Below are positions 1 through 64,000 of a stretch of DNA of 64,000 nucleotides, piece by piece. Where the stretch lies: NCBI GenBank assembly GCA_030430205.1, contig JAUIGE010000003.1:186001-250000 (forward strand). Reading direction: 5' to 3'. The stretch is from Bacteroidia bacterium. Its GTDB lineage: Bacteria; Bacteroidota; Bacteroidia; J057. Position 1 is the first letter of the stretch. Each line of letters opens with the position of its first letter. The notes below the pieces were generated by a model. The model was given only the letters and a program-made list of their open reading frames with translations. It ran no database searches and was not told the DNA's origin. Position numbers and translations under genes: made by a program.

Positions 1-1069
1 AAGCCAGGTCGAGCAGATCGCCATTTACCTTAAAACGCGATACCCTCTGTTCTCCGGGACCTGTATTGCCCCAATTGCCATCCTGAAAAGTATAGTGGAG
101 ATAGATGTAGGGCGGATTGGGAAAGCCAGGTGCCAGTGCCATGCCCATCATGCCATTTTCCCCGCCCGGAAATACAGGAACAGCTCCTACCAAAATGGTA
201 CTTCCAGTGGAAGGTTTCCATGCTTTGACGGAGCCGTTTTTTTCGATAAAAAATACGCGCCCATCATCTGCGATGTCCAGAGCCATGGGGTCTGTATTCA
301 TGCCATCGAGCAGGGTGATGTCGTAGTTTTCGTCGAGCGTAGCTCCTGCATCTCCCGGCAATTCGCCGGCGGCCCACTCTATGCCACCTGTCAGGTGGTC
401 CTGGAAAAAGGAGCTTTGGTACAGAGCGACATCTCCGCCCAGGCTGGTGGCCCATACGCGGCCTCCGGCATATTCTTTGGCCCAGGAGAGGGGGTGGTCA
501 AAGCCGTTGGTGCCTCCTGAAACAGTCCTTTCATCCAGGCTAGCAAGTACATGCGCTTTTGCGCGGATGGTATCTGCGACATTGTACCAGCTTTCTGTGA
601 AAGCCCAGAGTTGCGGAAGCGTGAGGGTCGAGGGATGCACACGATCGGCCACGATCACTTCGCCGGGCTGACTGCTCATTTGTGTGGAAAGGTAGCCTGT
701 GGCTGCTTTGTCCCACCAGGGCCAGCCGCTATGCGGCAGCAGGGCCGTATGCAGCAGGACAAGTCCTTTGTCATCCTGCAAAAAGGCCTCAAGCGCGCCT
801 TGCTCACTGGCGCCTAAGCTCGACGGCGTGCGATTGAGAAAGATGACTACCGTATAGTTGGCGAGGTTGGCGGAGGTGAAAGCGCTGTTTTGCGAAGTAC
901 TGTCCACCGTAAAACTGTGCGCCTGGGCAAGGCTGGCAAGTGCCGCCAAAGCTGTGCTGTTCAGGCTGTTAGGACCGGGGCCCATATATACCAATGCATT
1001 GAAGTTATGGGCGCGAAGGCCCAGGCTCATCAGGGCAAAACACAAAAAGGTCGTTATTCTCAAAAGCAT
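1..1069 (-). CDS. ThuA domain / PQQ-dependent sugar dehydrogenase-like secreted protein (3' end outside window)
   Basis: The reading frame is open from the ATG at 1069 to the window edge, about 356 codons with no stop. An N-terminal signal peptide (MLLRITTFLCFALMSLGLRA) is followed by a ThuA-like domain at about residues 22-245; it contains LVLLHTALLPHSGWPWW and the TESWYNV and SWAKEY segments typical of trehalose-utilisation-type domains. From about residue 260 a second domain begins (DGRVFFIEKNGSVKAW, NGMMGMALAPGF), matching the start of the glucose/sorbosone dehydrogenase beta-propeller, which uses PQQ. This ThuA-GSDH order is known from large secreted bacteroidete proteins that usually end in PKD and sorting modules; those would lie beyond the edge. 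The gene follows DinB on the same strand after a 49-nt gap. Substrate unknown. Confidence 0.8.
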   Translation of the reverse strand, partial: MLLRITTFLCFALMSLGLRAHNFNALVYMGPGPNSLNSTALAALASLAQAHSFTVDSTSQNSAFTSANLANYTVVIFLNRTPSSLGASEQGALEAFLQDDKGLVLLHTALLPHSGWPWWDKAATGYLSTQMSSQPGEVIVADRVHPSTLTLPQLWAFTESWYNVADTIRAKAHVLASLDERTVSGGTNGFDHPLSWAKEYAGGRVWATSLGGDVALYQSSFFQDHLTGGIEWAAGELPGDAGATLDENYDITLLDGMNTDPMALDIADDGRVFFIEKNGSVKAWKPSTGSTILVGAVPVFPGGENGMMGMALAPGFPNPPYIYLHYTFQDGNWGNTGPGEQRVSRFKVNGDLLDLA

Positions 1070-1118
1070 GTGCTGTTTTTTGAGAATAAAGATAGGCAAG
1101 GAAAGCTTAGGGAAGAAA

Positions 1119-1577
1119 TTATAATAAGCGCCGCTGGGACATCATATAGCCATAGTGCAGGGCTTCGTGGATATTGTTGAAGCGAATAGCGTCTTCTATG
1201 CTATTTAGAGGAATGCCATAGGAGGTTTCATAGGGCTGAAAAGCTTTTCCAAATCTTTTTCCATAATAATCCTCGATCAACTCATCCACCATCATGGGAA
1301 TGCCTTTTTTGATCAATTCAATTTCCTCCAAAGGCACAAATGCTTCCGGCTTGCTGCCTTTGCGGTAGAGAGGGATCCAATGATCCCTGATCAGAAAAGG
1401 CAGGCCACAGCGGCCATAGGTGAGGAGTTGTTGGGTAACCAACACATGGCCCAGATGCCAGATGAGGTTATTATTAAAGCCCGAAGGAACCTTATTCAGG
1501 TCCTCCGGGCTCATATCTTCAACAAGCTCCAATATATTTTTTCGTGTTTGACGAAAAGTATTGAAGAGGAAGTTCAT
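1119..1577 (-). CDS. DinB family protein
   Basis: This 152-residue protein has the size and four-helix-bundle pattern of the DinB/YfiT superfamily of putative metal-dependent enzymes. Visible landmarks are an N-terminal helix (FNTFRQTRKNILELVEDM), IWHLGHVLVTQQLL near residue 40 and HEALHYGYMMSQRR at the C terminus; the histidines in the last two are the likely metal ligands. Members include thiol-dependent (bacillithiol, mycothiol) transferases, but nothing here fixes the substrate. It starts 4 nt after the stop of the upstream T9SS-secreted protein, so the two are probably co-transcribed. Confidence 0.8.
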   Translation of the reverse strand: MNFLFNTFRQTRKNILELVEDMSPEDLNKVPSGFNNNLIWHLGHVLVTQQLLTYGRCGLPFLIRDHWIPLYRKGSKPEAFVPLEEIELIKKGIPMMVDELIEDYYGKRFGKAFQPYETSYGIPLNSIEDAIRFNNIHEALHYGYMMSQRRLL

Positions 1578-1581
1578 TTTC

Positions 1582-3723
1582 TTATAATTTAACCCACCTG
1601 GCTATCCAAACGCCTTCGGCGGTCTGTGCGCGCAGGAAGTAAGTGCCTGCAGGCAGGTTGCCGACCTGCAATTCCGTCTTCTGTGAAGGCTGCGCTACGC
1701 GCATCACTTCCTGACCGACGAGGTTCAGTACCTGAAGGCTTTCAACGGGCAGGCTTGCCTCGATAGACAGTTTGCTGGTAGCTGGGTTGGGATAGAATTT
1801 GATAGCACTTGCATTCAATTCTTTTCCTATGTCGGACATGTCATTATCTGTGATCACGATGGTCACGGTATCAATGGATACTTCTGCACCATTGGTGACA
1901 GTAGAAATGACCAATACAATGGTCTCGTCAAGCTCAACATCCATGTCATCGGTAATGGTCACATCGAAGCTGGCAGCGCCTGCGCCACAACCATTGAAAT
2001 GGAGGGTAACATCGCTGAAGCTGAAGTCAGCACCTTCGGTAGCTGTAGAGCTGGCTGCTGCCAGGGAGACAGTCACAGAGGTACTATCAGGATTACCATT
2101 GGTAATATCTACGCCTACGCTGATGGTAGCTCCTGCTTCTCCCACTGTATCATTTGCGGTAGCGAAAGATACGGCTGGATTGCCCAGTTCTACCACATCT
2201 GCCATATAGCGAGGCAGCAATTGGTAGCCAGAATTGCGAGGAACGCTGCTGTCAAATTGACCGCCGATACCTGCAATGCGCAACCATTTGGAAGCGGGAA
2301 CCGGTGTGCCAGCCAAATTGACATCACTATCGATGCGCACGACAAAAGTATCTACGCCATTGCTGACATCCACATTTCTGCTGCTTACTGTTGTCGGCCA
2401 ATCATTTGTGTCAAGAATGGTCACACAATCAAATTGAACGACCTCACTTTCCGTGGTTTCATCCAAAGTAGTGACTGACAATGGCGTTACAATTGCATTT
2501 CCGGTCGAAATAAGGATAATGGTATCTGGCGTCATTTGAGCCAGACCATTAAAATGGTCAAATAAGCCAGGAATTAATACTTCATCTCCCTCGGTTACAG
2601 TATATCCAAATGGATTGCTGGAGAATACACCGGTACCACCGGTAGAATCAATCACAGTAAACTGCACGCTATTGCCACCTTGCAGGTCAACACCATGAAC
2701 AATTCCCTGAATCTCACAGCGTATACCCAGTGAATCGGCATCGCCATCCCCATTGCTGTCTTCTGATATCAGGCCGATAGGATATCTTGGAAGGGGCACA
2801 TCATCATCCAGGATAGTAATGATGAAGTCACCGGTAGGAGCGATGGTCGCTCCCATCGTTGGGCTACCCATAGTCAAAATGAGGGTCTCATTGCCTTCAG
2901 CCATCATATCATTCACGATCGGAATGGTCACGGTCACGAAGGTAATGCCTCCCACACCTTGTGGGCCAAATTGAGGAGAGGAAGTTGTATAGTTGTAATC
3001 AGTGCCAGCACTGGCAGTACCTCCTGCCACTGTGATATCCACGCCAGCAGTATCGGCGGCCCCTGTATTGGCCATGATGAGTTCGATATCTATGCTGCCT
3101 GCAGATTCACTTACCTGAGCGCGTAGCCCATTGAAGAAGATCGAAGGGGCTGCGGAACAAGTCACATTGGAGTTGGCAGCACCGGGGCTGAAGAAAACCA
3201 TGGCACTGTCATCGCCATGAAGTACACCTGTAGGAGTACCTGAATAGCTCCAGTTCGCAGGATCGTTGTTGTCACCGTTGACATTGCAGAGGACGATAGA
3301 GGGGCCAAAGCCATCAGCGATGCGTGGCCAGGGATTGAAGTCATCAAAATCGACAGTGTCGATTCCATTGCCCATATCATCGACGAGGATAATATCCTCT
3401 CCGCTGTTGCTCAAGCCTCCGCTTGTCCACTGATATGCAGCCACACCAAAGGTACTTTGCATAAGAACTGAGTCGACGCAGAGTACAAGGTATGCACCTG
3501 CTCCAATAGAGATGCCTGAAGGGAATGTATGGGTAACGCCCTGAGTGAAATTCCATCCACTCAGGTCAACGCTTGCAGCGCTATTATTGTAAAGCTCGAT
3601 AAATTCGAAATTATCGGCACCTGAAGATGGATCATTGTAGCTTATCTCGGTGATGACAATCTGAGCCTGGGCGCTCAGGAGCATCGCTCCGAAGATCAGA
3701 AGAGTAGAAATAATTTTTCTCAT
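1582..3723 (-). CDS. T9SS-secreted lamin-tail / Calx-beta protein
   Basis: This is a 713-residue secreted protein. Order of parts: signal peptide (residues 1-20, ending LLSAQA); lamin-tail domain (about 21-130; IVITEISYND, FEFIELYNN and LSGWNF are its signature); a Calx-beta-like repeat with acidic loops and the closing TILDDD motif (about 195-310); an OB-fold-like segment (about 315-430); a second Calx-beta-like repeat closing with ITDND (about 515-625); and a T9SS type A sorting tail (about 640-713; IKFYPNPATSKLSIE, then LPAGTYFLRAQ). It is predicted to reach the cell surface or medium through the type IX system. Such modules bind calcium or act as adhesive scaffolds; the ligand is unknown. 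Confidence 0.9.
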   Translation of the reverse strand: MRKIISTLLIFGAMLLSAQAQIVITEISYNDPSSGADNFEFIELYNNSAASVDLSGWNFTQGVTHTFPSGISIGAGAYLVLCVDSVLMQSTFGVAAYQWTSGGLSNSGEDIILVDDMGNGIDTVDFDDFNPWPRIADGFGPSIVLCNVNGDNNDPANWSYSGTPTGVLHGDDSAMVFFSPGAANSNVTCSAAPSIFFNGLRAQVSESAGSIDIELIMANTGAADTAGVDITVAGGTASAGTDYNYTTSSPQFGPQGVGGITFVTVTIPIVNDMMAEGNETLILTMGSPTMGATIAPTGDFIITILDDDVPLPRYPIGLISEDSNGDGDADSLGIRCEIQGIVHGVDLQGGNSVQFTVIDSTGGTGVFSSNPFGYTVTEGDEVLIPGLFDHFNGLAQMTPDTIILISTGNAIVTPLSVTTLDETTESEVVQFDCVTILDTNDWPTTVSSRNVDVSNGVDTFVVRIDSDVNLAGTPVPASKWLRIAGIGGQFDSSVPRNSGYQLLPRYMADVVELGNPAVSFATANDTVGEAGATISVGVDITNGNPDSTSVTVSLAAASSTATEGADFSFSDVTLHFNGCGAGAASFDVTITDDMDVELDETIVLVISTVTNGAEVSIDTVTIVITDNDMSDIGKELNASAIKFYPNPATSKLSIEASLPVESLQVLNLVGQEVMRVAQPSQKTELQVGNLPAGTYFLRAQTAEGVWIARWVKL

Positions 3724-3835
3724 AGAGTATTGAAGTTGATTAAGTACAGTTTTAGTAGGTTGGAAGCAAATATAACTATCGCTTTAGACTTGCGCCTAGT
3801 TCTGTAGGGTAATTTTACAATTATTTAGCAATAAG

Positions 3836-4465
3836 TCAACTCACATACTGTGTGTGAATGTCCTGGAGATTGTCTGAGCGGGATTCATCAAAAATATTTT
3901 GATGGAATCGCCGGAGGCGCTTGAGGAGCTCAAGGAGCTGTATCCGCTCCGCGACCGAGAGGTCACCTACGATGATATCGCCTGCGATCTGCATATCCTG
4001 GAGCAGCCGGTAAAAGGCCTGACGGCCTTCTGCTGTGATCTCGACCCGTCGGGATCGCTTGTCGTCAGGATCGGGAAAATCCCGAATAAACCCATGCTTA
4101 AGCAGGCGCTTGATCACCTCCATGCCGGGAGAAACGTCTCCGATATTTTTATAAATCAATTCTGTTTTGCGCATGCTGCCCTGGTGTATCAGGGTCGCCA
4201 GGTAGGCAAAATCATCCGGACTGGAAAAAGGCGTATCCGAAAAACTTTTTTTCATATAGCCCTTAGCGTGCTTGTACAATTCGCCTATATGGCGGCTGAT
4301 CTGGCCATTCAATTCTTTTAAATTTGCTTCGTCCAGAGCAATATCTTTCTGCCGCTTGTCTTGCAGCCAGGCTATAAAATGATCCACAGAGCTATGCTCA
4401 GGGGGGTGTTTTTCTTCAAATTCTTTCAGATAAGGCAAAAGCGCTTCCAGCAATATATAACTCAT
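3836..4465 (-). CDS. MarR family transcriptional regulator
   Basis: The 209-residue protein has a winged-helix core: FAYLATLIHQGSMRKTELI (helices 2-3), a recognition helix (GMEVIKRLLKHGFIRDF) and the wing DPDDKRSRRVEITAEGRQAF, which is the MarR hallmark. N- and C-terminal helices should form the dimer interface. It diverges from a secreted protein gene that starts at 4653. The 187-bp region between them holds a direct repeat that could be its operator. The ligand and targets are unknown. The N-terminal ~90 residues before the wing domain are longer than in a minimal 140-residue MarR. Confidence 0.85.
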   Translation of the reverse strand: MSYILLEALLPYLKEFEEKHPPEHSSVDHFIAWLQDKRQKDIALDEANLKELNGQISRHIGELYKHAKGYMKKSFSDTPFSSPDDFAYLATLIHQGSMRKTELIYKNIGDVSPGMEVIKRLLKHGFIRDFPDPDDKRSRRVEITAEGRQAFYRLLQDMQIAGDIIVGDLSVAERIQLLELLKRLRRFHQNIFDESRSDNLQDIHTQYVS

Positions 4466-4487
4466 AGAGTTTCGTTTTTCTTTTCTA

Positions 4488-4519
4488 ATGTAGTAGGGGT
4501 TAGTGATGTTTATGTAGTA
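4488..4519. promoter_or_regulatory. direct repeat ATGTAGTA in the MarR divergent region
   Basis: The octamer ATGTAGTA occurs at 4488-4495 and again at 4512-4519, 24 bp apart, just upstream of the MarR start at 4465. MarR proteins usually regulate themselves through sites in such divergent regions, so this is a candidate operator. MarR sites are more often inverted than direct repeats, hence the low confidence. Confidence 0.25.
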
Positions 4520-4652
4520 ACTCTAATTAAATTGGTATGTTTTAAAGATAAAAAAATGGAGTTTTTATGTAAAAATATTTTGGTGCAACGTCAGGCATTT
4601 TTAGCTGTCTTTCCATTAATTCTTCTGTTTCACATCCCAAATTCCTCTATTT

Positions 4653-5429
4653 ATGAAAAAGCTTTTTCTCTTTCTGCTGGCAATGGCTGTTGCCATAGCT
4701 ATGTCCGCCCAATGTGGCAGTTCTTCTTCCCAAAATAAGTATAGTAAGACAACGACCACCCAAAGTAAGAAGGGTTCGACGACTACCTATATTTATTCTT
4801 ATAAAAAAGGACCTACTACGAAGACATCAAATAAACAGAGCCATAAAAAGAAAAGCAATTGTCGCCGCAATGAGCGCCTGATGTTTGCCCTGAGTGGCGG
4901 TGCGACCTATATGCTCGATGCTGATCCCAGCCAGGGCAATATACCCAAAGGTGAAGAAACAAGCACTTCTCTTCAGTGGAATCCCGAGATGCTGCAGCCT
5001 ATAAGTAGCGCTTTTTTGGGCTATCGCTTTGACCTGAAAGGCAGCAAACGAGCCAATGTAATTGGCGTATGGGGAACGATGGGATCGCACAATGCACAAA
5101 CCCTGCTTAGGCTTTTTGCCAGGCAAGAACGCCTCAATGACTTCAATGGTGTACAGGGAAATCAATTTTTTACCGAAGTAGAAGGTGGATTTTTGTTGAA
5201 AGAAATGTTCCGTTTAAGCGGGGGCCAGGGTGCCCAAAATTATTTTAACCTCAGCGGCGAGCAATTGCAATTGAAATACAATGTCGCGACAGCGGGGCTT
5301 CATATTCCTTTAGGAAAAAATATCAGTTGGAATAGTTCTGTCAGCATGCTGTTTGGACAGGATTTTTCTCAATATACCCTCCGCCCGAGTACGGGTATCT
5401 CTTTTAAGTTTAATGCTTTGAGGTTGTAG
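4653..5429 (+). CDS. secreted protein of unknown function
   Basis: I do not recognise this family. The 258-residue product begins with a clear signal peptide (MKKLFLFLLAMAVAIAMSAQ). A Ser/Thr/Lys-rich low-complexity stretch follows (about 23-70), then a globular region from about residue 75 (RLMFALSGGATYML, SAFLGYRFDL) with alternating hydrophobic residues and a final strand (GISFKFNALRL). That suggests a small outer-membrane barrel or periplasmic beta protein, but this is inference. It is transcribed away from the MarR gene, which may regulate it. A heptad array begins 5 nt after its stop. Confidence 0.65.
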   Translation: MKKLFLFLLAMAVAIAMSAQCGSSSSQNKYSKTTTTQSKKGSTTTYIYSYKKGPTTKTSNKQSHKKKSNCRRNERLMFALSGGATYMLDADPSQGNIPKGEETSTSLQWNPEMLQPISSAFLGYRFDLKGSKRANVIGVWGTMGSHNAQTLLRLFARQERLNDFNGVQGNQFFTEVEGGFLLKEMFRLSGGQGAQNYFNLSGEQLQLKYNVATAGLHIPLGKNISWNSSVSMLFGQDFSQYTLRPSTGISFKFNALRL

Positions 5430-5434
5430 GGGGA

Positions 5435-5476
5435 GAGGCGAGAGCAGAGAAGCGAGAGCAGAGAGGCGAGAGCAGA
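5435..5476. repeat. heptad array, GAGNNGA family (6 units)
   Basis: Six 7-bp units alternate GAGGCGA or GAAGCGA with GAGCAGA in exact register between two convergent genes. The array ends 2 nt before the stop codon of the gene on the other strand. It belongs to the same sequence family as the arrays at 6815 and 33449. Confidence 0.9.
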
Positions 5477-5478
5477 GA

Positions 5479-6132
5479 TTATTTTATTATGATCTTTTTG
5501 AACTGTAATTCTTCTCCTTCAATTTTTTGCAAGCTTAAGAAAACAAAATACACCCCTGGTCGGATTCCGGTCAGGGGTAATTCATATCTGCTAAATCGCT
5601 CGAAGCCGTTGCGGGGACGAATCGCAGGCCAAAGGGCCTGCGAAGAAAGCAGGTCACGGCCCTGCTGGTCTATCAGCCGGGCGTTGATTTGCTGCACATC
5701 AAATCCCGCCTGCCAGTCAACCTGGAGGATCAACAGCTCATGAACGGGATTGACAAAGCGGATAAATCCGCTGTTTTCAAGCGATACCGCCTGAAAGGCG
5801 GAGATCTGCGACCAGCCTGTCGATGTGCCATCGTCAAAAAATACGCGCGTGATCCAGTAGTAAAATGCGCCTTCGCGCAAGTCAAATTCAAAGACCTGTG
5901 TCTGCGTCACACGGCCCTGACGCGTATCCCCGGCGCAGCCGACAAAGCAATTTTCATTGTCCGTCAGGACATATTCATAGGCGATGGCTCCGGCGACAGC
6001 CTCCCACTCAATGGCAAAAGAGCCGGGTATACGCCCCGGCACGCCCAGCCCGCCGTCAGGCGGGGAGAGATGCGTCTGAGCACATACACTCGCACCCAGC
6101 AAAAAGAAAAAGATTCCAATATATATTTTCAT
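5479..6132 (-). CDS. secreted protein with C-terminal T9SS-like tail
   Basis: This 217-residue product has a signal peptide (MKIYIGIFFFLLGASVCAQ), then one domain resembling a fibronectin type III module (FAIEWEAVAGAIAYEYVLT ... FYYWITRVFFDDG, about 35-115). The C-terminal ~85 residues resemble a sorting tail: NPVHELLILQVDW, an LIDQQGRDLL strand pair, PGVYFVFLSL and the final basic FKKIIIK. The tail lacks a clean FYPNP start, so T9SS export is likely but not certain. Function unknown. Confidence 0.7.
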   Translation of the reverse strand: MKIYIGIFFFLLGASVCAQTHLSPPDGGLGVPGRIPGSFAIEWEAVAGAIAYEYVLTDNENCFVGCAGDTRQGRVTQTQVFEFDLREGAFYYWITRVFFDDGTSTGWSQISAFQAVSLENSGFIRFVNPVHELLILQVDWQAGFDVQQINARLIDQQGRDLLSSQALWPAIRPRNGFERFSRYELPLTGIRPGVYFVFLSLQKIEGEELQFKKIIIK

Positions 6133-6240
6133 AAACCCTGGTTTAGCAGGCAGTCTTCAGTCCCGCCTCTCGCCTCCCCCTAATCTCCCCACAAAAGAGA
6201 TCCTTTTAAAGGCAAAAATATTTGCATTGATGTTGTTTAT

Positions 6241-6816
6241 TTGCAGGCAAATAAAAAAAACGTGTCATATCGCCTGAGAGATATAGTCATCGCAAGCATA
6301 GCTTTGCTGTTTTTGGGGCCGATTATTATCGGCCTGGCACTGGTGCTGAAGCTGCGCTATGGCTACGTTTTCTTTTTGCAGGAACGCCCCGGGTATAAAG
6401 GCAAGCCTTTTTATATCTACAAATTTCGCACGATGAATCCTTCACCCGAGGGGCCTCAATTTACGAAAATGGGCGCCTGGATGCAGAAAAAATCCCTGGA
6501 TGAGTTGCCGCAAATTTTCAATGTGCTCAAAGGCGATATGAGCCTGATCGGCCCCCGGCCTTTGCTGATGGAGTACCTGCCGCATTATACGGCGGAAGAA
6601 ATGCGCCGCCACGATCTCCGGCCCGGTATCACAGGCTGGGCGCAGGTCAATGGCCGCTCGGCCATTACCTTCAAAAAGCGCTTCGAGATGGATGTATGGT
6701 ACGTAGACCACCAATCCCATTGGCTGGATATGCGGATCTTATGGATGACCTTCGGGAAGGTCCTGGGTGGGGTGAATGCGATTCACTCGGAGGAGCGGTA
6801 TACGGGAGGAAATTGA
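6241..6816 (+). CDS. sugar transferase (undecaprenyl-phosphate glycosyl-1-phosphate transferase family)
   Basis: The product (191 residues from TTG) is a short bacterial sugar transferase that would load the first sugar-phosphate onto a polyprenyl carrier for polysaccharide or glycan synthesis at the inner membrane. Visible features: one membrane helix (about 12-35), QERPGYKGKPFYIYKFRTMN, SLDELPQIFNVLKGDMSLIG with PRP following, and PGITGWAQVNGR, all hallmarks of the WcaJ/PglC-type catalytic domain. The linker before LDELPQ is a little shorter than usual. No in-frame ATG fits; TTG at 6241 or GTG at 6262 must start it. No other glycan genes are adjacent. Its stop codon touches the first unit of a heptad array. 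Confidence 0.85.
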   Translation: MQANKKNVSYRLRDIVIASIALLFLGPIIIGLALVLKLRYGYVFFLQERPGYKGKPFYIYKFRTMNPSPEGPQFTKMGAWMQKKSLDELPQIFNVLKGDMSLIGPRPLLMEYLPHYTAEEMRRHDLRPGITGWAQVNGRSAITFKKRFEMDVWYVDHQSHWLDMRILWMTFGKVLGGVNAIHSEERYTGGN

Positions 6817-6912
6817 GAGCGGAGAGTAGAGAGTAGAGAGTAGAGAGTAGAGAGTAGAGAAGAGAGAAGAGAGAAGAGAGAAGAGAGCAGAGAGTAGAGA
6901 GCAGAGAGTAGA
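6815..6912. repeat. heptad array, GAGNNGA family (14 units)
   Basis: Fourteen consecutive 7-bp units in unbroken register: GAGAGCG once, then GAGAGTA five times, GAGAAGA four times, and GAGCAGA/GAGTAGA alternating. The first unit overlaps the TGA stop of the sugar transferase. The array lies between convergent genes (sugar transferase and lptB). Confidence 0.92.
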
Positions 6913-6977
6913 GATGGGAGGCACTGCCTGCCTATCTCACAATTCCCATCTCTTTTCTCGCTTCTCTATTCTCTGCT

Positions 6978-7700
6978 CTACAACACAAAATCATAGCCCA
7001 AATAATGCTGCTTCACCAACTCATCGCCCGCCACCTCGGGCGGTGTGCCATGAAAAAGGATTTTTCCTTCGCTCATGATATAGGTCCGGTCGGTTGCTTT
7101 GAGTGTTTCGCGCACATTGTGGTCGGTGATGAGCACACCGATATTGCGGTCGCTGAGCTGCTGTACCAGTCGCTTGATCTCGGCCACGGCCTTGGGGTCG
7201 ATGCCTGCAAAGGGCTCATCAAGCAGGATAAATTTGGGGTCTACGGCCAGCGCGCGGGCGATCTCGGTGCGGCGGCGCTCGCCGCCGGAGAGGACTTTGC
7301 CCATGCTTTTGCGGATGTGGGTGATCCCAAATTCTTCCATTAACTCTTCGCAGCGCATTTTGCGCTCTTTGCGGCTAAGGGGCGTAGCCATTTCAAGCAC
7401 AGCCATGATGTTGTCTTCGACAGAAAGATTACGGAAGACGGAGGCTTCCTGGGGCAGGTAGCCGATGCCCAGTTTGCCACGTTTGAACATGGGCATGCCT
7501 GTGATATTTTTATTGTCCAGGTAGATGCTGCCGCCATTGGCGCGGATCATACCCACAATCATGTAAAAACTGGTCGTTTTTCCTGCGCCATTCGGGCCAA
7601 GCAAGCCGATTATCTCCCCTTGCCCCACTTCGATGGACACATTGTTGACAACTTTGCGTTGTTTGTATATCTTGATAAGGTTGTTTGCTACTAATTGCAT
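6978..7700 (-). CDS. lptB: LPS export ABC transporter ATP-binding protein LptB
   Basis: This 240-residue ATPase powers lipopolysaccharide extraction from the inner membrane with LptF/LptG. It shows Walker A (GLLGPNGAGKTTSFYMIVG), the Q-loop (GYLPQEASVF), the ABC signature (LSGGERRRTEIARAL), Walker B (FILLDEPFAGIDP) and the H-loop (VLITDHNVRETL). The frame is open for 63 more codons upstream, but those run through a heptad array and overlap the divergent response regulator. The ATG at 7700 (MQLVANNLIKIYKQR) gives the standard length. A TATCTTTG box 5 nt before this ATG suggests a very short leader. Confidence 0.95.
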   Translation of the reverse strand: MQLVANNLIKIYKQRKVVNNVSIEVGQGEIIGLLGPNGAGKTTSFYMIVGMIRANGGSIYLDNKNITGMPMFKRGKLGIGYLPQEASVFRNLSVEDNIMAVLEMATPLSRKERKMRCEELMEEFGITHIRKSMGKVLSGGERRRTEIARALAVDPKFILLDEPFAGIDPKAVAEIKRLVQQLSDRNIGVLITDHNVRETLKATDRTYIMSEGKILFHGTPPEVAGDELVKQHYLGYDFVL

Positions 7701-7705
7701 GGCAA

Positions 7706-7713
7706 CAAAGATA
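7706..7713 (-). promoter_or_regulatory. candidate -7 box TATCTTTG of lptB
   Basis: TATCTTTG on the minus strand matches the bacteroidete -7 consensus TAnnTTTG. It ends 5 nt before the lptB ATG, so transcription would start at or next to the start codon. No TTTG box is present at the expected -33 distance, which keeps this tentative. Confidence 0.35.
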
Positions 7714-7766
7714 TGGCTTTTGCGTGAAGGAAGAAGGGGGAAAATAATGTGCTGATGTGCAGATGC

Positions 7767-7815
7767 AAAACCCAAAACCCGAAACTCGAAACCCGAAACT
7801 CGAAACCCGAAACTA
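7767..7815. repeat. heptad array, CCCGAAA family (7 units)
   Basis: Seven 7-bp units (AAAACCC twice, then GAAACTC and GAAACCC alternating, ending GAAACTA) fill the divergent region between lptB and the response regulator. The array ends 12 nt before the regulator's ATG, so it sits where the regulator's promoter or leader should be. Confidence 0.9.
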
Positions 7816-7827
7816 AAAAACTCCAAT

Positions 7828-8451
7828 ATGATTTCAGTAGCAATTGTAGAAGACAACAGAGACATAAGAGAAGGTTTTTCTTTTATCATAGACAGTGCTG
7901 ACGATTGCGTGGTGTCGGGCGCTTATTCAGATGCGGAAACGGCTCTGAAAGCCATTCTGGAATCACCGCCGGATGTGGTCCTGATGGATATAGAGTTGCC
8001 GGGCATGTCAGGCATTCAGTGTGTGGAAAAGCTGAAGTCGGCTTTGCCCAACCTGGACATCCTCATGATCTCTGTGCATGCCGAAGACAAGTATGTCTTT
8101 GACTCCCTGCGGGTAGGAGCCTCGGGCTTTTTGACAAAAAACACCTCTCCCGATCGCTTGCTCGAAGCGATCAACGAAGTGCACCGGGGCGGTGCGCCCA
8201 TGAGCACCAATATCGCCCGCATGGTCGTCGGCTCTTTCAACCACTTCCGCAAACCCCAATATTCCCTCACACGTCGTGAGCGCGAGGTGCTGGAGCAGCT
8301 CTGCGAAGGCAAAAGCTACAAAATGATCGCTGATACGCTCTGCGTGAGTGAAGACACTGTACGCTTTCATATCAAAAAAATCTACCGAAAATTGCAGGTC
8401 AACTCGAAGTCCGAGGCCGTGATTAAGGCGTTGAAAGACAACATTGTTTAA
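7828..8451 (+). CDS. NarL/FixJ-type response regulator
   Basis: The 207-residue two-component regulator has a receiver domain with acidic pocket EDN near residue 8, phospho-acceptor Asp in VVLMDIELPGMSG (about 54), conserved Ser in LMISVHAEDK and Lys in FLTKN. A C-terminal LuxR-type HTH follows (LTRREREVLEQLCEGKSYKMIADTLCVSEDTVRFHIKKIYRKLQ split across about 147-190). It should bind DNA after phosphorylation, but no histidine kinase is adjacent. Its stop overlaps the start of the next gene (TAATG), so the two are translationally coupled. Confidence 0.93.
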   Translation: MISVAIVEDNRDIREGFSFIIDSADDCVVSGAYSDAETALKAILESPPDVVLMDIELPGMSGIQCVEKLKSALPNLDILMISVHAEDKYVFDSLRVGASGFLTKNTSPDRLLEAINEVHRGGAPMSTNIARMVVGSFNHFRKPQYSLTRREREVLEQLCEGKSYKMIADTLCVSEDTVRFHIKKIYRKLQVNSKSEAVIKALKDNIV

Positions 8452-9032
8452 TGAGTACTTCCTTCACTTTTGCTCTTCTCTTCACCGTCGGTATCTTTTG
8501 GATCTGGGGTCAGATAGAGCGGCATCCCCTTGTGCAGCGCTGGCGGCACCTGCGTGGCGCAGTGGTTTACTGGCGAAGCGCCATAGATGAGCTTCCCAAC
8601 TACTGGGAGTTGTTGCGACCTCACCTGATCTGGTTTTTTGTCGCGGCCGTATGGACGCTGGCATTTCTCATGATGGGCATGACGCCGGGCGGCAATTTCA
8701 TGTTTTTCTTTGGCGTCATCGCCTTGCTCGTAGGCGCACTGCGCCTGGGGCTGGACATAGCGGCGCGCCGCCACCGCGCCCTGGAGCTCAGCTCCAAAGG
8801 CATCAGCTACCTCGAAGATGAATTTGATTGCATCAAATGGGAGGAGATCGTCATTATCCTTGACTACGAGCAAGCCATCATCATCAAGACCCCCGATGAC
8901 ATCTATGAATTTACCTTTGAGACCGATCCGACGGATTATCAGCGATTTCTGGAAGAAGTCGAAAAGGTACGGAAACGGCTGAGTTTGCCCATACCCTACT
9001 CGTCCTTCAGCACATCGGCCGGATTGATATAA
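8451..9032 (+). CDS. membrane protein coupled to response regulator
   Basis: I do not recognise a named family. The 193-residue product has an N-terminal hydrophobic segment (about 5-20), two membrane helices (about 62-105; WFFVAAVWTLAFLMMG and FMFFFGVIALLVGALRLG), then a cytosolic domain of about 85 residues. In that domain ELSSKGISYLEDEFDCIKW and AIIIKTPDDIYEFTF resemble the PH-like/YcxB-type C-terminal domain. It starts inside the stop codon of the response regulator. Its last 37 bp overlap the 3' end of the convergent permease gene. It could be a target or a partner of the regulator; that is inference from position only. Confidence 0.75.
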   Translation: MSTSFTFALLFTVGIFWIWGQIERHPLVQRWRHLRGAVVYWRSAIDELPNYWELLRPHLIWFFVAAVWTLAFLMMGMTPGGNFMFFFGVIALLVGALRLGLDIAARRHRALELSSKGISYLEDEFDCIKWEEIVIILDYEQAIIIKTPDDIYEFTFETDPTDYQRFLEEVEKVRKRLSLPIPYSSFSTSAGLI

Positions 9033-11425
9033 GCCGCTTTTAGCGCCTGATAGCTCACCGTCGCCATGGCGACGACAAAGGTGATGCCCGCAGCCACCAC
9101 ATATATCCACCAGGATATGCTGATGCGGAAGGCAAAGCCTTCCAGCCACTGGCTCATGCCATACCAGATGATCGGCACCGCGATCAGGGTAGCGAGCAGC
9201 ACGAGCAGGATAAACTCTTTGGAGAGCAGGAGGAAGATGTTTTGGATCGAAGATCCCAACACTTTGCGGATGCCGATCTCCTTGGTGCGGCGACTCGCCG
9301 CGAAGGCCGAAAGGCCTACCAGGCCCAGACATGCCACCAAAATGGCAAGCAGCGAAAAGAAAGATATCACCTGCCCAAAACGCAGATCTTCTTCATATTG
9401 ACGATTGAAAAATTGATCCAGGTAGAAGAAATTGTAAGGATTTCCGGGGAAAAGGCGGCTGTATTTTTCGCCGACGATGCCTGTTATTTTACCCACATTC
9501 GCATCTTCCAGTTTGACAGAATAATAGGAACTTGCGCCCGGATTCAGCAAGAGGCCGATCGAACGGAAATCCTGTTTCAGACCTTCCTGATGGAAGTCCG
9601 CCACCACACCAATCACGCGCAGCGTATCTCCACCTGAACGAACCTCTTTATTGAGAGCCTCCTCAGGCGTTCCCAGGCCTAAATTAACTACTGAGCGTTC
9701 ATTCAGGATGATGGCATGCTCATCTGTACCAAAGTCTTTGGAGAAATTTCGGCCCGCCACAAAGCGGTAGTTCAGGGTATTGAGGTAGTCATAGTCGATG
9801 CCAACTTTGTAGAGGATGATCCTCGGAGCCGTTTCGTCACCGACCTTTTGTGCGCCATTTGTCCAATAAATCAGGTTTCCGGGAATCTCCGAAGAACTCG
9901 CAAAGCCCTTGACACCCGCGAGGCTTTTGACTTCCGCTTTGAAGGTATTGAAGTTTTCGGTGTAAATAGAATCACTGGCACTGACACCGGGCCCCTTGAC
10001 AATCAGGGTTTTGGCCACATCAAATCCCAGGTCCTGGCTGCGCATATATTCCAGTTGGTTGTACACGATGATCGTCCCGGCGATCAGGCCCATGGAAAAG
10101 ACAAACTGCATCACCACCAGCACTTTGCGCAGGTTGATGCCGGATTTGCTGTTGGTAAATTTGCCTTTCAGCACCTGTATCGGCTTATAAGACGATAACA
10201 CAAAAGCAGGATACAGGCCCGATATGATCGCGCCCGCTATAAAAAAGCCCATCAGGGCAAACCAAAAATTCAGATTGTTGAATAGGCTGAGTGTCAGGGC
10301 CTTGCCCGCGATGTTGTTGAAAAGTGGCACGGCAAATTGCAGCAACACGATCGCTGCCAGGGCGGCGATCATATTGAGCAAAAGCGACTCAAACAGAAAC
10401 TGGCGGATCAGGCTGCTTTTGCCAGCGCCGACCACTTTGCGGATGCCCACTTCGAGGGCGCGGTTCATGGCGCGAGCCGTCGCCAGATTGATATAATTGA
10501 TCCAGGCGACCACCAGGATAAAGAAAGCAACAAACATCAGCACATAGACCGAGCGGCCATTGCCATTTACCCGCGCTTCCTGGATTAAGTCCGAATGCAG
10601 GTGAATATCTTCCAGCGGTTGAAGTTTGAATGCAAAACGCGAACCCCAGTCATCATCGGTATGCTTGATGATAAATGCGGGAAATTTTGCCTCCAGGGCA
10701 GCAGGATCAGCGCCTGGCTTCAGGCGGATGTAATTGTAAAAATCATACCATCCCCAATTCGTTTCCACCACTTCCTTCATGCTCGTCTCGCCCCAACCGT
10801 CCCAGCTATACATGCTCACATAGGAAAGCAGAAAGCTAAATTTGAGGTGGGAATTTTCGGGAGATTCTGCGATACCGACCACTTCATATTCTTCTTGTCT
10901 GTTGCCAAATTTCACACGTTTACCGATAGGATTCTCCTCTCCAAAATATTTTTGGGCCGTTTCGGTAGAGATCACCGCGGTATGGGGTTCGGTCAATACT
11001 TTCCCTCTTTCGCCTTCCAGCAAGGGATAATCAAACAATTCGAAGAAAGAGGCATCCGCCTGGAAGATGTTGTCTTCATGGAAAAAGCGATCTTCATGCC
11101 GCATGATGCCGCCGCCATAGCGCAGGTACAAGCGCGCAAAGGTATCCACTTCGGGAAAATCCCGCTTCATGGCCGGGCCCACGCCCGGAAAAGCCGTCGC
11201 GCAGCTAAATTGCTTTTCGCCTGTCGAACTATAAGAGTCATACTGCACGCGGTAGATGCGCGTCTTGTCCTCATGAAAAGCATCATAGCTCAACTCATGG
11301 TAGACATATTCGAGGATCAGCAGACTCGAAGCGATACCGATAGCCAGGCCCAGGATATTCAAAAAAGTATATCCTTTGTGGCGGGCGAAATTGCGGAAAG
11401 CGATTTTGAAGTAGTTGCGAAACAT
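8996..11425 (-). CDS. ABC transporter permease, MacB/FtsX family
   Basis: This 809-residue permease has the duplicated bacteroidete layout: an N-terminal anchor helix (FLNILGLAIGIASSLLIL, about 22-42), a periplasmic MacB-type domain (about 45-250), FtsX helices (about 290-420; NRALEVGIRKVVGAGKSSLIRQ is the coupling segment), a second periplasmic domain (about 450-670), and a second FtsX set (about 690-800; RRTKEIGIRKVLGSS). It ends in YINPADVLKDE, the usual terminus. Such proteins work with a MacB-like ATPase and a membrane-fusion protein as mechanotransmitters for export of peptides, antibiotics or lipoproteins. No ATPase partner lies next to it, so its substrate is open. Confidence 0.9.
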   Translation of the reverse strand: MFRNYFKIAFRNFARHKGYTFLNILGLAIGIASSLLILEYVYHELSYDAFHEDKTRIYRVQYDSYSSTGEKQFSCATAFPGVGPAMKRDFPEVDTFARLYLRYGGGIMRHEDRFFHEDNIFQADASFFELFDYPLLEGERGKVLTEPHTAVISTETAQKYFGEENPIGKRVKFGNRQEEYEVVGIAESPENSHLKFSFLLSYVSMYSWDGWGETSMKEVVETNWGWYDFYNYIRLKPGADPAALEAKFPAFIIKHTDDDWGSRFAFKLQPLEDIHLHSDLIQEARVNGNGRSVYVLMFVAFFILVVAWINYINLATARAMNRALEVGIRKVVGAGKSSLIRQFLFESLLLNMIAALAAIVLLQFAVPLFNNIAGKALTLSLFNNLNFWFALMGFFIAGAIISGLYPAFVLSSYKPIQVLKGKFTNSKSGINLRKVLVVMQFVFSMGLIAGTIIVYNQLEYMRSQDLGFDVAKTLIVKGPGVSASDSIYTENFNTFKAEVKSLAGVKGFASSSEIPGNLIYWTNGAQKVGDETAPRIILYKVGIDYDYLNTLNYRFVAGRNFSKDFGTDEHAIILNERSVVNLGLGTPEEALNKEVRSGGDTLRVIGVVADFHQEGLKQDFRSIGLLLNPGASSYYSVKLEDANVGKITGIVGEKYSRLFPGNPYNFFYLDQFFNRQYEEDLRFGQVISFFSLLAILVACLGLVGLSAFAASRRTKEIGIRKVLGSSIQNIFLLLSKEFILLVLLATLIAVPIIWYGMSQWLEGFAFRISISWWIYVVAAGITFVVAMATVSYQALKAAYINPADVLKDE

Positions 11426-11568
11426 GGGGATAATGTGCGAATTAATAGATGAGAGGATGGTAGGATGTGGGATAAAGACAAAAAAGTTGTTTGGAACGTT
11501 GCTTGAAAAGATATGGCTTATATCTTAGCAGTCCTATACCCGATTGTGTAGGATTTAAGTACAAAACA

Positions 11569-11820
11569 ATGGATATTCAGATTCAAAATACCGTAGGAGA
11601 AACCTTTGAGGTAAGTGTTCCCAATAAGTTGACCGTTGGGCAGCTCTGTGCAGAGTATGCTGCCGAGATGGAATTGGAGGAGGTCGAGAACTGGGAGGTG
11701 GAGATCGTTTTTGCCAATGGCGAAAAAAAGGCACTGACCGCAGATGCGGTGATTTCGGAAGTAATCCGTAATCCGCTGATGGATTATCTGGTGCTGGCGC
11801 CGGAAGGCGGCTGGAGATGA
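11569..11820 (+). CDS. small protein with possible ubiquitin-like (beta-grasp) fold
   Basis: This 83-residue protein starts at the ATG at 11569; 26 upstream codons are open but non-coding in character. The predicted order of strands and helix (MDIQIQNTV, FEVSVPNKLTV, the helix GQLCAEYAAEM, WEVEIVFANGEKKAL, DYLVLAPEGGW) fits a beta-grasp domain like YukD/EsaB or ubiquitin. A glycine pair lies two residues before the end. No family was recognised with certainty. The next gene starts 50 nt downstream. Function unknown; no E1, E2 or JAB-protease gene is nearby. Confidence 0.65.
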   Translation: MDIQIQNTVGETFEVSVPNKLTVGQLCAEYAAEMELEEVENWEVEIVFANGEKKALTADAVISEVIRNPLMDYLVLAPEGGWR

Positions 11821-11870
11821 GCTTCGATTTGATGCTATATATTTTACCCTAACCTTTAATTTCAAAAACC

Positions 11871-12209
11871 ATGGACCTAAGTAAAAAAAGTGACAACAAG
11901 GAAAATGCTGTGCAAAATCCGGATGGCCAGATGAGCCCGGACGATCTGTATGCCTATGCCATGCGGCTCAAAAAAATCGGATCTTCCGATCTCAGCATCC
12001 GCAATTCTTTGATGGAGAAAGGACTCAGCAAAGACGACGCGCTCATTATTTTGGACAATGTGAATGAGGGTTTCTTTGGACAGGTACAAGAGGGCGGCGG
12101 AGTCGAAAGTGGCGGCGGAGAATTTCCCCGCTGGCTGATTTATGTGCTGGCCCTGGTGGGTATCAATGTCCTAAGTTTCCTCTTTGACTGGGGCTTTTGG
12201 ATTTATTAA
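11871..12209 (+). CDS. small single-helix membrane protein
   Basis: The 112-residue product has a polar N terminus, a helical motif (DLYAYAMRLKKIGSSDLSIR followed by LMEKGLSKDDALIILDNV, about 25-62) that resembles small three-helix UBA/CUE-type folds, a Gly-rich linker and one C-terminal membrane helix (WLIYVLALVGINVLSFLF). No signal peptide. It sits between the beta-grasp protein and an ICMT-like methyltransferase whose ATG comes 3 nt after its stop, so these are one operon. I cannot assign a function. Confidence 0.7.
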   Translation: MDLSKKSDNKENAVQNPDGQMSPDDLYAYAMRLKKIGSSDLSIRNSLMEKGLSKDDALIILDNVNEGFFGQVQEGGGVESGGGEFPRWLIYVLALVGINVLSFLFDWGFWIY

Positions 12210-12212
12210 GCG

Positions 12213-12818
12213 ATGAAATATGGTGAGAAGCTGTTCAATATATTTCTCGGCCTTAGCCTGGTTTATTGGGGCATAGCCGGATTTTGGGCACATTATGATG
12301 GTATGCAGACCTCTCCTGTGAGGCTCTGCATCACCTTGTTGAATCTGGCAGTTGGTATCCTGATTATTCTCAGAGAACCCATCAAAGCAAATGGCTCCAC
12401 CGCCTCCATCCTTATCAGCCTACCTTCTTTTATTTGCGGTGGCCTGATTTTCAAACTCGCCAGGCCTCTGCCATTGTGGGAAGGCCATCTTGAAGTGCTT
12501 TTTATCCTGGGAGGCACGCTCACTTTATCTGCATTTTTATTCCTCGGTCGCAGTTTTGCGATCTTGCCAGGAAGGCGGGAGATCGTCTCGCGCGGCTTGT
12601 TTCGATTGTTGAGGCATCCCGCCTATCTGGGAGAATGCCTGATGATGCTGGCTTGCCTGCTGGCGACTGCCAGCCTGTGGGCGCTGATATCCTTTGCGAT
12701 TTTTGTTCCGGGCATTGTCTTTCGGATAAAAGCAGAAGAGAAAATTTTGCTGGAAAGTGCAGACTATCAGGCTTATGCGAGAGAGGTGAGTTGGCGGCTT
12801 ATTCCTTATGTTTGGTAA
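12213..12818 (+). CDS. isoprenylcysteine carboxyl methyltransferase-like membrane protein
   Basis: The 201-residue integral membrane protein has about five helices. Its C-terminal part carries the ICMT/PEMT (NnrU-like) signature: RGLFRLLRHPAYLGE (about 128-142) and RIKAEEKILLESADYQAYAR (about 172-191), which bind S-adenosylmethionine in relatives. Bacterial members methylate small lipophilic molecules or are uncharacterised; no prenylated protein is expected here, so the substrate is unknown. It is the last gene of the operon with the beta-grasp and one-helix proteins. Confidence 0.8.
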   Translation: MKYGEKLFNIFLGLSLVYWGIAGFWAHYDGMQTSPVRLCITLLNLAVGILIILREPIKANGSTASILISLPSFICGGLIFKLARPLPLWEGHLEVLFILGGTLTLSAFLFLGRSFAILPGRREIVSRGLFRLLRHPAYLGECLMMLACLLATASLWALISFAIFVPGIVFRIKAEEKILLESADYQAYAREVSWRLIPYVW

Positions 12819-12874
12819 ATGGTGCGTTTTTTTCTATAGAAAGGCTGAATCATCATATAATTTTGATCTATCTG

Positions 12875-12943
12875 TGGACAAATGTGGTGCTTATGAAATC
12901 ATTTGTCCAAATAAAGAGGGTATATTTGGACAAATGTAGTGCT
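12875..12943. promoter_or_regulatory. palindromic operator-like element upstream of a lost ATPase gene
   Basis: A perfect 14-bp inverted repeat (CATTTGTCCAAATA at 12900-12913 and its complement at 12923-12936, 9-bp loop) follows a direct copy of its right flank: TGGACAAATGTGGTGCT at 12875-12891 recurs with one change at 12927-12943. The layout resembles the paired palindromes before the intact AAA ATPase gene at 35412. Confidence 0.6.
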
Positions 12944-12964
12944 GGAAGCTACAGAAGTCTCTAA

Positions 12965-13093
12965 TTTGACTTCACCCAAACCCCAAAGCAGGTTTTTTTA
13001 ACCTTTATCACCAATCATGGAGTGACCCCAAATGCTTATGCCGCCGAGTTGATAGATACGGAAGTACTTCTTGAAGATTTGGTAAAAAAGGTT
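12965..13093 (+). pseudogene. 3' remnant of an AAA-type ATPase gene
   Basis: After a stop at 12962 the + frame stays open to a TGA at 13091-13093. It reads FDFTQTPKQVFLTF, then ITNHGVTPNAYAAELID and TEVLLEDLVKKV. This pattern (an F-x-T-F-I-T segment, a G-V/L-x-x-N-x-Y turn and a closing L-x-D-L-F/V) matches, as I recall it, the C terminus of archaeal-type ATPase-domain proteins common in Bacteroidota. No ATPase core precedes it; a palindromic element lies just upstream. The likely history is an internal deletion that removed nearly all of the gene. Confidence 0.5.
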
Positions 13094-13107
13094 TGAACAT
13101 AACTTTC

Positions 13108-14940
13108 ATGAAAAAATATTTCCCCCTCCTTCCTTTCCTTTTCTCCCTGGCCTTCGGCCAGCCTCTGGTCGAGCCACCTTCCTGGTGGGTCGGGATGCAT
13201 AATCCCAGCCTTCAACTCCTCGTCCATGCGGAGAACATCTCCGCTACCCAGGCCAGACTCGCCTATCCAGGCGTCAGCCTGCAGCAAAGCCTCCGGCTCG
13301 CCAACCCCAACTACCTCCTGCTCGATCTCAGGATCGAGCCTCATACAAAGCCGGGAAGCTTTCCCATCTGCTTTGTGAAAGCGGGCGATACCCTCGCCAC
13401 CTACGATTACCTCCTGCACGCGCGCAAGCGCGCGCCCGAAACCTGTCCCGGCTTCGGCCCTGCCGATGTCCTCTACCTGCTCTATCCCGATCGCTTCGCG
13501 AACGGTGACAGCACCAACGACAAAGTCGTTGGGATGCACGATCAGACAGGCCGCGAGCGGCCTGATGGCCGCCATGGCGGCGATTTGCAAGGCATCATGG
13601 ATCATGCGGCATATCTGGAAAAGCTGGGCGTCACAGCCCTCTGGCTGAATCCCGTTCAGACAAACGATATGCAAAACACCTCCTACCACGGCTACGCGAT
13701 CACCGACCACTACCATATAGATCCGCGCCTGGGCAGCAATGAATTGATGCGGGCATTGGTGGATACCTTTCACCGGAAAAACATCAAAATCGTGATGGAT
13801 GTGGTGCTCAACCACTGTGGTTCGATGCATCACCTGATGCAGGATTTGCCTGCGGCAGACTGGATCAACCAGTGGCCTGATTATACCCAAAGCAGCTTTC
13901 GCATCTCTGCGCTCAGCGATCCCTATGCCGCGCCTTCGGACCAGCAAAAAATGGCAGCTGGCTGGTTTGCCTCCGTGATGCCTGACCTCAATCAGCATAA
14001 CCCATTGGTACTCAACTACATGACCCAGAATTGCATTTGGTGGATTGAATATGCGGGATTGGATGGGCTAAGGCTGGATACACAACCTTTTTCCTTCAAG
14101 GAAGGAGTTGCTGAATGGGCGCGCCGCATCCGGCAGGAATATCCCCAGATCAACCTCCTGGGCGAAGTCTGGCAATACAGCCCCGCCCAAACCGCCTACT
14201 GGCAGGCCGATGCGCGCAATGCCGATGGCTACAATTCGTATATGCCTTCCGTCACCGACTTTCAGCTGCATGATGCACTCAAAACCGCCTTTGGCGAAGA
14301 AGACGGATGGGAGATGGGCATGTCCAAATTATACCTGCTGCTGGGGCAGGATTTCGTTTATCCGCGCCCCGGGATGTTGCTTACATTTGCCGACAACCAT
14401 GACGCCACGCGCTTTTACTCCGCCATAGGCGAAGATTTCGCCCAGTGGAAAATGGCCATGGCCTTTTTGCTCACAACACGGGGCATCCCTTGCCTTTATT
14501 ATGGCACAGAATTGCTCATGACGGGGCTCAAAGAAAAGGGCGATGCCGATTTGCGCAAGGACTTTCCCGGCGGATGGCCCGGCGATGAGCGGGACGCTTT
14601 TACTGCCGAAGGCAGGACGGCAGAGGAAAACGAGGCTTTTGATTTTTTGCAAAAACTATTGAGCTGGCGAAAGGAACATCCGGTCCTACATCAGGGAAAA
14701 TTGCAGCATTATATGCCCGAATCGGGCCTGTATGTTTATTTTCGCTATGACGATAGCGAGCGGGTGATGGTGCTATTGAATAATACGATGGAGGCGAAAG
14801 AGGTGGATTTGGGGCGCTTTTCGGCTTCGCTGAAAGGCTGTGTAGGAGCAGAGGATGTGCTTTCAGGGGAAAAATGGACGGAGCTGAAGAAAATGAATCT
14901 GTCGGCAAAAAGTGTCAGGGTTTTGAGCTTGATTTTTTAG
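13108..14940 (+). CDS. secreted GH13 alpha-amylase family enzyme (cyclomaltodextrinase/neopullulanase-like)
   Basis: The 610-residue product begins with a signal peptide (MKKYFPLLPFLFSLAFG), which is why I choose ATG 13108 over the in-frame TTG at 13093. An N-terminal Ig-like domain (about 22-105) resembles the cyclomaltodextrinase N domain. The (beta/alpha)8 catalytic domain has all conserved regions: DVVLNH (about 231), GLRLDTQPF with the Asp nucleophile (about 325), LLGEVW with the acid/base Glu (about 353) and FADNHD (about 432). A C-terminal beta domain follows. It should hydrolyse alpha-1,4-glucans or cyclodextrins in the periplasm or at the surface, as SusA does. No SusC/SusD pair is in the window. 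Confidence 0.92.
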   Translation: MKKYFPLLPFLFSLAFGQPLVEPPSWWVGMHNPSLQLLVHAENISATQARLAYPGVSLQQSLRLANPNYLLLDLRIEPHTKPGSFPICFVKAGDTLATYDYLLHARKRAPETCPGFGPADVLYLLYPDRFANGDSTNDKVVGMHDQTGRERPDGRHGGDLQGIMDHAAYLEKLGVTALWLNPVQTNDMQNTSYHGYAITDHYHIDPRLGSNELMRALVDTFHRKNIKIVMDVVLNHCGSMHHLMQDLPAADWINQWPDYTQSSFRISALSDPYAAPSDQQKMAAGWFASVMPDLNQHNPLVLNYMTQNCIWWIEYAGLDGLRLDTQPFSFKEGVAEWARRIRQEYPQINLLGEVWQYSPAQTAYWQADARNADGYNSYMPSVTDFQLHDALKTAFGEEDGWEMGMSKLYLLLGQDFVYPRPGMLLTFADNHDATRFYSAIGEDFAQWKMAMAFLLTTRGIPCLYYGTELLMTGLKEKGDADLRKDFPGGWPGDERDAFTAEGRTAEENEAFDFLQKLLSWRKEHPVLHQGKLQHYMPESGLYVYFRYDDSERVMVLLNNTMEAKEVDLGRFSASLKGCVGAEDVLSGEKWTELKKMNLSAKSVRVLSLIF

Positions 14941-14963
14941 TGAAAAATAAGGAACATCCCCAA

Positions 14964-16067
14964 TCAAGCCCCAGCCGATAAATCCGGGAACATTTCCCGG
15001 ATGGCTTCCCGCTCCGCGCGGCAAATGCCGCGCTCCGTGATCAGGCCCGTCACCAGCCGCGCGGGTGTCACATCAAAACCATAATTCACAGCCGGGCTGT
15101 GCTCCGGCGTCAGGCGAACGGAAAGAATTTCCGCATGCTCCTCCGACCAACCCTGGATATGGGAAAGCTCACCGGCTCCCCTCTTCTCAATGGGAATCTC
15201 TTTCAAGCCGTCCTGAAGGGAAAAATCAATGCTGCTGGAAGGCAAAGCCACATAGAAAGGCACATCATTGTCATGGGCAGCGAGCGCCTTGAGATAGGTG
15301 CCGATCTTATTGGCGACATCGCCAAGGGCTGTGGTGCGGTCAGAACCGACCAGGCAGATGTCCACCATGCCGTGCTGCATGAGGTGCCCGCCGGTATTAT
15401 CGGCGATGACGGTATGGGGGATGCCAGCCTCCGCCAGTTCCCAGGCGGTGATGCGCGCCCCCTGGTTGCGCGGGCGGGTCTCGTCCACCCAGACATGGAC
15501 AGGGATGCCTGCGGCATGTGCCTGGTAAATCGGCGATGTCGCCGTGCCCCACTCGATACAGGCCATGCGACCCGCATTGCAATGGGTGAGTATCTGAACG
15601 GCTTTGCCCGTTTTGCGGTAAATGGCTTCTATCAGGGCGAGGCCGTGCCCGCCGATGGCTTTGCAATGTGCCACATCTTCTTCGACGATGGCCTGGGCAT
15701 TTGCCAGGCAGGCCTGCTGACAGGCTTTCGGCTCGAAAGCCAACTCACGGCAAATGTCCATTTGCTGAGAGATGGCCCATTGCAGGTTCACGGCCGTAGG
15801 CCGTGTGGCGAGTAGCCGTGCCGCACAAGCCTCTAACCAGGCTTTTGAATCCTTCTGGCCCAGCGCCTCCAGCGTGCCCAGCCAAAAGCCATAGGCCGCC
15901 GTAGCGCCTATCAGGGGCGCGCCGCGCACCCACATCTCGCTGATGGCGGCGGCGGCTTCGTCCGAAGTCCGCAGCGTAGCGATGCTCAGTTCATGCGGAA
16001 GGCTCCGCTGATCAACAATTTGAACGGCAGAGCCTTCAGGATGAAGCCAGATCGTACGTTTAGTCAT
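14964..16067 (-). CDS. mtnA: S-methyl-5-thioribose-1-phosphate isomerase
   Basis: This 367-residue enzyme of the methionine salvage pathway converts 5-methylthioribose 1-phosphate to the ribulose form. It shows the family motifs VRGAPLIGATAAYG, ILTHCNAGRMACIEWGTA (catalytic Cys), DETRPRNQGARITAWEL, the catalytic Asp in CLVGSDRTT, ANKIGTYLKALAAHDN and PSSSID. The ATG at 16067 is preferred: it lies within the last codons of the upstream ogt gene (8-bp overlap), which implies translational coupling. An upstream ATG at 16091 would add eight residues. No other methionine-salvage gene is in view. Confidence 0.93.
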   Translation of the reverse strand: MTKRTIWLHPEGSAVQIVDQRSLPHELSIATLRTSDEAAAAISEMWVRGAPLIGATAAYGFWLGTLEALGQKDSKAWLEACAARLLATRPTAVNLQWAISQQMDICRELAFEPKACQQACLANAQAIVEEDVAHCKAIGGHGLALIEAIYRKTGKAVQILTHCNAGRMACIEWGTATSPIYQAHAAGIPVHVWVDETRPRNQGARITAWELAEAGIPHTVIADNTGGHLMQHGMVDICLVGSDRTTALGDVANKIGTYLKALAAHDNDVPFYVALPSSSIDFSLQDGLKEIPIEKRGAGELSHIQGWSEEHAEILSVRLTPEHSPAVNYGFDVTPARLVTGLITERGICRAEREAIREMFPDLSAGA

Positions 16068-16557
16068 TAAACAGGAGGGTTTGCTTGCCATAGATCACGC
16101 CGCGCTCATGCTCGAGCAGCCAGCGCTTGCGCGCCAGGCCACCGGCGTAGCCGGTGAGTTTGCCATCGCTGCTGATGACCCTGTGGCAGGGGACGACTAG
16201 CCAGAGGCGGTTTTTGCCGCAGGCTCCCCCCACGGCGCGCACAGCGTCGGGAGATTGGATGCTTTTGGCGACATCCATATAGCTGCGCGTCTGCGCAAAA
16301 GGGATATTGGTCAATTCCCGCCAGACAGTATTCTGAAAGTCCGTACCGGCTATATCCAGCATGAGCTTGAACAGCATGCGCTCTCCCTGGAAGTATTCTT
16401 CCAATTGCTCCATGCATTCCTGCAGGTACTTATTGGCGGGATCGATTTCCTCTTCCGGCTTTTCCACAAACTTCAGGGAGTAGAGTCCGCGAAAGGTGGC
16501 GGAGATTTCTACCAGCCCTAAGGGTGTTTCGTAGTAGGTTTTTCCTAATATTTCCAT
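16060..16557 (-). CDS. ogt: methylated-DNA--[protein]-cysteine S-methyltransferase
   Basis: The 165-residue suicide enzyme removes methyl groups from O6-methylguanine onto its own cysteine. Landmarks: YYETPLGLVEI at the N terminus, the helix-turn-helix segment IPFAQTRSYMDVAKSI, the Asn hinge region and the active site WLVVPCHRVISSDGKLTGYAGGL split around PCHRV (about 128-132). There is no Ada-type N-terminal domain, so this is an Ogt-like stand-alone repair protein. It overlaps mtnA by 8 bp on the same strand. Confidence 0.93.
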   Translation of the reverse strand: MEILGKTYYETPLGLVEISATFRGLYSLKFVEKPEEEIDPANKYLQECMEQLEEYFQGERMLFKLMLDIAGTDFQNTVWRELTNIPFAQTRSYMDVAKSIQSPDAVRAVGGACGKNRLWLVVPCHRVISSDGKLTGYAGGLARKRWLLEHERGVIYGKQTLLFND

Positions 16558-16597
16558 GACACGGCTTTAGGGTTAAAGATAGGGAAAAGATTTGAAG

Positions 16598-16625
16598 TTT
16601 TGGGTTTCGGGTTCCGGGTTTCGGG
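16598..16625. repeat. heptad array, CCCGAAA family (4 units)
   Basis: TTTTGGG, TTTCGGG, TTCCGGG and TTTCGGG follow each other in register; on the minus strand they read as CCCGAAA-type units. The array fills the gap between the stop of the Uma2 gene and the start of ogt, both on the minus strand. Confidence 0.85.
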
Positions 16626-16630
16626 TGGGT

Positions 16631-17242
16631 TTAGTTTTGCATTTCTGTAAAAACTTCTTTCAGGTTTATGGATAAGTCTGGAAAGATTACAGATGTCAAT
16701 ATCTCCTCATTTATCAAAATAGTGGCAGGACTAAAGCAGTTATTTTCGTTCAGGGAGAATTGGAAAACAGTTTCATGCTCAGGATCAAAAATCCAGTATT
16801 CTCTTATTTGGTTTTCTTCATACAAGTCCTTCTTGACTTTCATTTCTTTTGCAGAATTACCCGGAGAAAGGATTTCCACGACTAAATCTGGCGCACCAAA
16901 ACAACCTTTTTCATCCAGTTTTTTCAAATCACAAACCACACACAAATCCGGTTGAACAACCGTTGTTACATCCTGATTTTCTTTGACTGACTTCTTTTTA
17001 TCTACCAGCCGAACATCAAAGGGTGCGGCATAAAATTTACATTCCTGTGACTTGAAATATTGATAAAAGGCACCACTTATTTCGCGCGAAATATCCTGAT
17101 GCCTCCTACTTGGAGCCGCCAGCGGCAGTATCCTGCCTTTGATAAGTTCAACCATTTGCTCGAATTTCCATGTCAGGTAATCTGCATAGGAATATCTGCC
17201 ATTTTTCAGGTCAAGTTGATTGATATTGACAATATCTGACAT
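16631..17242 (-). CDS. Uma2 family (DUF820) PD-(D/E)XK nuclease-fold protein
   Basis: The 203-residue product matches the Uma2/DUF820 family: N-terminal YSYADYLTWKFEQMVELIKGR, then VVQPDLCVVCD, GAPDLVVEILSP and EMKVKKDLYEENQIREYWIFDP (about 100-155), where PD, E and K form the PD-(D/E)XK core. Such proteins are abundant in cyanobacteria and some Bacteroidota, often in many copies; their role is not established. It stands alone, with no toxin partner or restriction gene beside it. A heptad array lies directly downstream of its stop. Confidence 0.87.
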   Translation of the reverse strand: MSDIVNINQLDLKNGRYSYADYLTWKFEQMVELIKGRILPLAAPSRRHQDISREISGAFYQYFKSQECKFYAAPFDVRLVDKKKSVKENQDVTTVVQPDLCVVCDLKKLDEKGCFGAPDLVVEILSPGNSAKEMKVKKDLYEENQIREYWIFDPEHETVFQFSLNENNCFSPATILINEEILTSVIFPDLSINLKEVFTEMQN

Positions 17243-17404
17243 TTACTTTTTTTCTTTAAAGGTAACGAAAATATAGAAATTGGACTGATTACAGTGTAGC
17301 AGGCGCGACAATTTGGAATACCCCGCAGTTACTCTGATATGTTTTAGAATTTTAGTAACTTCCTATTGCCTAACAACAGTTTACTACACTAATCACGACC
17401 TGAT

Positions 17405-18247
17405 ATGAGAAAACTAAGCCAATTTTTTCAGATTTCCGTTTTATGGATTTTTTTGAGTTTGATTCCGAATACACACATTTCGGCTATTAGCGTTCCTGAT
17501 TTGGGGCCTGATACGACGGTTTGTGGGGGCATTACATTGGATGCAGGGCCAGACTTTGTGTCCTATCAATGGAGTACCTCGCCTGGTGATACAAATCAAA
17601 CCGTCTTTATTGATTTTTCGCCGGGGCAAAATAATAACCTTATTGTTTTTGTGGTGGTTATGGATAGTACAGGAGCATCTGCTTCAGATACGATTAGGAT
17701 TAATATTGAGGATCAGCCGGTTATTGGGTTCACTGGAAAAAAGGAAAAAAGAGATAGTGTCTTTTGCCACGTGGATTTAACCAATACCTCTACTGGAGAA
17801 AACCTGGATTATTCCTGGGATTTTGGGGATGGGAGCCCTTTGATTCTGAGTCGTGATGCTAGCCATGATTATATTTGGCCTGGATCCTACGAAATCTGTC
17901 TTACAATAAGTAATAGTTGTGATACAATAACTCTATGTGTGGATACCTTGAGTTTTTGCCCCATATCTCCAGGAATAGAAAAGTCTACTTTGGAAACCCA
18001 AATCTCTATTTCACCCAATCCATCGGAGGATTGGGTATTGATAGATTTTGGTGAGCTTCATGAAGAAGTGAAGCTTAGCCTATTTGACCTTCATGGTCGG
18101 ATTTTGTATAAGACAAAAGTGCCTTCTGCCCAGCAGGATAGGTCTTATTTACTTGACCTTTCGAGTGTGCCGATGGGGGGGTATATGGTTTTGATAGAGA
18201 CGGAAAATCAGAGGTTAATTAAGAAATTAGTCCGCAGTAAGCAGTAA
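17405..18247 (+). CDS. PKD-domain protein with T9SS sorting tail
   Basis: The 280-residue secreted protein has a signal peptide (about 1-27), a first Ig-like region (LGPDTTVCGGITLDAG ... SYQWSTSPGD), a PKD domain (about 115-190; LDYSWDFGDGSP and PGSYEICLTISN) and a T9SS type A tail (about 205-280; ISISPNPSEDWVLIDFG, VPMGGYMVLIET). The final residues LVRSKQ and the TAA stop are encoded by a heptad array of the GCAGTNN family, so its original 3' end appears to have been replaced or trimmed. Ligand unknown. Confidence 0.88.
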   Translation: MRKLSQFFQISVLWIFLSLIPNTHISAISVPDLGPDTTVCGGITLDAGPDFVSYQWSTSPGDTNQTVFIDFSPGQNNNLIVFVVVMDSTGASASDTIRINIEDQPVIGFTGKKEKRDSVFCHVDLTNTSTGENLDYSWDFGDGSPLILSRDASHDYIWPGSYEICLTISNSCDTITLCVDTLSFCPISPGIEKSTLETQISISPNPSEDWVLIDFGELHEEVKLSLFDLHGRILYKTKVPSAQQDRSYLLDLSSVPMGGYMVLIETENQRLIKKLVRSKQ

Positions 18248-18314
18248 GTGCCAAAATGCTGATTATCAGCTCTATTTTATTCACTGCATACTGCGGACTA
18301 TTTACTGCCGACTA
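18228..18314. repeat. inverted heptad array, ACTGCNN family (hairpin-forming)
   Basis: The left arm (18228-18250; GTCCGCAGTAA, then GCAGTAA) and right arm (18282-18314; ACTGCAT, ACTGCGG, ACTATTT, ACTGCCG) are built of 7-bp units in opposite orientation. They can pair over about 17 bp. The element lies between convergent genes and encodes the last codons of the PKD protein; it may act as a bidirectional terminator. Confidence 0.8.
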
Positions 18315-18316
18315 GC

Positions 18317-21300
18317 CTACTCCACACGCACCCTGCTCCCCTCCGAGTGACTCGTATACTCTGGTGCATACATGCACTGAGCCGTCGTGATCCCATTGGA
18401 GAAGTCTCCTTCATGGTTTACGCGCAGCGGGTATTCGAAGACGTAAGTCTGGTTGCCGCGCAGGTTGGAGAAGAAGAAATGCGTGGACGCATCGCGTGTG
18501 CTTTCGTAGTAGCCGAGGCCATCCTGGTATTTGTATTGTGACAATACATTGATGGGCTCGAAACCAGCGGCCCGCTGGTCTTTCATGTGCACATACTCCA
18601 TATCGCGGTCTACGCGCAGCTCGATGCGCACGACGATCTTATCGCCGGGCTTGAGTTTGCGTTCGGCCACAGGTATAAGCTTCGGCCCTTCGGGCGTATT
18701 TTCCTCTACAAAAAGTGCCTTTTTGATGCGCAAGGGCGTCTCGGCATAGGTGATCTTGTCGAGATCCTCGAAGTACTGCCAGTAGAGCGCCCCCCAGGCT
18801 ACGCCTGGGCCCTGCTTGCTCACGACCACCTCGCCCATGGCGGGTTTGATTTCCTCGCGCAGCCAGGCTGTTTTGAAATAGCCGGTGCCGGCTTCTACTT
18901 TGGCGTCGGGACGCTTGTAAGGGTCGATGGTTTCGCCACCGAGTTGGATGTCGACTTTATGCTCCGCATTAAGCAGGTCGGTGCCGACCATGAGCAGGGC
19001 GTTGCATGCCGCGACGGTGGCGCGGGTGGTTTTCCAATCGTTGGTCTGCTTGTTTTTAAGCAACCAGATTTTCATTTCCTCCACAGACTTCATGTCTTTG
19101 CCTGCTTCGTGGAAGGCTTCGATCAGCATGGCCTGCTGCTCGATGGGTGCTTCATACCAGTAGTAGCCGCCCGGCTGCTTCCAGTACATCCCGAGTTCGG
19201 GATTCATGATGGCCTGCTGGCGCAGGGCTTCCAGCACTTTGACACTGAGTTTTGCATTGTCTTTTCTGTGAAAAGTCAGTGCCAGCATGCCTTTGGCGTA
19301 GTTATTTTGGTCGTTCCAAAAGCTCTGCGCTTGTCCGTAATAATAGCTGTAAGCTGTCTCTGTGCCTTCTGCAAGAGCTACTTCCGGATAAAATGTCCGC
19401 ATATAGAGGTACTGAATCGCCCAATAGTTCAGGTGGTTTTTCTTCAAATCCTCCTTTTTCGTATAGCGCAGCAGGTTGTCATAGTTCTTTTTGAGTTCCT
19501 GGTCCAGGTAAGGCAAAGCCTTACTGACCATGCCTGCCACTTCCGGATCGGCTGTCGCCGAGCTTACCCCCAATTTGTTCAAATGACCGAATCCGGTCAC
19601 GATCAGGGTCGTGATATAAGGACTCGGGCGCATGCCCGGAAACCACGAAAAACCGCCTTCTGCGGTCTGCATATCTGCCAGCTTATCTTTGGCGCGACCG
19701 AGTTCATCCGCCATGCGGTTGAGGTCGAAGAGCAGGGCGATGCGCTGCTTGCGCTCGGCTTCGTTGCTGGCGTTGAGCAGCCAGGGCGTCTCTTCGAGCA
19801 GCACGCTCTTGAGCTCCTGGTTGTTTTCGAGGGCGGAAGCCAGGGCTGAGCGCGCGCCTGCGTCGCTTTCGGACTGGCTGCGCCACTGATCGAAAATCTG
19901 CTTGATGCGCGGCGTCGAAGTCGCGATATGGCTCGCCAGGGCATTCGCATAGAAGCGGCTGAAAATCTGCTCGGAGCACTCATGCGGATACTCCATCAGG
20001 TAGGGCAAAGCCTGCACGGCATACCAGGCGGGATTGCTGGTGAATTCCAGCGTCAGACGCTGGTTCACCAGGGTGGTGGATTGGTTTTCCTCCAGTTTTT
20101 TGAGGTGGAAAGTTTTCGTCTCGCCTCCGCGCACGGGCAGCGGCATGCTCTCGGTCACCAACATGCGGTTGCTGAGGATGGGCAGGATATGCTCCTCCCC
20201 ATCGCTGAACTCGCCCGCACGGGCGACGACGCGCACGATCACGGCCGGGACATTGTCCGGCACTTTCAAAGCCCACTTGAGGGGCTCACTGCGGCCTGCT
20301 TCTACTTTGAACTGAAGTTCACGGCCATTGTGGCCGAAGAGGGCACTGACGTCTTTCATCGTGGCAGCATCTACCAAAAAGAGCTGCGCACTGCCCGTGA
20401 GCGCACTTTCGCTCAGGTTGGCGACCTTGGCGGTCATCGTAAATTCATCGGCCTGACGCATGAAGCGCGGCACATTGGGCGTGACCATGAGCTCTTTCTG
20501 GGTGACGACCTCGTCACTCAGGCTGCCGCTTTGCAGCTCTTGTGTATGGGCAAATGCCTGGAATTTCCAGCGCGTGAGCGCTTCGGGCATGGTGAAGCTG
20601 AAGACGGTATGGCCGTTTTCGTCGGTGCGGATTTGCGGGAGGAAAAAGGCGGTTTCGTTCAGGTTGGAACGGACGGGGAGGTCGGAAAGGGATTCTTCTT
20701 TCGATGGTTCTGAAGGTTCTATGTCCATTATATTCGCTACGCCATCTGCGTCAGCATCTGCAAATCCAGCTTCAAAATCGCCGGACATTTTTGCCATCCG
20801 GGGAGCGGGCGCACCTTCCATTATCGCACCTGGCGAATAAGCCATATTCATCCTTTCGCGTGTATCAATAGCTCCGGCAAAGCCCCCTCTTCCTTTATAC
20901 AAGCGGTAGTTCATGCTGCTTAAGCCCAGCAATTCATCATAGCTATGGGTATTGATGCCCTGTGGGCGTTCATTCCACTCTTCCGACATGCGCTGGAAGC
21001 GGCTGCTTGCAAAGGCATTGTTGCCTTGCCAGGAGAAGTCGCGGTAGTGCGTCGGATAGAGGGAGAGCGAGGGGAAAGTGTGGCTTTGGTAAAGCGCATC
21101 GAGGGATGCGTCATACATGGCCGCGACCATCTCGGCGGCGACGGCTTCGCCCTGCGAACCTGTGATGGTGACACTCCATTCCTCCTCCTGTCCGGGCTTG
21201 AGTTTGGAGCGGAAGGTCTTCCATTCCAGCGTCAGCTGTTTGTTGGTCCAGGGGACGGGAATGAGCAGATGCTCATTGTAGAGGCGATTTTCGTGGACGA

Positions 21301-24300
21301 AAGTCAGGCTGACGGACATGCCGCCGCGATCTTTTTCGCGGAGCGGAATTTCGATCCAGGCTTCCTTTCCATCTTTGAGCTTGATGATATTTTCTTTCAA
21401 CACCTTTTTATCCCGCGCATTTTGCTGAAAGAGATACACCTTATCGGCAGAAGTCGTCAGGCGAATTTTGGCGGTCTGGCCGGGTTGGAAGCTACTTTGG
21501 TTGAGTTCGTAGGCTAAAACGGTGGGGACAGCCGGTTTTTTGCTGTCGCTTTTCTCAAGCTTAGCGTATTCTTTCAGCTGGATTTTTTCGCCAAAATTAT
21601 CCTGTGTATTCAATTCAAATACATAATAGCCTGGCTTCGCATTCGCCAAAGCCTCCAGTGCGATTTCTTCACTTTTTTCTGTGTCAAAAGTCAAAACAGC
21701 CACCTGCTCGCCCTGCTCCCAGCGCTTGTGGTCATGCTCTCCCGCATAGGGATCATGCGGAAATCTTTTGGCAAACTCAGCCTGCGAAAGCAGGTATTTG
21801 TCGGGCTGGGGCCAGCGGCGCTCGCGCAGCAGGCGGCCCGGATCATTCAAACGGTAAACCGTGATCGTTCCGACGGCATTTTCCTTTTCGCCACTGAGGT
21901 TTTTCGCAGAAATAGAAGCTTTCCCCAATTTGTCCAGCTTCAGCTTTTCGCCCAGATTCAAAGAGACATCCATGGAGACATAGCCGGCACGGATGACGGT
22001 CTCTGCGGAATGCGTTTCGCCTGTGATGTCCACCACATCGGCATAGACGGTGTAGGAGAAAATGGGCTGCGTATTGCGCTTGACGGTGGCGTCAGGGATG
22101 AGGTCGAAAGGAATTTCGAACTTGCCATCGGCATCGGAGCGGACGCTGCCGCTCACGATCTCGCGTTGCGGGCTGCTCGGCTGTGGCAGCCACCAGCGCC
22201 ATCCCCAATACGGGAAGCGTGCTTCCCGCACGACGCGGTATTTTACTTCCACATCGCCCAGGGCGCTGCCTGCATAGGCTTTCGCATTGCCCACGGCTTT
22301 GACCTCTTCGCCCAGGCGATAGCTGCCTGCGAGCGGATCAAATGTCACCTCAAAAGTAGGCCTTTTGTATTCCTCTACCCGAAATTCGCCCACACCATTG
22401 CCAAAACTGGAACGGATATACATGTGGCCCATCAGCCCGCTACGGGGCGCGATGAAGCTGCCATGGAAAGTGCCAAATTCATTGGTAGTGAATTCTGCTG
22501 TCTGTATTTCCTGGTTGTTGGCATCGCGAAAGGAAAGGGTGATTTTTTCGCCTTTTGCCAGCTTGCTTTGCTCATTGTCGCTATAAAGCGCGAGCCCTTT
22601 GAAAAAGATGGTTTGGCCCGGGCGATAGAGGTTTCTATCCAGAAACATATAGGTCTGCTTCAGCGCAGAAGGCGGATATTGGCGGTAGCCATACAGATCG
22701 GAGCGTATCCAAAAAGTGTCATCTCCTTTGGTCAGCCGGATGGCTGTGTTGTAGTTGTTGTAGGGAAAAGGGAAGTCGGCCTGACCGTCTTTGCCGGTCA
22801 GCTGAGCCGCGCCTATGGCGCTGTAATCGCGCAATGGGTTGTCATAGCTCATCAGCTGTACGCTGACTTTTTTGAGCGGCTTGCCGCTTTTGCGGTCAAG
22901 TACGAGCACGCGCAGCTTTTCCCCTTCCTGCTCATAGACCATGCTCAGCTCCGTGATGCGGATCACATCATAGGCCAGCATGTGGCCTTTGCGGCTGAAG
23001 CTCAGGTCATCGGAGACCATGACCACATATTGGCCGATGCCTACGCCCGATACGGGCAGCTCGATGCTGTGGCCGTTGTAATCGGGATCTGCCGGCATGA
23101 GGCAATCGTCTTTGACGATGACGGTGAGGTTTTGGAGAAATTTATTTTTCGCTTCCTGCTCATTGTATTGGAAGCTGTTGAGCTTTTTGAGTTGCTCGTC
23201 TGTGACTTTGGCTACCCGGAGGTAGGCCTGGTCAATATTGCGGTACCGGCAATACAGTAAGAAGTCCTCGGAAGGCAGTTGGGCGTCTGTGGTCTGTATT
23301 TCCAGTTCTTTTTGGTTGATCTCCAGGATGAGGTTTTTGCACAAGGCTGCGCCTTCGCTTTGGGGGAAAGCCTTTGCGGCTTTTTCGCAAATCCTGATGG
23401 CCCTTTGGTTATCCCATTTGTAGGGATCATCCTCGTTGAGGGGGTTGAATTTGTTGGCGCGATCGTGGTAGATCTGGGCGATTTGGTAGGCCGCGGTCGC
23501 GGAAATGGGGTGCTTCTCGTATTTTTTCTCCAGACCTTCCAAAGCCTCCAGGTAAAGCGTATCCACTTCTCCGCCTACGGCATGCTCTTTGGCAAACTCC
23601 AGCCGCTTAAAATCGGCATCCACCAGAGCGTAGACATTGTCGCTTTTGAGGTGAAAGGCCAGCAATTGCTGGAAGATCGCGGCGGCCTGCCGGTCGCGGG
23701 ACCATTTGTAGTCGCTCTCGAAGCGCTGCTTCACAAAAGCAGCAGCCGGCAAAAAGGCCTGATCGGCCTGTAGCTCAAATTCATTGGCGGGCCGTGCCAG
23801 CCCGCTTTCTGCATTTTGGAAAAAATCAATCGCTTTGTGAGCGAGTATATCGTAGAGCGTCGGGCGGTATTTTTCAGAGTCATTGCCTTTGTTTAGCAGC
23901 GCTGTAAAGCCCGAGACAGGCAGCTGTTGCAATTGCCCGGGATTATCCAAAGCCCGCACATAGTGCTCTGCGGCGGCTTCCATGAGGGTTTTGACATCCC
24001 ATGTCTGGAAGTCGTCGGCCTGTACTTCGAGCGCTGTGCGCTCATTGATGCGCCAGCGATTTTGCTGGTAGTAGTTGTGGTAGTAGTCGCCCATGAGGGC
24101 GTGGAGGAGGTTGCTGGTGGGCGTGCTTTTGCCCTGGAGTTCAGCAAGCAAAATCTGCTGCTGCATCGAATCGCTTTTCTCCTCAACCGGCTCGATGAGG
24201 CTAATTTTGCTGGAAAGGCCTTTGTAAAGCTGCACGCCATTGTTGCTCTGGCGGGCCGCAGCAAGGATTTTCTCTACTATAGCGAGGGCGTCACGGGTTT

Positions 24301-24442
24301 TCCCTTCGCTGAGCAGGGTATCTACCTGATCCCAATGTTGGGTGTAATTGAAGGTGGGTTTGTCCATAGTGTTGTCGGGCTGCGCCTGCAAAGAGAGCAG
24401 GCAGGCAAGCAAAATGATAAGCGTTAGGAGTGTATTTTTCAT
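18317..24442 (-). CDS. alpha-2-macroglobulin family protein
   Basis: This very large (2041-residue) secreted protein has a signal peptide (MKNTLLTLIILLACLLSLQAQ) without a lipobox; I choose the ATG at 24442 for that reason. An N-terminal helical part of about 350 residues is followed by macroglobulin beta domains (LYRPGQTIFFKGLALY near 600; VEEYKRPTFEVTFDP), a flexible bait-like stretch (about 1190-1250) that includes a TSP3-like acidic motif DADADGVANIMD, the A2M core (FTMPEALTRWKFQAFAHT) and a thioester domain with intact CSEQ (about 1486). Family members trap proteases by covalent thioester attack. The partner usually found with bacterial A2M, a PBP1C transglycosylase, is absent here. Confidence 0.92.
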   Translation of the reverse strand: MKNTLLTLIILLACLLSLQAQPDNTMDKPTFNYTQHWDQVDTLLSEGKTRDALAIVEKILAAARQSNNGVQLYKGLSSKISLIEPVEEKSDSMQQQILLAELQGKSTPTSNLLHALMGDYYHNYYQQNRWRINERTALEVQADDFQTWDVKTLMEAAAEHYVRALDNPGQLQQLPVSGFTALLNKGNDSEKYRPTLYDILAHKAIDFFQNAESGLARPANEFELQADQAFLPAAAFVKQRFESDYKWSRDRQAAAIFQQLLAFHLKSDNVYALVDADFKRLEFAKEHAVGGEVDTLYLEALEGLEKKYEKHPISATAAYQIAQIYHDRANKFNPLNEDDPYKWDNQRAIRICEKAAKAFPQSEGAALCKNLILEINQKELEIQTTDAQLPSEDFLLYCRYRNIDQAYLRVAKVTDEQLKKLNSFQYNEQEAKNKFLQNLTVIVKDDCLMPADPDYNGHSIELPVSGVGIGQYVVMVSDDLSFSRKGHMLAYDVIRITELSMVYEQEGEKLRVLVLDRKSGKPLKKVSVQLMSYDNPLRDYSAIGAAQLTGKDGQADFPFPYNNYNTAIRLTKGDDTFWIRSDLYGYRQYPPSALKQTYMFLDRNLYRPGQTIFFKGLALYSDNEQSKLAKGEKITLSFRDANNQEIQTAEFTTNEFGTFHGSFIAPRSGLMGHMYIRSSFGNGVGEFRVEEYKRPTFEVTFDPLAGSYRLGEEVKAVGNAKAYAGSALGDVEVKYRVVREARFPYWGWRWWLPQPSSPQREIVSGSVRSDADGKFEIPFDLIPDATVKRNTQPIFSYTVYADVVDITGETHSAETVIRAGYVSMDVSLNLGEKLKLDKLGKASISAKNLSGEKENAVGTITVYRLNDPGRLLRERRWPQPDKYLLSQAEFAKRFPHDPYAGEHDHKRWEQGEQVAVLTFDTEKSEEIALEALANAKPGYYVFELNTQDNFGEKIQLKEYAKLEKSDSKKPAVPTVLAYELNQSSFQPGQTAKIRLTTSADKVYLFQQNARDKKVLKENIIKLKDGKEAWIEIPLREKDRGGMSVSLTFVHENRLYNEHLLIPVPWTNKQLTLEWKTFRSKLKPGQEEEWSVTITGSQGEAVAAEMVAAMYDASLDALYQSHTFPSLSLYPTHYRDFSWQGNNAFASSRFQRMSEEWNERPQGINTHSYDELLGLSSMNYRLYKGRGGFAGAIDTRERMNMAYSPGAIMEGAPAPRMAKMSGDFEAGFADADADGVANIMDIEPSEPSKEESLSDLPVRSNLNETAFFLPQIRTDENGHTVFSFTMPEALTRWKFQAFAHTQELQSGSLSDEVVTQKELMVTPNVPRFMRQADEFTMTAKVANLSESALTGSAQLFLVDAATMKDVSALFGHNGRELQFKVEAGRSEPLKWALKVPDNVPAVIVRVVARAGEFSDGEEHILPILSNRMLVTESMPLPVRGGETKTFHLKKLEENQSTTLVNQRLTLEFTSNPAWYAVQALPYLMEYPHECSEQIFSRFYANALASHIATSTPRIKQIFDQWRSQSESDAGARSALASALENNQELKSVLLEETPWLLNASNEAERKQRIALLFDLNRMADELGRAKDKLADMQTAEGGFSWFPGMRPSPYITTLIVTGFGHLNKLGVSSATADPEVAGMVSKALPYLDQELKKNYDNLLRYTKKEDLKKNHLNYWAIQYLYMRTFYPEVALAEGTETAYSYYYGQAQSFWNDQNNYAKGMLALTFHRKDNAKLSVKVLEALRQQAIMNPELGMYWKQPGGYYWYEAPIEQQAMLIEAFHEAGKDMKSVEEMKIWLLKNKQTNDWKTTRATVAACNALLMVGTDLLNAEHKVDIQLGGETIDPYKRPDAKVEAGTGYFKTAWLREEIKPAMGEVVVSKQGPGVAWGALYWQYFEDLDKITYAETPLRIKKALFVEENTPEGPKLIPVAERKLKPGDKIVVRIELRVDRDMEYVHMKDQRAAGFEPINVLSQYKYQDGLGYYESTRDASTHFFFSNLRGNQTYVFEYPLRVNHEGDFSNGITTAQCMYAPEYTSHSEGSRVRVE

Positions 24443-24660
24443 GAAGATATTCTTTGCAGAAAAGATAACAATTGTAGGTATGGGTAACAATGATTTCAGA
24501 ACGTGCGGGGAGGATTTTTATTAAAGGATGAACGAAAGACTCCCTTTCCACAAAAGGCTGAAAAGAATAAAGGGATATTTGGAGGTGGAAATATTTTTGT
24601 AAGTTCAAGGAATACGACTTCCTATTTCTTACTCTCACAGACCTCAAATCACACTCAATT

Positions 24661-25773
24661 ATGCGAGTCAAACCCAAATTTGACAAAAAAAGCCAAACAG
24701 ATTTTTACCAGGTCCTTCGTACCCGTGTCCATGCCTACTTCGATTCCAATCAAATTTCCCCTTACGCCAATTCTGCCTTTTATGTAAAAGTAGGCACAGG
24801 TTTTTTGTTATGGCTGCTAACTTATGTGCTGATCCTGCTCAGCAAACCCTCTCCCGAAATAGCCTTTGTGCTGATTATGCTGCATGTGCTTTTGGGCTTA
24901 TTTCTGGCCTTTAACCTGGCGCATGACGCCAACCACCATGCCGTAAGTGCCTCAGCCCGCGTCAATCGTATTTTCTCCTATATGTTTGACCTGCTCGGCG
25001 TCAATTCCTACCTGTGGAGGTTGGAGCACAGCACCCACCACACTTTTGCCAATGTGCCGGAAGTAGACAACAGCATCGCTGATTATGCGATTATTCGCTT
25101 TTCATGGCATGCCCAGCGAAAACCCTGGCATCAGTTCCAGGCACTGTATGTGCCGCTTCTCTATGGGTTTTCTACCCTGAATTTCATTTTTGTGCGCGAT
25201 TATGTCTTCTTTTTCACCAACTATAAATACAGCCCCCTGCTAGGCAAAAAGACGCCCGTAGATGAGGCGATCAAGATGGTCATTTGGAAAATGCTATTTT
25301 ACTTTTTTGCTTTTGTTTTACCCTTGTATTTCCTGCCTATTCCTTTGTGGCAAGGGATTTTGATGTACTTTTTTGCATATTTTTTACAAGGAATGATCAT
25401 GGGCTTTGTGTTTCAGTGTGGGCATTTGTTACCCGAAACCCACTACCCCCTTTCCAATGAAGATGGAAAAGTACGGGAAGACTGGGCTAGCTGCATTTTG
25501 CGTACATCCTTTGAATATGGCCGAAAGCAAAAATGGCTTCAATGGCTTTCCGGCGGGCTCAATATACATGCGAGCCACCATCTTTTTCCGAGGGTGTGCC
25601 ATGTTCACTATCCCCAACTGGCAGAAATCATTGCTGAGACAGCCAAAGAATTTGACCTGCCTTACCAAAGAGTTGAAAATTTGCAGCAGGCGGTAGGCGC
25701 CCACTTAAAATTTTTGTGGATATTGGGCCACCAGGACAAGTCCTCCAACTCATTGGAAGGGGTCCTTACCTGA
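24661..25773 (+). CDS. fatty acid desaturase, membrane di-iron type
   Basis: The 370-residue membrane desaturase has three histidine boxes: HDANHH (about 88-93), HSTHH (about 123-127) and NIHASHHLFP (HASHH, about 303-307), with four to six hydrophobic helices between them. It resembles the linoleoyl-CoA/acyl-lipid desaturases of bacteria and lacks a fused cytochrome b5. It would introduce a double bond into an acyl chain at the membrane with electrons from a ferredoxin or similar. It heads a run of five genes, 16 nt before the first MMPL exporter. A TATTTTTG box at 24592-24599 is a candidate -7 element. Confidence 0.92.
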   Translation: MRVKPKFDKKSQTDFYQVLRTRVHAYFDSNQISPYANSAFYVKVGTGFLLWLLTYVLILLSKPSPEIAFVLIMLHVLLGLFLAFNLAHDANHHAVSASARVNRIFSYMFDLLGVNSYLWRLEHSTHHTFANVPEVDNSIADYAIIRFSWHAQRKPWHQFQALYVPLLYGFSTLNFIFVRDYVFFFTNYKYSPLLGKKTPVDEAIKMVIWKMLFYFFAFVLPLYFLPIPLWQGILMYFFAYFLQGMIMGFVFQCGHLLPETHYPLSNEDGKVREDWASCILRTSFEYGRKQKWLQWLSGGLNIHASHHLFPRVCHVHYPQLAEIIAETAKEFDLPYQRVENLQQAVGAHLKFLWILGHQDKSSNSLEGVLT

Positions 25774-25789
25774 TCAAAATCGGAAATCT

Positions 25790-28090
25790 ATGCGGGCCAT
25801 CTGGCAAATTGTTGCTTCCTATATTTTAGCATATCGTTGGATTTGGCTTACGCTCTTACTGACCATCAGCATCTTTATGTTTTGGGTCCGGGGCAGTGAA
25901 GTGGCCCAGCATTATGGGGTTGCCGTACCTGAAAATGCAGCGGAAATGAAGACCTTTCTGCAGTTCAAAGAAACCTATGGGGACGATGCTACCCTGGCCT
26001 TTCTTTCGATAGAGCAAAAAGGAAAGGATACCATAGACAAGGACTTGCTGCAGCCTCTTTTTCTTTTTGGGGAAAAGTGCAAAAAAATAGAGGGGGTAGT
26101 GGGCGTAATCAGCCCCAGCCATTTTCAGGAACTGAAATATGATGCGGAAAAAGAAGCTTTCTATCTGAAAGATTTTTTGGAGGCATCGCCTCCGGATAGC
26201 CTTTTGGCGCGCCGCTGGGACCAGTTTGCCAGCAATCCTTTTTACAGACCGCTGCTCCTGACAGAGAAAGGCGATCGCGCCTTGATGGTGATCGCATTGG
26301 ATGATGCGCAATTGAACTCCATCGCCAAATTTGACATCGTCGACGAGATCTATGCCTTGGGGGATAGCTTTATGGCTTCGGGCTCATTTGAGGTGGCCTA
26401 TTCAGGCATGCCTGTGATCCGGGTATTTATGATGAGCAGCATTCCCAAAGACCTAACAATGTTTACGGCTTTTACGCTCTTGATTGCAGCCATTATCCTG
26501 TTTTTCTTCTTTCGGTCTCTGCCTCTCGTCATTATCCCCCTGCTCAATATGGCGATCGCTATCCTCTGGACCCTGGGGATCGTTGGCTTACTGGGCTACA
26601 AAATGAACTTGCTGACAGGGACCATCCCTGCATTGATTGGCATCATCAGCATGCCCAATTTCCTCTACCTGATCTCTCACTACCGCATAGAATATGAGAA
26701 AGTACAGGATAAAGAAGCCAGCTTTCGGAAGGTGTTTGGGGAAATCGGATATGTCATGCTGTTGACCAACCTGACCACAGGTATTGGTTTTGTGACGCTC
26801 GCTTTTTCTGATATAGAGGTCATGCATGAGTTTGGCGTTGCTTCCAGCCTCAGCATCCTTGGAGCTTTTATCATTTCTGTTATCAGCCTGCCTATCAGCC
26901 TGATATACATCGATCCTTCTACCCGGAAGCGGTCAGACAAGTGGGGAGATGCACTGCTGAAAGGGATGATCCGCCAGTTGAGTCGTTTGGTTATTCATCA
27001 TCGAAAATGGATTTATGGCCTTAGCCTGTTGCTGGTAGTATGGGCTCTCTGGAGCAGCTCGCTCATCCGGGTAGAGGCTTTTTTGCTGGATGATATTCCG
27101 GATAGCTATACGCTGAAGCAGGACTTGCATGAGTTGGAAAAGGGCTTCGGAGGAGTGATGCCTTACGAAATACTGATAGATGGCGACAGGAGAAATACAT
27201 TTGCGCGCTGGTCCAACCTGAAGGATCTCTACGAATTGGGGAAAAGCCTGGATAGCCTGGACAAAGCTTCGGATTTTCGGAGCGTGACGGATCTGCTGTG
27301 CTATGCACGGCAGGCCTTTTGGGGAGGCGATCCCTCGGAATATGACCTGCCCAGCAGGGACGAGTTGACCTTTATCCAACAAGCTCTGCGCAATACAAAT
27401 ATAGATTACAAAGGCCTCGGCCTTCAGATGACGGACAGCAGCCTGAGTCAGGCCCGGATTTCCGGGCGGGTATATGACCTGGGGTCCATACAGCTGGAGG
27501 CGCTCAATCAGGAGGTGCGGAAAATGGGCGAAATAGCCTTTGATACAGGCAAATTCAATATCGAAATCACAGGCACCACGCAGGTATTTCTAAAGGGAAA
27601 TGACTACCTGGTGGATAACCTGATCCTCACCATTTGTATCGCTTTGATGATCGTAGGGATCATCGTAGGTTTGTCTTTTAATTCCTACAAACTGTGGCTG
27701 GCCAGCGTCCTGGCCAATCTCCTCCCGCTCCTATTGGTCGCGGGCATCATGGGCCTCGCCGGCATTCCCCTGAAGCCAGCAACCTGCATCGTCTTTTGCA
27801 TCAGTTTTGGGATCGCCATAGATGATTCGCTCCACTTCATTATCCGCTACCAGCAGACCCGCAAGGAACTCGGCCTCGATCCGATCTCATCTGTGAAACT
27901 AAGCCTGGAGGAAACAGGAATGGGCATGGTGCTGACATCCGTCGTTCTCTTTTTCGGTTTCCTGATATTTCTGGGTTCCGCCTTTGGCGGCGTCATCCTG
28001 ATGGGGCTGCTCACGGCATTGACCTTGTTTTTTGCCCTATTCTGCAACCTCTTGTTGCTTCCCGCCATCCTGCTTTCCCTGAAAGCGTAA
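25790..28090 (+). CDS. MMPL/RND-superfamily exporter (first paralogue)
   Basis: The 766-residue protein has the 12-helix RND layout in two halves: helix 1 near residue 15, a periplasmic domain (about 40-210), five helices (about 220-370), helix 7 near 405, a second periplasmic domain (about 430-600) and five more helices. The second half has GIAIDDSLHFIIRYQ, the conserved proton-relay motif of COG1033-type exporters. Relatives (MmpL, HpnN) move lipids such as hopanoids or glycolipids to the outer membrane. It is highly similar along its full length to the 766-residue protein at 29802. No membrane-fusion protein is adjacent. Confidence 0.9.
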   Translation: MRAIWQIVASYILAYRWIWLTLLLTISIFMFWVRGSEVAQHYGVAVPENAAEMKTFLQFKETYGDDATLAFLSIEQKGKDTIDKDLLQPLFLFGEKCKKIEGVVGVISPSHFQELKYDAEKEAFYLKDFLEASPPDSLLARRWDQFASNPFYRPLLLTEKGDRALMVIALDDAQLNSIAKFDIVDEIYALGDSFMASGSFEVAYSGMPVIRVFMMSSIPKDLTMFTAFTLLIAAIILFFFFRSLPLVIIPLLNMAIAILWTLGIVGLLGYKMNLLTGTIPALIGIISMPNFLYLISHYRIEYEKVQDKEASFRKVFGEIGYVMLLTNLTTGIGFVTLAFSDIEVMHEFGVASSLSILGAFIISVISLPISLIYIDPSTRKRSDKWGDALLKGMIRQLSRLVIHHRKWIYGLSLLLVVWALWSSSLIRVEAFLLDDIPDSYTLKQDLHELEKGFGGVMPYEILIDGDRRNTFARWSNLKDLYELGKSLDSLDKASDFRSVTDLLCYARQAFWGGDPSEYDLPSRDELTFIQQALRNTNIDYKGLGLQMTDSSLSQARISGRVYDLGSIQLEALNQEVRKMGEIAFDTGKFNIEITGTTQVFLKGNDYLVDNLILTICIALMIVGIIVGLSFNSYKLWLASVLANLLPLLLVAGIMGLAGIPLKPATCIVFCISFGIAIDDSLHFIIRYQQTRKELGLDPISSVKLSLEETGMGMVLTSVVLFFGFLIFLGSAFGGVILMGLLTALTLFFALFCNLLLLPAILLSLKA

Positions 28091-28168
28091 AGCGCGTGTT
28101 TTTTGCTATTATTTTCCGCTTATATTTACTCCCTATCTTCTTTCATCCAGATAGCGATCAAATAACAG

Positions 28169-28987
28169 ATGAAAACAACACTTTCTCAGGCATATCCAGT
28201 ATTTCACTATACCGGATCTCTCAATGAAGATCACAGATTGTTTTTCTTTGAGCATGGTTTTTTGCACTTAAGTAATTTTCTGGCAAGTTATGAGGTGGAA
28301 AAAATCAAGAGCGAAATCGTCACCTCCCAACAGCAACTACTCGCTGAGCAGGCCGAAAAAATCAATGGTGTCCCTATCATAAAGGGACATGATTGTGATG
28401 GCAATCCCATGATTCACCGCCTGCCTTTTAGCTCCCATTATAGTGAGAAATTGGCCTCACTGGTTCAATCTGATCGGATTGCCCCCTTTCTTTCCCTTAT
28501 TGAAGAGGGCAGGATCGGGGAAATCGAGAATGATGGCGTAATCACCAATCAATATTTCAATCATGAGGGAAGCAAAATGAAGCAATTGGGCTGGCATACG
28601 GATGGTGCCCGCAGTTTCGTCAATGGCGAAAAAGTGCTGCCCATGATCAATGTAGGCCTGCATCTGTCAGACTGCACCCGCGCTCAGGGAGGGCTCAGGG
28701 TCCTTGCAGGGACCCACAAGCAACCTCTGCTCAAAATGATTTTTGGCAAAGCGCAGGGGATTGACAGACGCGAATGCAAAGATGAGATAAGCATAGAGAC
28801 AAAGGCTGGTGACCTGACCCTTCACTATGGAAGCCTCTGGCATCGGGCTGCCAAAGCGACAGTTACCGGACCGGAAAGCTACCGCATAGCTGTCTATTTT
28901 CAGATCATAAATGGTCCTTTTCGTCCCAAGGATGAAAATAGCAAGTCCCCATTTCTCCATAAATTGAGAAAACTAAGCGGGCTTTAA
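28169..28987 (+). CDS. phytanoyl-CoA dioxygenase (PhyH) family protein
   Basis: The 272-residue protein is a non-haem Fe(II)/2-oxoglutarate oxygenase. The facial triad is visible: HTD in LGWHTDGARSF (about 148-150) and the distal His in LTLHYGSLWHRAAKA (about 231), followed by the Arg in SYRIAVYF that binds 2-oxoglutarate. It would hydroxylate a lipid-like or small substrate; the gene order (desaturase, exporters, SDR) points to an acyl chain. It lies 78 nt after the first exporter and 10 nt before the SDR gene. Confidence 0.9.
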   Translation: MKTTLSQAYPVFHYTGSLNEDHRLFFFEHGFLHLSNFLASYEVEKIKSEIVTSQQQLLAEQAEKINGVPIIKGHDCDGNPMIHRLPFSSHYSEKLASLVQSDRIAPFLSLIEEGRIGEIENDGVITNQYFNHEGSKMKQLGWHTDGARSFVNGEKVLPMINVGLHLSDCTRAQGGLRVLAGTHKQPLLKMIFGKAQGIDRRECKDEISIETKAGDLTLHYGSLWHRAAKATVTGPESYRIAVYFQIINGPFRPKDENSKSPFLHKLRKLSGL

Positions 28988-28997
28988 AACAGAGAAA

Positions 28998-29789
28998 ATG
29001 ACTCACATCAGGATGAAATTTGCATTGGTAACAGGAGCGAGTTCGGGTATTGGAGAGCAGCTTGCGCTGGAACTGGCGGCCCGGGGCTATGGCCTGGTAT
29101 TGATAGCCCGGCGGATGGATAAGCTTGAAGCGCTTGCAGCGCTTATCCGCAGCACCCATCAGGTGGAGGCCCATCCGCTACAGGAGGATCTTTCAGATCC
29201 TGATGCGCCCGGACGGGTGCGGGAGTGGCTGGTCAGCCACAAGATTTCCTTGCAAATCCTGGTCAATAATGCGGGCTATACGATCTGGGAGCGCTTTGAC
29301 TCAGTTCCTGAATCGGACTGGCAGGAGATGCTGCATGTCAACCTGCATGCGCCTGTCAAGCTTTGCCAAATGCTGCTCCCGCTCCTGCGGGAGCATAGCC
29401 CGGCCTACATCCTCAATGTGTCCAGCACAACGGCATTTCAGGGCGTGCCCTTTATGAGCGTCTATACTGCCAGCAAAGCTTTTGTGCGCTTTTTCAGCCG
29501 TTCCCTGCACTATGAGCTCAAATCAGAACAAGTACACGTTTGCTGCCTGATGCCGGGGACTACCCGCTCTGAGTTTATGGAAAGGGCAAATATGATGGCC
29601 CTTGCGCCTACGGCAGAAAAAGTAATGATGTCCGCACAAAAAGTAGCACAGGCAGGCATAAAGGGCCTTTTTAGAAAAAAAATAGAGGTGATTCCAGGAT
29701 TCATCAACAAAATACAATCCCTGATTGTAGCCTTGAGGCTAAAGCCCATTTTTGAGAAAGGTGCTTATAAGATTTATAACCGTCCTTAA
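28998..29789 (+). CDS. short-chain dehydrogenase/reductase
   Basis: The 263-residue classical SDR has the NAD(P) motif VTGASSGIGEQLA, the Arg-Arg of ARRMDKL that favours NADPH, LVNNAGYTIW, the catalytic Ser in VSSTTAFQG and YTASKAFV (Tyr and Lys). A C-terminal tail of about 50 residues (IEVIPGFINKIQSLIVALRLKP) is amphipathic and may attach to the membrane, as in DltE-like/keto-lipid reductases. The start may instead be ATG 29013. It is co-directional and 12 nt before the second MMPL gene; reduction of a lipid ketone is plausible but inferred. Confidence 0.9.
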   Translation: MTHIRMKFALVTGASSGIGEQLALELAARGYGLVLIARRMDKLEALAALIRSTHQVEAHPLQEDLSDPDAPGRVREWLVSHKISLQILVNNAGYTIWERFDSVPESDWQEMLHVNLHAPVKLCQMLLPLLREHSPAYILNVSSTTAFQGVPFMSVYTASKAFVRFFSRSLHYELKSEQVHVCCLMPGTTRSEFMERANMMALAPTAEKVMMSAQKVAQAGIKGLFRKKIEVIPGFINKIQSLIVALRLKPIFEKGAYKIYNRP

Positions 29790-29801
29790 TTCCTAAAACC
29801 T

Positions 29802-32102
29802 ATGTGGGCCTTCTGGCTGTTTGTCTCGGATCATATATTGAAATACCGCTGGATCTGGTTAAGCCTGTTGGCGCTATCTACCACCTATATGATTCTGGTG
29901 CAGGGCAATGAAGTCGCCCAGCATTTTGCCCTCGCCATACCTGATGATTCCGAGGAGATGAAGACTTTTCTCCGCTTCAAGGAGACCTACGGAGATGATG
30001 GGCTGCTGATTTTGGTTTCCATAGAACAAAAATCTCATGAAAAACATGACCAGAATCTGTTGAAGCCGCTTTTTCAGTTTGGAGAAAAGTGCAGACAGAT
30101 AGATGGCGTAAACGCCATCATCAGCCCCAGCCACTTTCAGGAACTGAAATACGACCCTCAGGGCGGGCGCTTTTTCCTCACTGATTTTCTGGAGAAAATG
30201 CCTGAAGACAGCCTGATCCGGCAGCGCTGGAATCAATTTGTTTCCAATCCCTTTTACAGCCCGATTTTGCTCAATGCAGATACAAGCCATGCGCTCATGA
30301 TCATCGTTTTGGATGCTCAAAAGCTGGATACGGAGGCGAAATTTGGCATCATCGAAAAGATCTATGCGGCAGGCGACAGCTTTGCCTCGGCAGGCGAATA
30401 TCGCCTTGCCTATGCCGGGATGCCCGTTTTTCGGGAATATATGCTGCGGATCATTCCGCAGGAATTGAGCCTGTTTATGGGCTGTACGCTGCTGGTTGCA
30501 GCCTTGGTATTGTTCTTCTTTTTCCGATCCCTGCCGCTGGTCCTGATCCCCCTGGTCAATATGGGCGTAGCCATTCTCTGGGCGCTGGGGATTCTTGGCC
30601 TGCTGGGCTACCAGATGAACCTGCTGACAGGCACCATTCCCGCGCTGATAGGCATCATTAGTTTGCCCAATTTTCTCTACCTCGTCTCTCACTACCAGAT
30701 AGAATATGAGCGGCTGCAGGACAAAAAAGCCAGTTTTCGCAAGGTATTTGGCGAAATCGGTTTTGTCATGCTGCTTTCCAATCTGACCACTGCTATCGGC
30801 TTTGCGATGATTGCTTTTTCAGATATTCAGGTGCTGAGAGAATTTGGGATCGCCTGTAGCCTCAGCATCCTTGCTGCTTTTGTCATCTCCATCATCGGCT
30901 TGCCGATTGGCCTAAGCCAGATCAATCCTAGCCCGCGCTACAAGAGCAACAAAAAGGCAAAGGTGCTGATGACAGCTGCGCTTCAGCGCATGGGGGATTG
31001 GGTGATTTATCAGCGAAAATGGATTTATGTCGCCTCCTTTTTGCTCGTCGGCATATCCGTTTTCTATATGCTCCAAATCAGGGTAGAAGCTTTCATGCTC
31101 GATGATATCCCGGATAGGAATACCTTGCAGAAAGACCTCAAAGAAATTGAAAGCCATTTTGGGGGAGTGATGCCCTATGAGGTTTTGGTGGACGCAGGCA
31201 AGCGGCGTGCCTTTTCCAGCTGGAGCAACCTCAACCGCCTCCACCAATTTGAGCAAAGCCTGGACAGCCTGGACAAGGTTTCCGGCTTCCGTAGCCTGGC
31301 AGACCTGCTGAGCTATGGCCGGCAGGCCTTCTGGGGCGGAGCACCCGATCAATACGGCTTTCCCGATAGAAATGAACTGGCTTTTATCCTGGATGCCCTT
31401 CGCAAAACAGACATGGACTTCCGCCAATTGGGCTTCCAGCTGGCGGACAGCAGCCTGAGTCAGGCCCGGATTTCGGGGCGCATATATGATCTGGGCACCA
31501 TGGAAATGGAAAAAATCAACCAGCAGGTCTACAGGCTGGGCGAAGCTGTCTTTGACAGCAGCAAATACGGACTAACGATTACCGGCACCACCCAGGTTTT
31601 CCTAAAAGGCAATGACTACCTGGTGAACAATCTGTTTTTCACCATTTTCATTGGACTGATGATCGTCAGCCTGATTGTGGGCATTTCCTTTCGCTCCTAC
31701 AAACTGTGGATCGCAAGTATCAGCACGAACCTGCTCCCACTGCTCATCGTGGCAGGCATCATGGGCCTGATGGGCATTCCGTTGAAACCTTCTACCTGCA
31801 TTGTTTTTTGTATCAGTTTTGGCATCGCCATAGACGACTCGCTGCATTTCATCATCAGGTACCAGCACCGTCGGCTGCAAAAAGGCTTGCAGCCTGTAGA
31901 AACGGTCAGGTTGACCCTGCGCGAGACAGGCATTGGCATGGTGCTGACATCTCTTGTCCTGTTTCTGGGCTTCTCGATCTTCCTGGGCTCCGCCTTCGGC
32001 GGCATCAACCTGCTCGGTCTCCTGACAGCGATGACGCTGTTTTTTGCGCTATTCTGCAACCTGCTGTTGCTACCCGCAATTTTACTTTCGCTGGATGCCT
32101 GA
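29802..32102 (+). CDS. MMPL/RND-superfamily exporter (second paralogue)
   Basis: The protein has 766 residues, exactly the same length as the exporter at 25790, and aligns with it from end to end (shared GNEVAQH/GSEVAQH, FKETYGDD, ISPSHFQELKYD, LTGTIPALIGIIS, FGGVMPYE, GTTQVFLKGNDYLV, GIAIDDSLHFIIRYQ). The periplasmic loops differ most. This points to duplication followed by specialisation, with PhyH and SDR genes between the copies. It likely exports a lipid made or modified by the neighbouring enzymes. The gene ends 18 nt before a tRNA terminator on the other strand. Confidence 0.9.
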   Translation: MWAFWLFVSDHILKYRWIWLSLLALSTTYMILVQGNEVAQHFALAIPDDSEEMKTFLRFKETYGDDGLLILVSIEQKSHEKHDQNLLKPLFQFGEKCRQIDGVNAIISPSHFQELKYDPQGGRFFLTDFLEKMPEDSLIRQRWNQFVSNPFYSPILLNADTSHALMIIVLDAQKLDTEAKFGIIEKIYAAGDSFASAGEYRLAYAGMPVFREYMLRIIPQELSLFMGCTLLVAALVLFFFFRSLPLVLIPLVNMGVAILWALGILGLLGYQMNLLTGTIPALIGIISLPNFLYLVSHYQIEYERLQDKKASFRKVFGEIGFVMLLSNLTTAIGFAMIAFSDIQVLREFGIACSLSILAAFVISIIGLPIGLSQINPSPRYKSNKKAKVLMTAALQRMGDWVIYQRKWIYVASFLLVGISVFYMLQIRVEAFMLDDIPDRNTLQKDLKEIESHFGGVMPYEVLVDAGKRRAFSSWSNLNRLHQFEQSLDSLDKVSGFRSLADLLSYGRQAFWGGAPDQYGFPDRNELAFILDALRKTDMDFRQLGFQLADSSLSQARISGRIYDLGTMEMEKINQQVYRLGEAVFDSSKYGLTITGTTQVFLKGNDYLVNNLFFTIFIGLMIVSLIVGISFRSYKLWIASISTNLLPLLIVAGIMGLMGIPLKPSTCIVFCISFGIAIDDSLHFIIRYQHRRLQKGLQPVETVRLTLRETGIGMVLTSLVLFLGFSIFLGSAFGGINLLGLLTAMTLFFALFCNLLLLPAILLSLDA

Positions 32103-32120
32103 GGCAGAAAAGCAGCAAAC

Positions 32121-32153
32121 AAAAAAAGGCTCCATGTTTTTACATGAAGCCTT
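32121..32153 (-). terminator. Rho-independent terminator of tRNA-Val
   Basis: Reading on the minus strand, GGCTTCATGT pairs with ACATGGAGCC around an A-rich loop and is followed by seven T. It lies 8 nt past the tRNA 3' end. On the plus strand the T tract is weak, so it mainly serves the tRNA. Confidence 0.85.
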
Positions 32154-32160
32154 GTTGCTG

Positions 32161-32235
32161 TGCGACTTACTGGATTCGAACCAGTGACCTCTGCCCTGTC
32201 AAGGCAGCGCTCTAAACCAACTGAGCTAAAGTCGC
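32161..32235 (-). tRNA. tRNA-Val (anticodon GAC)
   Basis: The minus strand folds as a cloverleaf: acceptor GCGACTT/AAGTCGC, D arm AGCTCAGTTGGTTTAGAGC, anticodon stem CTGCC/GGCAG with loop TTGACAG (U33 and anticodon GAC), T arm CTGGTTCGAATCCAG, discriminator A. CCA is not encoded. It reads GUC and GUU valine codons. Confidence 0.95.
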
Positions 32236-32247
32236 GATTTGGGATTG

Positions 32248-32278
32248 CGAAATAACGAGTTTTATTGAAAAGGTGCAA
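32248..32278 (-). promoter_or_regulatory. candidate promoter of tRNA-Val
   Basis: On the minus strand TTG (32278-32276), a 21-bp spacer and TATTTCG (32254-32248) lie 12 nt before the tRNA. This fits the bacteroidete -33/-7 pattern with one change in the -7 box. Confidence 0.4.
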
Positions 32279-32683
32279 GGGGAATTTGCAGATGCGTTTT
32301 TTTTGTAAAAGATCAAAAATGAGTAGCTCCCATTTGAAGAGGAAGAGTTGACGCTGATTTACACAGATCTTTATGATTTTTTATGTTTTAAGAAATGGCC
32401 CAATCATAAAAATGTAGCCTCTTCAAAGTCCAAATGTAATTTTTTCATAACAATCAGCATGAATCAGCGTCCACTCCTTTCTTTGTATACAAGCTTCAAT
32501 TATTGGAGCCATTTATTTTTGACACGCTCCTTAAAGATGTTTTACACAGGCGGTTTGACAGGATGACAGGATTTTCAGGATAAACAGGATGAAGATGGTT
32601 TTTCCACCGATTTAGAAAGGATGCCACATTTTCATATTAAAATCTGCAAATTCGTGCTATCATTAGCTTTATAGCAACGAAAA
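32279..32683. other. intergenic region without a convincing gene; CAGGAT repeat
   Basis: About 400 bp of AT-rich DNA separate the tRNA from the DUF2520 gene. The only structure I see is CAGGAT four times at 32559, 32567, 32576 and 32585 (steps of 8, 9 and 9 bp). A 72-codon open frame at 32348-32566 has no recognisable features and is not called. Confidence 0.6.
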
Positions 32684-33475
32684 ATGCCTGATACCCTCAA
32701 AATAGCCTTTATCGGTGCCGGAAAGTTGAGTTGGAACCTGATCCCCGCCCTCCAGCAAGCTGGAGCAGAGATCGTCCAGCTGATTAGCCGGACCGAAGCA
32801 AAGCGCAGGCGCTTTTGTGATGCTTTTGGCATCCCCGCGCATGCGGAGGGGCTGGCTGACCTGACAGCCGGGGCGGCCTGCGTTTTCCTGACCGTAGGCG
32901 ATCAGGCGGTGTCGGGTCTTGCTGCGGATTTGGCGAAAAGCTATCAGGGAAATGCCGTTTTTGTTCACACTTCAGGCAGTGTGCCGCTGGAGGCCTTGCA
33001 GCCGCTGGGGGAACGCACAGGCGTTTTTTATCCCATGCAGGTATTTACAGAAGATCAGCAGGCGGATTTTGGGAAAATTCCTTTATTTCTCGAAGGCAGC
33101 GAAGCTGTATTGGACGTAATTCAGCCCCTGGCAGAGGCGATCTCTGCTTCGGTCCAGGTGCTGGATAGCGAAAAGCGCCTCAGGCTTCACCTCGGTGCTG
33201 TACTTGTCAGCAACTTTCCCAACTACCTCTACCGCCTCGCGGCGGAGCTCGTGCCCGAAGCGGGCATCGCTGCCTACGAATCCCTGATTCGTGGACATAT
33301 AGAGAAAGTCTTTGCGGCAGGGCCGCAACATACGCAGACCGGACCCGCGATCCGCGGGGACATGAATACGCTCTTTCAACACCTGCAAATCCTGCAGGAC
33401 GATCCCAAAAAGCGGGAAATGTATTGGCTTTTGTCGAGCTTGATTGGGGAGGCGGGAGGCGAGAGGCGAGAATAG
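32684..33475 (+). CDS. Rossmann-like and DUF2520 domain protein
   Basis: The 263-residue product has an N-terminal NAD(P)-binding Rossmann fold (IAFIGAGKLSWNLIPALQQAG, about 6-26; CVFLTVGDQAV; FVHTSGSVPLEALQPL) and a C-terminal helical DUF2520 domain (about 130-255; LHLGAVLVSNFPNYLY, the GPAIRGD segment). The family resembles pyrroline-5-carboxylate and 6-phosphogluconate-type dehydrogenases, but its reaction is not established. The last residues (EAGGERRE) and the TAG stop are encoded by the first units of a heptad array, so the native terminus may end near SSLIG. Confidence 0.85.
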   Translation: MPDTLKIAFIGAGKLSWNLIPALQQAGAEIVQLISRTEAKRRRFCDAFGIPAHAEGLADLTAGAACVFLTVGDQAVSGLAADLAKSYQGNAVFVHTSGSVPLEALQPLGERTGVFYPMQVFTEDQQADFGKIPLFLEGSEAVLDVIQPLAEAISASVQVLDSEKRLRLHLGAVLVSNFPNYLYRLAAELVPEAGIAAYESLIRGHIEKVFAAGPQHTQTGPAIRGDMNTLFQHLQILQDDPKKREMYWLLSSLIGEAGGERRE

Positions 33476-33644
33476 AGAGGCGAGAAGCGAGATCAGAGAG
33501 GCGAGAAGCGAGATCAGAGAGGCGAGAAGCGAGATCAGAGAGGCGAGATCAGAGACAGGAACCCGAAACCCGAAACTCAAAACCCGAAACCCGAAACCCA
33601 AAACCCAAAACCCAAAACCCAAAACCCGAAACTCAAAACCCAAA
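33449..33644. repeat. composite heptad array (28 units, two families in one register)
   Basis: Twenty-eight 7-bp units run without a phase break. The first sixteen are of the GAGNNGA family (GAGGCGA, GAAGCGA, GATCAGA as a 21-bp super-unit repeated three times); the last twelve are of the CCCGAAA family (ACCCGAA, ACTCAAA, ACCCAAA). The family switch falls at 33560/33561. The array includes the stop of the DUF2520 gene and ends 15 nt before the next ATG, after which a C tract follows. Confidence 0.93.
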
Positions 33645-33658
33645 ACTTCCCCCCCCCC

Positions 33659-35317
33659 ATGAATCCACAAAAATCCGGCGACCTCATCTTTTTTGGAATA
33701 TGTTCTTTTCTGGGCTTTTTGCTCTTTTTGGGCGGTGTGCCGCTTTTGGCGGGCATAGAAAGTACGCTTGCTGAGCAAGCCAGGGAGATGGCGACGACCG
33801 ATTGGTTTTTGGGCGTGACGCACAACTATAAGGCGAAGCCTATGGCTCCGCCGCTGATGGTGTGGCTGCAAGCGATAAGCATCAAGATTTTTGGCTTGTC
33901 GGAGTGGGCAGTGCGCCTGCCCGGCGCGCTGATGAGCATGCTCACGGGCCTGCTTCTGTACCTGCAGGCCTACCGCCACCGCGGGCGACTCTATGCCCGC
34001 TTGCTGTCGGTCTTATACCTGGCTAGTCTGCTGACACTTTTTGAAGGCCGCCTGGCCACCATCGCCCCGGCCCTCAACCTCTTTATGATGTTGGCGCTGA
34101 TGCAGTTGGAGCGAATGGATTCGCAGGCTGACAAAGAAGACGCAAATGCCCCCTGGGGCATAGGTTTTTGGTTGGCGCTGGCGACTTTGTCGGCGGGGGT
34201 TTCTATCTTTTTTGTTGCCCTGCTGATTTTCCTGGCCTATAAGCTGTGGCATCCCGCAAGGCGGATTCCGCTCCTTTCGGTGGGTAAAGGCCTGCTGGCC
34301 TGGTTTGTACCTGTTGCCATTTGGTATGCTTTGCAGTTGATGCTGCACGGTTTTCCCCTCTTCAGGGAAGCTTTTATCCTACAGGGGCAAACATTCATAA
34401 ATATAACCGTTTCGGACTTCCTCTGGCCCCTGGGGCTGCTGATTCTGTTGGGATTTCCAGCCATTGGCTGGGTTTTCAGAGCAGGGCGCACGGACGAGAA
34501 GGGCCATCAGCTGATGGGATTTGCGCTACCCTGGCTGGTTATGATGCTGGCCTGGGTGATCCTGGCGGGCCCAGCAAGTACCTTCCCGGGAGGGATTTTG
34601 CTGGTAGTCATGCCTCCCCTGGCGATGCTGGCAGCGCTTTATCTGGAGCAACTGATCAAAAGCCAGAAAGGCGCAGGGATAGAAGTGTATCTGTTCACCG
34701 GACTGGCGCTGGTGATATGGGGTTTTTTGCCTGCCCTGATCAATTTCCTCCTGGGAAATCTCAACTGGATTGCCCAGGAATTGCCGGATGATTTTTTGCT
34801 GGAAAGGCTCAAATTGAGCCTGGATTGGCATGGATTGGAATGGCTCGCGGGTGCCTTCTTTTTGCTGGGCATGCTCTATAATTTCGTCAACCTCAGCAAG
34901 CGCAACTACATCAGCTACGCTTATCTCCAGCTTTTTCTCGGACTTATCTTTGTGCTTTTTAGCTGGAAAATGCTGCTTCCCGGCGCCGTGCGCTACGCGC
35001 AAGGCACTACAGCAGACTTCTGCCAGCAATTGGCAAAGCAGGATGTCTACGTCATCACCGAAGGCACAGATGCCGATATCGCCCGCTTCTATGCTGACAT
35101 CAAACCCTACAAACAAAGCTTTGACCGCGCCCGCCTGCTCGAAGGCGAGATCAGCAGAGATGTCTACCTGATCGCCCGCAGCGATGCCCTGGACCGCGAG
35201 AAACGCGCGCGCTATCGCCTCTTCGAGAAGCTTCATGAAGAAGGAGGACTGGTGTTTTACCGCCGCGCGAAGCGCGGTCGGGGCGTGACTGAAAGGCTGG
35301 ATCGCGGGCTAAAATGA
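33659..35317 (+). CDS. GT-C family membrane glycosyltransferase (ArnT/PMT-like)
   Basis: The 552-residue protein has about eleven membrane helices and the GT-C layout. The first periplasmic loop carries the acidic site ESTLAEQAREMATTDWF (about 31-47; the D/E near the first helix binds the polyprenyl-linked donor), followed by KPMAPPLMVWLQAISIKIFG and the R-L-P motif AVRLPGAL. A soluble C-terminal domain (about 450-540) ends the protein. It would move a sugar from a polyprenyl phosphate to lipid or protein in the periplasm; the acceptor is unknown. The start codon comes right after a C tract that closes the upstream heptad array, so its leader is repeat-derived. Confidence 0.87.
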   Translation: MNPQKSGDLIFFGICSFLGFLLFLGGVPLLAGIESTLAEQAREMATTDWFLGVTHNYKAKPMAPPLMVWLQAISIKIFGLSEWAVRLPGALMSMLTGLLLYLQAYRHRGRLYARLLSVLYLASLLTLFEGRLATIAPALNLFMMLALMQLERMDSQADKEDANAPWGIGFWLALATLSAGVSIFFVALLIFLAYKLWHPARRIPLLSVGKGLLAWFVPVAIWYALQLMLHGFPLFREAFILQGQTFINITVSDFLWPLGLLILLGFPAIGWVFRAGRTDEKGHQLMGFALPWLVMMLAWVILAGPASTFPGGILLVVMPPLAMLAALYLEQLIKSQKGAGIEVYLFTGLALVIWGFLPALINFLLGNLNWIAQELPDDFLLERLKLSLDWHGLEWLAGAFFLLGMLYNFVNLSKRNYISYAYLQLFLGLIFVLFSWKMLLPGAVRYAQGTTADFCQQLAKQDVYVITEGTDADIARFYADIKPYKQSFDRARLLEGEISRDVYLIARSDALDREKRARYRLFEKLHEEGGLVFYRRAKRGRGVTERLDRGLK

Positions 35318-35329
35318 AAAGCCAACATA

Positions 35330-35391
35330 TTTACCCATCGATAGGGAAATGTGTTGGACATTTTGTGTAAATTTACCTATCAATGGGTAAA
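35330..35391. promoter_or_regulatory. two palindromic operator-like sites before the AAA ATPase gene
   Basis: TTTACCCATCGATAGGGAAA (35330-35349) and TTTACCTATCAATGGGTAAA (35372-35391) are near-palindromes of one 20-bp pattern, TTTACCnATnnATnGGTAAA, spaced 42 bp (four helical turns) start to start. The second lies 20 bp before the ATPase ATG. Likely autoregulation sites. Confidence 0.6.
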
Positions 35392-35411
35392 TTTGTATAA
35401 ATGTAGCGGAT

Positions 35412-36569
35412 ATGATTAACAGAAACATTTCTGAAGCGATCCAGGCCATGAAGGGTAAATACCCTGTCCTGACGGTTACCGGGCCAAGGCAAGGGGGAAA
35501 AACAACCTTAATCAAATCTCTTTTTTCTGATTTGCCCTATTTCTCTCTGGAAACACCTGATATTAGGACTCAAATTCAACTTAACCCTCGAGCCTTATTT
35601 GAGCAATTTGGACATCAAATGATCATTGATGAGGTTCAAAGAATTCCTGAGTTATTGTCCTATATACAAACGCTGGTCGATGAAGATCCTGAGGCCTTTT
35701 TTATCCTGTCCGGCTCTCACAATCTACTGATGCTGGAAAATGTCAGCCAATCTCTGGCAGGGAGGACTGCCATTTTTTACATGCTCCCTTTTTCATTAAA
35801 TGAATTACCAGGGAAGGAAAGGAGTTATGAAGAATGGATATTTACCGGCTTTTATCCTCGTATTTATGATAAAATGATTCCTCCTGCTCAGTTTTATCCA
35901 AACTACATTGAGACCTATGTACAAAGGGACGTGAGGCAAATTCGGAATATTGGGAATCTTAATATTTTTCAAAGATTTCTCTCCGTTTGTGCGGGTTATA
36001 TTGGTCAAACTGTGAATTACAGCAATATTGCCAGTGCGGTTGGAATAAAATTAGAGACGGCAAAAAGCTGGATTTCTGTGTTGGAAACCTCCTTCATTAT
36101 TTATCAATTAAATCCTTACTACAGGAATTTCAATAAACGGATTACCAAATCGCCCAAACTGTATTTCTATGACACGGGCCTGGCTTGTTCCCTATTGCGA
36201 ATAAATTCTGTTGAGGCGCTGGACACCTATTTTCATAAAGGCGCTTTATTTGAAAACTTCATTATCAATGAAGTCACCAAGTTTTACTTTAACCGGGGAG
36301 AGAGACCTCCCATCTATTTTTGGCAGGATAGCCAAAAACGTGAAATAGATTTGGTGATAGATTTAGGCAGCAGTTTGCTTCCCATTGAAATCAAATCCTC
36401 ACGCACCTTTTCTCCTTCCTTCTTTAAGCACCTGGATTGGTGGCAAAAAGTGGCAACCGTCCCCCTTGAAGAAGGTATCGTCATCTATGGTGGAGATGAT
36501 GATTGGGAACAGGAAAACGGAAAGCTTGTAAGTTGGAAAAACCTCCAACACATGCTCCCCACAGCCTAA
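35412..36569 (+). CDS. AAA_14 / DUF4143 ATP-binding protein
   Basis: The 385-residue protein has an N-terminal AAA+ domain (about 1-135): Walker A VTGPRQGGKTTL, Walker B HQMIIDEVQRIPE, and sensor ILSGSHNLLML. A winged-helix-like middle part (about 195-260; INYSNIASAVGI-like VNYSNIASAVGIKLETAKSWI) and a C-terminal DUF4143 domain follow; the latter has a PD-(D/E)XK-like core (KREIDLVIDLG ... LPIEIKSS, about 318-340). Such genes are solitary, often in many copies per genome, and have no agreed role; toxin, defence and mobile-element links have been suggested. It is preceded by two palindromes and overlaps the convergent CotH gene by 4 bp. Confidence 0.9.
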   Translation: MINRNISEAIQAMKGKYPVLTVTGPRQGGKTTLIKSLFSDLPYFSLETPDIRTQIQLNPRALFEQFGHQMIIDEVQRIPELLSYIQTLVDEDPEAFFILSGSHNLLMLENVSQSLAGRTAIFYMLPFSLNELPGKERSYEEWIFTGFYPRIYDKMIPPAQFYPNYIETYVQRDVRQIRNIGNLNIFQRFLSVCAGYIGQTVNYSNIASAVGIKLETAKSWISVLETSFIIYQLNPYYRNFNKRITKSPKLYFYDTGLACSLLRINSVEALDTYFHKGALFENFIINEVTKFYFNRGERPPIYFWQDSQKREIDLVIDLGSSLLPIEIKSSRTFSPSFFKHLDWWQKVATVPLEEGIVIYGGDDDWEQENGKLVSWKNLQHMLPTA

Positions 36570-38845
36570 GGCTTCAGCAGCTTCACAAACTGAGCCTTCT
36601 CCCCCTCGCGCGCAAAGCGCGCGACATACATGCCCCCAGCCAGGCCTGCGGCCTGCCAGAAAAAGGAACCGCCGTTAAGCGGCTGATCAAGCAGCAAACG
36701 TCCCTCCAAATCAAAGATTTGTAGCGAAGTCGGAGGATGGAGCGATCGCTCAAAATCAAAAAATACGCCTTCCCGAAAAGGATTCGGGTATATGCGCACG
36801 AAATCGCTCGCGTCTTCTATGGAGGTCATCCATTCATTGTTGGCTCCGGGGCTCGCGAAAGCGAGGGTGACGATGGGACCGCTGCCGTTAGGCAGGCGAC
36901 CGCTGGAGATGTTTTTCTTTTGGGCACCAAAGCTCAGTGTGTCGATGGGCGATCCGCCCGTAAATGCATCCGTAAAGATGCCGATCTGCTCGCCTTCTTT
37001 TGACAATTTGAAATTGAGGTGCCTGTCTCCCTGAGAGGGATCGCTGTCCGCCCAGAGCAGCAGGTAGGCGCCGGCTGCCAGGCTGATTTTGGGTAAACGC
37101 TCTTTGTTCACATCAGCAAAATCATCGGTGATATACATATCACCGAGGTATATCGGATCATGGCCTGCATTGAACAATTCAATATAGTCTTCAAATTCGC
37201 CAAACTCATCCGCGATGATGCTGTCGTTATTTGCCATAAACTCGTTGATAACGAGGCCGGAAGCGAGCTTTAGCACGCGCTCTCCACAAAAGGGCTCGCG
37301 GCTGCTATGCGATGCGCTGTCTTGCGCCCTGAAATAATAGCTGATTTCCTTTGTCGGAATACTCCAATTGACTTCGGCGGTCCAGATGCCATCATCTGCC
37401 AGTCGGTCAGCCTGTGTGCCATCGTCCCGCATATCAGCCATGATAGGGCTGGCGTTATCGAGGCTATACCAGACTTTTGCTTCCTGTAGCTTTTTTTCAT
37501 CCACCGCTTTTAGCTCCCAGACGATGCCGCTATTTGTGAGCCTTTGCTGATACAGGTACAGGATGGGCGTCATGTCGCTGAGTTGGACTTGTTGAAAAAT
37601 GCTGTTTCGGCGGGCCGTGGCATAATCTTTCAGGCCATAAGGCGTGTGGTTGGCGTTGATCGGCTGGCTAAAAGACTGCTGAAAATCCATCAGGCTAAAG
37701 CCATAATCCAGGGTGCGGTAATTGTCCGCGGCGGCGGAAGGAGTAAGTTGGGCCTGGAGGGAGTCCAGGTAAGGAGTAAAGGAAGCAGGCGAAAAAAAGC
37801 GCTGCGCATATTCATGAATGTAGTAGGAAAAACGCTCCCGATAGATCGGCACCTGAAGGATACGTTCATAGATCGGCCGGGCTTCTGTGTCATGCCCCCA
37901 TTGGTAGATATTCCTTTTCGCCCAATCTATCTGAAACCAGTCAATCCCAAAGGTATTGTCCAGATCAAAGGGGATATAGACAAATCTGTCTGTCTTTTGA
38001 TCATGGTAGAGATAGAAATTGTTTTTGTTAAAAATAGGGCCGTCCCAGTTGGCCGTCAGTATATCCAGGGCCATGACTTTGAGGTAGGTATTTACATCAA
38101 AAAGCGGTTCCAGTTCACAGGGCAAATCAGCGACGGGGGCGCGGTTCAATACATCGATAAAGGCTGCCAGATCGCTGTAATCATCCTGGATCACATGGGT
38201 TTTGAGTTCATATACCCTGCGGTCACCCGCCATAATTTTGTAAAAATGGGGATTGGAACCCAGGTATTTCAAATCCGCTGGCCAGAGGCATTTGTAGAGA
38301 TTGCCGTCATTGTTGTGAAAGCGGTTTTTGACAAAAACCTCATCGACATGCTCCACATGGATGTATAGCCCAAAATATTGGCCATTGATATACAATTCGA
38401 TATGATTGGCGCGGGAGGCGGGCACCCCCGCTTCGCGGTATAATTCCCAGCAGATTTTCGCCCGGGCGATAGAGGGGTCATTGTGTTCCCCATTGAGGTC
38501 AAACTTCTCCAGACCCTGATATTTGCGGCCTTTTTCATAAGTGTTGAAAGACACCTTAAAAGACTTTTTGGCGGACTGGCGGGAGGTATTTCCGCGCAGG
38601 CGAAAACCGATATTGTCGAGGGTATCGCGGATCGTGCCATTATCGAAGATAAAGCGGGCGTGGTAATGGTAATCGGAATCCCGATTAGCGGGATCCAAAA
38701 TCGCCGCCAGCGAGTCCGCTGGCAAGGAGATGTCTATCCGCGGGATGACATCATCCCGAAATATCTCGCCTTTGGCGGGCACAGTGTACTGGGCTTGCAG
38801 AGAGAATCCCGCAAGCAGCGATAGACAAAAAAGAAAATGACGCAT
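36566..38845 (-). CDS. CotH kinase family protein with lamin-tail domain and T9SS tail
   Basis: The 759-residue secreted protein has a signal peptide (MRHFLFCLSLLAGFSLQAQ), a CotH domain (about 30-400; GFRLRGNTSRQSAKKSFKVSF, FDLNGEHNDPS, IELYINGQYFGLYIHVEHVD and YIPFDLDNTFG, which holds the metal-binding Asp), a linker Ig-like part, a lamin-tail domain (about 530-655; LVINEFMANND, EDYIELFNAG) and a T9SS type A tail (about 685-759). CotH-type atypical kinases phosphorylate secreted proteins. The start codon overlaps the stop of the cytochrome c peroxidase gene (TAATG), so the two are coupled. Confidence 0.92.
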   Translation of the reverse strand: MRHFLFCLSLLAGFSLQAQYTVPAKGEIFRDDVIPRIDISLPADSLAAILDPANRDSDYHYHARFIFDNGTIRDTLDNIGFRLRGNTSRQSAKKSFKVSFNTYEKGRKYQGLEKFDLNGEHNDPSIARAKICWELYREAGVPASRANHIELYINGQYFGLYIHVEHVDEVFVKNRFHNNDGNLYKCLWPADLKYLGSNPHFYKIMAGDRRVYELKTHVIQDDYSDLAAFIDVLNRAPVADLPCELEPLFDVNTYLKVMALDILTANWDGPIFNKNNFYLYHDQKTDRFVYIPFDLDNTFGIDWFQIDWAKRNIYQWGHDTEARPIYERILQVPIYRERFSYYIHEYAQRFFSPASFTPYLDSLQAQLTPSAAADNYRTLDYGFSLMDFQQSFSQPINANHTPYGLKDYATARRNSIFQQVQLSDMTPILYLYQQRLTNSGIVWELKAVDEKKLQEAKVWYSLDNASPIMADMRDDGTQADRLADDGIWTAEVNWSIPTKEISYYFRAQDSASHSSREPFCGERVLKLASGLVINEFMANNDSIIADEFGEFEDYIELFNAGHDPIYLGDMYITDDFADVNKERLPKISLAAGAYLLLWADSDPSQGDRHLNFKLSKEGEQIGIFTDAFTGGSPIDTLSFGAQKKNISSGRLPNGSGPIVTLAFASPGANNEWMTSIEDASDFVRIYPNPFREGVFFDFERSLHPPTSLQIFDLEGRLLLDQPLNGGSFFWQAAGLAGGMYVARFAREGEKAQFVKLLKP

Positions 38846-39888
38846 TATTTATATTCTTCTTCAACGATAAACTCCTCATCCGAAAGGGAAAGAAGGTAGG
38901 CGAGCAAATCTTGTTTTTCCTGATTGGTCAGGTTAAATGGACGGATGAGGACATCCTGGTTGGGGCTGTTATTTCCCCCACTCATATAGTATTCGATGAC
39001 CTCTTCGAGCGTTTCAAAACGGCCATCGTGCATATAAGGCGCGCTGAATTTCAGGTTGCGCAGGCTCGGCACTTTGAATTTGCCATAGTCGCTTTCATGG
39101 CCTGTCAGGGCTCCGAGCCCCAGGTCTTCGTAGGTGGCCTGCAGGCCATTGTCGCGGAAGTCGTAGGAGGTATTGTTGTGGCCATTGTGACAATGGAAGC
39201 ACTCGGCTACTTCCTGGTTGAAGATGAGCCAGCCTCGCTGCTGCGAGGGGGTAAGCGGCGTGATGCCTTTCAGGTATTTATCGTAAGGGGAATTGTGGCT
39301 GACGATGGTCCGCTCAAAACTGGCGATGGCTTTCGCAAGGCCCTCCGCGTCAGGATCTTTGCCAAAAGCTTTATGAAACATCTCGGTATACTCCGTGCTG
39401 GCCTTCAGTCGGTTAACGACTTCTGAGACTGTATTTTTCATCTCTGCCGGATCTTCGATCGGCATGAGGGATTGCTCCTCCAGGCTGGCGGCTCTGCCGT
39501 CCCAGAAGAAGGATGGATTGTAGGCCAGATTGAAAATCGGCATGGCCTGGCGCTTGCCTTCGGTGCCACCTACGCCCAGGCTAAATTGATTGGGGTCCGA
39601 AAAAGCGTTTTCCTGCAAGTGGCAGGAGTTGCAGGAGATGCTGTTGTCAACAGAAAGCACAGGATCGTAAAAAAGCTTTTTACCTAAATTCACTTTGGCA
39701 ACCGTAAGCGGATTGTCCTCAGGAACAACTAAGTCGGGAAAATGCGGAGGCAATGTCACCTCATAAGGTGTGAGGTCAAGCTTCTCCATGGGGTCGGGTG
39801 GAGCGGGTTCGTCTGGCTCACAAGCAGAAAAAAGCAGCACCATGCCAAGGGCCAGGGGAAGCAGAATGGAAGGGAAATGGGCTTTCAT
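38845..39888 (-). CDS. di-haem cytochrome c peroxidase (CcpA/MauG family), lipoprotein
   Basis: The 347-residue product begins with a lipoprotein signal (LLFSAC, lipid-bearing Cys near residue 21). Two haem motifs are present: CNSCH (about 89) and CFHCH (about 236), along with FFWDGRAASLEEQ and PSLRNLKFSAPYMHDGRFETLEE, which carries the distal axial Met/His region of bacterial peroxidases. It reduces hydrogen peroxide with electrons from a cytochrome, or acts as a MauG-like modifier. An in-frame ATG at 39894 adds two residues. It is the first gene of a two-gene operon with CotH. A TATCTTTG box lies on the minus strand at 39979-39972. Confidence 0.92.
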   Translation of the reverse strand: MKAHFPSILLPLALGMVLLFSACEPDEPAPPDPMEKLDLTPYEVTLPPHFPDLVVPEDNPLTVAKVNLGKKLFYDPVLSVDNSISCNSCHLQENAFSDPNQFSLGVGGTEGKRQAMPIFNLAYNPSFFWDGRAASLEEQSLMPIEDPAEMKNTVSEVVNRLKASTEYTEMFHKAFGKDPDAEGLAKAIASFERTIVSHNSPYDKYLKGITPLTPSQQRGWLIFNQEVAECFHCHNGHNNTSYDFRDNGLQATYEDLGLGALTGHESDYGKFKVPSLRNLKFSAPYMHDGRFETLEEVIEYYMSGGNNSPNQDVLIRPFNLTNQEKQDLLAYLLSLSDEEFIVEEEYK

Positions 39889-39998
39889 AAGCATAAAAAT
39901 TTAATTGACAACGGTTTTGTCAGCGTAAATGTTGGTAAAAAAAGCAAAATGGCCAATGCCTTTACGCACCTCAAAGATAGAAAATGGCGAGAAAGGAA

Positions 39999-40478
39999 TT
40001 AACCTTTGGAGTCTAAATGATCCGTTTTGAGGGGTGAATGGCCTTTCCCAATTTCTTCAATCAAACGCTCAGTCTCGTAATTTCCCTTTTCCACTCTTTT
40101 TGCCCGAATAAAAGCGCCCACATCTGTATCTACCATAGTGAAAATGCTGATAAACAAAACCAGTAATCCCGAAAGCCCTAAAAATTGCCACAAGGCCTGA
40201 TGTTGGGTTTTAAAAGAAAAAACTGCTCCGATAAAAAAGAGGACTGAAAAGAAAAACCCAAAAATAACCCAAACCCAGCGTGCCCATCTATTGCCATCCA
40301 GCAGCAAGCTCCCGATGAAAAGGCCCAAAACAAGCACAATGAAAAAGAAGACACCAAAGCCTTCATTATTTCCTGCAATATCAGCCACTGTCCAGGCCGC
40401 AGGTATCCCTAAGCCGCCCCATACGAGCCACAAGGCTTTTTTCCTTCCGCGAGTTATAGTGGGATTAAACACCTCCAT
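39999..40478 (-). CDS. four-helix membrane protein of unknown function
   Basis: No family was recognised. The 159-residue protein has four hydrophobic segments (about 16-35, 42-60, 67-90, 96-115) and a charged cytosolic tail (FIRAKRVEKGNYETERLIEEIG). It is monocistronic, upstream of the peroxidase gene on the same strand (about 110 nt gap) and divergent from fumC. Confidence 0.65.
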   Translation of the reverse strand: MEVFNPTITRGRKKALWLVWGGLGIPAAWTVADIAGNNEGFGVFFFIVLVLGLFIGSLLLDGNRWARWVWVIFGFFFSVLFFIGAVFSFKTQHQALWQFLGLSGLLVLFISIFTMVDTDVGAFIRAKRVEKGNYETERLIEEIGKGHSPLKTDHLDSKG

Positions 40479-40574
40479 GGATAAAACTGATATAAATCAT
40501 ATTCGATTCCCGTCTCTGAAAGATGCAAAAAATAGCAAAAGAACGTAACTTGCGCCCTTAAAAAAATCATTCCC

Positions 40575-41960
40575 ATGAACTATAGAATCGAAAAAGACAC
40601 TTTAGGCGAAGTACAGGTTCCAGCAGATAAATATTGGGGCGCTCAAACCCAGCGCTCGGTGGAAAACTTCAAAATAGGCGGGCAGCAGATGCCCATAGAA
40701 ATTGTCCATGCTTTTGCCTATCTCAAAAAGGCCGCAGCTATCACAAATGTGGAATTGGCAGGTTTTTCGAAGGAAAAATCAGATGTGATCGGCCAGGTGT
40801 GTGATGAAATCCTTGCAGGCAAGCTCGACGATCAGTTTCCTTTGGTGGTCTGGCAAACGGGTTCAGGCACCCAGTCCAATATGAACGTCAATGAGGTGAT
40901 CGCCAACCGTGCAACGGTTTTGAAAGGTGGCAAACTGGGCGACAAGCCCGTAGTGAGTGCCAATGACGATGTCAACAAATCTCAGTCGTCCAACGACACC
41001 TTCCCCACGGCGATGCATATCGCCGCATACAAAATGTTTGTAGAGCTGACGCTCCCCAACATCCAGCTCCTCCATGACACCCTTGCTGCCAAAGCAGCCG
41101 AATATATGCATGTGGTCAAGACAGGGCGCACCCACCTGATGGACGCCACTCCCCTGACCCTCGGACAGGAACTGTCCGGCTATGCCACCCAACTCGCCAA
41201 TGGCATAGATGCCATCAAAAACACCCTGCCACGTCTCGCCGAGCTGGCGCTCGGAGGTACAGCCGTAGGCACCGGCCTCAATACGCCGAAGGGCTACGAC
41301 AAACAAGTCGCAGCCAATATCGCCAGACTGACGGGGCACCCCTTTGTCACGGCTCCCAATAAGTTTGAAGCGCTCTCAGCGCATGATGCCATGGTGGAGG
41401 CCTCCGGCGCGCTTAAGCGCGTAGCGGTCAGCCTGATGCATATCGCCAACAACATCCGCTTGTTGGCTTCAGGGCCGCGCTGCGGCGTCGGTGAGATCAT
41501 CATCCCGGCCAATGAGCCGGGCTCATCCATCATGCCCGGGAAGGTGAATCCTACCCAGGCTGAGGCCATGACCATGGTCTGCGCACAGGTAATCGGCAAC
41601 GATGCCGCCATCAGCGTAGCAGGCACTCACGGCCACTTTCAGCTCAATGTCTTCAAGCCGGTCATGATCTTCAACCTGCTCATGTCAGCACGCCTCCTGG
41701 GCGATGCATGCCAGTCTTTCAATGACAACCTGGCCGTAGGCATCGAGCCCGACCCTATGCGCATCAATGAATTGCTCAACCGATCTCTGATGCTCGTCAC
41801 TTCTCTCAATACCAAAATCGGCTACTACAAAGCCGCCGAAATCGCCCAAAAGGCGCATGCAGAAGGCACGACCCTCAAAGAGGCGACACTCGCCTTAGGC
41901 TACCTCAGCGAAGCTGAATTTGATGAGACAGTAGTTCCCGGAAAAATGACGGGGATTTAA
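40575..41960 (+). CDS. fumC: fumarate hydratase, class II
   Basis: This 461-residue enzyme of the TCA cycle interconverts fumarate and malate. It has the N-terminal region [24 protein letters not shown], the substrate motifs [12 protein letters not shown] and [22 protein letters not shown] with the catalytic His, and the family signature [15 protein letters not shown] with the mobile-loop Ser (about 317). Length and motifs match FumC (iron-independent). It is a single gene; an 8-bp repeat array follows its stop. Confidence 0.97.
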
Positions 41961-41968
41961 GATTGATT

Positions 41969-42052
41969 AGAGGATGAGAGGATTTGCAGATTAGAGGATT
42001 CAATAGGTTTTTCATCCTCACATCCTCACATCCTCTAATCTTCAAATCTTCC
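41969..42052. repeat. inverted octad array (8-bp period)
   Basis: The left half is AGAGGATG, AGAGGATT, TGCAGATT, AGAGGATT (41969-42000); the right half is CATCCTCA twice, CATCCTCT, AATCTTCA, AATCTTCC (42013-42052). The halves are roughly complementary, so RNA across the fumC 3' end could form a long hairpin. The unit is 8 bp, unlike the other arrays. Confidence 0.85.
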
Positions 42053-42106
42053 AGTTACCTCTTTCCTCTGGCTTGCATAAAGGATGAAAACATCTTTTAA
42101 AAAGCC

Positions 42107-43231
42107 ATGAAAAACCCGTTGAACTTCCTGAAACCTGCGTGTATACCGCAGGAAGGGCCTCTGCCTTTTTCCTTTTTTGTTCACTTTCGCCATCAGGTGA
42201 AAGATGATGTCGCGCTGTTTTGGAAACCGCTGCGCAGGATACCTGAAAATTGGTATCGCAAGCTGCTGTCCTCGCTGAATATTCCGGCACTCCGTTGGAG
42301 CAAGGTGAAGCTGAATGGCGGTACTTCCCTGGGCCGCCTGGACCTGATTCCTTTGAATGCATCGCTGATGCTGGAAAAGGGCAGGAAAGAAATGACAGCC
42401 CGGATCAATAAAGACATTGATCGCCTGGTGAAGAAAGGCACACGGGTCGTAGGCCTGGGTGCGCTTACAGCGCCCATGACCAAAGGCGGCCTCAACCTCG
42501 CCCATCGTACCGATGTATGTCTCACCAATGGAAATGCCTTTACGGCTGTCATCATGCATCAGGCCATCGAGCGGATTATCCGCCAAAAAGGCATGCTGGC
42601 TCCCCGCATCGCGGTGGTAGGTGCCAGTGGCAGCGTGGGCTCCTGCGTCTGCAGACTGCTCGCCAGAGACATGAGCACAGATGAACTGCTGCTTGTCGCC
42701 CGCAACAAAAACCGCCTGGAAAAACTGGCAAATACATTGAAAAAAAATGCTGTCCAGGTGGAGATTTCGGATCAAATAGCCGATGTGAAAAGCGCCGACA
42801 TCGTCGTGCTGCTGACAGCCTCGGCAGATTGCCTGCTGAAAAGCGAGCACCTGCGACAGGGAGCGGTCGTCCTTGACGGCACACAACCCCGCAACACCCA
42901 TCCCTCGCTCCTTCAGGAGCGCCCTGACGTCAGCATCATTGATGGCGGTCTGGTAGAGATTCCAGGTGTTCATCTACATGGAGGAAGCATGGGCTTAGGA
43001 AAAAATACCTATTTCGCCTGTTTCTCCGAAACCCTCCTGCTCGCTTTCGAAGGTCGAAAAGAACATTTTTGCCTGGGCAACCCTAGCCTCGAACAAGCTG
43101 ATTACATCCACGATTTGGCAAAAAAATACCAGGCCTTTGGCTTTCAACTGGCGCCTTTCAGCTCCTTTGGCCAATCCGTCAGGTTGATACGAAGCATTTC
43201 CCATGCTCAGACTTTTACAAAAGCTGCCTAA
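42107..43231 (+). CDS. acyl-ACP reductase (AAR)-like NAD(P)-dependent protein
   Basis: The 374-residue protein resembles the long-chain acyl-ACP reductase of cyanobacteria over its C-terminal 260 residues: GLGALTAPMTKGGLNLAHR (about 117-135), TNGNAFTAVI, the Rossmann motif VVGASGSVGSCVCRLLA (about 171-186), LLLVARNKNRLEKLA, IIDGGLVEIPG and NTYFACFSETLLLAFEG, in which Cys305 corresponds to the acyl-binding Cys of AAR. A shikimate-dehydrogenase-like fold is expected. It would reduce an acyl thioester to aldehyde; no aldehyde-deformylating oxygenase is in the window. The next gene, an FAD oxidoreductase, starts close by. Databases may label it only as an NAD(P)-binding protein. Confidence 0.7.
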   Translation: MKNPLNFLKPACIPQEGPLPFSFFVHFRHQVKDDVALFWKPLRRIPENWYRKLLSSLNIPALRWSKVKLNGGTSLGRLDLIPLNASLMLEKGRKEMTARINKDIDRLVKKGTRVVGLGALTAPMTKGGLNLAHRTDVCLTNGNAFTAVIMHQAIERIIRQKGMLAPRIAVVGASGSVGSCVCRLLARDMSTDELLLVARNKNRLEKLANTLKKNAVQVEISDQIADVKSADIVVLLTASADCLLKSEHLRQGAVVLDGTQPRNTHPSLLQERPDVSIIDGGLVEIPGVHLHGGSMGLGKNTYFACFSETLLLAFEGRKEHFCLGNPSLEQADYIHDLAKKYQAFGFQLAPFSSFGQSVRLIRSISHAQTFTKAA

Positions 43232-43256
43232 TCCTTCCATTTCATCTCCTTTTACC

Positions 43257-44681
43257 ATGAAAAAAAATACCCACATCCTACTCCTCGGCCTCGGATATGT
43301 TTCTGTCTGGGCATACAAAAACCTGGTGAGCACCCTGGGCCCACAGATCAAAAGCGGCGAAGTACAAATCACGGTGGTCTCTACCTCTGACTATCACGCT
43401 TTTCACGGTTTTACCGGGGAGTTTTTGGCAGGCATGCTGCCTGTCGGATTGCGGCGCACGCCGCAGGCCAAATTGCTGACAAAGGCGAACTTTGTTCACG
43501 GAAAAGCCCTGAGCATCCGCCAGGAAGAGCAGGCCGTTTTGGTACAAAACTTCCACTCAGGCAAGACGGAAAGGATCGAATTTGACCACCTGGTCGTGGG
43601 TATCGGCTCGGTAGATAATGATGCCGGCATCCCTGGATTCAGGGAATATGGACTGGGTGTAAAAAAAGAAAACGGCATTGCCGAATGCAGAAAACGCATC
43701 CTCGCAGCCGTAGAGGCTGCAAGCAAAAGCTTAGATCCTAAGCAGATAGACGCGGCACTCAGCTTCGCTGTGGTAGGAGGCGGCTTTGCCGGCATAGAGG
43801 TTTGCGGAAATCTCTGCGAATACCTCAGAGAATTGAGCACCGTTTATTCTATCCTCAGAAAGCATGCTCCCAAAGTATATTGGGTTCACCCTGGCGAAGA
43901 GGCTTTGCCTCAGCTTGCTGAAGGCGGTTTTTCTTCTTTGCTCAGGTATTGCAAACGCCAGCTCGAAAAAGAAGGCGTAATCACGCTTTCGCAGGCCCGT
44001 CTGAAAGAAATCAAAGCCAGCGCTTTTGAGCTGGACAATGGCATGTGCATTCCCAGCCGGACGGTCATTTGCTGTATCGGTCAAAAAATTGTTCCGCTTG
44101 CGTCCCCGACGCCTTTCATGACCGACCTCAAAGGTCGGATGGAAACCAGCCCCCAGCTCCAAGCCGTAGGCTATTGCAACATCTGGGCAGGAGGGGATGC
44201 CGCACGTGTGATGCATATCAGTGGAAAAAAGGAATGTCGCGCTGATGCCCTCTGGGCCATCAAGCAGGGCCGCCGCATCGGGCGCAACATCGCCCGCAGC
44301 ATCAAGGGCAAAAAGCCCCTGCGCTTTAGCTTCCCGGGTATGGGCCAGACGGCAAGTCTGGGGATGAATAAGGCTATTCTGGAACTTTACGGTATCTGTC
44401 TTACAGGCAGACTTGCCTGGTGGATACGGTTGGGCTTTTTCCTTTACTATATGCCCCATCGCTCGCAGGTCGGCAAAGCTATCCGTGCATTTTTACAGCC
44501 TAGAAGGCTCTGGGAGTTGGATGGAGGAAGTTTTGAGTTTCAGGTTTCGGGTTCCGAGCATATACCCGAAACTCGAAACCCGAAACCCGAAACTCGAAAC
44601 CCAAAACCCGAAACTCGAAACCCGAAACCCGAAACCTCCAAGCCGAAACGATCCTATCCGATTTTGTCAAATCCGGTATAA
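43257..44681 (+). CDS. NDH-2-like NAD(P)/FAD-dependent oxidoreductase with array-encoded C terminus
   Basis: The 474-residue flavoprotein has an FAD motif (ILLLGLGYVSVWAYKNL, with Ser where the third Gly is usual), YHAFHGFTGEFLAGML, the second nucleotide motif SFAVVGGGFAGIEVCGNL, and a late FAD-binding segment CNIWAGGDAARV. It resembles type II NADH dehydrogenases. The native protein seems to end near residue 423 (FLQPRRLWELDGG). The remaining ~50 residues come from a heptad array (repeating ETRNPKP) and then antisense serS sequence. ATG 43257 is chosen; an earlier in-frame ATG (43203) overlaps the AAR-like gene. Tail-to-tail overlap with serS is 28 bp. Confidence 0.82.
   Translation: MKKNTHILLLGLGYVSVWAYKNLVSTLGPQIKSGEVQITVVSTSDYHAFHGFTGEFLAGMLPVGLRRTPQAKLLTKANFVHGKALSIRQEEQAVLVQNFHSGKTERIEFDHLVVGIGSVDNDAGIPGFREYGLGVKKENGIAECRKRILAAVEAASKSLDPKQIDAALSFAVVGGGFAGIEVCGNLCEYLRELSTVYSILRKHAPKVYWVHPGEEALPQLAEGGFSSLLRYCKRQLEKEGVITLSQARLKEIKASAFELDNGMCIPSRTVICCIGQKIVPLASPTPFMTDLKGRMETSPQLQAVGYCNIWAGGDAARVMHISGKKECRADALWAIKQGRRIGRNIARSIKGKKPLRFSFPGMGQTASLGMNKAILELYGICLTGRLAWWIRLGFFLYYMPHRSQVGKAIRAFLQPRRLWELDGGSFEFQVSGSEHIPETRNPKPETRNPKPETRNPKPETSKPKRSYPILSNPV
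44531..44634. repeat. inverted heptad array, CCCGAAA family, inside a coding 3' end
   Basis: Four units in one orientation (TTTTGAG, TTTCAGG, TTTCGGG, TTCCGAG; 44531-44558), a 6-bp spacer, then ten units in the other (CCCGAAA, CTCGAAA, CCCAAAA; 44565-44634) keep strict 7-bp phase. They form the last part of the oxidoreductase reading frame. Three units equal seven codons, giving a 7-residue peptide repeat. The arms can pair. Confidence 0.92.
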
Positions 44682-45931
44682 GGACGCAATACTTCCGGAA
44701 CCAGGATGCTGCCATCGGCCTGCTGGTTATTTTCCAGAATTGCAGCGAGAATACGCGGCAAGGCCAGGGCACTGCCATTGAGGGAGTGCAGGAGCCTTGT
44801 CTTTTTGCTTTCGTCACGGAAGCGAAGCTTCAGGCGGTTGGTCTGGAAAGTCTCAAAATTGGAGATAGAGCTGACTTCCAGCCAGCGCTCCTGCGCGGCG
44901 CTATATACTTCCATGTCAAAAGTCTTGGCAGAAGTAAATCCGGTATCACCGGTACAAAGCAACAATTTTCTGAAAGGAAGCCCCAGCTCTGTCAACAGTC
45001 CCATGACATGATCGCACATTTGCTCAAGTACTTCATAAGACTTATCAGGGTGACTGATATGTACGATCTCAACTTTGTCAAATTGATGCAGGCGGTTGAG
45101 GCCTTTTACATCTTTGCCATAAGAGCCTGCTTCTCTTCTGAAACAAGGGGTGTAGCCGCACCTTTTGACAGGCAGCTCTTCCTCATTCAGGATGGTATCT
45201 CTAAATAAATTGGTGATGGGCACCTCGGCTGTCGGGATCAGAAAAAAGTTTTCTGCCGTGATGTGGTACATCTGTCCTTCCTTGTCCGGAAGCTGACCCG
45301 TACCAAAGCCTGAATCTTCATTCACCATCAAAGGAGGTTGTATTTCTACATAGCCCGCCTCTCCGGCGCGATCCAAAAACCAGGCGATCAGGGCTCTTTG
45401 AAGCCTTGCGCCTTTTCCGATATAGACAGGAAAACCTGCTCCTGTAAGCTTGACACCCAGCTCCCAGCTGATGATATCATGCTTCGTGGCGAGCTCCCAA
45501 TGAGGGATGGCCTCGAAGTCAAATTTGACTTCTATATCATTGCGAAAAGCAACGACATTGTCCTTCTCATCTTTGCCGACAGGCACAGACGGATGGTTTA
45601 TATTGGGGAAAGAAACGAGGATATTGAAAAGATTTTCTTCGATGGTTTTGAGCATCTGTTCCTCTTCCTGTATGTCCGACTTCAAAGTGGAAGTGCGGGA
45701 TTTAGCCGCTTCTGCTTCCTCTTGTTTCCCTTGCCCAATCAGCTTTCCAATAGACCTGGAAGTCTGATTCATCTCCTGTCGATTGCTCTCCAGGTTGGTA
45801 ATGATTTTACGGCGCTGGTCGTCTAAGTCCAGAAGGGTTTCGACCTGGCTTGAAGCGTCTTTTATATGGCGGGCTTCAAGGCCTTTGATAACATTCTCGG
45901 TGTGATTGCGTACTGCTTGAATCTCTAGCAT
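44654..45931 (-). CDS. serS: serine--tRNA ligase
   Basis: The 425-residue class II synthetase charges tRNA-Ser. The N-terminal coiled-coil arm (about 30-105; QRRKIITNLESNRQEMNQ), motif 2 (YTPCFRREAGSYGKDVKGL) and motif 3 (LNGSALALPRILAAILENNQ) are intact, and PEVLRPYTGFDKIG is the usual C terminus. It is single-gene, convergent with the oxidoreductase, and divergent from rho. Confidence 0.97.
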   Translation of the reverse strand: MLEIQAVRNHTENVIKGLEARHIKDASSQVETLLDLDDQRRKIITNLESNRQEMNQTSRSIGKLIGQGKQEEAEAAKSRTSTLKSDIQEEEQMLKTIEENLFNILVSFPNINHPSVPVGKDEKDNVVAFRNDIEVKFDFEAIPHWELATKHDIISWELGVKLTGAGFPVYIGKGARLQRALIAWFLDRAGEAGYVEIQPPLMVNEDSGFGTGQLPDKEGQMYHITAENFFLIPTAEVPITNLFRDTILNEEELPVKRCGYTPCFRREAGSYGKDVKGLNRLHQFDKVEIVHISHPDKSYEVLEQMCDHVMGLLTELGLPFRKLLLCTGDTGFTSAKTFDMEVYSAAQERWLEVSSISNFETFQTNRLKLRFRDESKKTRLLHSLNGSALALPRILAAILENNQQADGSILVPEVLRPYTGFDKIG

Positions 45932-46135
45932 GGGTCAATATTTTTGGCGAAGTAAAAAAAAGCTACGCACATTTTGGTAAAAAGATGTTGGAAAACTTGA
46001 TTTAGTTTCATTCTTTTGCAATAGATTTTTGCCCCAATAGAAATCTTTCCCTAAAAATTCCCCTTACCCTTTCCCTTCTCATTCATCATTTTAATCATTT
46101 TTTTATTTGGATTTAATGCCAAAGTTCCCGCTTTT

Positions 46136-48007
46136 ATGTACGACATCATTGAATTAAACAATAATGGACTCGCTGAACTCCAAGAGATCGCGAAGAGACT
46201 GGAAATTGAAGATGGAGATAAACTTGCGAAGCAAGATCTGATTTTCAAGATTTTGGATAAACAGGCTTTGATGCCTGCCGCTAAAATAGCAGCTATCAAG
46301 AAAAAAGATACGAGCAGTCCTGCCGTTGTCACTCCTAAAGCAAAGGAAGAAGCGCCTGCAAAAGAGGCCGCAAAAGAAACAGCAAAAGAGCCTGTAGAAG
46401 AAGTAGAAGAAGCGCCTAAGAAACGAAGGGGCCGCAAAAAGAAAGAAGAGGTAGAGGCCGTGGAGGAAAAAGCTGTGGAAGCCAAAAAGGAAGCTAAAGC
46501 AGAGGAAGAAGAAGAGGAAAAACCCAAACGCAAAAGAGCTCCCCGCAAAAAAACGGAAAGCGAGGAAGAAAGCCCTGAGCCTGTAAAGGAAGAAAAAGTG
46601 GAGGAAAAGATCGTCGCAAAAGAAGTGGAGGCTCCTGCAAAGAAGGTGACAGAAGAAGAGGACGAGAACTCCGATCCCCGCAAACGAACCCGCCGCAAAA
46701 GGCCTGCCAACCAAAATACGCCCAATTCCAATCCCCCGACCAGAGAGCCAAGGCAACCGGCCAATTCAGATTCTTCCGGCCAGGGCCAACGTTCCAATAC
46801 ACACAGACAACCCAACCAGCGCCCTCCCGCCCCCAAGGACAACAGGCCTGCGGTACCTCAGGATGATTTTGACCTCAATGAGCTGGATGGCATCATCAGC
46901 AACCAGGGCGTCCTGGAGGTGATTTCTGATGGATATGGCTTCCTGCGTTCACCAGAATACAATTACCTGTCATCTCCGGATGATATCTATGTCTCTCCAT
47001 CTCAAATCAAGCTTTTTGGCTTGAAGACAGGAGATACTGTCCTGGGACAGATTCGCCCTCCCAAAGAAGGAGAGCGCTATTTTGCGCTTTTGAAGGTAGA
47101 TCGTATCAACGATCTGACGCCTCAACAAATCCGTGACCGGATTTATTTCGATCACCTGACACCACTTTTTCCAGACGAAAAATTCAATATAGCTGCAGAT
47201 GCCAAGCCAGGTGATGACCTGTCTATGCGCATTTTGGACCTCTTTTGTCCCATTGGCAAAGGGCAGCGTGGCCTGATCGTATCCCAGCCCAAAACGGGTA
47301 AAACGATTTTGCTCCAGAAAGTCGCCAATGCCATCGCCCGCAATCATCCAGAGGCATATCTCATCATTTTGTTGATTGATGAACGGCCAGAGGAGGTGAC
47401 AGATATGGCCCGGAATGTAAATGCCGAAGTGGTGGCCTCTACCTTTGATGAGCCTGCCGATCGCCATGTACACATTGCCAACCTGGTGCTTGAAAAAGCC
47501 AAGCGCATGGTCGAGTGTGGTCATGATGTTGTCATCTTGCTTGACTCCATCACGCGCCTTGCGCGTGCCCATAATACAGCCATGCCTGCATCAGGCAAAA
47601 TCCTGACCGGTGGTGTGGATGCAAATGCTTTGCACAAACCCAAAAGGTTTTTTGGCGCAGCCCGAAACATCGAGCATGGCGGTTCTCTCACCATTTTGGC
47701 GACTGCCCTGATCGAGACTGGCTCGAAAATGGACGAGGTGATCTTTGAAGAATTCAAAGGAACCGGTAATATGGAGCTGCAATTGGATCGCCGACTGGCA
47801 AATCGTCGCGTCTATCCCGCGATCAATGTACTGGACTCAGGTACTCGGCGCGAGGACCTGCTGATGGACCCCAAAGACATCAGCCGCATCTGGGCGATAC
47901 GCAAGTTTATGGCAGATATGAACCCCATAGAAACCATGGACTTCCTCAAAAGCCGCATGCTTTCAACGAAAAACAACGCAGAATTCCTGCAAACTATCAA
48001 CCGATAG
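46136..48007 (+). CDS. rho: transcription termination factor Rho with long disordered N-terminal insertion
   Basis: The 623-residue hexameric RNA helicase is about 200 residues longer than E. coli Rho. After the short N-terminal helical domain ([20 protein letters not shown], about 1-50) comes a Lys/Glu/Ala-rich, then Arg/Pro/Asn-rich stretch (about 60-235) predicted to be disordered. The cold-shock RNA-binding domain follows ([20 protein letters not shown]), then the ATPase: Walker [12 protein letters not shown], Walker [17 protein letters not shown], and the Q/R-loop region [21 protein letters not shown] split in family order. Such insertions are known in Bacteroidota; in Bacteroides thetaiotaomicron Rho this region drives condensate formation. 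Confidence 0.96.
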
Positions 48008-48050
48008 GTTAGTTTGAAGTTTTTAGTTTGCAGTTTTCAGTAAATATTTT

Positions 48051-48106
48051 CCTACTGCCTACTGCCTACTGCCTACTGCCGACTGCCTACTGGTCACTGC
48101 CCACTA
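48051..48106. repeat. heptad array, ACTGCNN family (8 units)
   Basis: CCTACTG four times, CCGACTG, CCTACTG, GTCACTG and CCCACTA follow in register (phase-shifted, ACTGCCT units). The array lies between convergent rho and methyltransferase genes and encodes the end and TAG stop of the methyltransferase. Same family as the array at 18228. Confidence 0.9.
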
Positions 48107-48887
48107 AATACCATCCCGCTGTCGTGACAAAGTCACGAAAGTAAGGCACGGAGCCCAGGAGCTTATATTGCTCTCTGGGCTTCAAATTGAATTTGAAGCG
48201 GTAGATGGGATTGAAGAGATACAATCTCTTGTTGGCGATGTGGAGGTCGCTTTTTTGGGCGATTCGCTCAAAACGCGCAAGTGAAATCCCGGTGGATTTG
48301 ATCTCCAGCAATTCTGTGATCACATTTTCAGGCTCTTTGCCTGCTTTCAGGATGGCTTGGTAGATGCCTTTGGGCAGCAAATGATAATAGGGGAGCTTGC
48401 TGAGCCATTTGCCCCGACAAATCTGCTGATGCCCGCCAAATGGCATGCGCCAGGGTGGGAAACCGAAAAATATTTTGCCGCCGGGTTTTAGAAATTTTTT
48501 GATGTAGGGGATAAAGCGTTCCTGCTCGGGAATATGCTCGATCGTATCTTTCAGGAGGATCAAATCAAATTGGCCTGCCCACTCATTTCCAAATGCTTCA
48601 TCATAGACATTGGCCGCCAAAAAGTCTGCTTTTCCAGCCAGTACTTCTTCCGCCATCATATCACGGGCGACATCTATGCGGGCGGGATTGAGGTCAACCC
48701 CAAAAACCCAACAATTCCTGTCAGTAAATGCTTTCAGCACCCCGCCTTCAGCCGCTCCGATCTCCATGATTTTCATGTCTGGAAGCAAAGGCATAGCCTC
48801 TTCAATAAAGGGAATCAGGTAGTCCTGAGAATTCAAATATTGCTGCCTAAAGCGCTCAGTAATGGATGTATGTTGTTTCAAAGACAT
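48087..48887 (-). CDS. class I SAM-dependent methyltransferase
   Basis: The 266-residue protein has a Rossmann methyltransferase core: motif I IMEIGAAEGGVLKAF (about 35-50), the acidic end of strand 2 VFGVDLNPARIDVA, FDLILLKDTIEHIPEQERF (about 110-128, motif IV) and LKPGGKIFFGFPPW (motif V). The C-terminal 90 residues likely bind the substrate, which cannot be named. The last residues LVGSDQ plus stop are encoded by a heptad array. It diverges from the S9 peptidase gene, 66 nt apart. Confidence 0.85.
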   Translation of the reverse strand: MSLKQHTSITERFRQQYLNSQDYLIPFIEEAMPLLPDMKIMEIGAAEGGVLKAFTDRNCWVFGVDLNPARIDVARDMMAEEVLAGKADFLAANVYDEAFGNEWAGQFDLILLKDTIEHIPEQERFIPYIKKFLKPGGKIFFGFPPWRMPFGGHQQICRGKWLSKLPYYHLLPKGIYQAILKAGKEPENVITELLEIKSTGISLARFERIAQKSDLHIANKRLYLFNPIYRFKFNLKPREQYKLLGSVPYFRDFVTTAGWYLVGSDQ

Positions 48888-48953
48888 GCCTCAAGTATAC
48901 TAAACAAATCCCTTCTTTCCGTACCTTTAGGCAAATTTCATCCATCACCTGAC

Positions 48954-51242
48954 ATGAGAAAAAACATCTTTTTATCACTTCTGATTTTTTGTGTGGGCAG
49001 CATAATGATAAGCCTGCCAGTCCACGCCCAGCAGCAAGACCCTTCCCGCATCACACTCGACCAGCTTTTTCTGTCGGGAGACTTCCATCCCAGAGGTTTT
49101 GGTGGCCTGCGCTGGCATGAAGGAGGCGAAAGCTACCTGCTTATGGAGTCCAATGACTCTGGTGATACCGAGATCGCCCGCTATCAAACAAAGTCCCGCC
49201 AACGGGAAGTATTTGTTTCAGCTGCACAACTCACCCCTGCGGGCCAGGACAAGCCGTTGGAAATGGATGATTATATTCTGACTGCTGATGGCAAAAAGAT
49301 GCTCATCTTCACCAATACGCGTCGCGTGTGGCGGACAAATACGCGCGGAGACTATTGGCTCCTCGATCGGGAGTCCGGCAAGCTCCAACAACTCGGTAAG
49401 GGCCGACCAGAATCTTCCCTCATGTTTGCCAAACTATCGCCCAACGGCAAACAAGTTGCCTATGTAAGTGAAAGCAACATCTATGTGGAGGAGCTGGAAA
49501 GTGGAAAGATTCGACCTTTGACCCAGGATGGCAATGGCAACCTGATCAATGGCACTTTTGATTGGGCTTATGAAGAAGAACTCTTCTGCAAGGATGGATT
49601 TCGCTGGAGCCCGGACGGGCAGTATATCGCCTTTTGGCAGGTGGACGCGCGCGACATCCGCAATTTTTTGATGATCAATACGACCGATTCGCTCTATCCT
49701 TTCACCATTCCGGTGCAGTATCCCAAGGTGGGAGAGACGCCTTCGGCGGCGCATGTGGGCGTGATCGAAGTGAAGAGTGGGAACATTCAACGGATTCAGT
49801 TGAAAGGCGATCCCCGCCAAAACTACATCCCACGCATGCAGTGGCTGCAGGGAGAAGAAAACCGCCTGTTGATCCAACAACTCAACCGCAAGCAGAATAT
49901 GCTCAAACTCTACCTCTATGATGTGGAATGGGAGGGTTGGGCAAAACACGTTTATACAGAAGAAGATGAAACATGGGTGGATGTCATCAACGCAGATGTG
50001 AGTACGAAATGGGAGGCCGTTGACGTACCCCAGATCAAAAATGGCTCAGCCATATTGTGGACCAGCGAAAAAAACGGCTGGCGTGATCTGTACGAAATGC
50101 GCCTGGGAGAAGAGGAATTTGACATGAGTTACGGCTTTTTGGAAAACTATGACATGGCACATTTTTATGGGGTGTATGAAGATTTGGAAAGGATTTATAT
50201 CAGTGCTTCGCCCGAAAATGCTACCCAGCGCTACCTGTACAGCATTTCTACCCAGGGAAAGCACAAAGCAAAAAGACTCACCCCCAAAGAATATACCGGC
50301 ATCAATGAATATGATGTTTCGCCAAACGGCAGGTATGCCATCCACACCCATTCGAATGCAAATACGCCTCCGGTGGTTCGCCTGATTTCCCTGCCTGACC
50401 ACAAGCGGATCGAAATCCTGGAGGACAATGCGGCACTGAACAAGAAGTTATCCAGCTTGAAACTATCCGCCTGGGAATTTTTTCAGGTAACAACAGAAGA
50501 GGGCGTGCAGATGGATGGGAAAATGTTGAAGCCAACAGAATTTGTGCCCGGCAAAAAATATCCTGTCTTATTTCATGTTTATGGCGAACCCTGGGGCCAG
50601 ATGGCCACAGATAGATGGGGAGGGATGTATGACCAGTACCTTGCGCAGCAAGGCTATATCATCATCGCGATGGACAACCGGGGCACGCCCTGCCTCAAGG
50701 GCCGCGCATGGCGCAAGGCCATCTACCGCAAGATCGGCATCATCAATGCCCGCGACCAGGCGATGGCCACCAGGGAAATCCTCAAGTGGGATTTCGTCGA
50801 TCCGGACCGCATCGCGGTCTGGGGATGGAGTGGAGGCGGCTCCATGACCCTCAACCTGATGTTCCAATATCCAGAGATATACAAAACGGGTATGTCCATT
50901 GCGCCTGTCGCCAATCAACTCTACTACGACAACCTCTACCAGGAGCGCTACATGGGCCTTCCTTCGGAAAATATGGAGGACTACGTCCAGGGTTCTCCCA
51001 TCACCCACGCCAAAAACCTACAGGGCAACCTCCTGCTCGTTCACGGTACCGGCGACGACAACGTGCATTATCAAAATGCAGAAGCCCTCATCAATGAGCT
51101 GATTCTGCACAACAAAATCTTCCAGGTCATGCCCTATCCCAACCGCTCCCACGGCATCTACGAAGGCACCAATACGACAAGACATTTGTATTCTACTTTA
51201 AGTGATTACTTAAAGAGAAACTGCCCTCCGGGGGGAAGGTGA
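48954..51242 (+). CDS. S9 family peptidase (dipeptidyl-peptidase IV-like)
   Basis: The 762-residue secreted serine peptidase has a signal peptide (MRKNIFLSLLIFCVGSIMISLPVHAQ), the reason for choosing ATG 48954 (the frame is open 140 codons further up, inside the divergent gene). A beta-propeller (about 45-470) carries the DPP-IV double-Glu motif in DWAYEEELFC, which grips the peptide N terminus. The alpha/beta-hydrolase domain has WGWSGGGSM (Ser about 628; GWSYGG is commoner), HGTGDDNVHY (Asp) and RSHGIYEG (His). It would remove dipeptides ending in proline or similar from peptide N termini in the periplasm. TACCTTTA near 48922 is a possible -7 box. Confidence 0.93.
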   Translation: MRKNIFLSLLIFCVGSIMISLPVHAQQQDPSRITLDQLFLSGDFHPRGFGGLRWHEGGESYLLMESNDSGDTEIARYQTKSRQREVFVSAAQLTPAGQDKPLEMDDYILTADGKKMLIFTNTRRVWRTNTRGDYWLLDRESGKLQQLGKGRPESSLMFAKLSPNGKQVAYVSESNIYVEELESGKIRPLTQDGNGNLINGTFDWAYEEELFCKDGFRWSPDGQYIAFWQVDARDIRNFLMINTTDSLYPFTIPVQYPKVGETPSAAHVGVIEVKSGNIQRIQLKGDPRQNYIPRMQWLQGEENRLLIQQLNRKQNMLKLYLYDVEWEGWAKHVYTEEDETWVDVINADVSTKWEAVDVPQIKNGSAILWTSEKNGWRDLYEMRLGEEEFDMSYGFLENYDMAHFYGVYEDLERIYISASPENATQRYLYSISTQGKHKAKRLTPKEYTGINEYDVSPNGRYAIHTHSNANTPPVVRLISLPDHKRIEILEDNAALNKKLSSLKLSAWEFFQVTTEEGVQMDGKMLKPTEFVPGKKYPVLFHVYGEPWGQMATDRWGGMYDQYLAQQGYIIIAMDNRGTPCLKGRAWRKAIYRKIGIINARDQAMATREILKWDFVDPDRIAVWGWSGGGSMTLNLMFQYPEIYKTGMSIAPVANQLYYDNLYQERYMGLPSENMEDYVQGSPITHAKNLQGNLLLVHGTGDDNVHYQNAEALINELILHNKIFQVMPYPNRSHGIYEGTNTTRHLYSTLSDYLKRNCPPGGR

Positions 51243-51307
51243 GAGGCGGGACAGCGGGATGGAAGACTATAGATGTTAGATAAAAGATTTAGAACGAAAA
51301 ATGAATC

Positions 51308-51835
51308 ATGATTAAAATTGGGATTATAAATGTTTCTGACCGTGCCTCCAAAGGTATTTATGAAGATATACCCGGCAAAGCCATTCAGGCTACTTTGACA
51401 GATTATCTGTCTTCTGAATGGGAGGCTGTATACGCTGTCATTCCCGACGAGCAGGACCAGATCGAAGCGAAGCTGATCGAAATGGCAGATGAGCTGGGTT
51501 GCTGTCTGGTGGTCACCTCCGGTGGCACAGGCCCCGCGAAGCGGGATGTGACGACCGAAGCGACAGAAGCTGTCTGTGAGAAGCTCTTGCCGGGTTTCGG
51601 CGAGCTGATGCGCGCCGAGAGCCTGAAGTACGTGCCTACGGCCATCCTCTCCCGCCAGACGGCGGGCACACGAGGCTCCTGCCTCATCGTCAACCTGCCG
51701 GGCAGTCCCAGGGCCATCAGGCAGTGCCTGGATGTGGTTTTTCCGGCGATTCCTTATTGCATTGATTTGATAGGGGGACCCTATCTGGAGACCGATGAGG
51801 AGGTGATGGTGGCCTTTCGGCCGAAGAAGAAATGA
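51308..51835 (+). CDS. mogA: molybdopterin adenylyltransferase
   Basis: The 175-residue protein matches MogA, which adenylates molybdopterin before molybdenum insertion. It has IGIINVSDRASKGIYEDIPG, VVTSGGTGPAKRDVTTEAT (the conserved GGTG loop) and SRQTAGTRGSCLIVNLPGSP, the latter holding the second MoCF signature. Other molybdenum-cofactor genes are not in the window. It lies just upstream of bcp on the same strand, but bcp seems to have its own promoter. Confidence 0.93.
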   Translation: MIKIGIINVSDRASKGIYEDIPGKAIQATLTDYLSSEWEAVYAVIPDEQDQIEAKLIEMADELGCCLVVTSGGTGPAKRDVTTEATEAVCEKLLPGFGELMRAESLKYVPTAILSRQTAGTRGSCLIVNLPGSPRAIRQCLDVVFPAIPYCIDLIGGPYLETDEEVMVAFRPKKK

Positions 51836-51847
51836 GAGGATGGAAGC

Positions 51848-51878
51848 TTTGCCGCCGCTTAAAAGATTTCTACTTTTG
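51848..51878 (+). promoter_or_regulatory. promoter of bcp (TTTG-N19-TACTTTTG)
   Basis: TTTG at 51848-51851 and TACTTTTG at 51871-51878 match the bacteroidete -33 and -7 boxes with a 19-bp spacer. The -7 box ends 5 nt before the bcp ATG, so the transcript should be leaderless or nearly so. Confidence 0.6.
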
Positions 51879-51883
51879 CCCCC

Positions 51884-52354
51884 ATGGCAATCTCCCCCCT
51901 CCGAAAAGGACGCAAAGTCCCCACATTTCCCATCACCGATCAGGAAGGAAAAAGCTTTTCCCTCAAAAACTACGAAGGCAAAAAAGTCATCCTTTTCTTT
52001 TACCCCAGAGACAATACGCCTACCTGCACAGAGGAGGCTTGCAACCTCCGCGACAACTATCAGCTGCTTCAGGAGCACGGCTTTGAAGTCATCGGGGTGA
52101 GCACCGATACGGCTCGTAAGCATCAAAATTTTATCAAAAAATTCTCCCTGCCCTTTCGCCTCATCGCCGATACGGACAACAAACTTACCGACGCTTTTGG
52201 CGTATGGGGGGAAAAACAGTTATTTGGCCGACATTATATGGGGCTCGTCCGCACTACTTTTGTGATTGATGAAAAAGGAAAAGTGGCGCATGTCATCTCC
52301 AAAGTAGAATCCAAAAACCACACGGCCCAACTACTCAAAGCATTAGGAATATGA
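51884..52354 (+). CDS. bcp: thioredoxin-dependent thiol peroxidase (Bcp/PrxQ type)
   Basis: The 156-residue peroxiredoxin reduces hydrogen peroxide and organic peroxides. It has KVPTFPITDQEGKSFSL, FFYPRDNTPTCTEEACNLRD with the peroxidatic Cys (CT) and, five residues on, a second Cys in the PrxQ position, and the usual GVSTDTARKHQNFIKKF helix. The C terminus overlaps the lipB start (ATGA), so the two are translationally coupled. Confidence 0.95.
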   Translation: MAISPLRKGRKVPTFPITDQEGKSFSLKNYEGKKVILFFYPRDNTPTCTEEACNLRDNYQLLQEHGFEVIGVSTDTARKHQNFIKKFSLPFRLIADTDNKLTDAFGVWGEKQLFGRHYMGLVRTTFVIDEKGKVAHVISKVESKNHTAQLLKALGI

Positions 52355-53106
52355 AAAATCAAGTCGTTTTTCAGGATAAAGGGCGAATTCGCTACAAGGA
52401 AGCATGGGACCTGCAGGAGGCTTTGCTGAAAGCCAATTCGGATATCAAATTGGCTGCGGAGCGCGGCACGCCTCCTCATGAGGTGCCTACCACCCATCAT
52501 CTTTTATTCTGCGAACATAATCCCGTCTATACGCTCGGCAAGAGCGGCAGCATCAGCAATCTTTTGCTGAATGAAGAAGGCCTGGAGGCCAAGGGGATAG
52601 AATATTTCAAAATCAATCGCGGAGGCGATATCACCTATCATGGCCCTGGCCAGATCACGGGTTATCCGATTTTCGACCTCGAAAAATTCAAGCCCGACCT
52701 GCATTGGTATCTGCGCACCATGGAAGATGCGGTGATCCATCTGCTGGCAGATTATGGCATCCCTGGCGAGCGCAGCAAGGGAGAAACCGGCGTTTGGCTG
52801 GATGTGGGCAAGCCCAACGCGCGCAAAATCTGCGCAATCGGCGTGCGCTGCAGCCGCTGGATCAGCATGCATGGCTTTGCCTTCAATGTGAATACCGATT
52901 TAGATTATTTCAAATACATCATTCCCTGCGGCATCACCGATAAAGCCGTGACGTCTTTGCAGGCTGAAGTAGGCTATGAGCTGGACTATGAAAAAGTCAA
53001 GCAGGAGCTGAAAGCGCATTTGGCACAAGCCTATGACTACAGCTACTCATCGGACGATAAATCGTTTCGTGAGGGAGAAACCTCCTCCCAAAGCGCTCAT
53101 TCTTAG
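52351..53106 (+). CDS. lipB: octanoyltransferase LipB
   Basis: The 251-residue enzyme moves octanoyl groups from ACP to lipoyl domains, the first step in lipoic acid assembly, needed by pyruvate dehydrogenase (pdhA lies 2.4 kb away). Family motifs: NRGGDITYHGPGQITGYPIFDL (as NRGGDITYHGPGQ), ARKICAIGVRCSRWISMHGFA with the catalytic Lys, and IIPCGITDKAVTSL with the catalytic Cys. It starts within the bcp stop codon. The final 20 residues are poorly conserved and overlap the convergent T9SS gene by 60 bp. Confidence 0.95.
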   Translation: MKNQVVFQDKGRIRYKEAWDLQEALLKANSDIKLAAERGTPPHEVPTTHHLLFCEHNPVYTLGKSGSISNLLLNEEGLEAKGIEYFKINRGGDITYHGPGQITGYPIFDLEKFKPDLHWYLRTMEDAVIHLLADYGIPGERSKGETGVWLDVGKPNARKICAIGVRCSRWISMHGFAFNVNTDLDYFKYIIPCGITDKAVTSLQAEVGYELDYEKVKQELKAHLAQAYDYSYSSDDKSFREGETSSQSAHS

Positions 53107-54360
53107 CAGATACATGCCTGCCCGCAGTTGACCGGTGGGCAGTTTCAGGGAAATCATTTCGCGCTCTGCTGCCTGGGTAATTGATGCGAGTTTTGCGCCT
53201 TTCAGGTCATATATTTCGCAGCGAAAAGCTTCCGTTATTTTTGGGGAAAAATAAAGTGTCAGGGGATCACCCGCAGCCAGCGGCTGGGGAGACAGGATGA
53301 CAGAAAGCTGATTTTTTACTGCGAAATGTATTTCCAGCCATTCCTGTCCCAGGATTTCTCCTGATTCATTCAGCAGACGTAGTCTGTACACATTGGGCCC
53401 TGGGAAGGGGCGCGGGTCAGGGCTTTCGAAGATTTCGCCCGGGGCGAGTTCTTTTTTCGCCAACTGAATGAAAGCGCCATTGACTTCTTTTTCCAGGATA
53501 TAGCTGGCTGGATGCAGCTGATTGCTGGCCTGCGCATGCAGGTAAATGAAATTGCCAAATAGCTCTCCTTCAAAGCTTATCTCTGTATTCGCCAGGAAAA
53601 AATCATACCTCAGCTCGATGTCATCTACCGCAAAGGAAGGGTCTGTGCCTGATCCATTCCCATCATTTTGCCATGTAAAACCGAAGCGAAAGCTGGGATT
53701 GTTGTTGGCGCAGGCAGGCAGGGGAATATTGATATTTGTCCATTGCCCCTGATCCAGGCCGGAGCATGCTCCCACGCCCCCGCAGCAAATATTGGCAAAG
53801 AGACATAAAAAAGGATCGGAGCAAAGGCAGCATGGGCTTGCAGGCAAAGGGCTGCCGCCCGGCATGTCCTGCCAGGTGGTGCCGCCATTGCAACTGTAAA
53901 CGACCTTTACCTGGTCGTTGGGCAGGTCGCCCTGCGCGGCGATATAGTCAAAGCTTACAGAAATGCTTTGGTAGTTGCTGCAGTCTATCACAGGGGATTC
54001 TATCCGGCGGTGTGTGATGTTGGAAGCGTTGGTGGCGTCGTAGGCGGCGCCACAGTCTGGCGTGCCACACAGGCCGCCTATGGCGCTCACATGCAGGGAC
54101 GCATTGGCGTTGGGGCAGGAAGATCCGCACAGGCCCGCAGGCGTGCCGCACTCTTCGCCACTTACATACCATTGGTTGGCATTTGCCTGGCTGCCAAGCT
54201 CTGTCTGCGTCCAATTGCCAAATATATCCGCAGGATAGTTGTGGGCCAGGGTGGCCCTGGCAGTGCTGCCAGCACTGAAAGTCTCCGTCCAAAAGACGGT
54301 TTGGCCCTGAGCAAAATTGACAAACAAGACGAAAGCAAGTAGCGCTATCCCATACCTCAT
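53047..54360 (-). CDS. Cys-rich secreted protein with T9SS tail
   Basis: The 437-residue product has a signal peptide (MRYGIALLAFVLFVNFAQG) and a jelly-roll region like those of MAM/concanavalin-type modules (about 20-255; WTETFSAGS, NITHRRIESPVIDCSNY, SVSFDYIAAQGD, FAVDDIELRYDF). Within it are two Cys clusters (ECGTPAGLCGSSCPNA near 70 and SPCCLCSDPFLCLF, then CCGGVGAC near 180-200) that could form disulfides or bind metal. The C terminus is a T9SS tail (about 355-437). Binding partner unknown. Confidence 0.82.
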   Translation of the reverse strand: MRYGIALLAFVLFVNFAQGQTVFWTETFSAGSTARATLAHNYPADIFGNWTQTELGSQANANQWYVSGEECGTPAGLCGSSCPNANASLHVSAIGGLCGTPDCGAAYDATNASNITHRRIESPVIDCSNYQSISVSFDYIAAQGDLPNDQVKVVYSCNGGTTWQDMPGGSPLPASPCCLCSDPFLCLFANICCGGVGACSGLDQGQWTNINIPLPACANNNPSFRFGFTWQNDGNGSGTDPSFAVDDIELRYDFFLANTEISFEGELFGNFIYLHAQASNQLHPASYILEKEVNGAFIQLAKKELAPGEIFESPDPRPFPGPNVYRLRLLNESGEILGQEWLEIHFAVKNQLSVILSPQPLAAGDPLTLYFSPKITEAFRCEIYDLKGAKLASITQAAEREMISLKLPTGQLRAGMYLLRMSALGGGFSLTKRFIVR

Positions 54361-54411
54361 AATTTCTTCTACTTATGCTGAAAGATACCATTTTTCCTTC
54401 TTTTCGAAAAA

Positions 54412-54445
54412 CGAAAAGAAAAAGCCGCTTTGGGGGAAGCGGCTT
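54412..54445 (-). terminator. Rho-independent terminator of pdhA
   Basis: AAGCCGCTT (54422-54430) and AAGCGGCTT (54437-54445) form a stem with a 6-nt loop; on the minus strand a T-rich tract follows. It lies about 30 nt after the pdhA stop. Confidence 0.85.
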
Positions 54446-54475
54446 GCAGTATCTGTCAGAAAAAATATTTTTCGA

Positions 54476-55489
54476 TCAAAAATCCTTCACAAAAGGATAA
54501 TCGCCGATGTACACATCATTGAATATCTCCTGTGTGTCGGGATAGGGAGAGTTTTCAGCAAAATCTACACTTGCATCTACTTCCTTTTTGATTTCAGCTT
54601 CCAGCTCATCGTAAGCGCTTTCCAGGTCCATCTTTTGGGTCTGTGCATATACCTTCAGGGCAATGAGAGGATCCTGATCTTTATAGCGCTCCAACTCCTC
54701 GCGGGTGCGGTATTTCATGGGGTCAGACATAGAGTGACCCTTGTAGCGGTAGGTCTTCATTTCGATGAAGTAAGGCCCTTTTCCGCTGCGGATATGCTCC
54801 ACCACAGGGGCAAGCTCTGCCATTACATCAAGGACATTCATGCCATTGACAGCCTTGGAGGGCATATCAAAGCCATGAGCCATTTTGTAGAGGTCGGTCA
54901 CATTGGACGTCCGCTCTACCGATGTGCCCATCGCATAGTTGTTATTTTCGACGATGTAAAGAACCGGAAGCTTCCAGGTCATCGCCATATTGAATGCCTC
55001 GTGGAAAGCGCCCTGGCGCACAGCGCCGTCGCCCATCAGGCAGACACAGATATTGTTGGTCTTGTTGTATTTCTCTGCGAAAGCGATTCCTGCTCCCAGT
55101 GGAATCTGCCCACCAACGATCCCATGACCACCGGCAAAGTTATTTTCCCTGTCAAAATAGTGCATAGAACCGCCTTTTCCGCGAGAACTTCCACCCACTT
55201 TTCCATAAAGCTCAGCCATACACTCATCGGATGTCATGCCTCTGGCAAGTCCGCCACCGTGATCACGGTAAGCAGTGATGACCGTGTCATCTTTGGTGAT
55301 AACTCCCTCAATACCCACTGCTACTGCTTCCTGGCCAATATACAGGTGGCAAAAGCCTCTGATCTTGCGCTGCATATAGAGCTGGCTGGCACGCTCTTCA
55401 AAGCGACGGATGCGAAGCATCTCTTTGTATAAGTGCAGTACCTGCTCTTGATTGTATTTCTGTTTCGGTGTGGTCTTAGCTTTTGCCAT
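54476..55489 (-). CDS. pdhA: pyruvate dehydrogenase E1 component, alpha subunit
   Basis: The 337-residue alpha subunit binds thiamine diphosphate in the GDG...NN motif (MGDGAVRQGAFHEAFNMA then YIVENNNYAMGTS), and shows GFCHLYIGQEAVAVG, the phosphate loop YRDHGGGLARG, and YKGHSMSDPMKYRT. It works with an E1 beta subunit (not in the window) to decarboxylate pyruvate for the E2 lipoyl domain. It has its own terminator and diverges from the FKBP gene. Confidence 0.96.
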   Translation of the reverse strand: MAKAKTTPKQKYNQEQVLHLYKEMLRIRRFEERASQLYMQRKIRGFCHLYIGQEAVAVGIEGVITKDDTVITAYRDHGGGLARGMTSDECMAELYGKVGGSSRGKGGSMHYFDRENNFAGGHGIVGGQIPLGAGIAFAEKYNKTNNICVCLMGDGAVRQGAFHEAFNMAMTWKLPVLYIVENNNYAMGTSVERTSNVTDLYKMAHGFDMPSKAVNGMNVLDVMAELAPVVEHIRSGKGPYFIEMKTYRYKGHSMSDPMKYRTREELERYKDQDPLIALKVYAQTQKMDLESAYDELEAEIKKEVDASVDFAENSPYPDTQEIFNDVYIGDYPFVKDF

Positions 55490-55525
55490 TGAGAATAATG
55501 AAAAAATGGTTTTATAACATGCTAG

Positions 55526-55556
55526 TTGTTAGCCGCGGCTAATTTCAATATTTTTG
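55526..55556 (+). promoter_or_regulatory. promoter of the FKBP gene with central palindrome
   Basis: TTG (55526-55528), a 20-bp spacer and TATTTTTG (55549-55556) fit the bacteroidete promoter pattern, 30 nt before the FKBP ATG. The spacer begins with a perfect 14-bp palindrome, TTAGCCGCGGCTAA (55529-55542), which is a candidate operator also able to affect divergent pdhA. Confidence 0.5.
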
Positions 55557-55585
55557 CGGACGTTTTCAAATTAGCAATCATAATC

Positions 55586-56317
55586 ATGCAGAAATTCAAT
55601 ACTACTTTTGCCTTTGTGATAGCATTATGCATGCTGTCCTTTTCTCAAGCTCAAACAGACAATTGCCTCGCAGTAGAAGGCTTTGAAGCCGATCTGGCTT
55701 ATACTTCCGAATTGTTTCCCGGTAAATGCGCCCAATTTGCGCTGGGAACGGACTATTTTTACTACCAGGCTAAAGCGGGAAAATCCGCTCAAAAAATAAA
55801 ATGGGCTGATAAGCAGGACAGAAGCTTTGTGCTGCAACTTGTAGAAGAAAAAACAGTAAAGAAGGCGGTAGATGCCCTGTTTTTGGTTGACGCCATTGAG
55901 CATTGGGCCGAAAAACGAATTCTCATAATAGAGGAGCAATATGCAGCAAGAATATATAGCTCGGCAGAATTGGAAGCTTTTCCCTATAAAATGGAGGAAT
56001 CCGGTTTAGGAATTCATATATTGGAAAAAGGGGATGGCCCCTTGCCAGAAGCAGGAAAGTCCGTTTCTGTTCATTACAGAGGCTATCTGTTGGATGGCAA
56101 CATTTTTGACGAATCCTACAAGCGCGGTCAGGCTTTTTCATTTCCGCTCGGCAGAGGCCGCGTGATCAAGGGCTGGGACGAAGGTATCGCCCAACTTCCG
56201 GTGGGCACACATGCACTCCTCAAAATCCCGGCAGAAATGGGATACGGTGCGCGCGGACAAGGTTCTATCCCTCCCAACAGCACCCTGGTATTTGATGTAT
56301 TTGTTAAGGGAAATTAA
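55586..56317 (+). CDS. FKBP-type peptidyl-prolyl cis-trans isomerase, secreted
   Basis: The 243-residue product has a signal peptide (MQKFNTTFAFVIALCMLSFSQAQ), which sets the start at 55586. An N-terminal helper region (about 25-140) precedes the FKBP domain (about 145-243): VSVHYRGYLLDGNIFDESYKRG, GRVIKGWDEGIAQLPVG, MGYGARGQGSIPPNSTLVFDV. It should help periplasmic or surface protein folding. It is single-gene, divergent from pdhA. Confidence 0.92.
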   Translation: MQKFNTTFAFVIALCMLSFSQAQTDNCLAVEGFEADLAYTSELFPGKCAQFALGTDYFYYQAKAGKSAQKIKWADKQDRSFVLQLVEEKTVKKAVDALFLVDAIEHWAEKRILIIEEQYAARIYSSAELEAFPYKMEESGLGIHILEKGDGPLPEAGKSVSVHYRGYLLDGNIFDESYKRGQAFSFPLGRGRVIKGWDEGIAQLPVGTHALLKIPAEMGYGARGQGSIPPNSTLVFDVFVKGN

Positions 56318-56363
56318 GTAACGTATAGCCACACTAATCAACAACTATTTAATCTGAAAGTTT

Positions 56364-57452
56364 ATGGAAGAAATTATGGTAGCAAAACCCGCAATTGAAG
56401 GCGGGGTCCGTATTGAGAGGCGGATTAACTCACGCCTCAGTGAGATTGACATGGATAATATCCCCTTTGGCCGCGAATTCAGCGACCACATGCTGGTGGT
56501 CAATTATACAGACGGAAAATGGCAGCAGCCCGAGATCAAGCCCTACGGCCCTATCGCTTTCACGCCAGCGATGTCCGCACTGAATTATGGACAATCTATA
56601 TTTGAAGGGATGAAAGCCTATCGCGGCACGGATGGCGACATCCGCCTTTTTCGCCCGAAAGAGAACCTCAGCCGCATGAATCGCTCCGCTGAGCGCATGT
56701 GCATGCCCGCTATCCCCGAAGACATCTTCATGAATGGCCTGAAGCAGCTCCTCACCCTGGATGCCAATTGGGTCCCTAAGCAGGAGCAAGGCACTCTGTA
56801 TATCCGTCCCCTCATGTATGCCACCGATGACTATATTGGGGTAAAAAGCTCTGACAATTATCAATTTGTACTGTTTACCTGTCCGGTGGGGTTGTATTAT
56901 AAAGAACCGGTTAACCTCCTGGTTACCAAGGAGTTTGTGCGCGCAGCGATAGGCGGTACAGGTGCGGCCAAAGCCGCCGGCAACTATGCAGCAGCGATGC
57001 TGCCTGACAAGATAGCCAAGTCACAGGGCTACCACAATATCCTGTGGCTGGATGGCCGTGATCACTTGTACATAGAAGAATGTGGGACCATGAATGTGTT
57101 TTTTGTGGTCGGTGATACCGTGCTTGCACCGCGTTTGGTCGGTACCATTCTCCCAGGCATTACCCGCAAAAGCGTCATGCGCCTGATAAGAGACAATGGA
57201 TACAAAATGGAGGTGCGCCGGATCTCTATCCATGAAATCGAAGAAGCGTATGAGGAAGGCTTGCTGAAAGAGACCTTTGGTACAGGTACAGCTGCCAGCA
57301 TCGCGCATGTTAATATGATTGGTTTTCAGGGTAAAAAAATGTTTTTGCCACCCGTTGAGGAGAGAGCAATAGGAAACTGGCTTTCCGATACCCTCAATGA
57401 TATCAAGCATGGGAATGCCAAAGATCCTTATGGTTGGGTAACGAAATTGTAA
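56364..57452 (+). CDS. ilvE: branched-chain-amino-acid aminotransferase
   Basis: The 362-residue fold-type IV PLP enzyme transfers amino groups in leucine, isoleucine and valine metabolism. It has GQSIFEGMKAYRG, FRPKENLSRMNRSAERM, the catalytic Lys in GGTGAAKAAGNYAAAM (about 205), LYIEECGTMNVFF and GTGTAASIAHV. Length and motifs match the long (class II) BCAT group. It precedes nuoF by 58 nt in the same direction. Confidence 0.95.
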   Translation: MEEIMVAKPAIEGGVRIERRINSRLSEIDMDNIPFGREFSDHMLVVNYTDGKWQQPEIKPYGPIAFTPAMSALNYGQSIFEGMKAYRGTDGDIRLFRPKENLSRMNRSAERMCMPAIPEDIFMNGLKQLLTLDANWVPKQEQGTLYIRPLMYATDDYIGVKSSDNYQFVLFTCPVGLYYKEPVNLLVTKEFVRAAIGGTGAAKAAGNYAAAMLPDKIAKSQGYHNILWLDGRDHLYIEECGTMNVFFVVGDTVLAPRLVGTILPGITRKSVMRLIRDNGYKMEVRRISIHEIEEAYEEGLLKETFGTGTAASIAHVNMIGFQGKKMFLPPVEERAIGNWLSDTLNDIKHGNAKDPYGWVTKL

Positions 57453-57510
57453 TTTTTTCTGAAATCCTTATACCTTTACACCGCTTTACCTTTATAGCTA
57501 ATATTGACAG

Positions 57511-58797
57511 ATGGACTGGAAAAATTATCAAAAAATCATCTTACCTAATATTCCGGATTACCACAAGATAGATGTGTATGAGAAAAACGGAGGCTATGAA
57601 GGCCTGCGAAAAGCCATGACACAGGAAGAGTGGGACCCCAAAGCAGTGGTAAATGAAGTGAAAGCTGCCAATATCAGAGGTAGAGGTGGAGCGGGCTTTA
57701 ATGCAGGCCTGAAGTGGTCTTTTATGCCTCCCAAGCAGGAAGGCCTGCCTCGTTACCTCGCCTGCAATGGCGACGAATCCGAGCCCGGTACCTGCAAAGA
57801 CCGCCGTCTTTTTGAGTACAATCCTCACCTTTTTATAGAAGGTGCCATCATCGCATGTTATGCGATGGAGATGGACGCCGCCTACGTCTACATCCGTGGC
57901 GAGTATATCGACTGGATCGAGATGCTGCAGGCAGCAGTCGACGAGGCCTACGCCAAAGGCTATGTCGGCGACAACATCATGGGCAGTGGAAAAAACATCC
58001 ACATGCACATCCACCGGGGAGCCGGTGCCTACATCTGTGGAGAGGAAACCTCTCTGATGGAGTCGCTGGAGGGCAATCGCCCTTACCCTCGTTCCAAGCC
58101 GCCTTTCCCCGCCCAAAAGGGCCTCTGGGGCTATCCTACTACCATCAACAATGTCGAGACATTGTCCCATGCTGCCCTTGTCATGCGCAATGGCGCTTCC
58201 TGGTACAGCAGCATGGGCGCGCAAACGCATCCCGGTCCCTGCATTTATGGCATATCAGGCCATGTCAACCGCCCCGGTGTATATGAATACCCCACAGGGA
58301 TGCTTATCTCCGATCTGATCTACAAAGTTGCAGGCGGTATCCGCAATGGCAAAAAGCTAAAAGCTGTGGTGCCGGGAGGTTCTTCTGTGCCGATTCTCAC
58401 AGCCGAAATGATCGAAGGCATCACCATGGATGCTGACTCATTGCGTACCGTAGGTACCTTTATGGGAACCGGCGGTATGTGTGTGCTGGACGAAGATACC
58501 GACATCGTCAATTTCCTCCTCCGGACCTCCAAATTTTACGACCACGAGTCCTGCGGACAGTGTACACCTTGTCGCGAGGGTACAGGCTGGTTTGTGAAAG
58601 TACTGGAAAAAATCGCTCGTGGCGATGGCGAGACGAAAGACCTGGACTTGCTGCTCGATCTTTGCGACCGCATGGAAGGCCGCACGGTATGTGCGCTGGC
58701 AGATGCTGCCGCCTGGCCTGTCAGGAATACGATCAACCGATTCAGGGGAGATTTTGAAGCGAAAATTAAGAAAGCGACGCTGATCGCTACTTCTTAA
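57511..58797 (+). CDS. nuoF: NADH-quinone oxidoreductase subunit F
   Basis: The 428-residue complex I subunit oxidises NADH. It has the FMN/NADH-binding motifs RGRGGAGFNAGLKWSF and CNGDESEPGTCKDR, ICGEETSLMESLEGNRPYPR, and the N3 [4Fe-4S] ligands in ESCGQCTPCREGTGW with a fourth Cys in TVCAL. No nuoE or nuoG flanks it, which is unusual, since these normally form one module. TACCTTTA at 57471-57478 with TTG 21 bp upstream may be its promoter. Its 3' end overlaps the copper ATPase gene by 11 bp. Confidence 0.96.
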   Translation: MDWKNYQKIILPNIPDYHKIDVYEKNGGYEGLRKAMTQEEWDPKAVVNEVKAANIRGRGGAGFNAGLKWSFMPPKQEGLPRYLACNGDESEPGTCKDRRLFEYNPHLFIEGAIIACYAMEMDAAYVYIRGEYIDWIEMLQAAVDEAYAKGYVGDNIMGSGKNIHMHIHRGAGAYICGEETSLMESLEGNRPYPRSKPPFPAQKGLWGYPTTINNVETLSHAALVMRNGASWYSSMGAQTHPGPCIYGISGHVNRPGVYEYPTGMLISDLIYKVAGGIRNGKKLKAVVPGGSSVPILTAEMIEGITMDADSLRTVGTFMGTGGMCVLDEDTDIVNFLLRTSKFYDHESCGQCTPCREGTGWFVKVLEKIARGDGETKDLDLLLDLCDRMEGRTVCALADAAAWPVRNTINRFRGDFEAKIKKATLIATS

Positions 58798-61228
58798 ATA
58801 TCCTCCTCCCCATCCAATAAGTCGCGCCCACGGCAAAAACAATGATGCTGATCGAACTCAGCGGCATCAGGATGGCTGCTACCACAGGTGACAACAAGCC
58901 CTGCACGGCAAAACCCAATCCGACCACATTGTAGACAAGGGAGAAAATAAAGCCGATTTTCACCAATTGATAGCTTTTCTGTGAAAAGCGGAAGATGCCT
59001 GGCAACAGCTCAAAGCTTTTTGCATCCAGGATGGCATCGCAGGCAGGCGAAAAATTGTTGATGTCTTCGGATATGGCGATGCCCACATCGCTTTGTTTGA
59101 GTGCGCCTGCGTCGTTCAGGCCGTCTCCTATCATCATGATCTGTGCGCCATTTTGCTGGGCTTGCCTGATGTAGGCAAGCTTGTCGAAAGGCGATTGCAG
59201 GAATCGCATGGGCGTTTCCGGTGGAAAAAATGCCTGCAGGCGAGCCTGCTCGCCGGGATGATCTCCTGACAGGAGAGAGAAGCTAAGGGCCTTTTTCAGG
59301 CGATCTATGATCTCCCTGAGCTGCGGACGATAACTGCTCTGCATCAGGCAGTGGGCACGCAACTGGCCATTGATGACAAAGTAGGAACCTTTGGGAGCTA
59401 AATTTTGAGGTGCTGCAAGCACGGAGCCGACGAAATCGGCTGAGCCGAGGTGGAGCTGCTGGCCGTCTATCCTTGCCTGCAGGCCTTTGCCTGCTATTTC
59501 TTCCACGGCTTCGATGTCTGCCCACGCTATTTTGGGGCTGCCTTCCAGGAAGGCCGAAATCGCACGGCTCAGCGGGTGAGTGGATTGGAGGCTCAGGTTG
59601 TATAGCATACTTTTTTCCCTTTCTGATAAAGCGCCTCCTATCTCTTCCCATTCCAGTTTTTGGCCATGGGTGAGGGTTCCGGTTTTGTCAAAAACAACAT
59701 GGGAGATATGCGCCATGCGTTCGACTACCTGTGGATTTTTCAGGTAAAAGCCTTTTTTACCCAGTATGCGCAAGGCATTGCCAAAGGTGAATGGAGAGGT
59801 TAGCGCCAGGGCGCAGGGGCAGGCGATGATCAGCACGGAAGTGAATACATGGATGGCCATGCCCGGTTCTATAACTAACCAGGCGATGCCTGAGCCGAAG
59901 GCAATCGCGAGGATCGCGAGGGTAAAGTATTTGCCGATTTTATCGGCCAGGTGAAAGAGGCTGTGCTTCTCCTGGCTTTGCTCAAAGGCCTCTGCATTCC
60001 ATAATTTTGTCAGGTAGCTTTGGTCTACCGCTTTGGTCAGTTCTAACTCTACAGAAGCCCCTATCTGCCTGCCTCCGGCATAGATATGCTCTCCGAGTTT
60101 GCGGCGCACAGGCTCGGACTCTCCCGTCACGAAGCTGTAGTCTACATTTGCCTGCCCGTTGATCAGCAGGCAATCTGCCGGAATCAGTTCCTGATTGCGG
60201 ATGAGCACATGGTCTCCGACCTCCAATTCTGGCAAGGCTGTGGACTTCCATTCGCCTGCCTCTTTTCGCATCACTGCTACAGGAAAATAAGATTCATACT
60301 GCCTTTCAAAGGAAAGCGTGTCGTATGTTTTCTGCTGAAACCATTTCCCTATCAGCAAAAAGAAAACCAGGCCCACCATGGCGTCAAGGTAGCCCGGGCC
60401 TGTTTGCGAAAGGATTTCGTAGCCGGAACGGCCGAAGAGGGTCAATATGCCGATGGAGATAGGCACATCTATATTCAGGCCTTTTTGCCTGATGCTGTAC
60501 CATGCCGAGCGCAGGTAATCCTGGGCTGAATACAGCAGAACTGGTAGAGACAATACAAGATTCAGGTAGCCAAAAAATATAGCAAACTCCTCCCCCAGCT
60601 CGATCTGGAGGGAAAAATACTCCGGAAAACTCAGGAGCATGATATTGCCGAAGGCAAAGCCTGCGATACCGAGTTGGTAAAACAAACGCCGGTTGTAGCG
60701 GCTGCTTTTTTTCTGCTTGAGGTCCTGCAGGTTGATTTCGGGCTCGTAGCCGATAGAGGCGAGCAGTTCAACAAGCTCGCGGAGGCTGAGTTTTTCATGC
60801 TCAAAAACTACGGTGAGTTCTTTTTTGAGAAAATTGACCTGGGTGCGCACGACTCCCTCCCTGAGCTTATACAGCTTTTCCAACAACCAAATACAGGAAC
60901 TACAGTGAATCTGAGGAAGGTAAAAGCTGATATGGCTTTGGGTCTCATCCTGAAAGTCCAGCAGGCGCTGGATGATCGGGGGGCTGTTGAGGTACTCAAA
61001 GCGGTCGCCCTGATTTTTGGATTTGAGGCTGATGCCGGGATGTGCCTCTAAATCATAATAATTACAGAGGTCATTTTCGCTTAAAATCTGAAAAACCATC
61101 TTGCAGCCATCGCAGCAAAATGGTTTTTCTTCGAATAAAATCGGTTTATGTCCACAACTATCACCGCAGTGATAGCAAGTGGTGGTTTCCGTGGAAACAG
61201 CTTTCATTGTGAGAGATTGAGTAGTCAC
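58787..61228 (-). CDS. ccoI: copper-translocating P-type ATPase, CcoI/FixI type
   Basis: The 813-residue P1B ATPase has the CcoI layout: an N-terminal Cys-rich motif (CYHCGDSCG and FCCDGC, about 19-42), a heavy-metal-associated domain with HCSSCIWLLEKL (about 108-119), eight membrane helices with the CPC ion site IACPCALALTSPF, DKTGTLTHGQ (phosphorylated Asp), and GDGLNDAGALKQSDVG. Such pumps export copper for cbb3-oxidase assembly. The usual partners ccoS and ccoNOP are not next to it. ATG 61207 is an alternative start. Convergent with nuoF. Confidence 0.92.
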   Translation of the reverse strand: MTTQSLTMKAVSTETTTCYHCGDSCGHKPILFEEKPFCCDGCKMVFQILSENDLCNYYDLEAHPGISLKSKNQGDRFEYLNSPPIIQRLLDFQDETQSHISFYLPQIHCSSCIWLLEKLYKLREGVVRTQVNFLKKELTVVFEHEKLSLRELVELLASIGYEPEINLQDLKQKKSSRYNRRLFYQLGIAGFAFGNIMLLSFPEYFSLQIELGEEFAIFFGYLNLVLSLPVLLYSAQDYLRSAWYSIRQKGLNIDVPISIGILTLFGRSGYEILSQTGPGYLDAMVGLVFFLLIGKWFQQKTYDTLSFERQYESYFPVAVMRKEAGEWKSTALPELEVGDHVLIRNQELIPADCLLINGQANVDYSFVTGESEPVRRKLGEHIYAGGRQIGASVELELTKAVDQSYLTKLWNAEAFEQSQEKHSLFHLADKIGKYFTLAILAIAFGSGIAWLVIEPGMAIHVFTSVLIIACPCALALTSPFTFGNALRILGKKGFYLKNPQVVERMAHISHVVFDKTGTLTHGQKLEWEEIGGALSEREKSMLYNLSLQSTHPLSRAISAFLEGSPKIAWADIEAVEEIAGKGLQARIDGQQLHLGSADFVGSVLAAPQNLAPKGSYFVINGQLRAHCLMQSSYRPQLREIIDRLKKALSFSLLSGDHPGEQARLQAFFPPETPMRFLQSPFDKLAYIRQAQQNGAQIMMIGDGLNDAGALKQSDVGIAISEDINNFSPACDAILDAKSFELLPGIFRFSQKSYQLVKIGFIFSLVYNVVGLGFAVQGLLSPVVAAILMPLSSISIIVFAVGATYWMGRRIFKK

Positions 61229-61338
61229 GGGCGCAAATTATCCTGCTTGTCGCGACTTGGCGTTTACGCTTTCACAGTCCTGGAAATGACTTTTGTCACC
61301 ATCTACTGCAAACTGCCAACTTACTCCCTGTCAACTAA

Positions 61339-62064
61339 TTAATGCTGAACGAGGAAGGCATTCGCTCCCCAGCTACCGCTGATTTTTTTGAAGTTATTCA
61401 AATAGGTTCTTGCCTGATCCTGCTCCCTCAGGCTGCCATAGATGACAGCATACAGATAGGTGCCATTCACCTCTTTGCAGCGGATATAGGTTTTGTACAA
61501 GGAGTATTTTCCTTTGAATTCTTCAGCTTTTTCTGCCGCCTGACAGAGGCTGCGGGAAGCATATACCTGTAGGCCCCACCCCTCAGAGTTCAGGATGGTA
61601 TAGTCTTCAGTATAGGATACATTGGGACTCAAACGGCCCTGAAAATGCGCGCATTTGCGTGTGTCATTCGGGTCAATGGCTGTTCCATCACCTGTAGTGG
61701 GAAAACCTCCGGTATTAGCTGTGGTTCCACCTCCTGGCAGGGAAGCCAGTGCATCAACACGGTTTTTTAGTTTTTCATTTTCCTGAACAAGGGAGCCATT
61801 ATCTGTTCTTAGGGCATCATTTTCCCGCTGAAGCTGACCTACCTGTGATCTCAACGTAGAGTTTTGTTCTACATAAGCCTGGTTTTCTTCCCTTAGGCGT
61901 GTATTGACCAGATCCATCTGGTTGTTCTCCTGTGTGAGGGTCTGTACTTCTGTTTCAAGTTGTGAAACTGTCTCGCGCAAAGTTTTTTTGCTTTGGGCTT
62001 GAAGGGCTGGCATCGCCATCAAGACAATAATGGAAAAAACAGCGATTTTCTGAATGGTTCTCAT
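61339..62064 (-). CDS. secreted coiled-coil protein with SPOR-like domain
   Basis: The 241-residue product has a signal peptide (MRTIQKIAVFSIIVLMAMPALQAQ), a long coiled coil (about 28-110, Leu/Asn/Glu heptads: LRETVSQLETEVQTLTQEN and so on), a Gly/Thr-rich linker and a C-terminal domain (about 160-241; WGLQVYASRSLCQAAEKAEEF, YIRCKEVNGTYLYAVIYG) with the strand-helix repeat of SPOR domains, which bind denuded peptidoglycan at division sites. The coiled coil may set a distance in the periplasm. It lies downstream of groEL but beyond a strong terminator. Confidence 0.82.
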   Translation of the reverse strand: MRTIQKIAVFSIIVLMAMPALQAQSKKTLRETVSQLETEVQTLTQENNQMDLVNTRLREENQAYVEQNSTLRSQVGQLQRENDALRTDNGSLVQENEKLKNRVDALASLPGGGTTANTGGFPTTGDGTAIDPNDTRKCAHFQGRLSPNVSYTEDYTILNSEGWGLQVYASRSLCQAAEKAEEFKGKYSLYKTYIRCKEVNGTYLYAVIYGSLREQDQARTYLNNFKKISGSWGANAFLVQH

Positions 62065-62152
62065 ATTTGTTGAAATTTTTTGACTTTGGCTAATTCAATC
62101 TGATAAGAGTAAATTAAAGCATCTTTTTAGCAAACTGAAAGAAATCGGGCTA

Positions 62153-62200
62153 AAAAAAATAGGTTTACTAAACTTATAAAGTTTAGTAAACCTATTTTTT
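62153..62200 (-). terminator. strong palindromic terminator of groEL
   Basis: A perfect 15-bp inverted repeat (AGGTTTACTAAACTT at 62161-62175 and its complement at 62179-62193, ATA loop) is flanked by A7 and T6, so it works in both directions. It follows the groEL stop by 22 nt. Confidence 0.93.
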
Positions 62201-62222
62201 CATATCAGGTAAGATTTTTCTC

Positions 62223-63896
<1,674 letters not shown>

Positions 63897-63938
63897 TTAA
63901 AAGAATGATAAAAAGATTTGGTCAAAAAAAAACTGACA

Positions 63939-64000
63939 TTAAGCGATTGCCAAAATGTCAGATTCACGCATGATGAGATAATCACTGCCGTCGATGTTGA
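63939..64000 (-). CDS. groES: co-chaperonin GroES (C-terminal end; rest outside window)
   Basis: Only the last 20 codons are present, reading NIDGSDYLIMRESDILAIA then TAA. DGxDYLIMRESDILA is the conserved GroES C terminus, and the position directly upstream of groEL confirms it. Confidence 0.93.
   Translation of the reverse strand, partial: NIDGSDYLIMRESDILAIA

Follow-up and report, generated by a model that had tools for sequence, protein, structure and literature searches.

Heptanucleotide arrays of several unrelated words share a 7-bp step and a strand polarity at gene edges in a Bacteroidia genome

The gaps between the genes of this Bacteroidia genome hold many tandem arrays of 7-bp units. 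They are a real and strong feature, and with them the genome joins a known class of repeats, the long heptanucleotide SSRs, to which it adds some rules: the units fall into several unrelated word families, many arrays repeat in higher-order steps of two or three units, the G-rich strand is oriented with respect to the nearer gene edge, and genes beside arrays differ from others in their usage of stop codons. As an origin, we lean slightly toward seeded slippage with block duplication, combined with ectopic spread of the words and selection at gene edges.

Coordinates refer to the window, the whole 64-kb stretch of DNA analyzed, and arrays were located with TRF unless stated otherwise. Seven of the eight places originally listed as 7-bp tandem arrays proved to be such, with TRF periods of 7, 14, or 21; one of the seven, an AAACCCG array on the minus strand at 16597–16626, is short (GTTTCGG on the plus strand; 4.3 units, TRF score 46). 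The eighth, at 18228, is a weak ACTGC stub on the minus strand with only two direct units (GCAGTAA twice, 18234–18248; TRF score 30, under the array threshold); near it, at 18283–18313, the opposite strand carries a few ACTGC units. Exact self-match runs of at least 14 bases, scanned in the window at periods of 2–30, occurred at periods 7 (5 runs), 8 (1), 14 (6), 21 (5), and 28 (1) and at no others; the chance level, from 10 first-order Markov resamples, was a mean of 0.0 at every period. The three proposed unit families were correct, except that the unit given as GAGNNGA is better written GAGANNN. The window also contains an AGTTTNN array on the minus strand (48009–48041), directly 3′ of the stop codon of a gene for a Rho-like transcription termination factor (46136–48007, plus strand), and an ACTGCCT array follows it on the plus strand at 48051–48105.

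The 14 clean units claimed for 6815–6912 (plus strand; TRF and sequence) are indeed there, as 98 bp of GAGANNN (GAGAGTA, GAGAAGA, and GAGAGCA) in a phase that is unbroken by eye; TRF places the array at 6822–6914, and its “4% indels” are a matter of alignment choice. The array merges with the TGA stop (6814–6816) of the upstream gene, a bacterial sugar transferase (6241–6816, plus strand; Pfam Bac_transf profile match, E 2.1e-57). The gap is convergent, and a shorter GAGA-family array on the minus strand at its far end (6949–6974) reaches the TAG stop of an lptB-like ABC ATPase gene (6978–7700, minus strand; Pfam ABC_tran match). Beyond that gene, an AAACCCG/AAACTCG array (7768–7814, plus strand) ends 13 bp upstream of the start of a LuxR-type response regulator (7828–8451, plus strand). 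Another convergent gap holds a GAGAGGC/GAGAGCA array with a 14-bp higher-order unit (5433–5478, plus strand). At 33449–33548 (plus strand), a GAGA-family array whose higher-order unit spans 21 bp overlaps the 3′ end of the upstream ORF and is directly followed by an AAACCCR array (33560–33646, plus strand), a C run, and an ATG at 33659. An inverted pair of the AAAC family has its left arm at 44530–44558 on the minus strand (GTTTTGAGTTTC..., seen in the sequence) and its right arm, an AAACCCG/AAACTCG array with a 21-bp higher-order unit, at 44564–44636 on the plus strand. The opposite-strand GAGA tract at 6949–6974, the AAAC array at 33560–33646, and the arm at 44530–44558 all lie beyond the earlier list. 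TRF also reported a period-8 patch at 41965–42048 (GATTAGAG, CATCCTCA, and ATCCTCAA). CRISPR was ruled out for the arrays, whose units stand head to tail with no spacers between them.

The source genome comprises 7.24 Mb in 80 contigs, from which 1.25 Mb was sampled in stretches that include the window. Arrays were defined by a TRF score of at least 50 and counted as 7-bp arrays if their 7-bp self-identity was at least 0.6; gene edges came from a simple codon-usage caller written for this analysis. The excess of period 7 over other unit lengths expected from a tandem-repeat scan was borne out, with 115 of the 159 arrays in the sample being 7-bp arrays. Predicted genes make up 89% of the sampled DNA but contain 6 of the 115 arrays; 108 are in gaps, and 1 was unplaced. 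AAACYCR words account for 48 arrays, GAGANNN for 37, ACTGCNN-like words for 20, and other words for 10. The median array length is 52 bp, and the longest sampled array measures 133 bp. Convergent gaps are enriched for arrays (15/61 compared with 64/557, p 0.007). Exact patterns searched in the whole genome, with each overlapping place scored singly, matched three GAGAG units at 501 places, three ACTGC units at 316, and four AAACYYR units at 1000.

The internal order of the arrays carries traces of how they change. The best TRF period was 7 in 47 of the 115 arrays, 14 in 34, 21 in 30, 28 in 3, and 24 in 1. Relative to shuffled order, similarity in the 81 arrays with at least six units was raised between units two and three apart (Z 5.3 and 3.8, respectively) and lowered between adjacent units (Z −3.5). 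The greater likeness of units two and three apart suggests that copying of blocks of two or three units is frequent. Two homologous gaps on contig C6 (at 85.9 and 90.4 kb) share their right flank and hold 6 and 13 AAACCCG-type units, respectively, as counted by eye.

Array polarity was counted where GC skew was at least 0.2 and the distances to the two gene edges differed by more than 10 bp, which kept 95 of 108 arrays and dropped 13. The 5′ end of the G-rich strand pointed toward the nearer gene edge in 79 of the 95 (p 3.5e-11), and in gaps with two arrays, the G-rich array came first and the C-rich array last in 22 of 23. The same-genus genome G001 gave 14/17 for polarity and 3/4 for G-rich-first order; six further genomes, picked for their family hits, gave 28/35 and 4/6; and four more genomes, of which only two provided countable arrays, gave 14/20 (p 0.12) and 4/7.

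The polarity can be divided between two causes, one at starts and one at stops. On the start side, the coding strand was C-rich in 34 of 42 cases, and array-free gaps before starts lean C-rich too (GC skew −0.25). Of 27 start-side AAAC-family arrays, 22 end no more than 33 bp from the start codon, in a count by eye. Runs of at least four Cs within 20 bases before the start were found at 12 of 38 array-adjacent starts compared with 29 of 631 array-free starts, and C runs before an ATG, such as 33649–33658 in the window, are a possible site of phase variation.

On the stop side, the coding strand was G-rich in 48 of 66 cases. Array-free gaps there have only a weak skew (+0.12 over the first 10 bases, then slightly negative), which places the polarity of arrays at stops above background. 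The arrays lie at a median of 2 bp from the stop codon, and many overlap it. The GAGA and ACTG families together were G-rich versus C-rich at stops in 31 and 6 cases, and the AAAC family in 11 and 10 (Fisher p 0.015); the G-rich strands of GAGA and ACTG words carry stop codons more often, and AAAC words carry few on either strand. Where both strands had equal stop content, the G-rich strand was still ahead at stops (18/27, p 0.12). TAG ends 38 of 61 array-adjacent genes but only 208 of 866 others (p 1.2e-9), and it is apparently the repeat that supplies the TAG stops beside arrays. The seven array-adjacent stops of four other genomes were five TGA, two TAA, and no TAG, compared with 216 TGA, 159 TAA, and 60 TAG elsewhere. 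In G149, one of these four, AGTGCTG is common and TGA is formed across units, which is consistent with repeat-supplied stops, at small n.

Some array gaps are predicted to fold strongly. The arrays at 6815–6912 and 6949–6974 form a long inverted pair with an RNA fold of −66.7 kcal/mol (z −5.55), a value reached by none of 200 shuffles, and around the inverted pair at 44530–44636, the fold of 44515–44660 reaches −52.4 kcal/mol (z −6.94). Among array-free gaps, 16 of 120 had a fold z below −3; the corresponding figures were 13 of 47 for single-array gaps (Fisher p 0.04) and 11 of 19 for two-array gaps (Fisher p 6e-5). Divergent gaps apart, the median fold z by gap type was −1.3 to −1.6 for single-array gaps and −1.1 to −1.5 for array-free gaps; in divergent gaps, the medians were −1.55 (single-array, n = 7) and 0.20 (array-free, n = 36). 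Same-family inverted pairs of the main families were present in 11 of 23 two-array gaps (7 AAAC, 2 GAGA, and 2 ACTG). In single-array gaps, a family core elsewhere in the gap was found on the opposite strand in 21 of 52 and on the same strand in 13 of 52. A hairpin was not adopted as the general function of the arrays, because structure is enriched but missing from most single-array gaps.

Relatives carry the repeats patchily. G001 has no GAGAG or ACTGC triplets and 119 AAACYYR matches, and 18 of its 60 tandem arrays (364 kb) are 7-bp arrays, built of words such as AACCCAA and ATTCAAA. The sampled G+C of G001 is 37.5% versus 47.7% in the source genome, although the two belong to the same genus by kinship label. 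When 19.9 kb of window DNA was used as a synteny query against G001, matches scattered over different contigs, which makes an array-by-array alignment of gaps impossible; arrays of the window's families were absent from the eight loci examined out of the ten that the query gave. Just upstream of the G001 response-regulator match (L176:2124–2162) lies a weak repeat with a 7-bp self-identity of 0.66 and a TRF period of 15; its word differs from that of the AAAC array occupying the same slot in the window. Ten same-family genomes (G002–G010 and G012) had 7-bp identity of at least 0.6 in 2 of 14 TRF arrays scoring at least 45, in a sample so thin (258 kb, many small contigs) that absence is only indicative. 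G276 showed no 7-bp arrays among four in its sampled tiles, yet has 156 ACTGC matches genome-wide.

The original prediction held that the length of the unit, and not its letters, is conserved. The first half of this stands, in that period 7 dominates here and is preferred by two unrelated words across the phylum, but within the genome the letters do matter. Counted outside the main motifs in 674 gaps, exact self-match runs of at least 9 bases came to 3, 17, 11, 2, 7, and 5 at lags 6, 7, 8, 9, 10, and 12, respectively, where shuffles averaged 0.2 to 1.4; inside the main family motifs, there were 105 such runs at lag 7. By eye, 14 of the 17 non-family lag-7 runs are variants of the AAC or ACTG words or belong to a fourth word, TCCATTA; once these are removed, 3 lag-7 runs remain, fewer than the 11 and 7 runs at lags 8 and 10, respectively. 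Lag 7 thus has no excess outside the families, and arbitrary sequence has no special 7-bp step here. Nor are all dispersed words heptamers, since GATNNGCA is an 8-bp word: two units in a row of this minor word give 19 overlapping matches in the 1.25 Mb, and several of the lag-8 runs look like it. GATNNGCA occurs both in tandem and dispersed in the source genome (G000), at C14:37082, at C14:209461–209509, and in other gaps.

Across the phylum, we examined 296 Bacteroidota genomes, a set that contains the source genome and samples genera unevenly. Three ACTGC units spaced at 7 bp were present in 50 genomes, which belong to 27 of 140 genera; a spacing of 8 bp was seen in 2 genomes and one of 6 bp in 18. 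The control, CGTCA (ACTGC reversed), gave 34, 8, and 16 genomes at 7, 8, and 6 bp, respectively, in a hand count over the same genomes. Matches summed by hand at 7, 8, and 6 bp were 1158 (316 of them from the source genome), 5, and 45 for ACTGC and 390, 26, and 16 for CGTCA; by our own arithmetic, about 2 matches per 15-base pattern are expected by chance over the whole set. The phylum test rests on this pair of words, because GAGAGNN reversed is identical backward and AAACYYR reversed overlaps its own family. In 648 kb from 80 loci that surround an lptB-like gene and whose titles point mostly to Bacteroidota, 14 of 34 arrays had a best lag of 7, which was more than for any other lag, and their words were diverse, AGTGGTG, AATTAGG, and AACTCTT among them. 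In the phylum sample, G185 had 8-bp ACTGCATC arrays at three places among its four matches. From the within-genome, phylum, and lptB-locus tests together, each lineage propagates a few words, and the words differ while the step is mostly 7. A broader generalization can be offered only tentatively, and we rather doubt it: different short words would have been taken up and spread by separate Bacteroidota lineages, each on its own and with a step that is almost always 7 bp. Replication or repair machinery would set that step and build arrays from any seeded word, the arrays would be oriented toward gene edges by a strand polarity that does not depend on the word, and some would supply their neighbors' stop codons.

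These results bear unequally on the possible origins of the arrays. A dedicated process that copies any sequence in fixed 7-bp steps, as first proposed, could account for the preference of both ACTGC and CGTCA for spacing 7 and for the different heptamers at other loci; given that lag 7 is no commoner than lags 8 and 10 outside the families, that 8-bp words exist both here and in G185, and that 7-bp arrays were few in the thin same-family sample, we consider it improbable. Somewhat less improbable, although still unlikely in our judgment, is that the arrays are functional as such, forming unstructured A/C-rich leaders before starts and hairpins or G-rich 3′ elements after stops. The edge polarity, the closeness of AAAC-family arrays to start codons, the enrichment of strong folds in gaps with one or two arrays, the excess of cores on the opposite strand, and the enrichment in convergent gaps all agree with such roles, and MacGregor 2015 (PMC4679880) proposed that TAACTGA tracts regulate translation. 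The excess of strong folds in array gaps would be better explained by selection for structure than by seeded slippage. Against a functional origin, single-array gaps have a median fold z near that of array-free gaps (divergent gaps excepted), one gap can hold different families, and presence among relatives is patchy.

Carriage of the arrays as passengers of a mobile element would require shared flanks, and a few exist: when arrays were masked in 85 array gaps and the 300-bp flanks compared, five pairs of different loci matched, over 31 to 54 bp, and two more pairs proved to be one place matched to itself. Two 7-bp arrays of the source genome, near C8:121 and C23:155722, have a common right flank (73 bp at 85%); the latter array belongs to the CATTATC/TCCATTA word, 72-bp tandem repeats lie at C23:156013–156625, and the C8/C23 pair is perhaps part of a larger dispersed element. 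With so few matches among the 85 masked gaps, the longest of which come from the duplicated C6 gap (54 bp) and from apparently related gene ends (51 bp), a passenger origin is very unlikely. An assembly artefact deserves even less credence. The genome is an 80-contig draft, and the 133-bp maximum could mirror a read-length limit, but the median array of 52 bp is shorter than ordinary sequencing reads, and ACTGC triplets lie beyond 3.9 Mb within single contigs of other species (G090:C1 and G150:C1).

We therefore return to long heptanucleotide SSRs generated by seeded slippage and block duplication, ectopic spread, and selection at gene edges, a reading that we would put just on the probable side. 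Under this reading, a few heptamer families would have been seeded in the lineage, and strand slippage or unequal exchange would grow and shrink the arrays by one or a few units at a time. Block duplication predicts the likeness of units two and three apart; the dissimilarity of adjacent units is odd under single-unit slippage, and slippage alone leaves the same words at many loci unexplained. The words may move between loci as bare tracts, by short template switching or conversion and without a larger mobile element. Seven may be favored because a loop of this size in slipping replication is probably too large for mismatch repair. Its length would also be near that of the stretch gripped by the polymerase, a hypothesis that PMC4679880 and PMC4692102 credit to Mrazek 2007. 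Arrays would persist almost only between genes, where the gene edges would set their orientation: a leader near a start would have to be G-poor, so that the C-rich strand becomes the coding strand there, and near stops, words with TAG or TGA on the G-rich strand would be tolerated and often furnish the stop codon.

Several unrelated words with one step length in one genome make a clean system in which to ask why seven is favored. Because a repeat can extend past the end of a gene and itself provide the stop codon, repeat growth can alter protein tails. The polarity reported for quadruplex-forming repeats also extends to words without G-triplets.

The original prediction knew of no described equivalent in Bacteroidota, but heptamer arrays in five Bacteroidetes, TAACTGA tracts among them, are described in MacGregor 2015 (PMC4679880), and a table in Mrazek & Huang 2014 (PMC4060949) gives Bacteroidetes a value of 0.75 for 7-mer triplets and 0.00 for 6-mers and 8-mers. 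The heptamer excess of Bacteroidetes is thus already in print, as is the polarity in Xanthomonas and Nostoc. A search of the open-licence literature for heptamer repeats returned MacGregor 2015 alone for Bacteroidetes and nothing for Saprospiraceae, and it yielded no report of a Bacteroidota genome in which several words coexist and show polarity. Of 19 papers that matched five literal repeat strings, the 15 titles listed were mostly on human cells, mice, and viruses, with one on plant telomeres. The present arrays have a 7-bp unit, at least three units, a length beyond chance, and a mainly intergenic location. They resemble the long heptanucleotide SSRs (Mrazek 2007, cited by PMC4679880 and PMC4692102; PMC4060949) in being 7-bp units beyond chance length. 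What sets them apart is that a single genome combines several word families, for each of which polarity and stop overlap were counted.

The GGGNATC/GGGGAYT repeats of Xanthomonas and Nostoc are likewise built of 7-bp units and mostly intergenic; as described in Rehm 2015 (PMC4692102), their G-rich strand is the non-coding strand just upstream of ORFs and the coding strand just downstream, where they overlap stops. Here, GGGTTTC has a G-triplet, as a G-quadruplex-capable unit would, whereas GAGANNN and most GCAGTNN units have none, and the arrays often stand as G-then-C pairs; because most GAGA and ACTGC units lack G-triplets, polarity needs no quadruplexes. The TAACTGA repeats of Beggiatoaceae, cyanobacteria, and the five Bacteroidetes are, in the account of PMC4679880, also dispersed heptamer tracts, mainly intergenic and often just before starts, and indels between two close Cyanothece strains are mostly of 7 nt. 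The main words here are instead AAACYCR, GAGANNN, and ACTGCNN. Among the listed units of these three families, ACTGAAA and ACTGAAG are present and TAACTGA is absent. STRR heptanucleotides occur in filamentous cyanobacteria, with words that are probably different from those found here. In combining several heptamer words within one genome, the STRR, as PMC4692102 relates for Calothrix, are like the arrays of this Bacteroidia genome.
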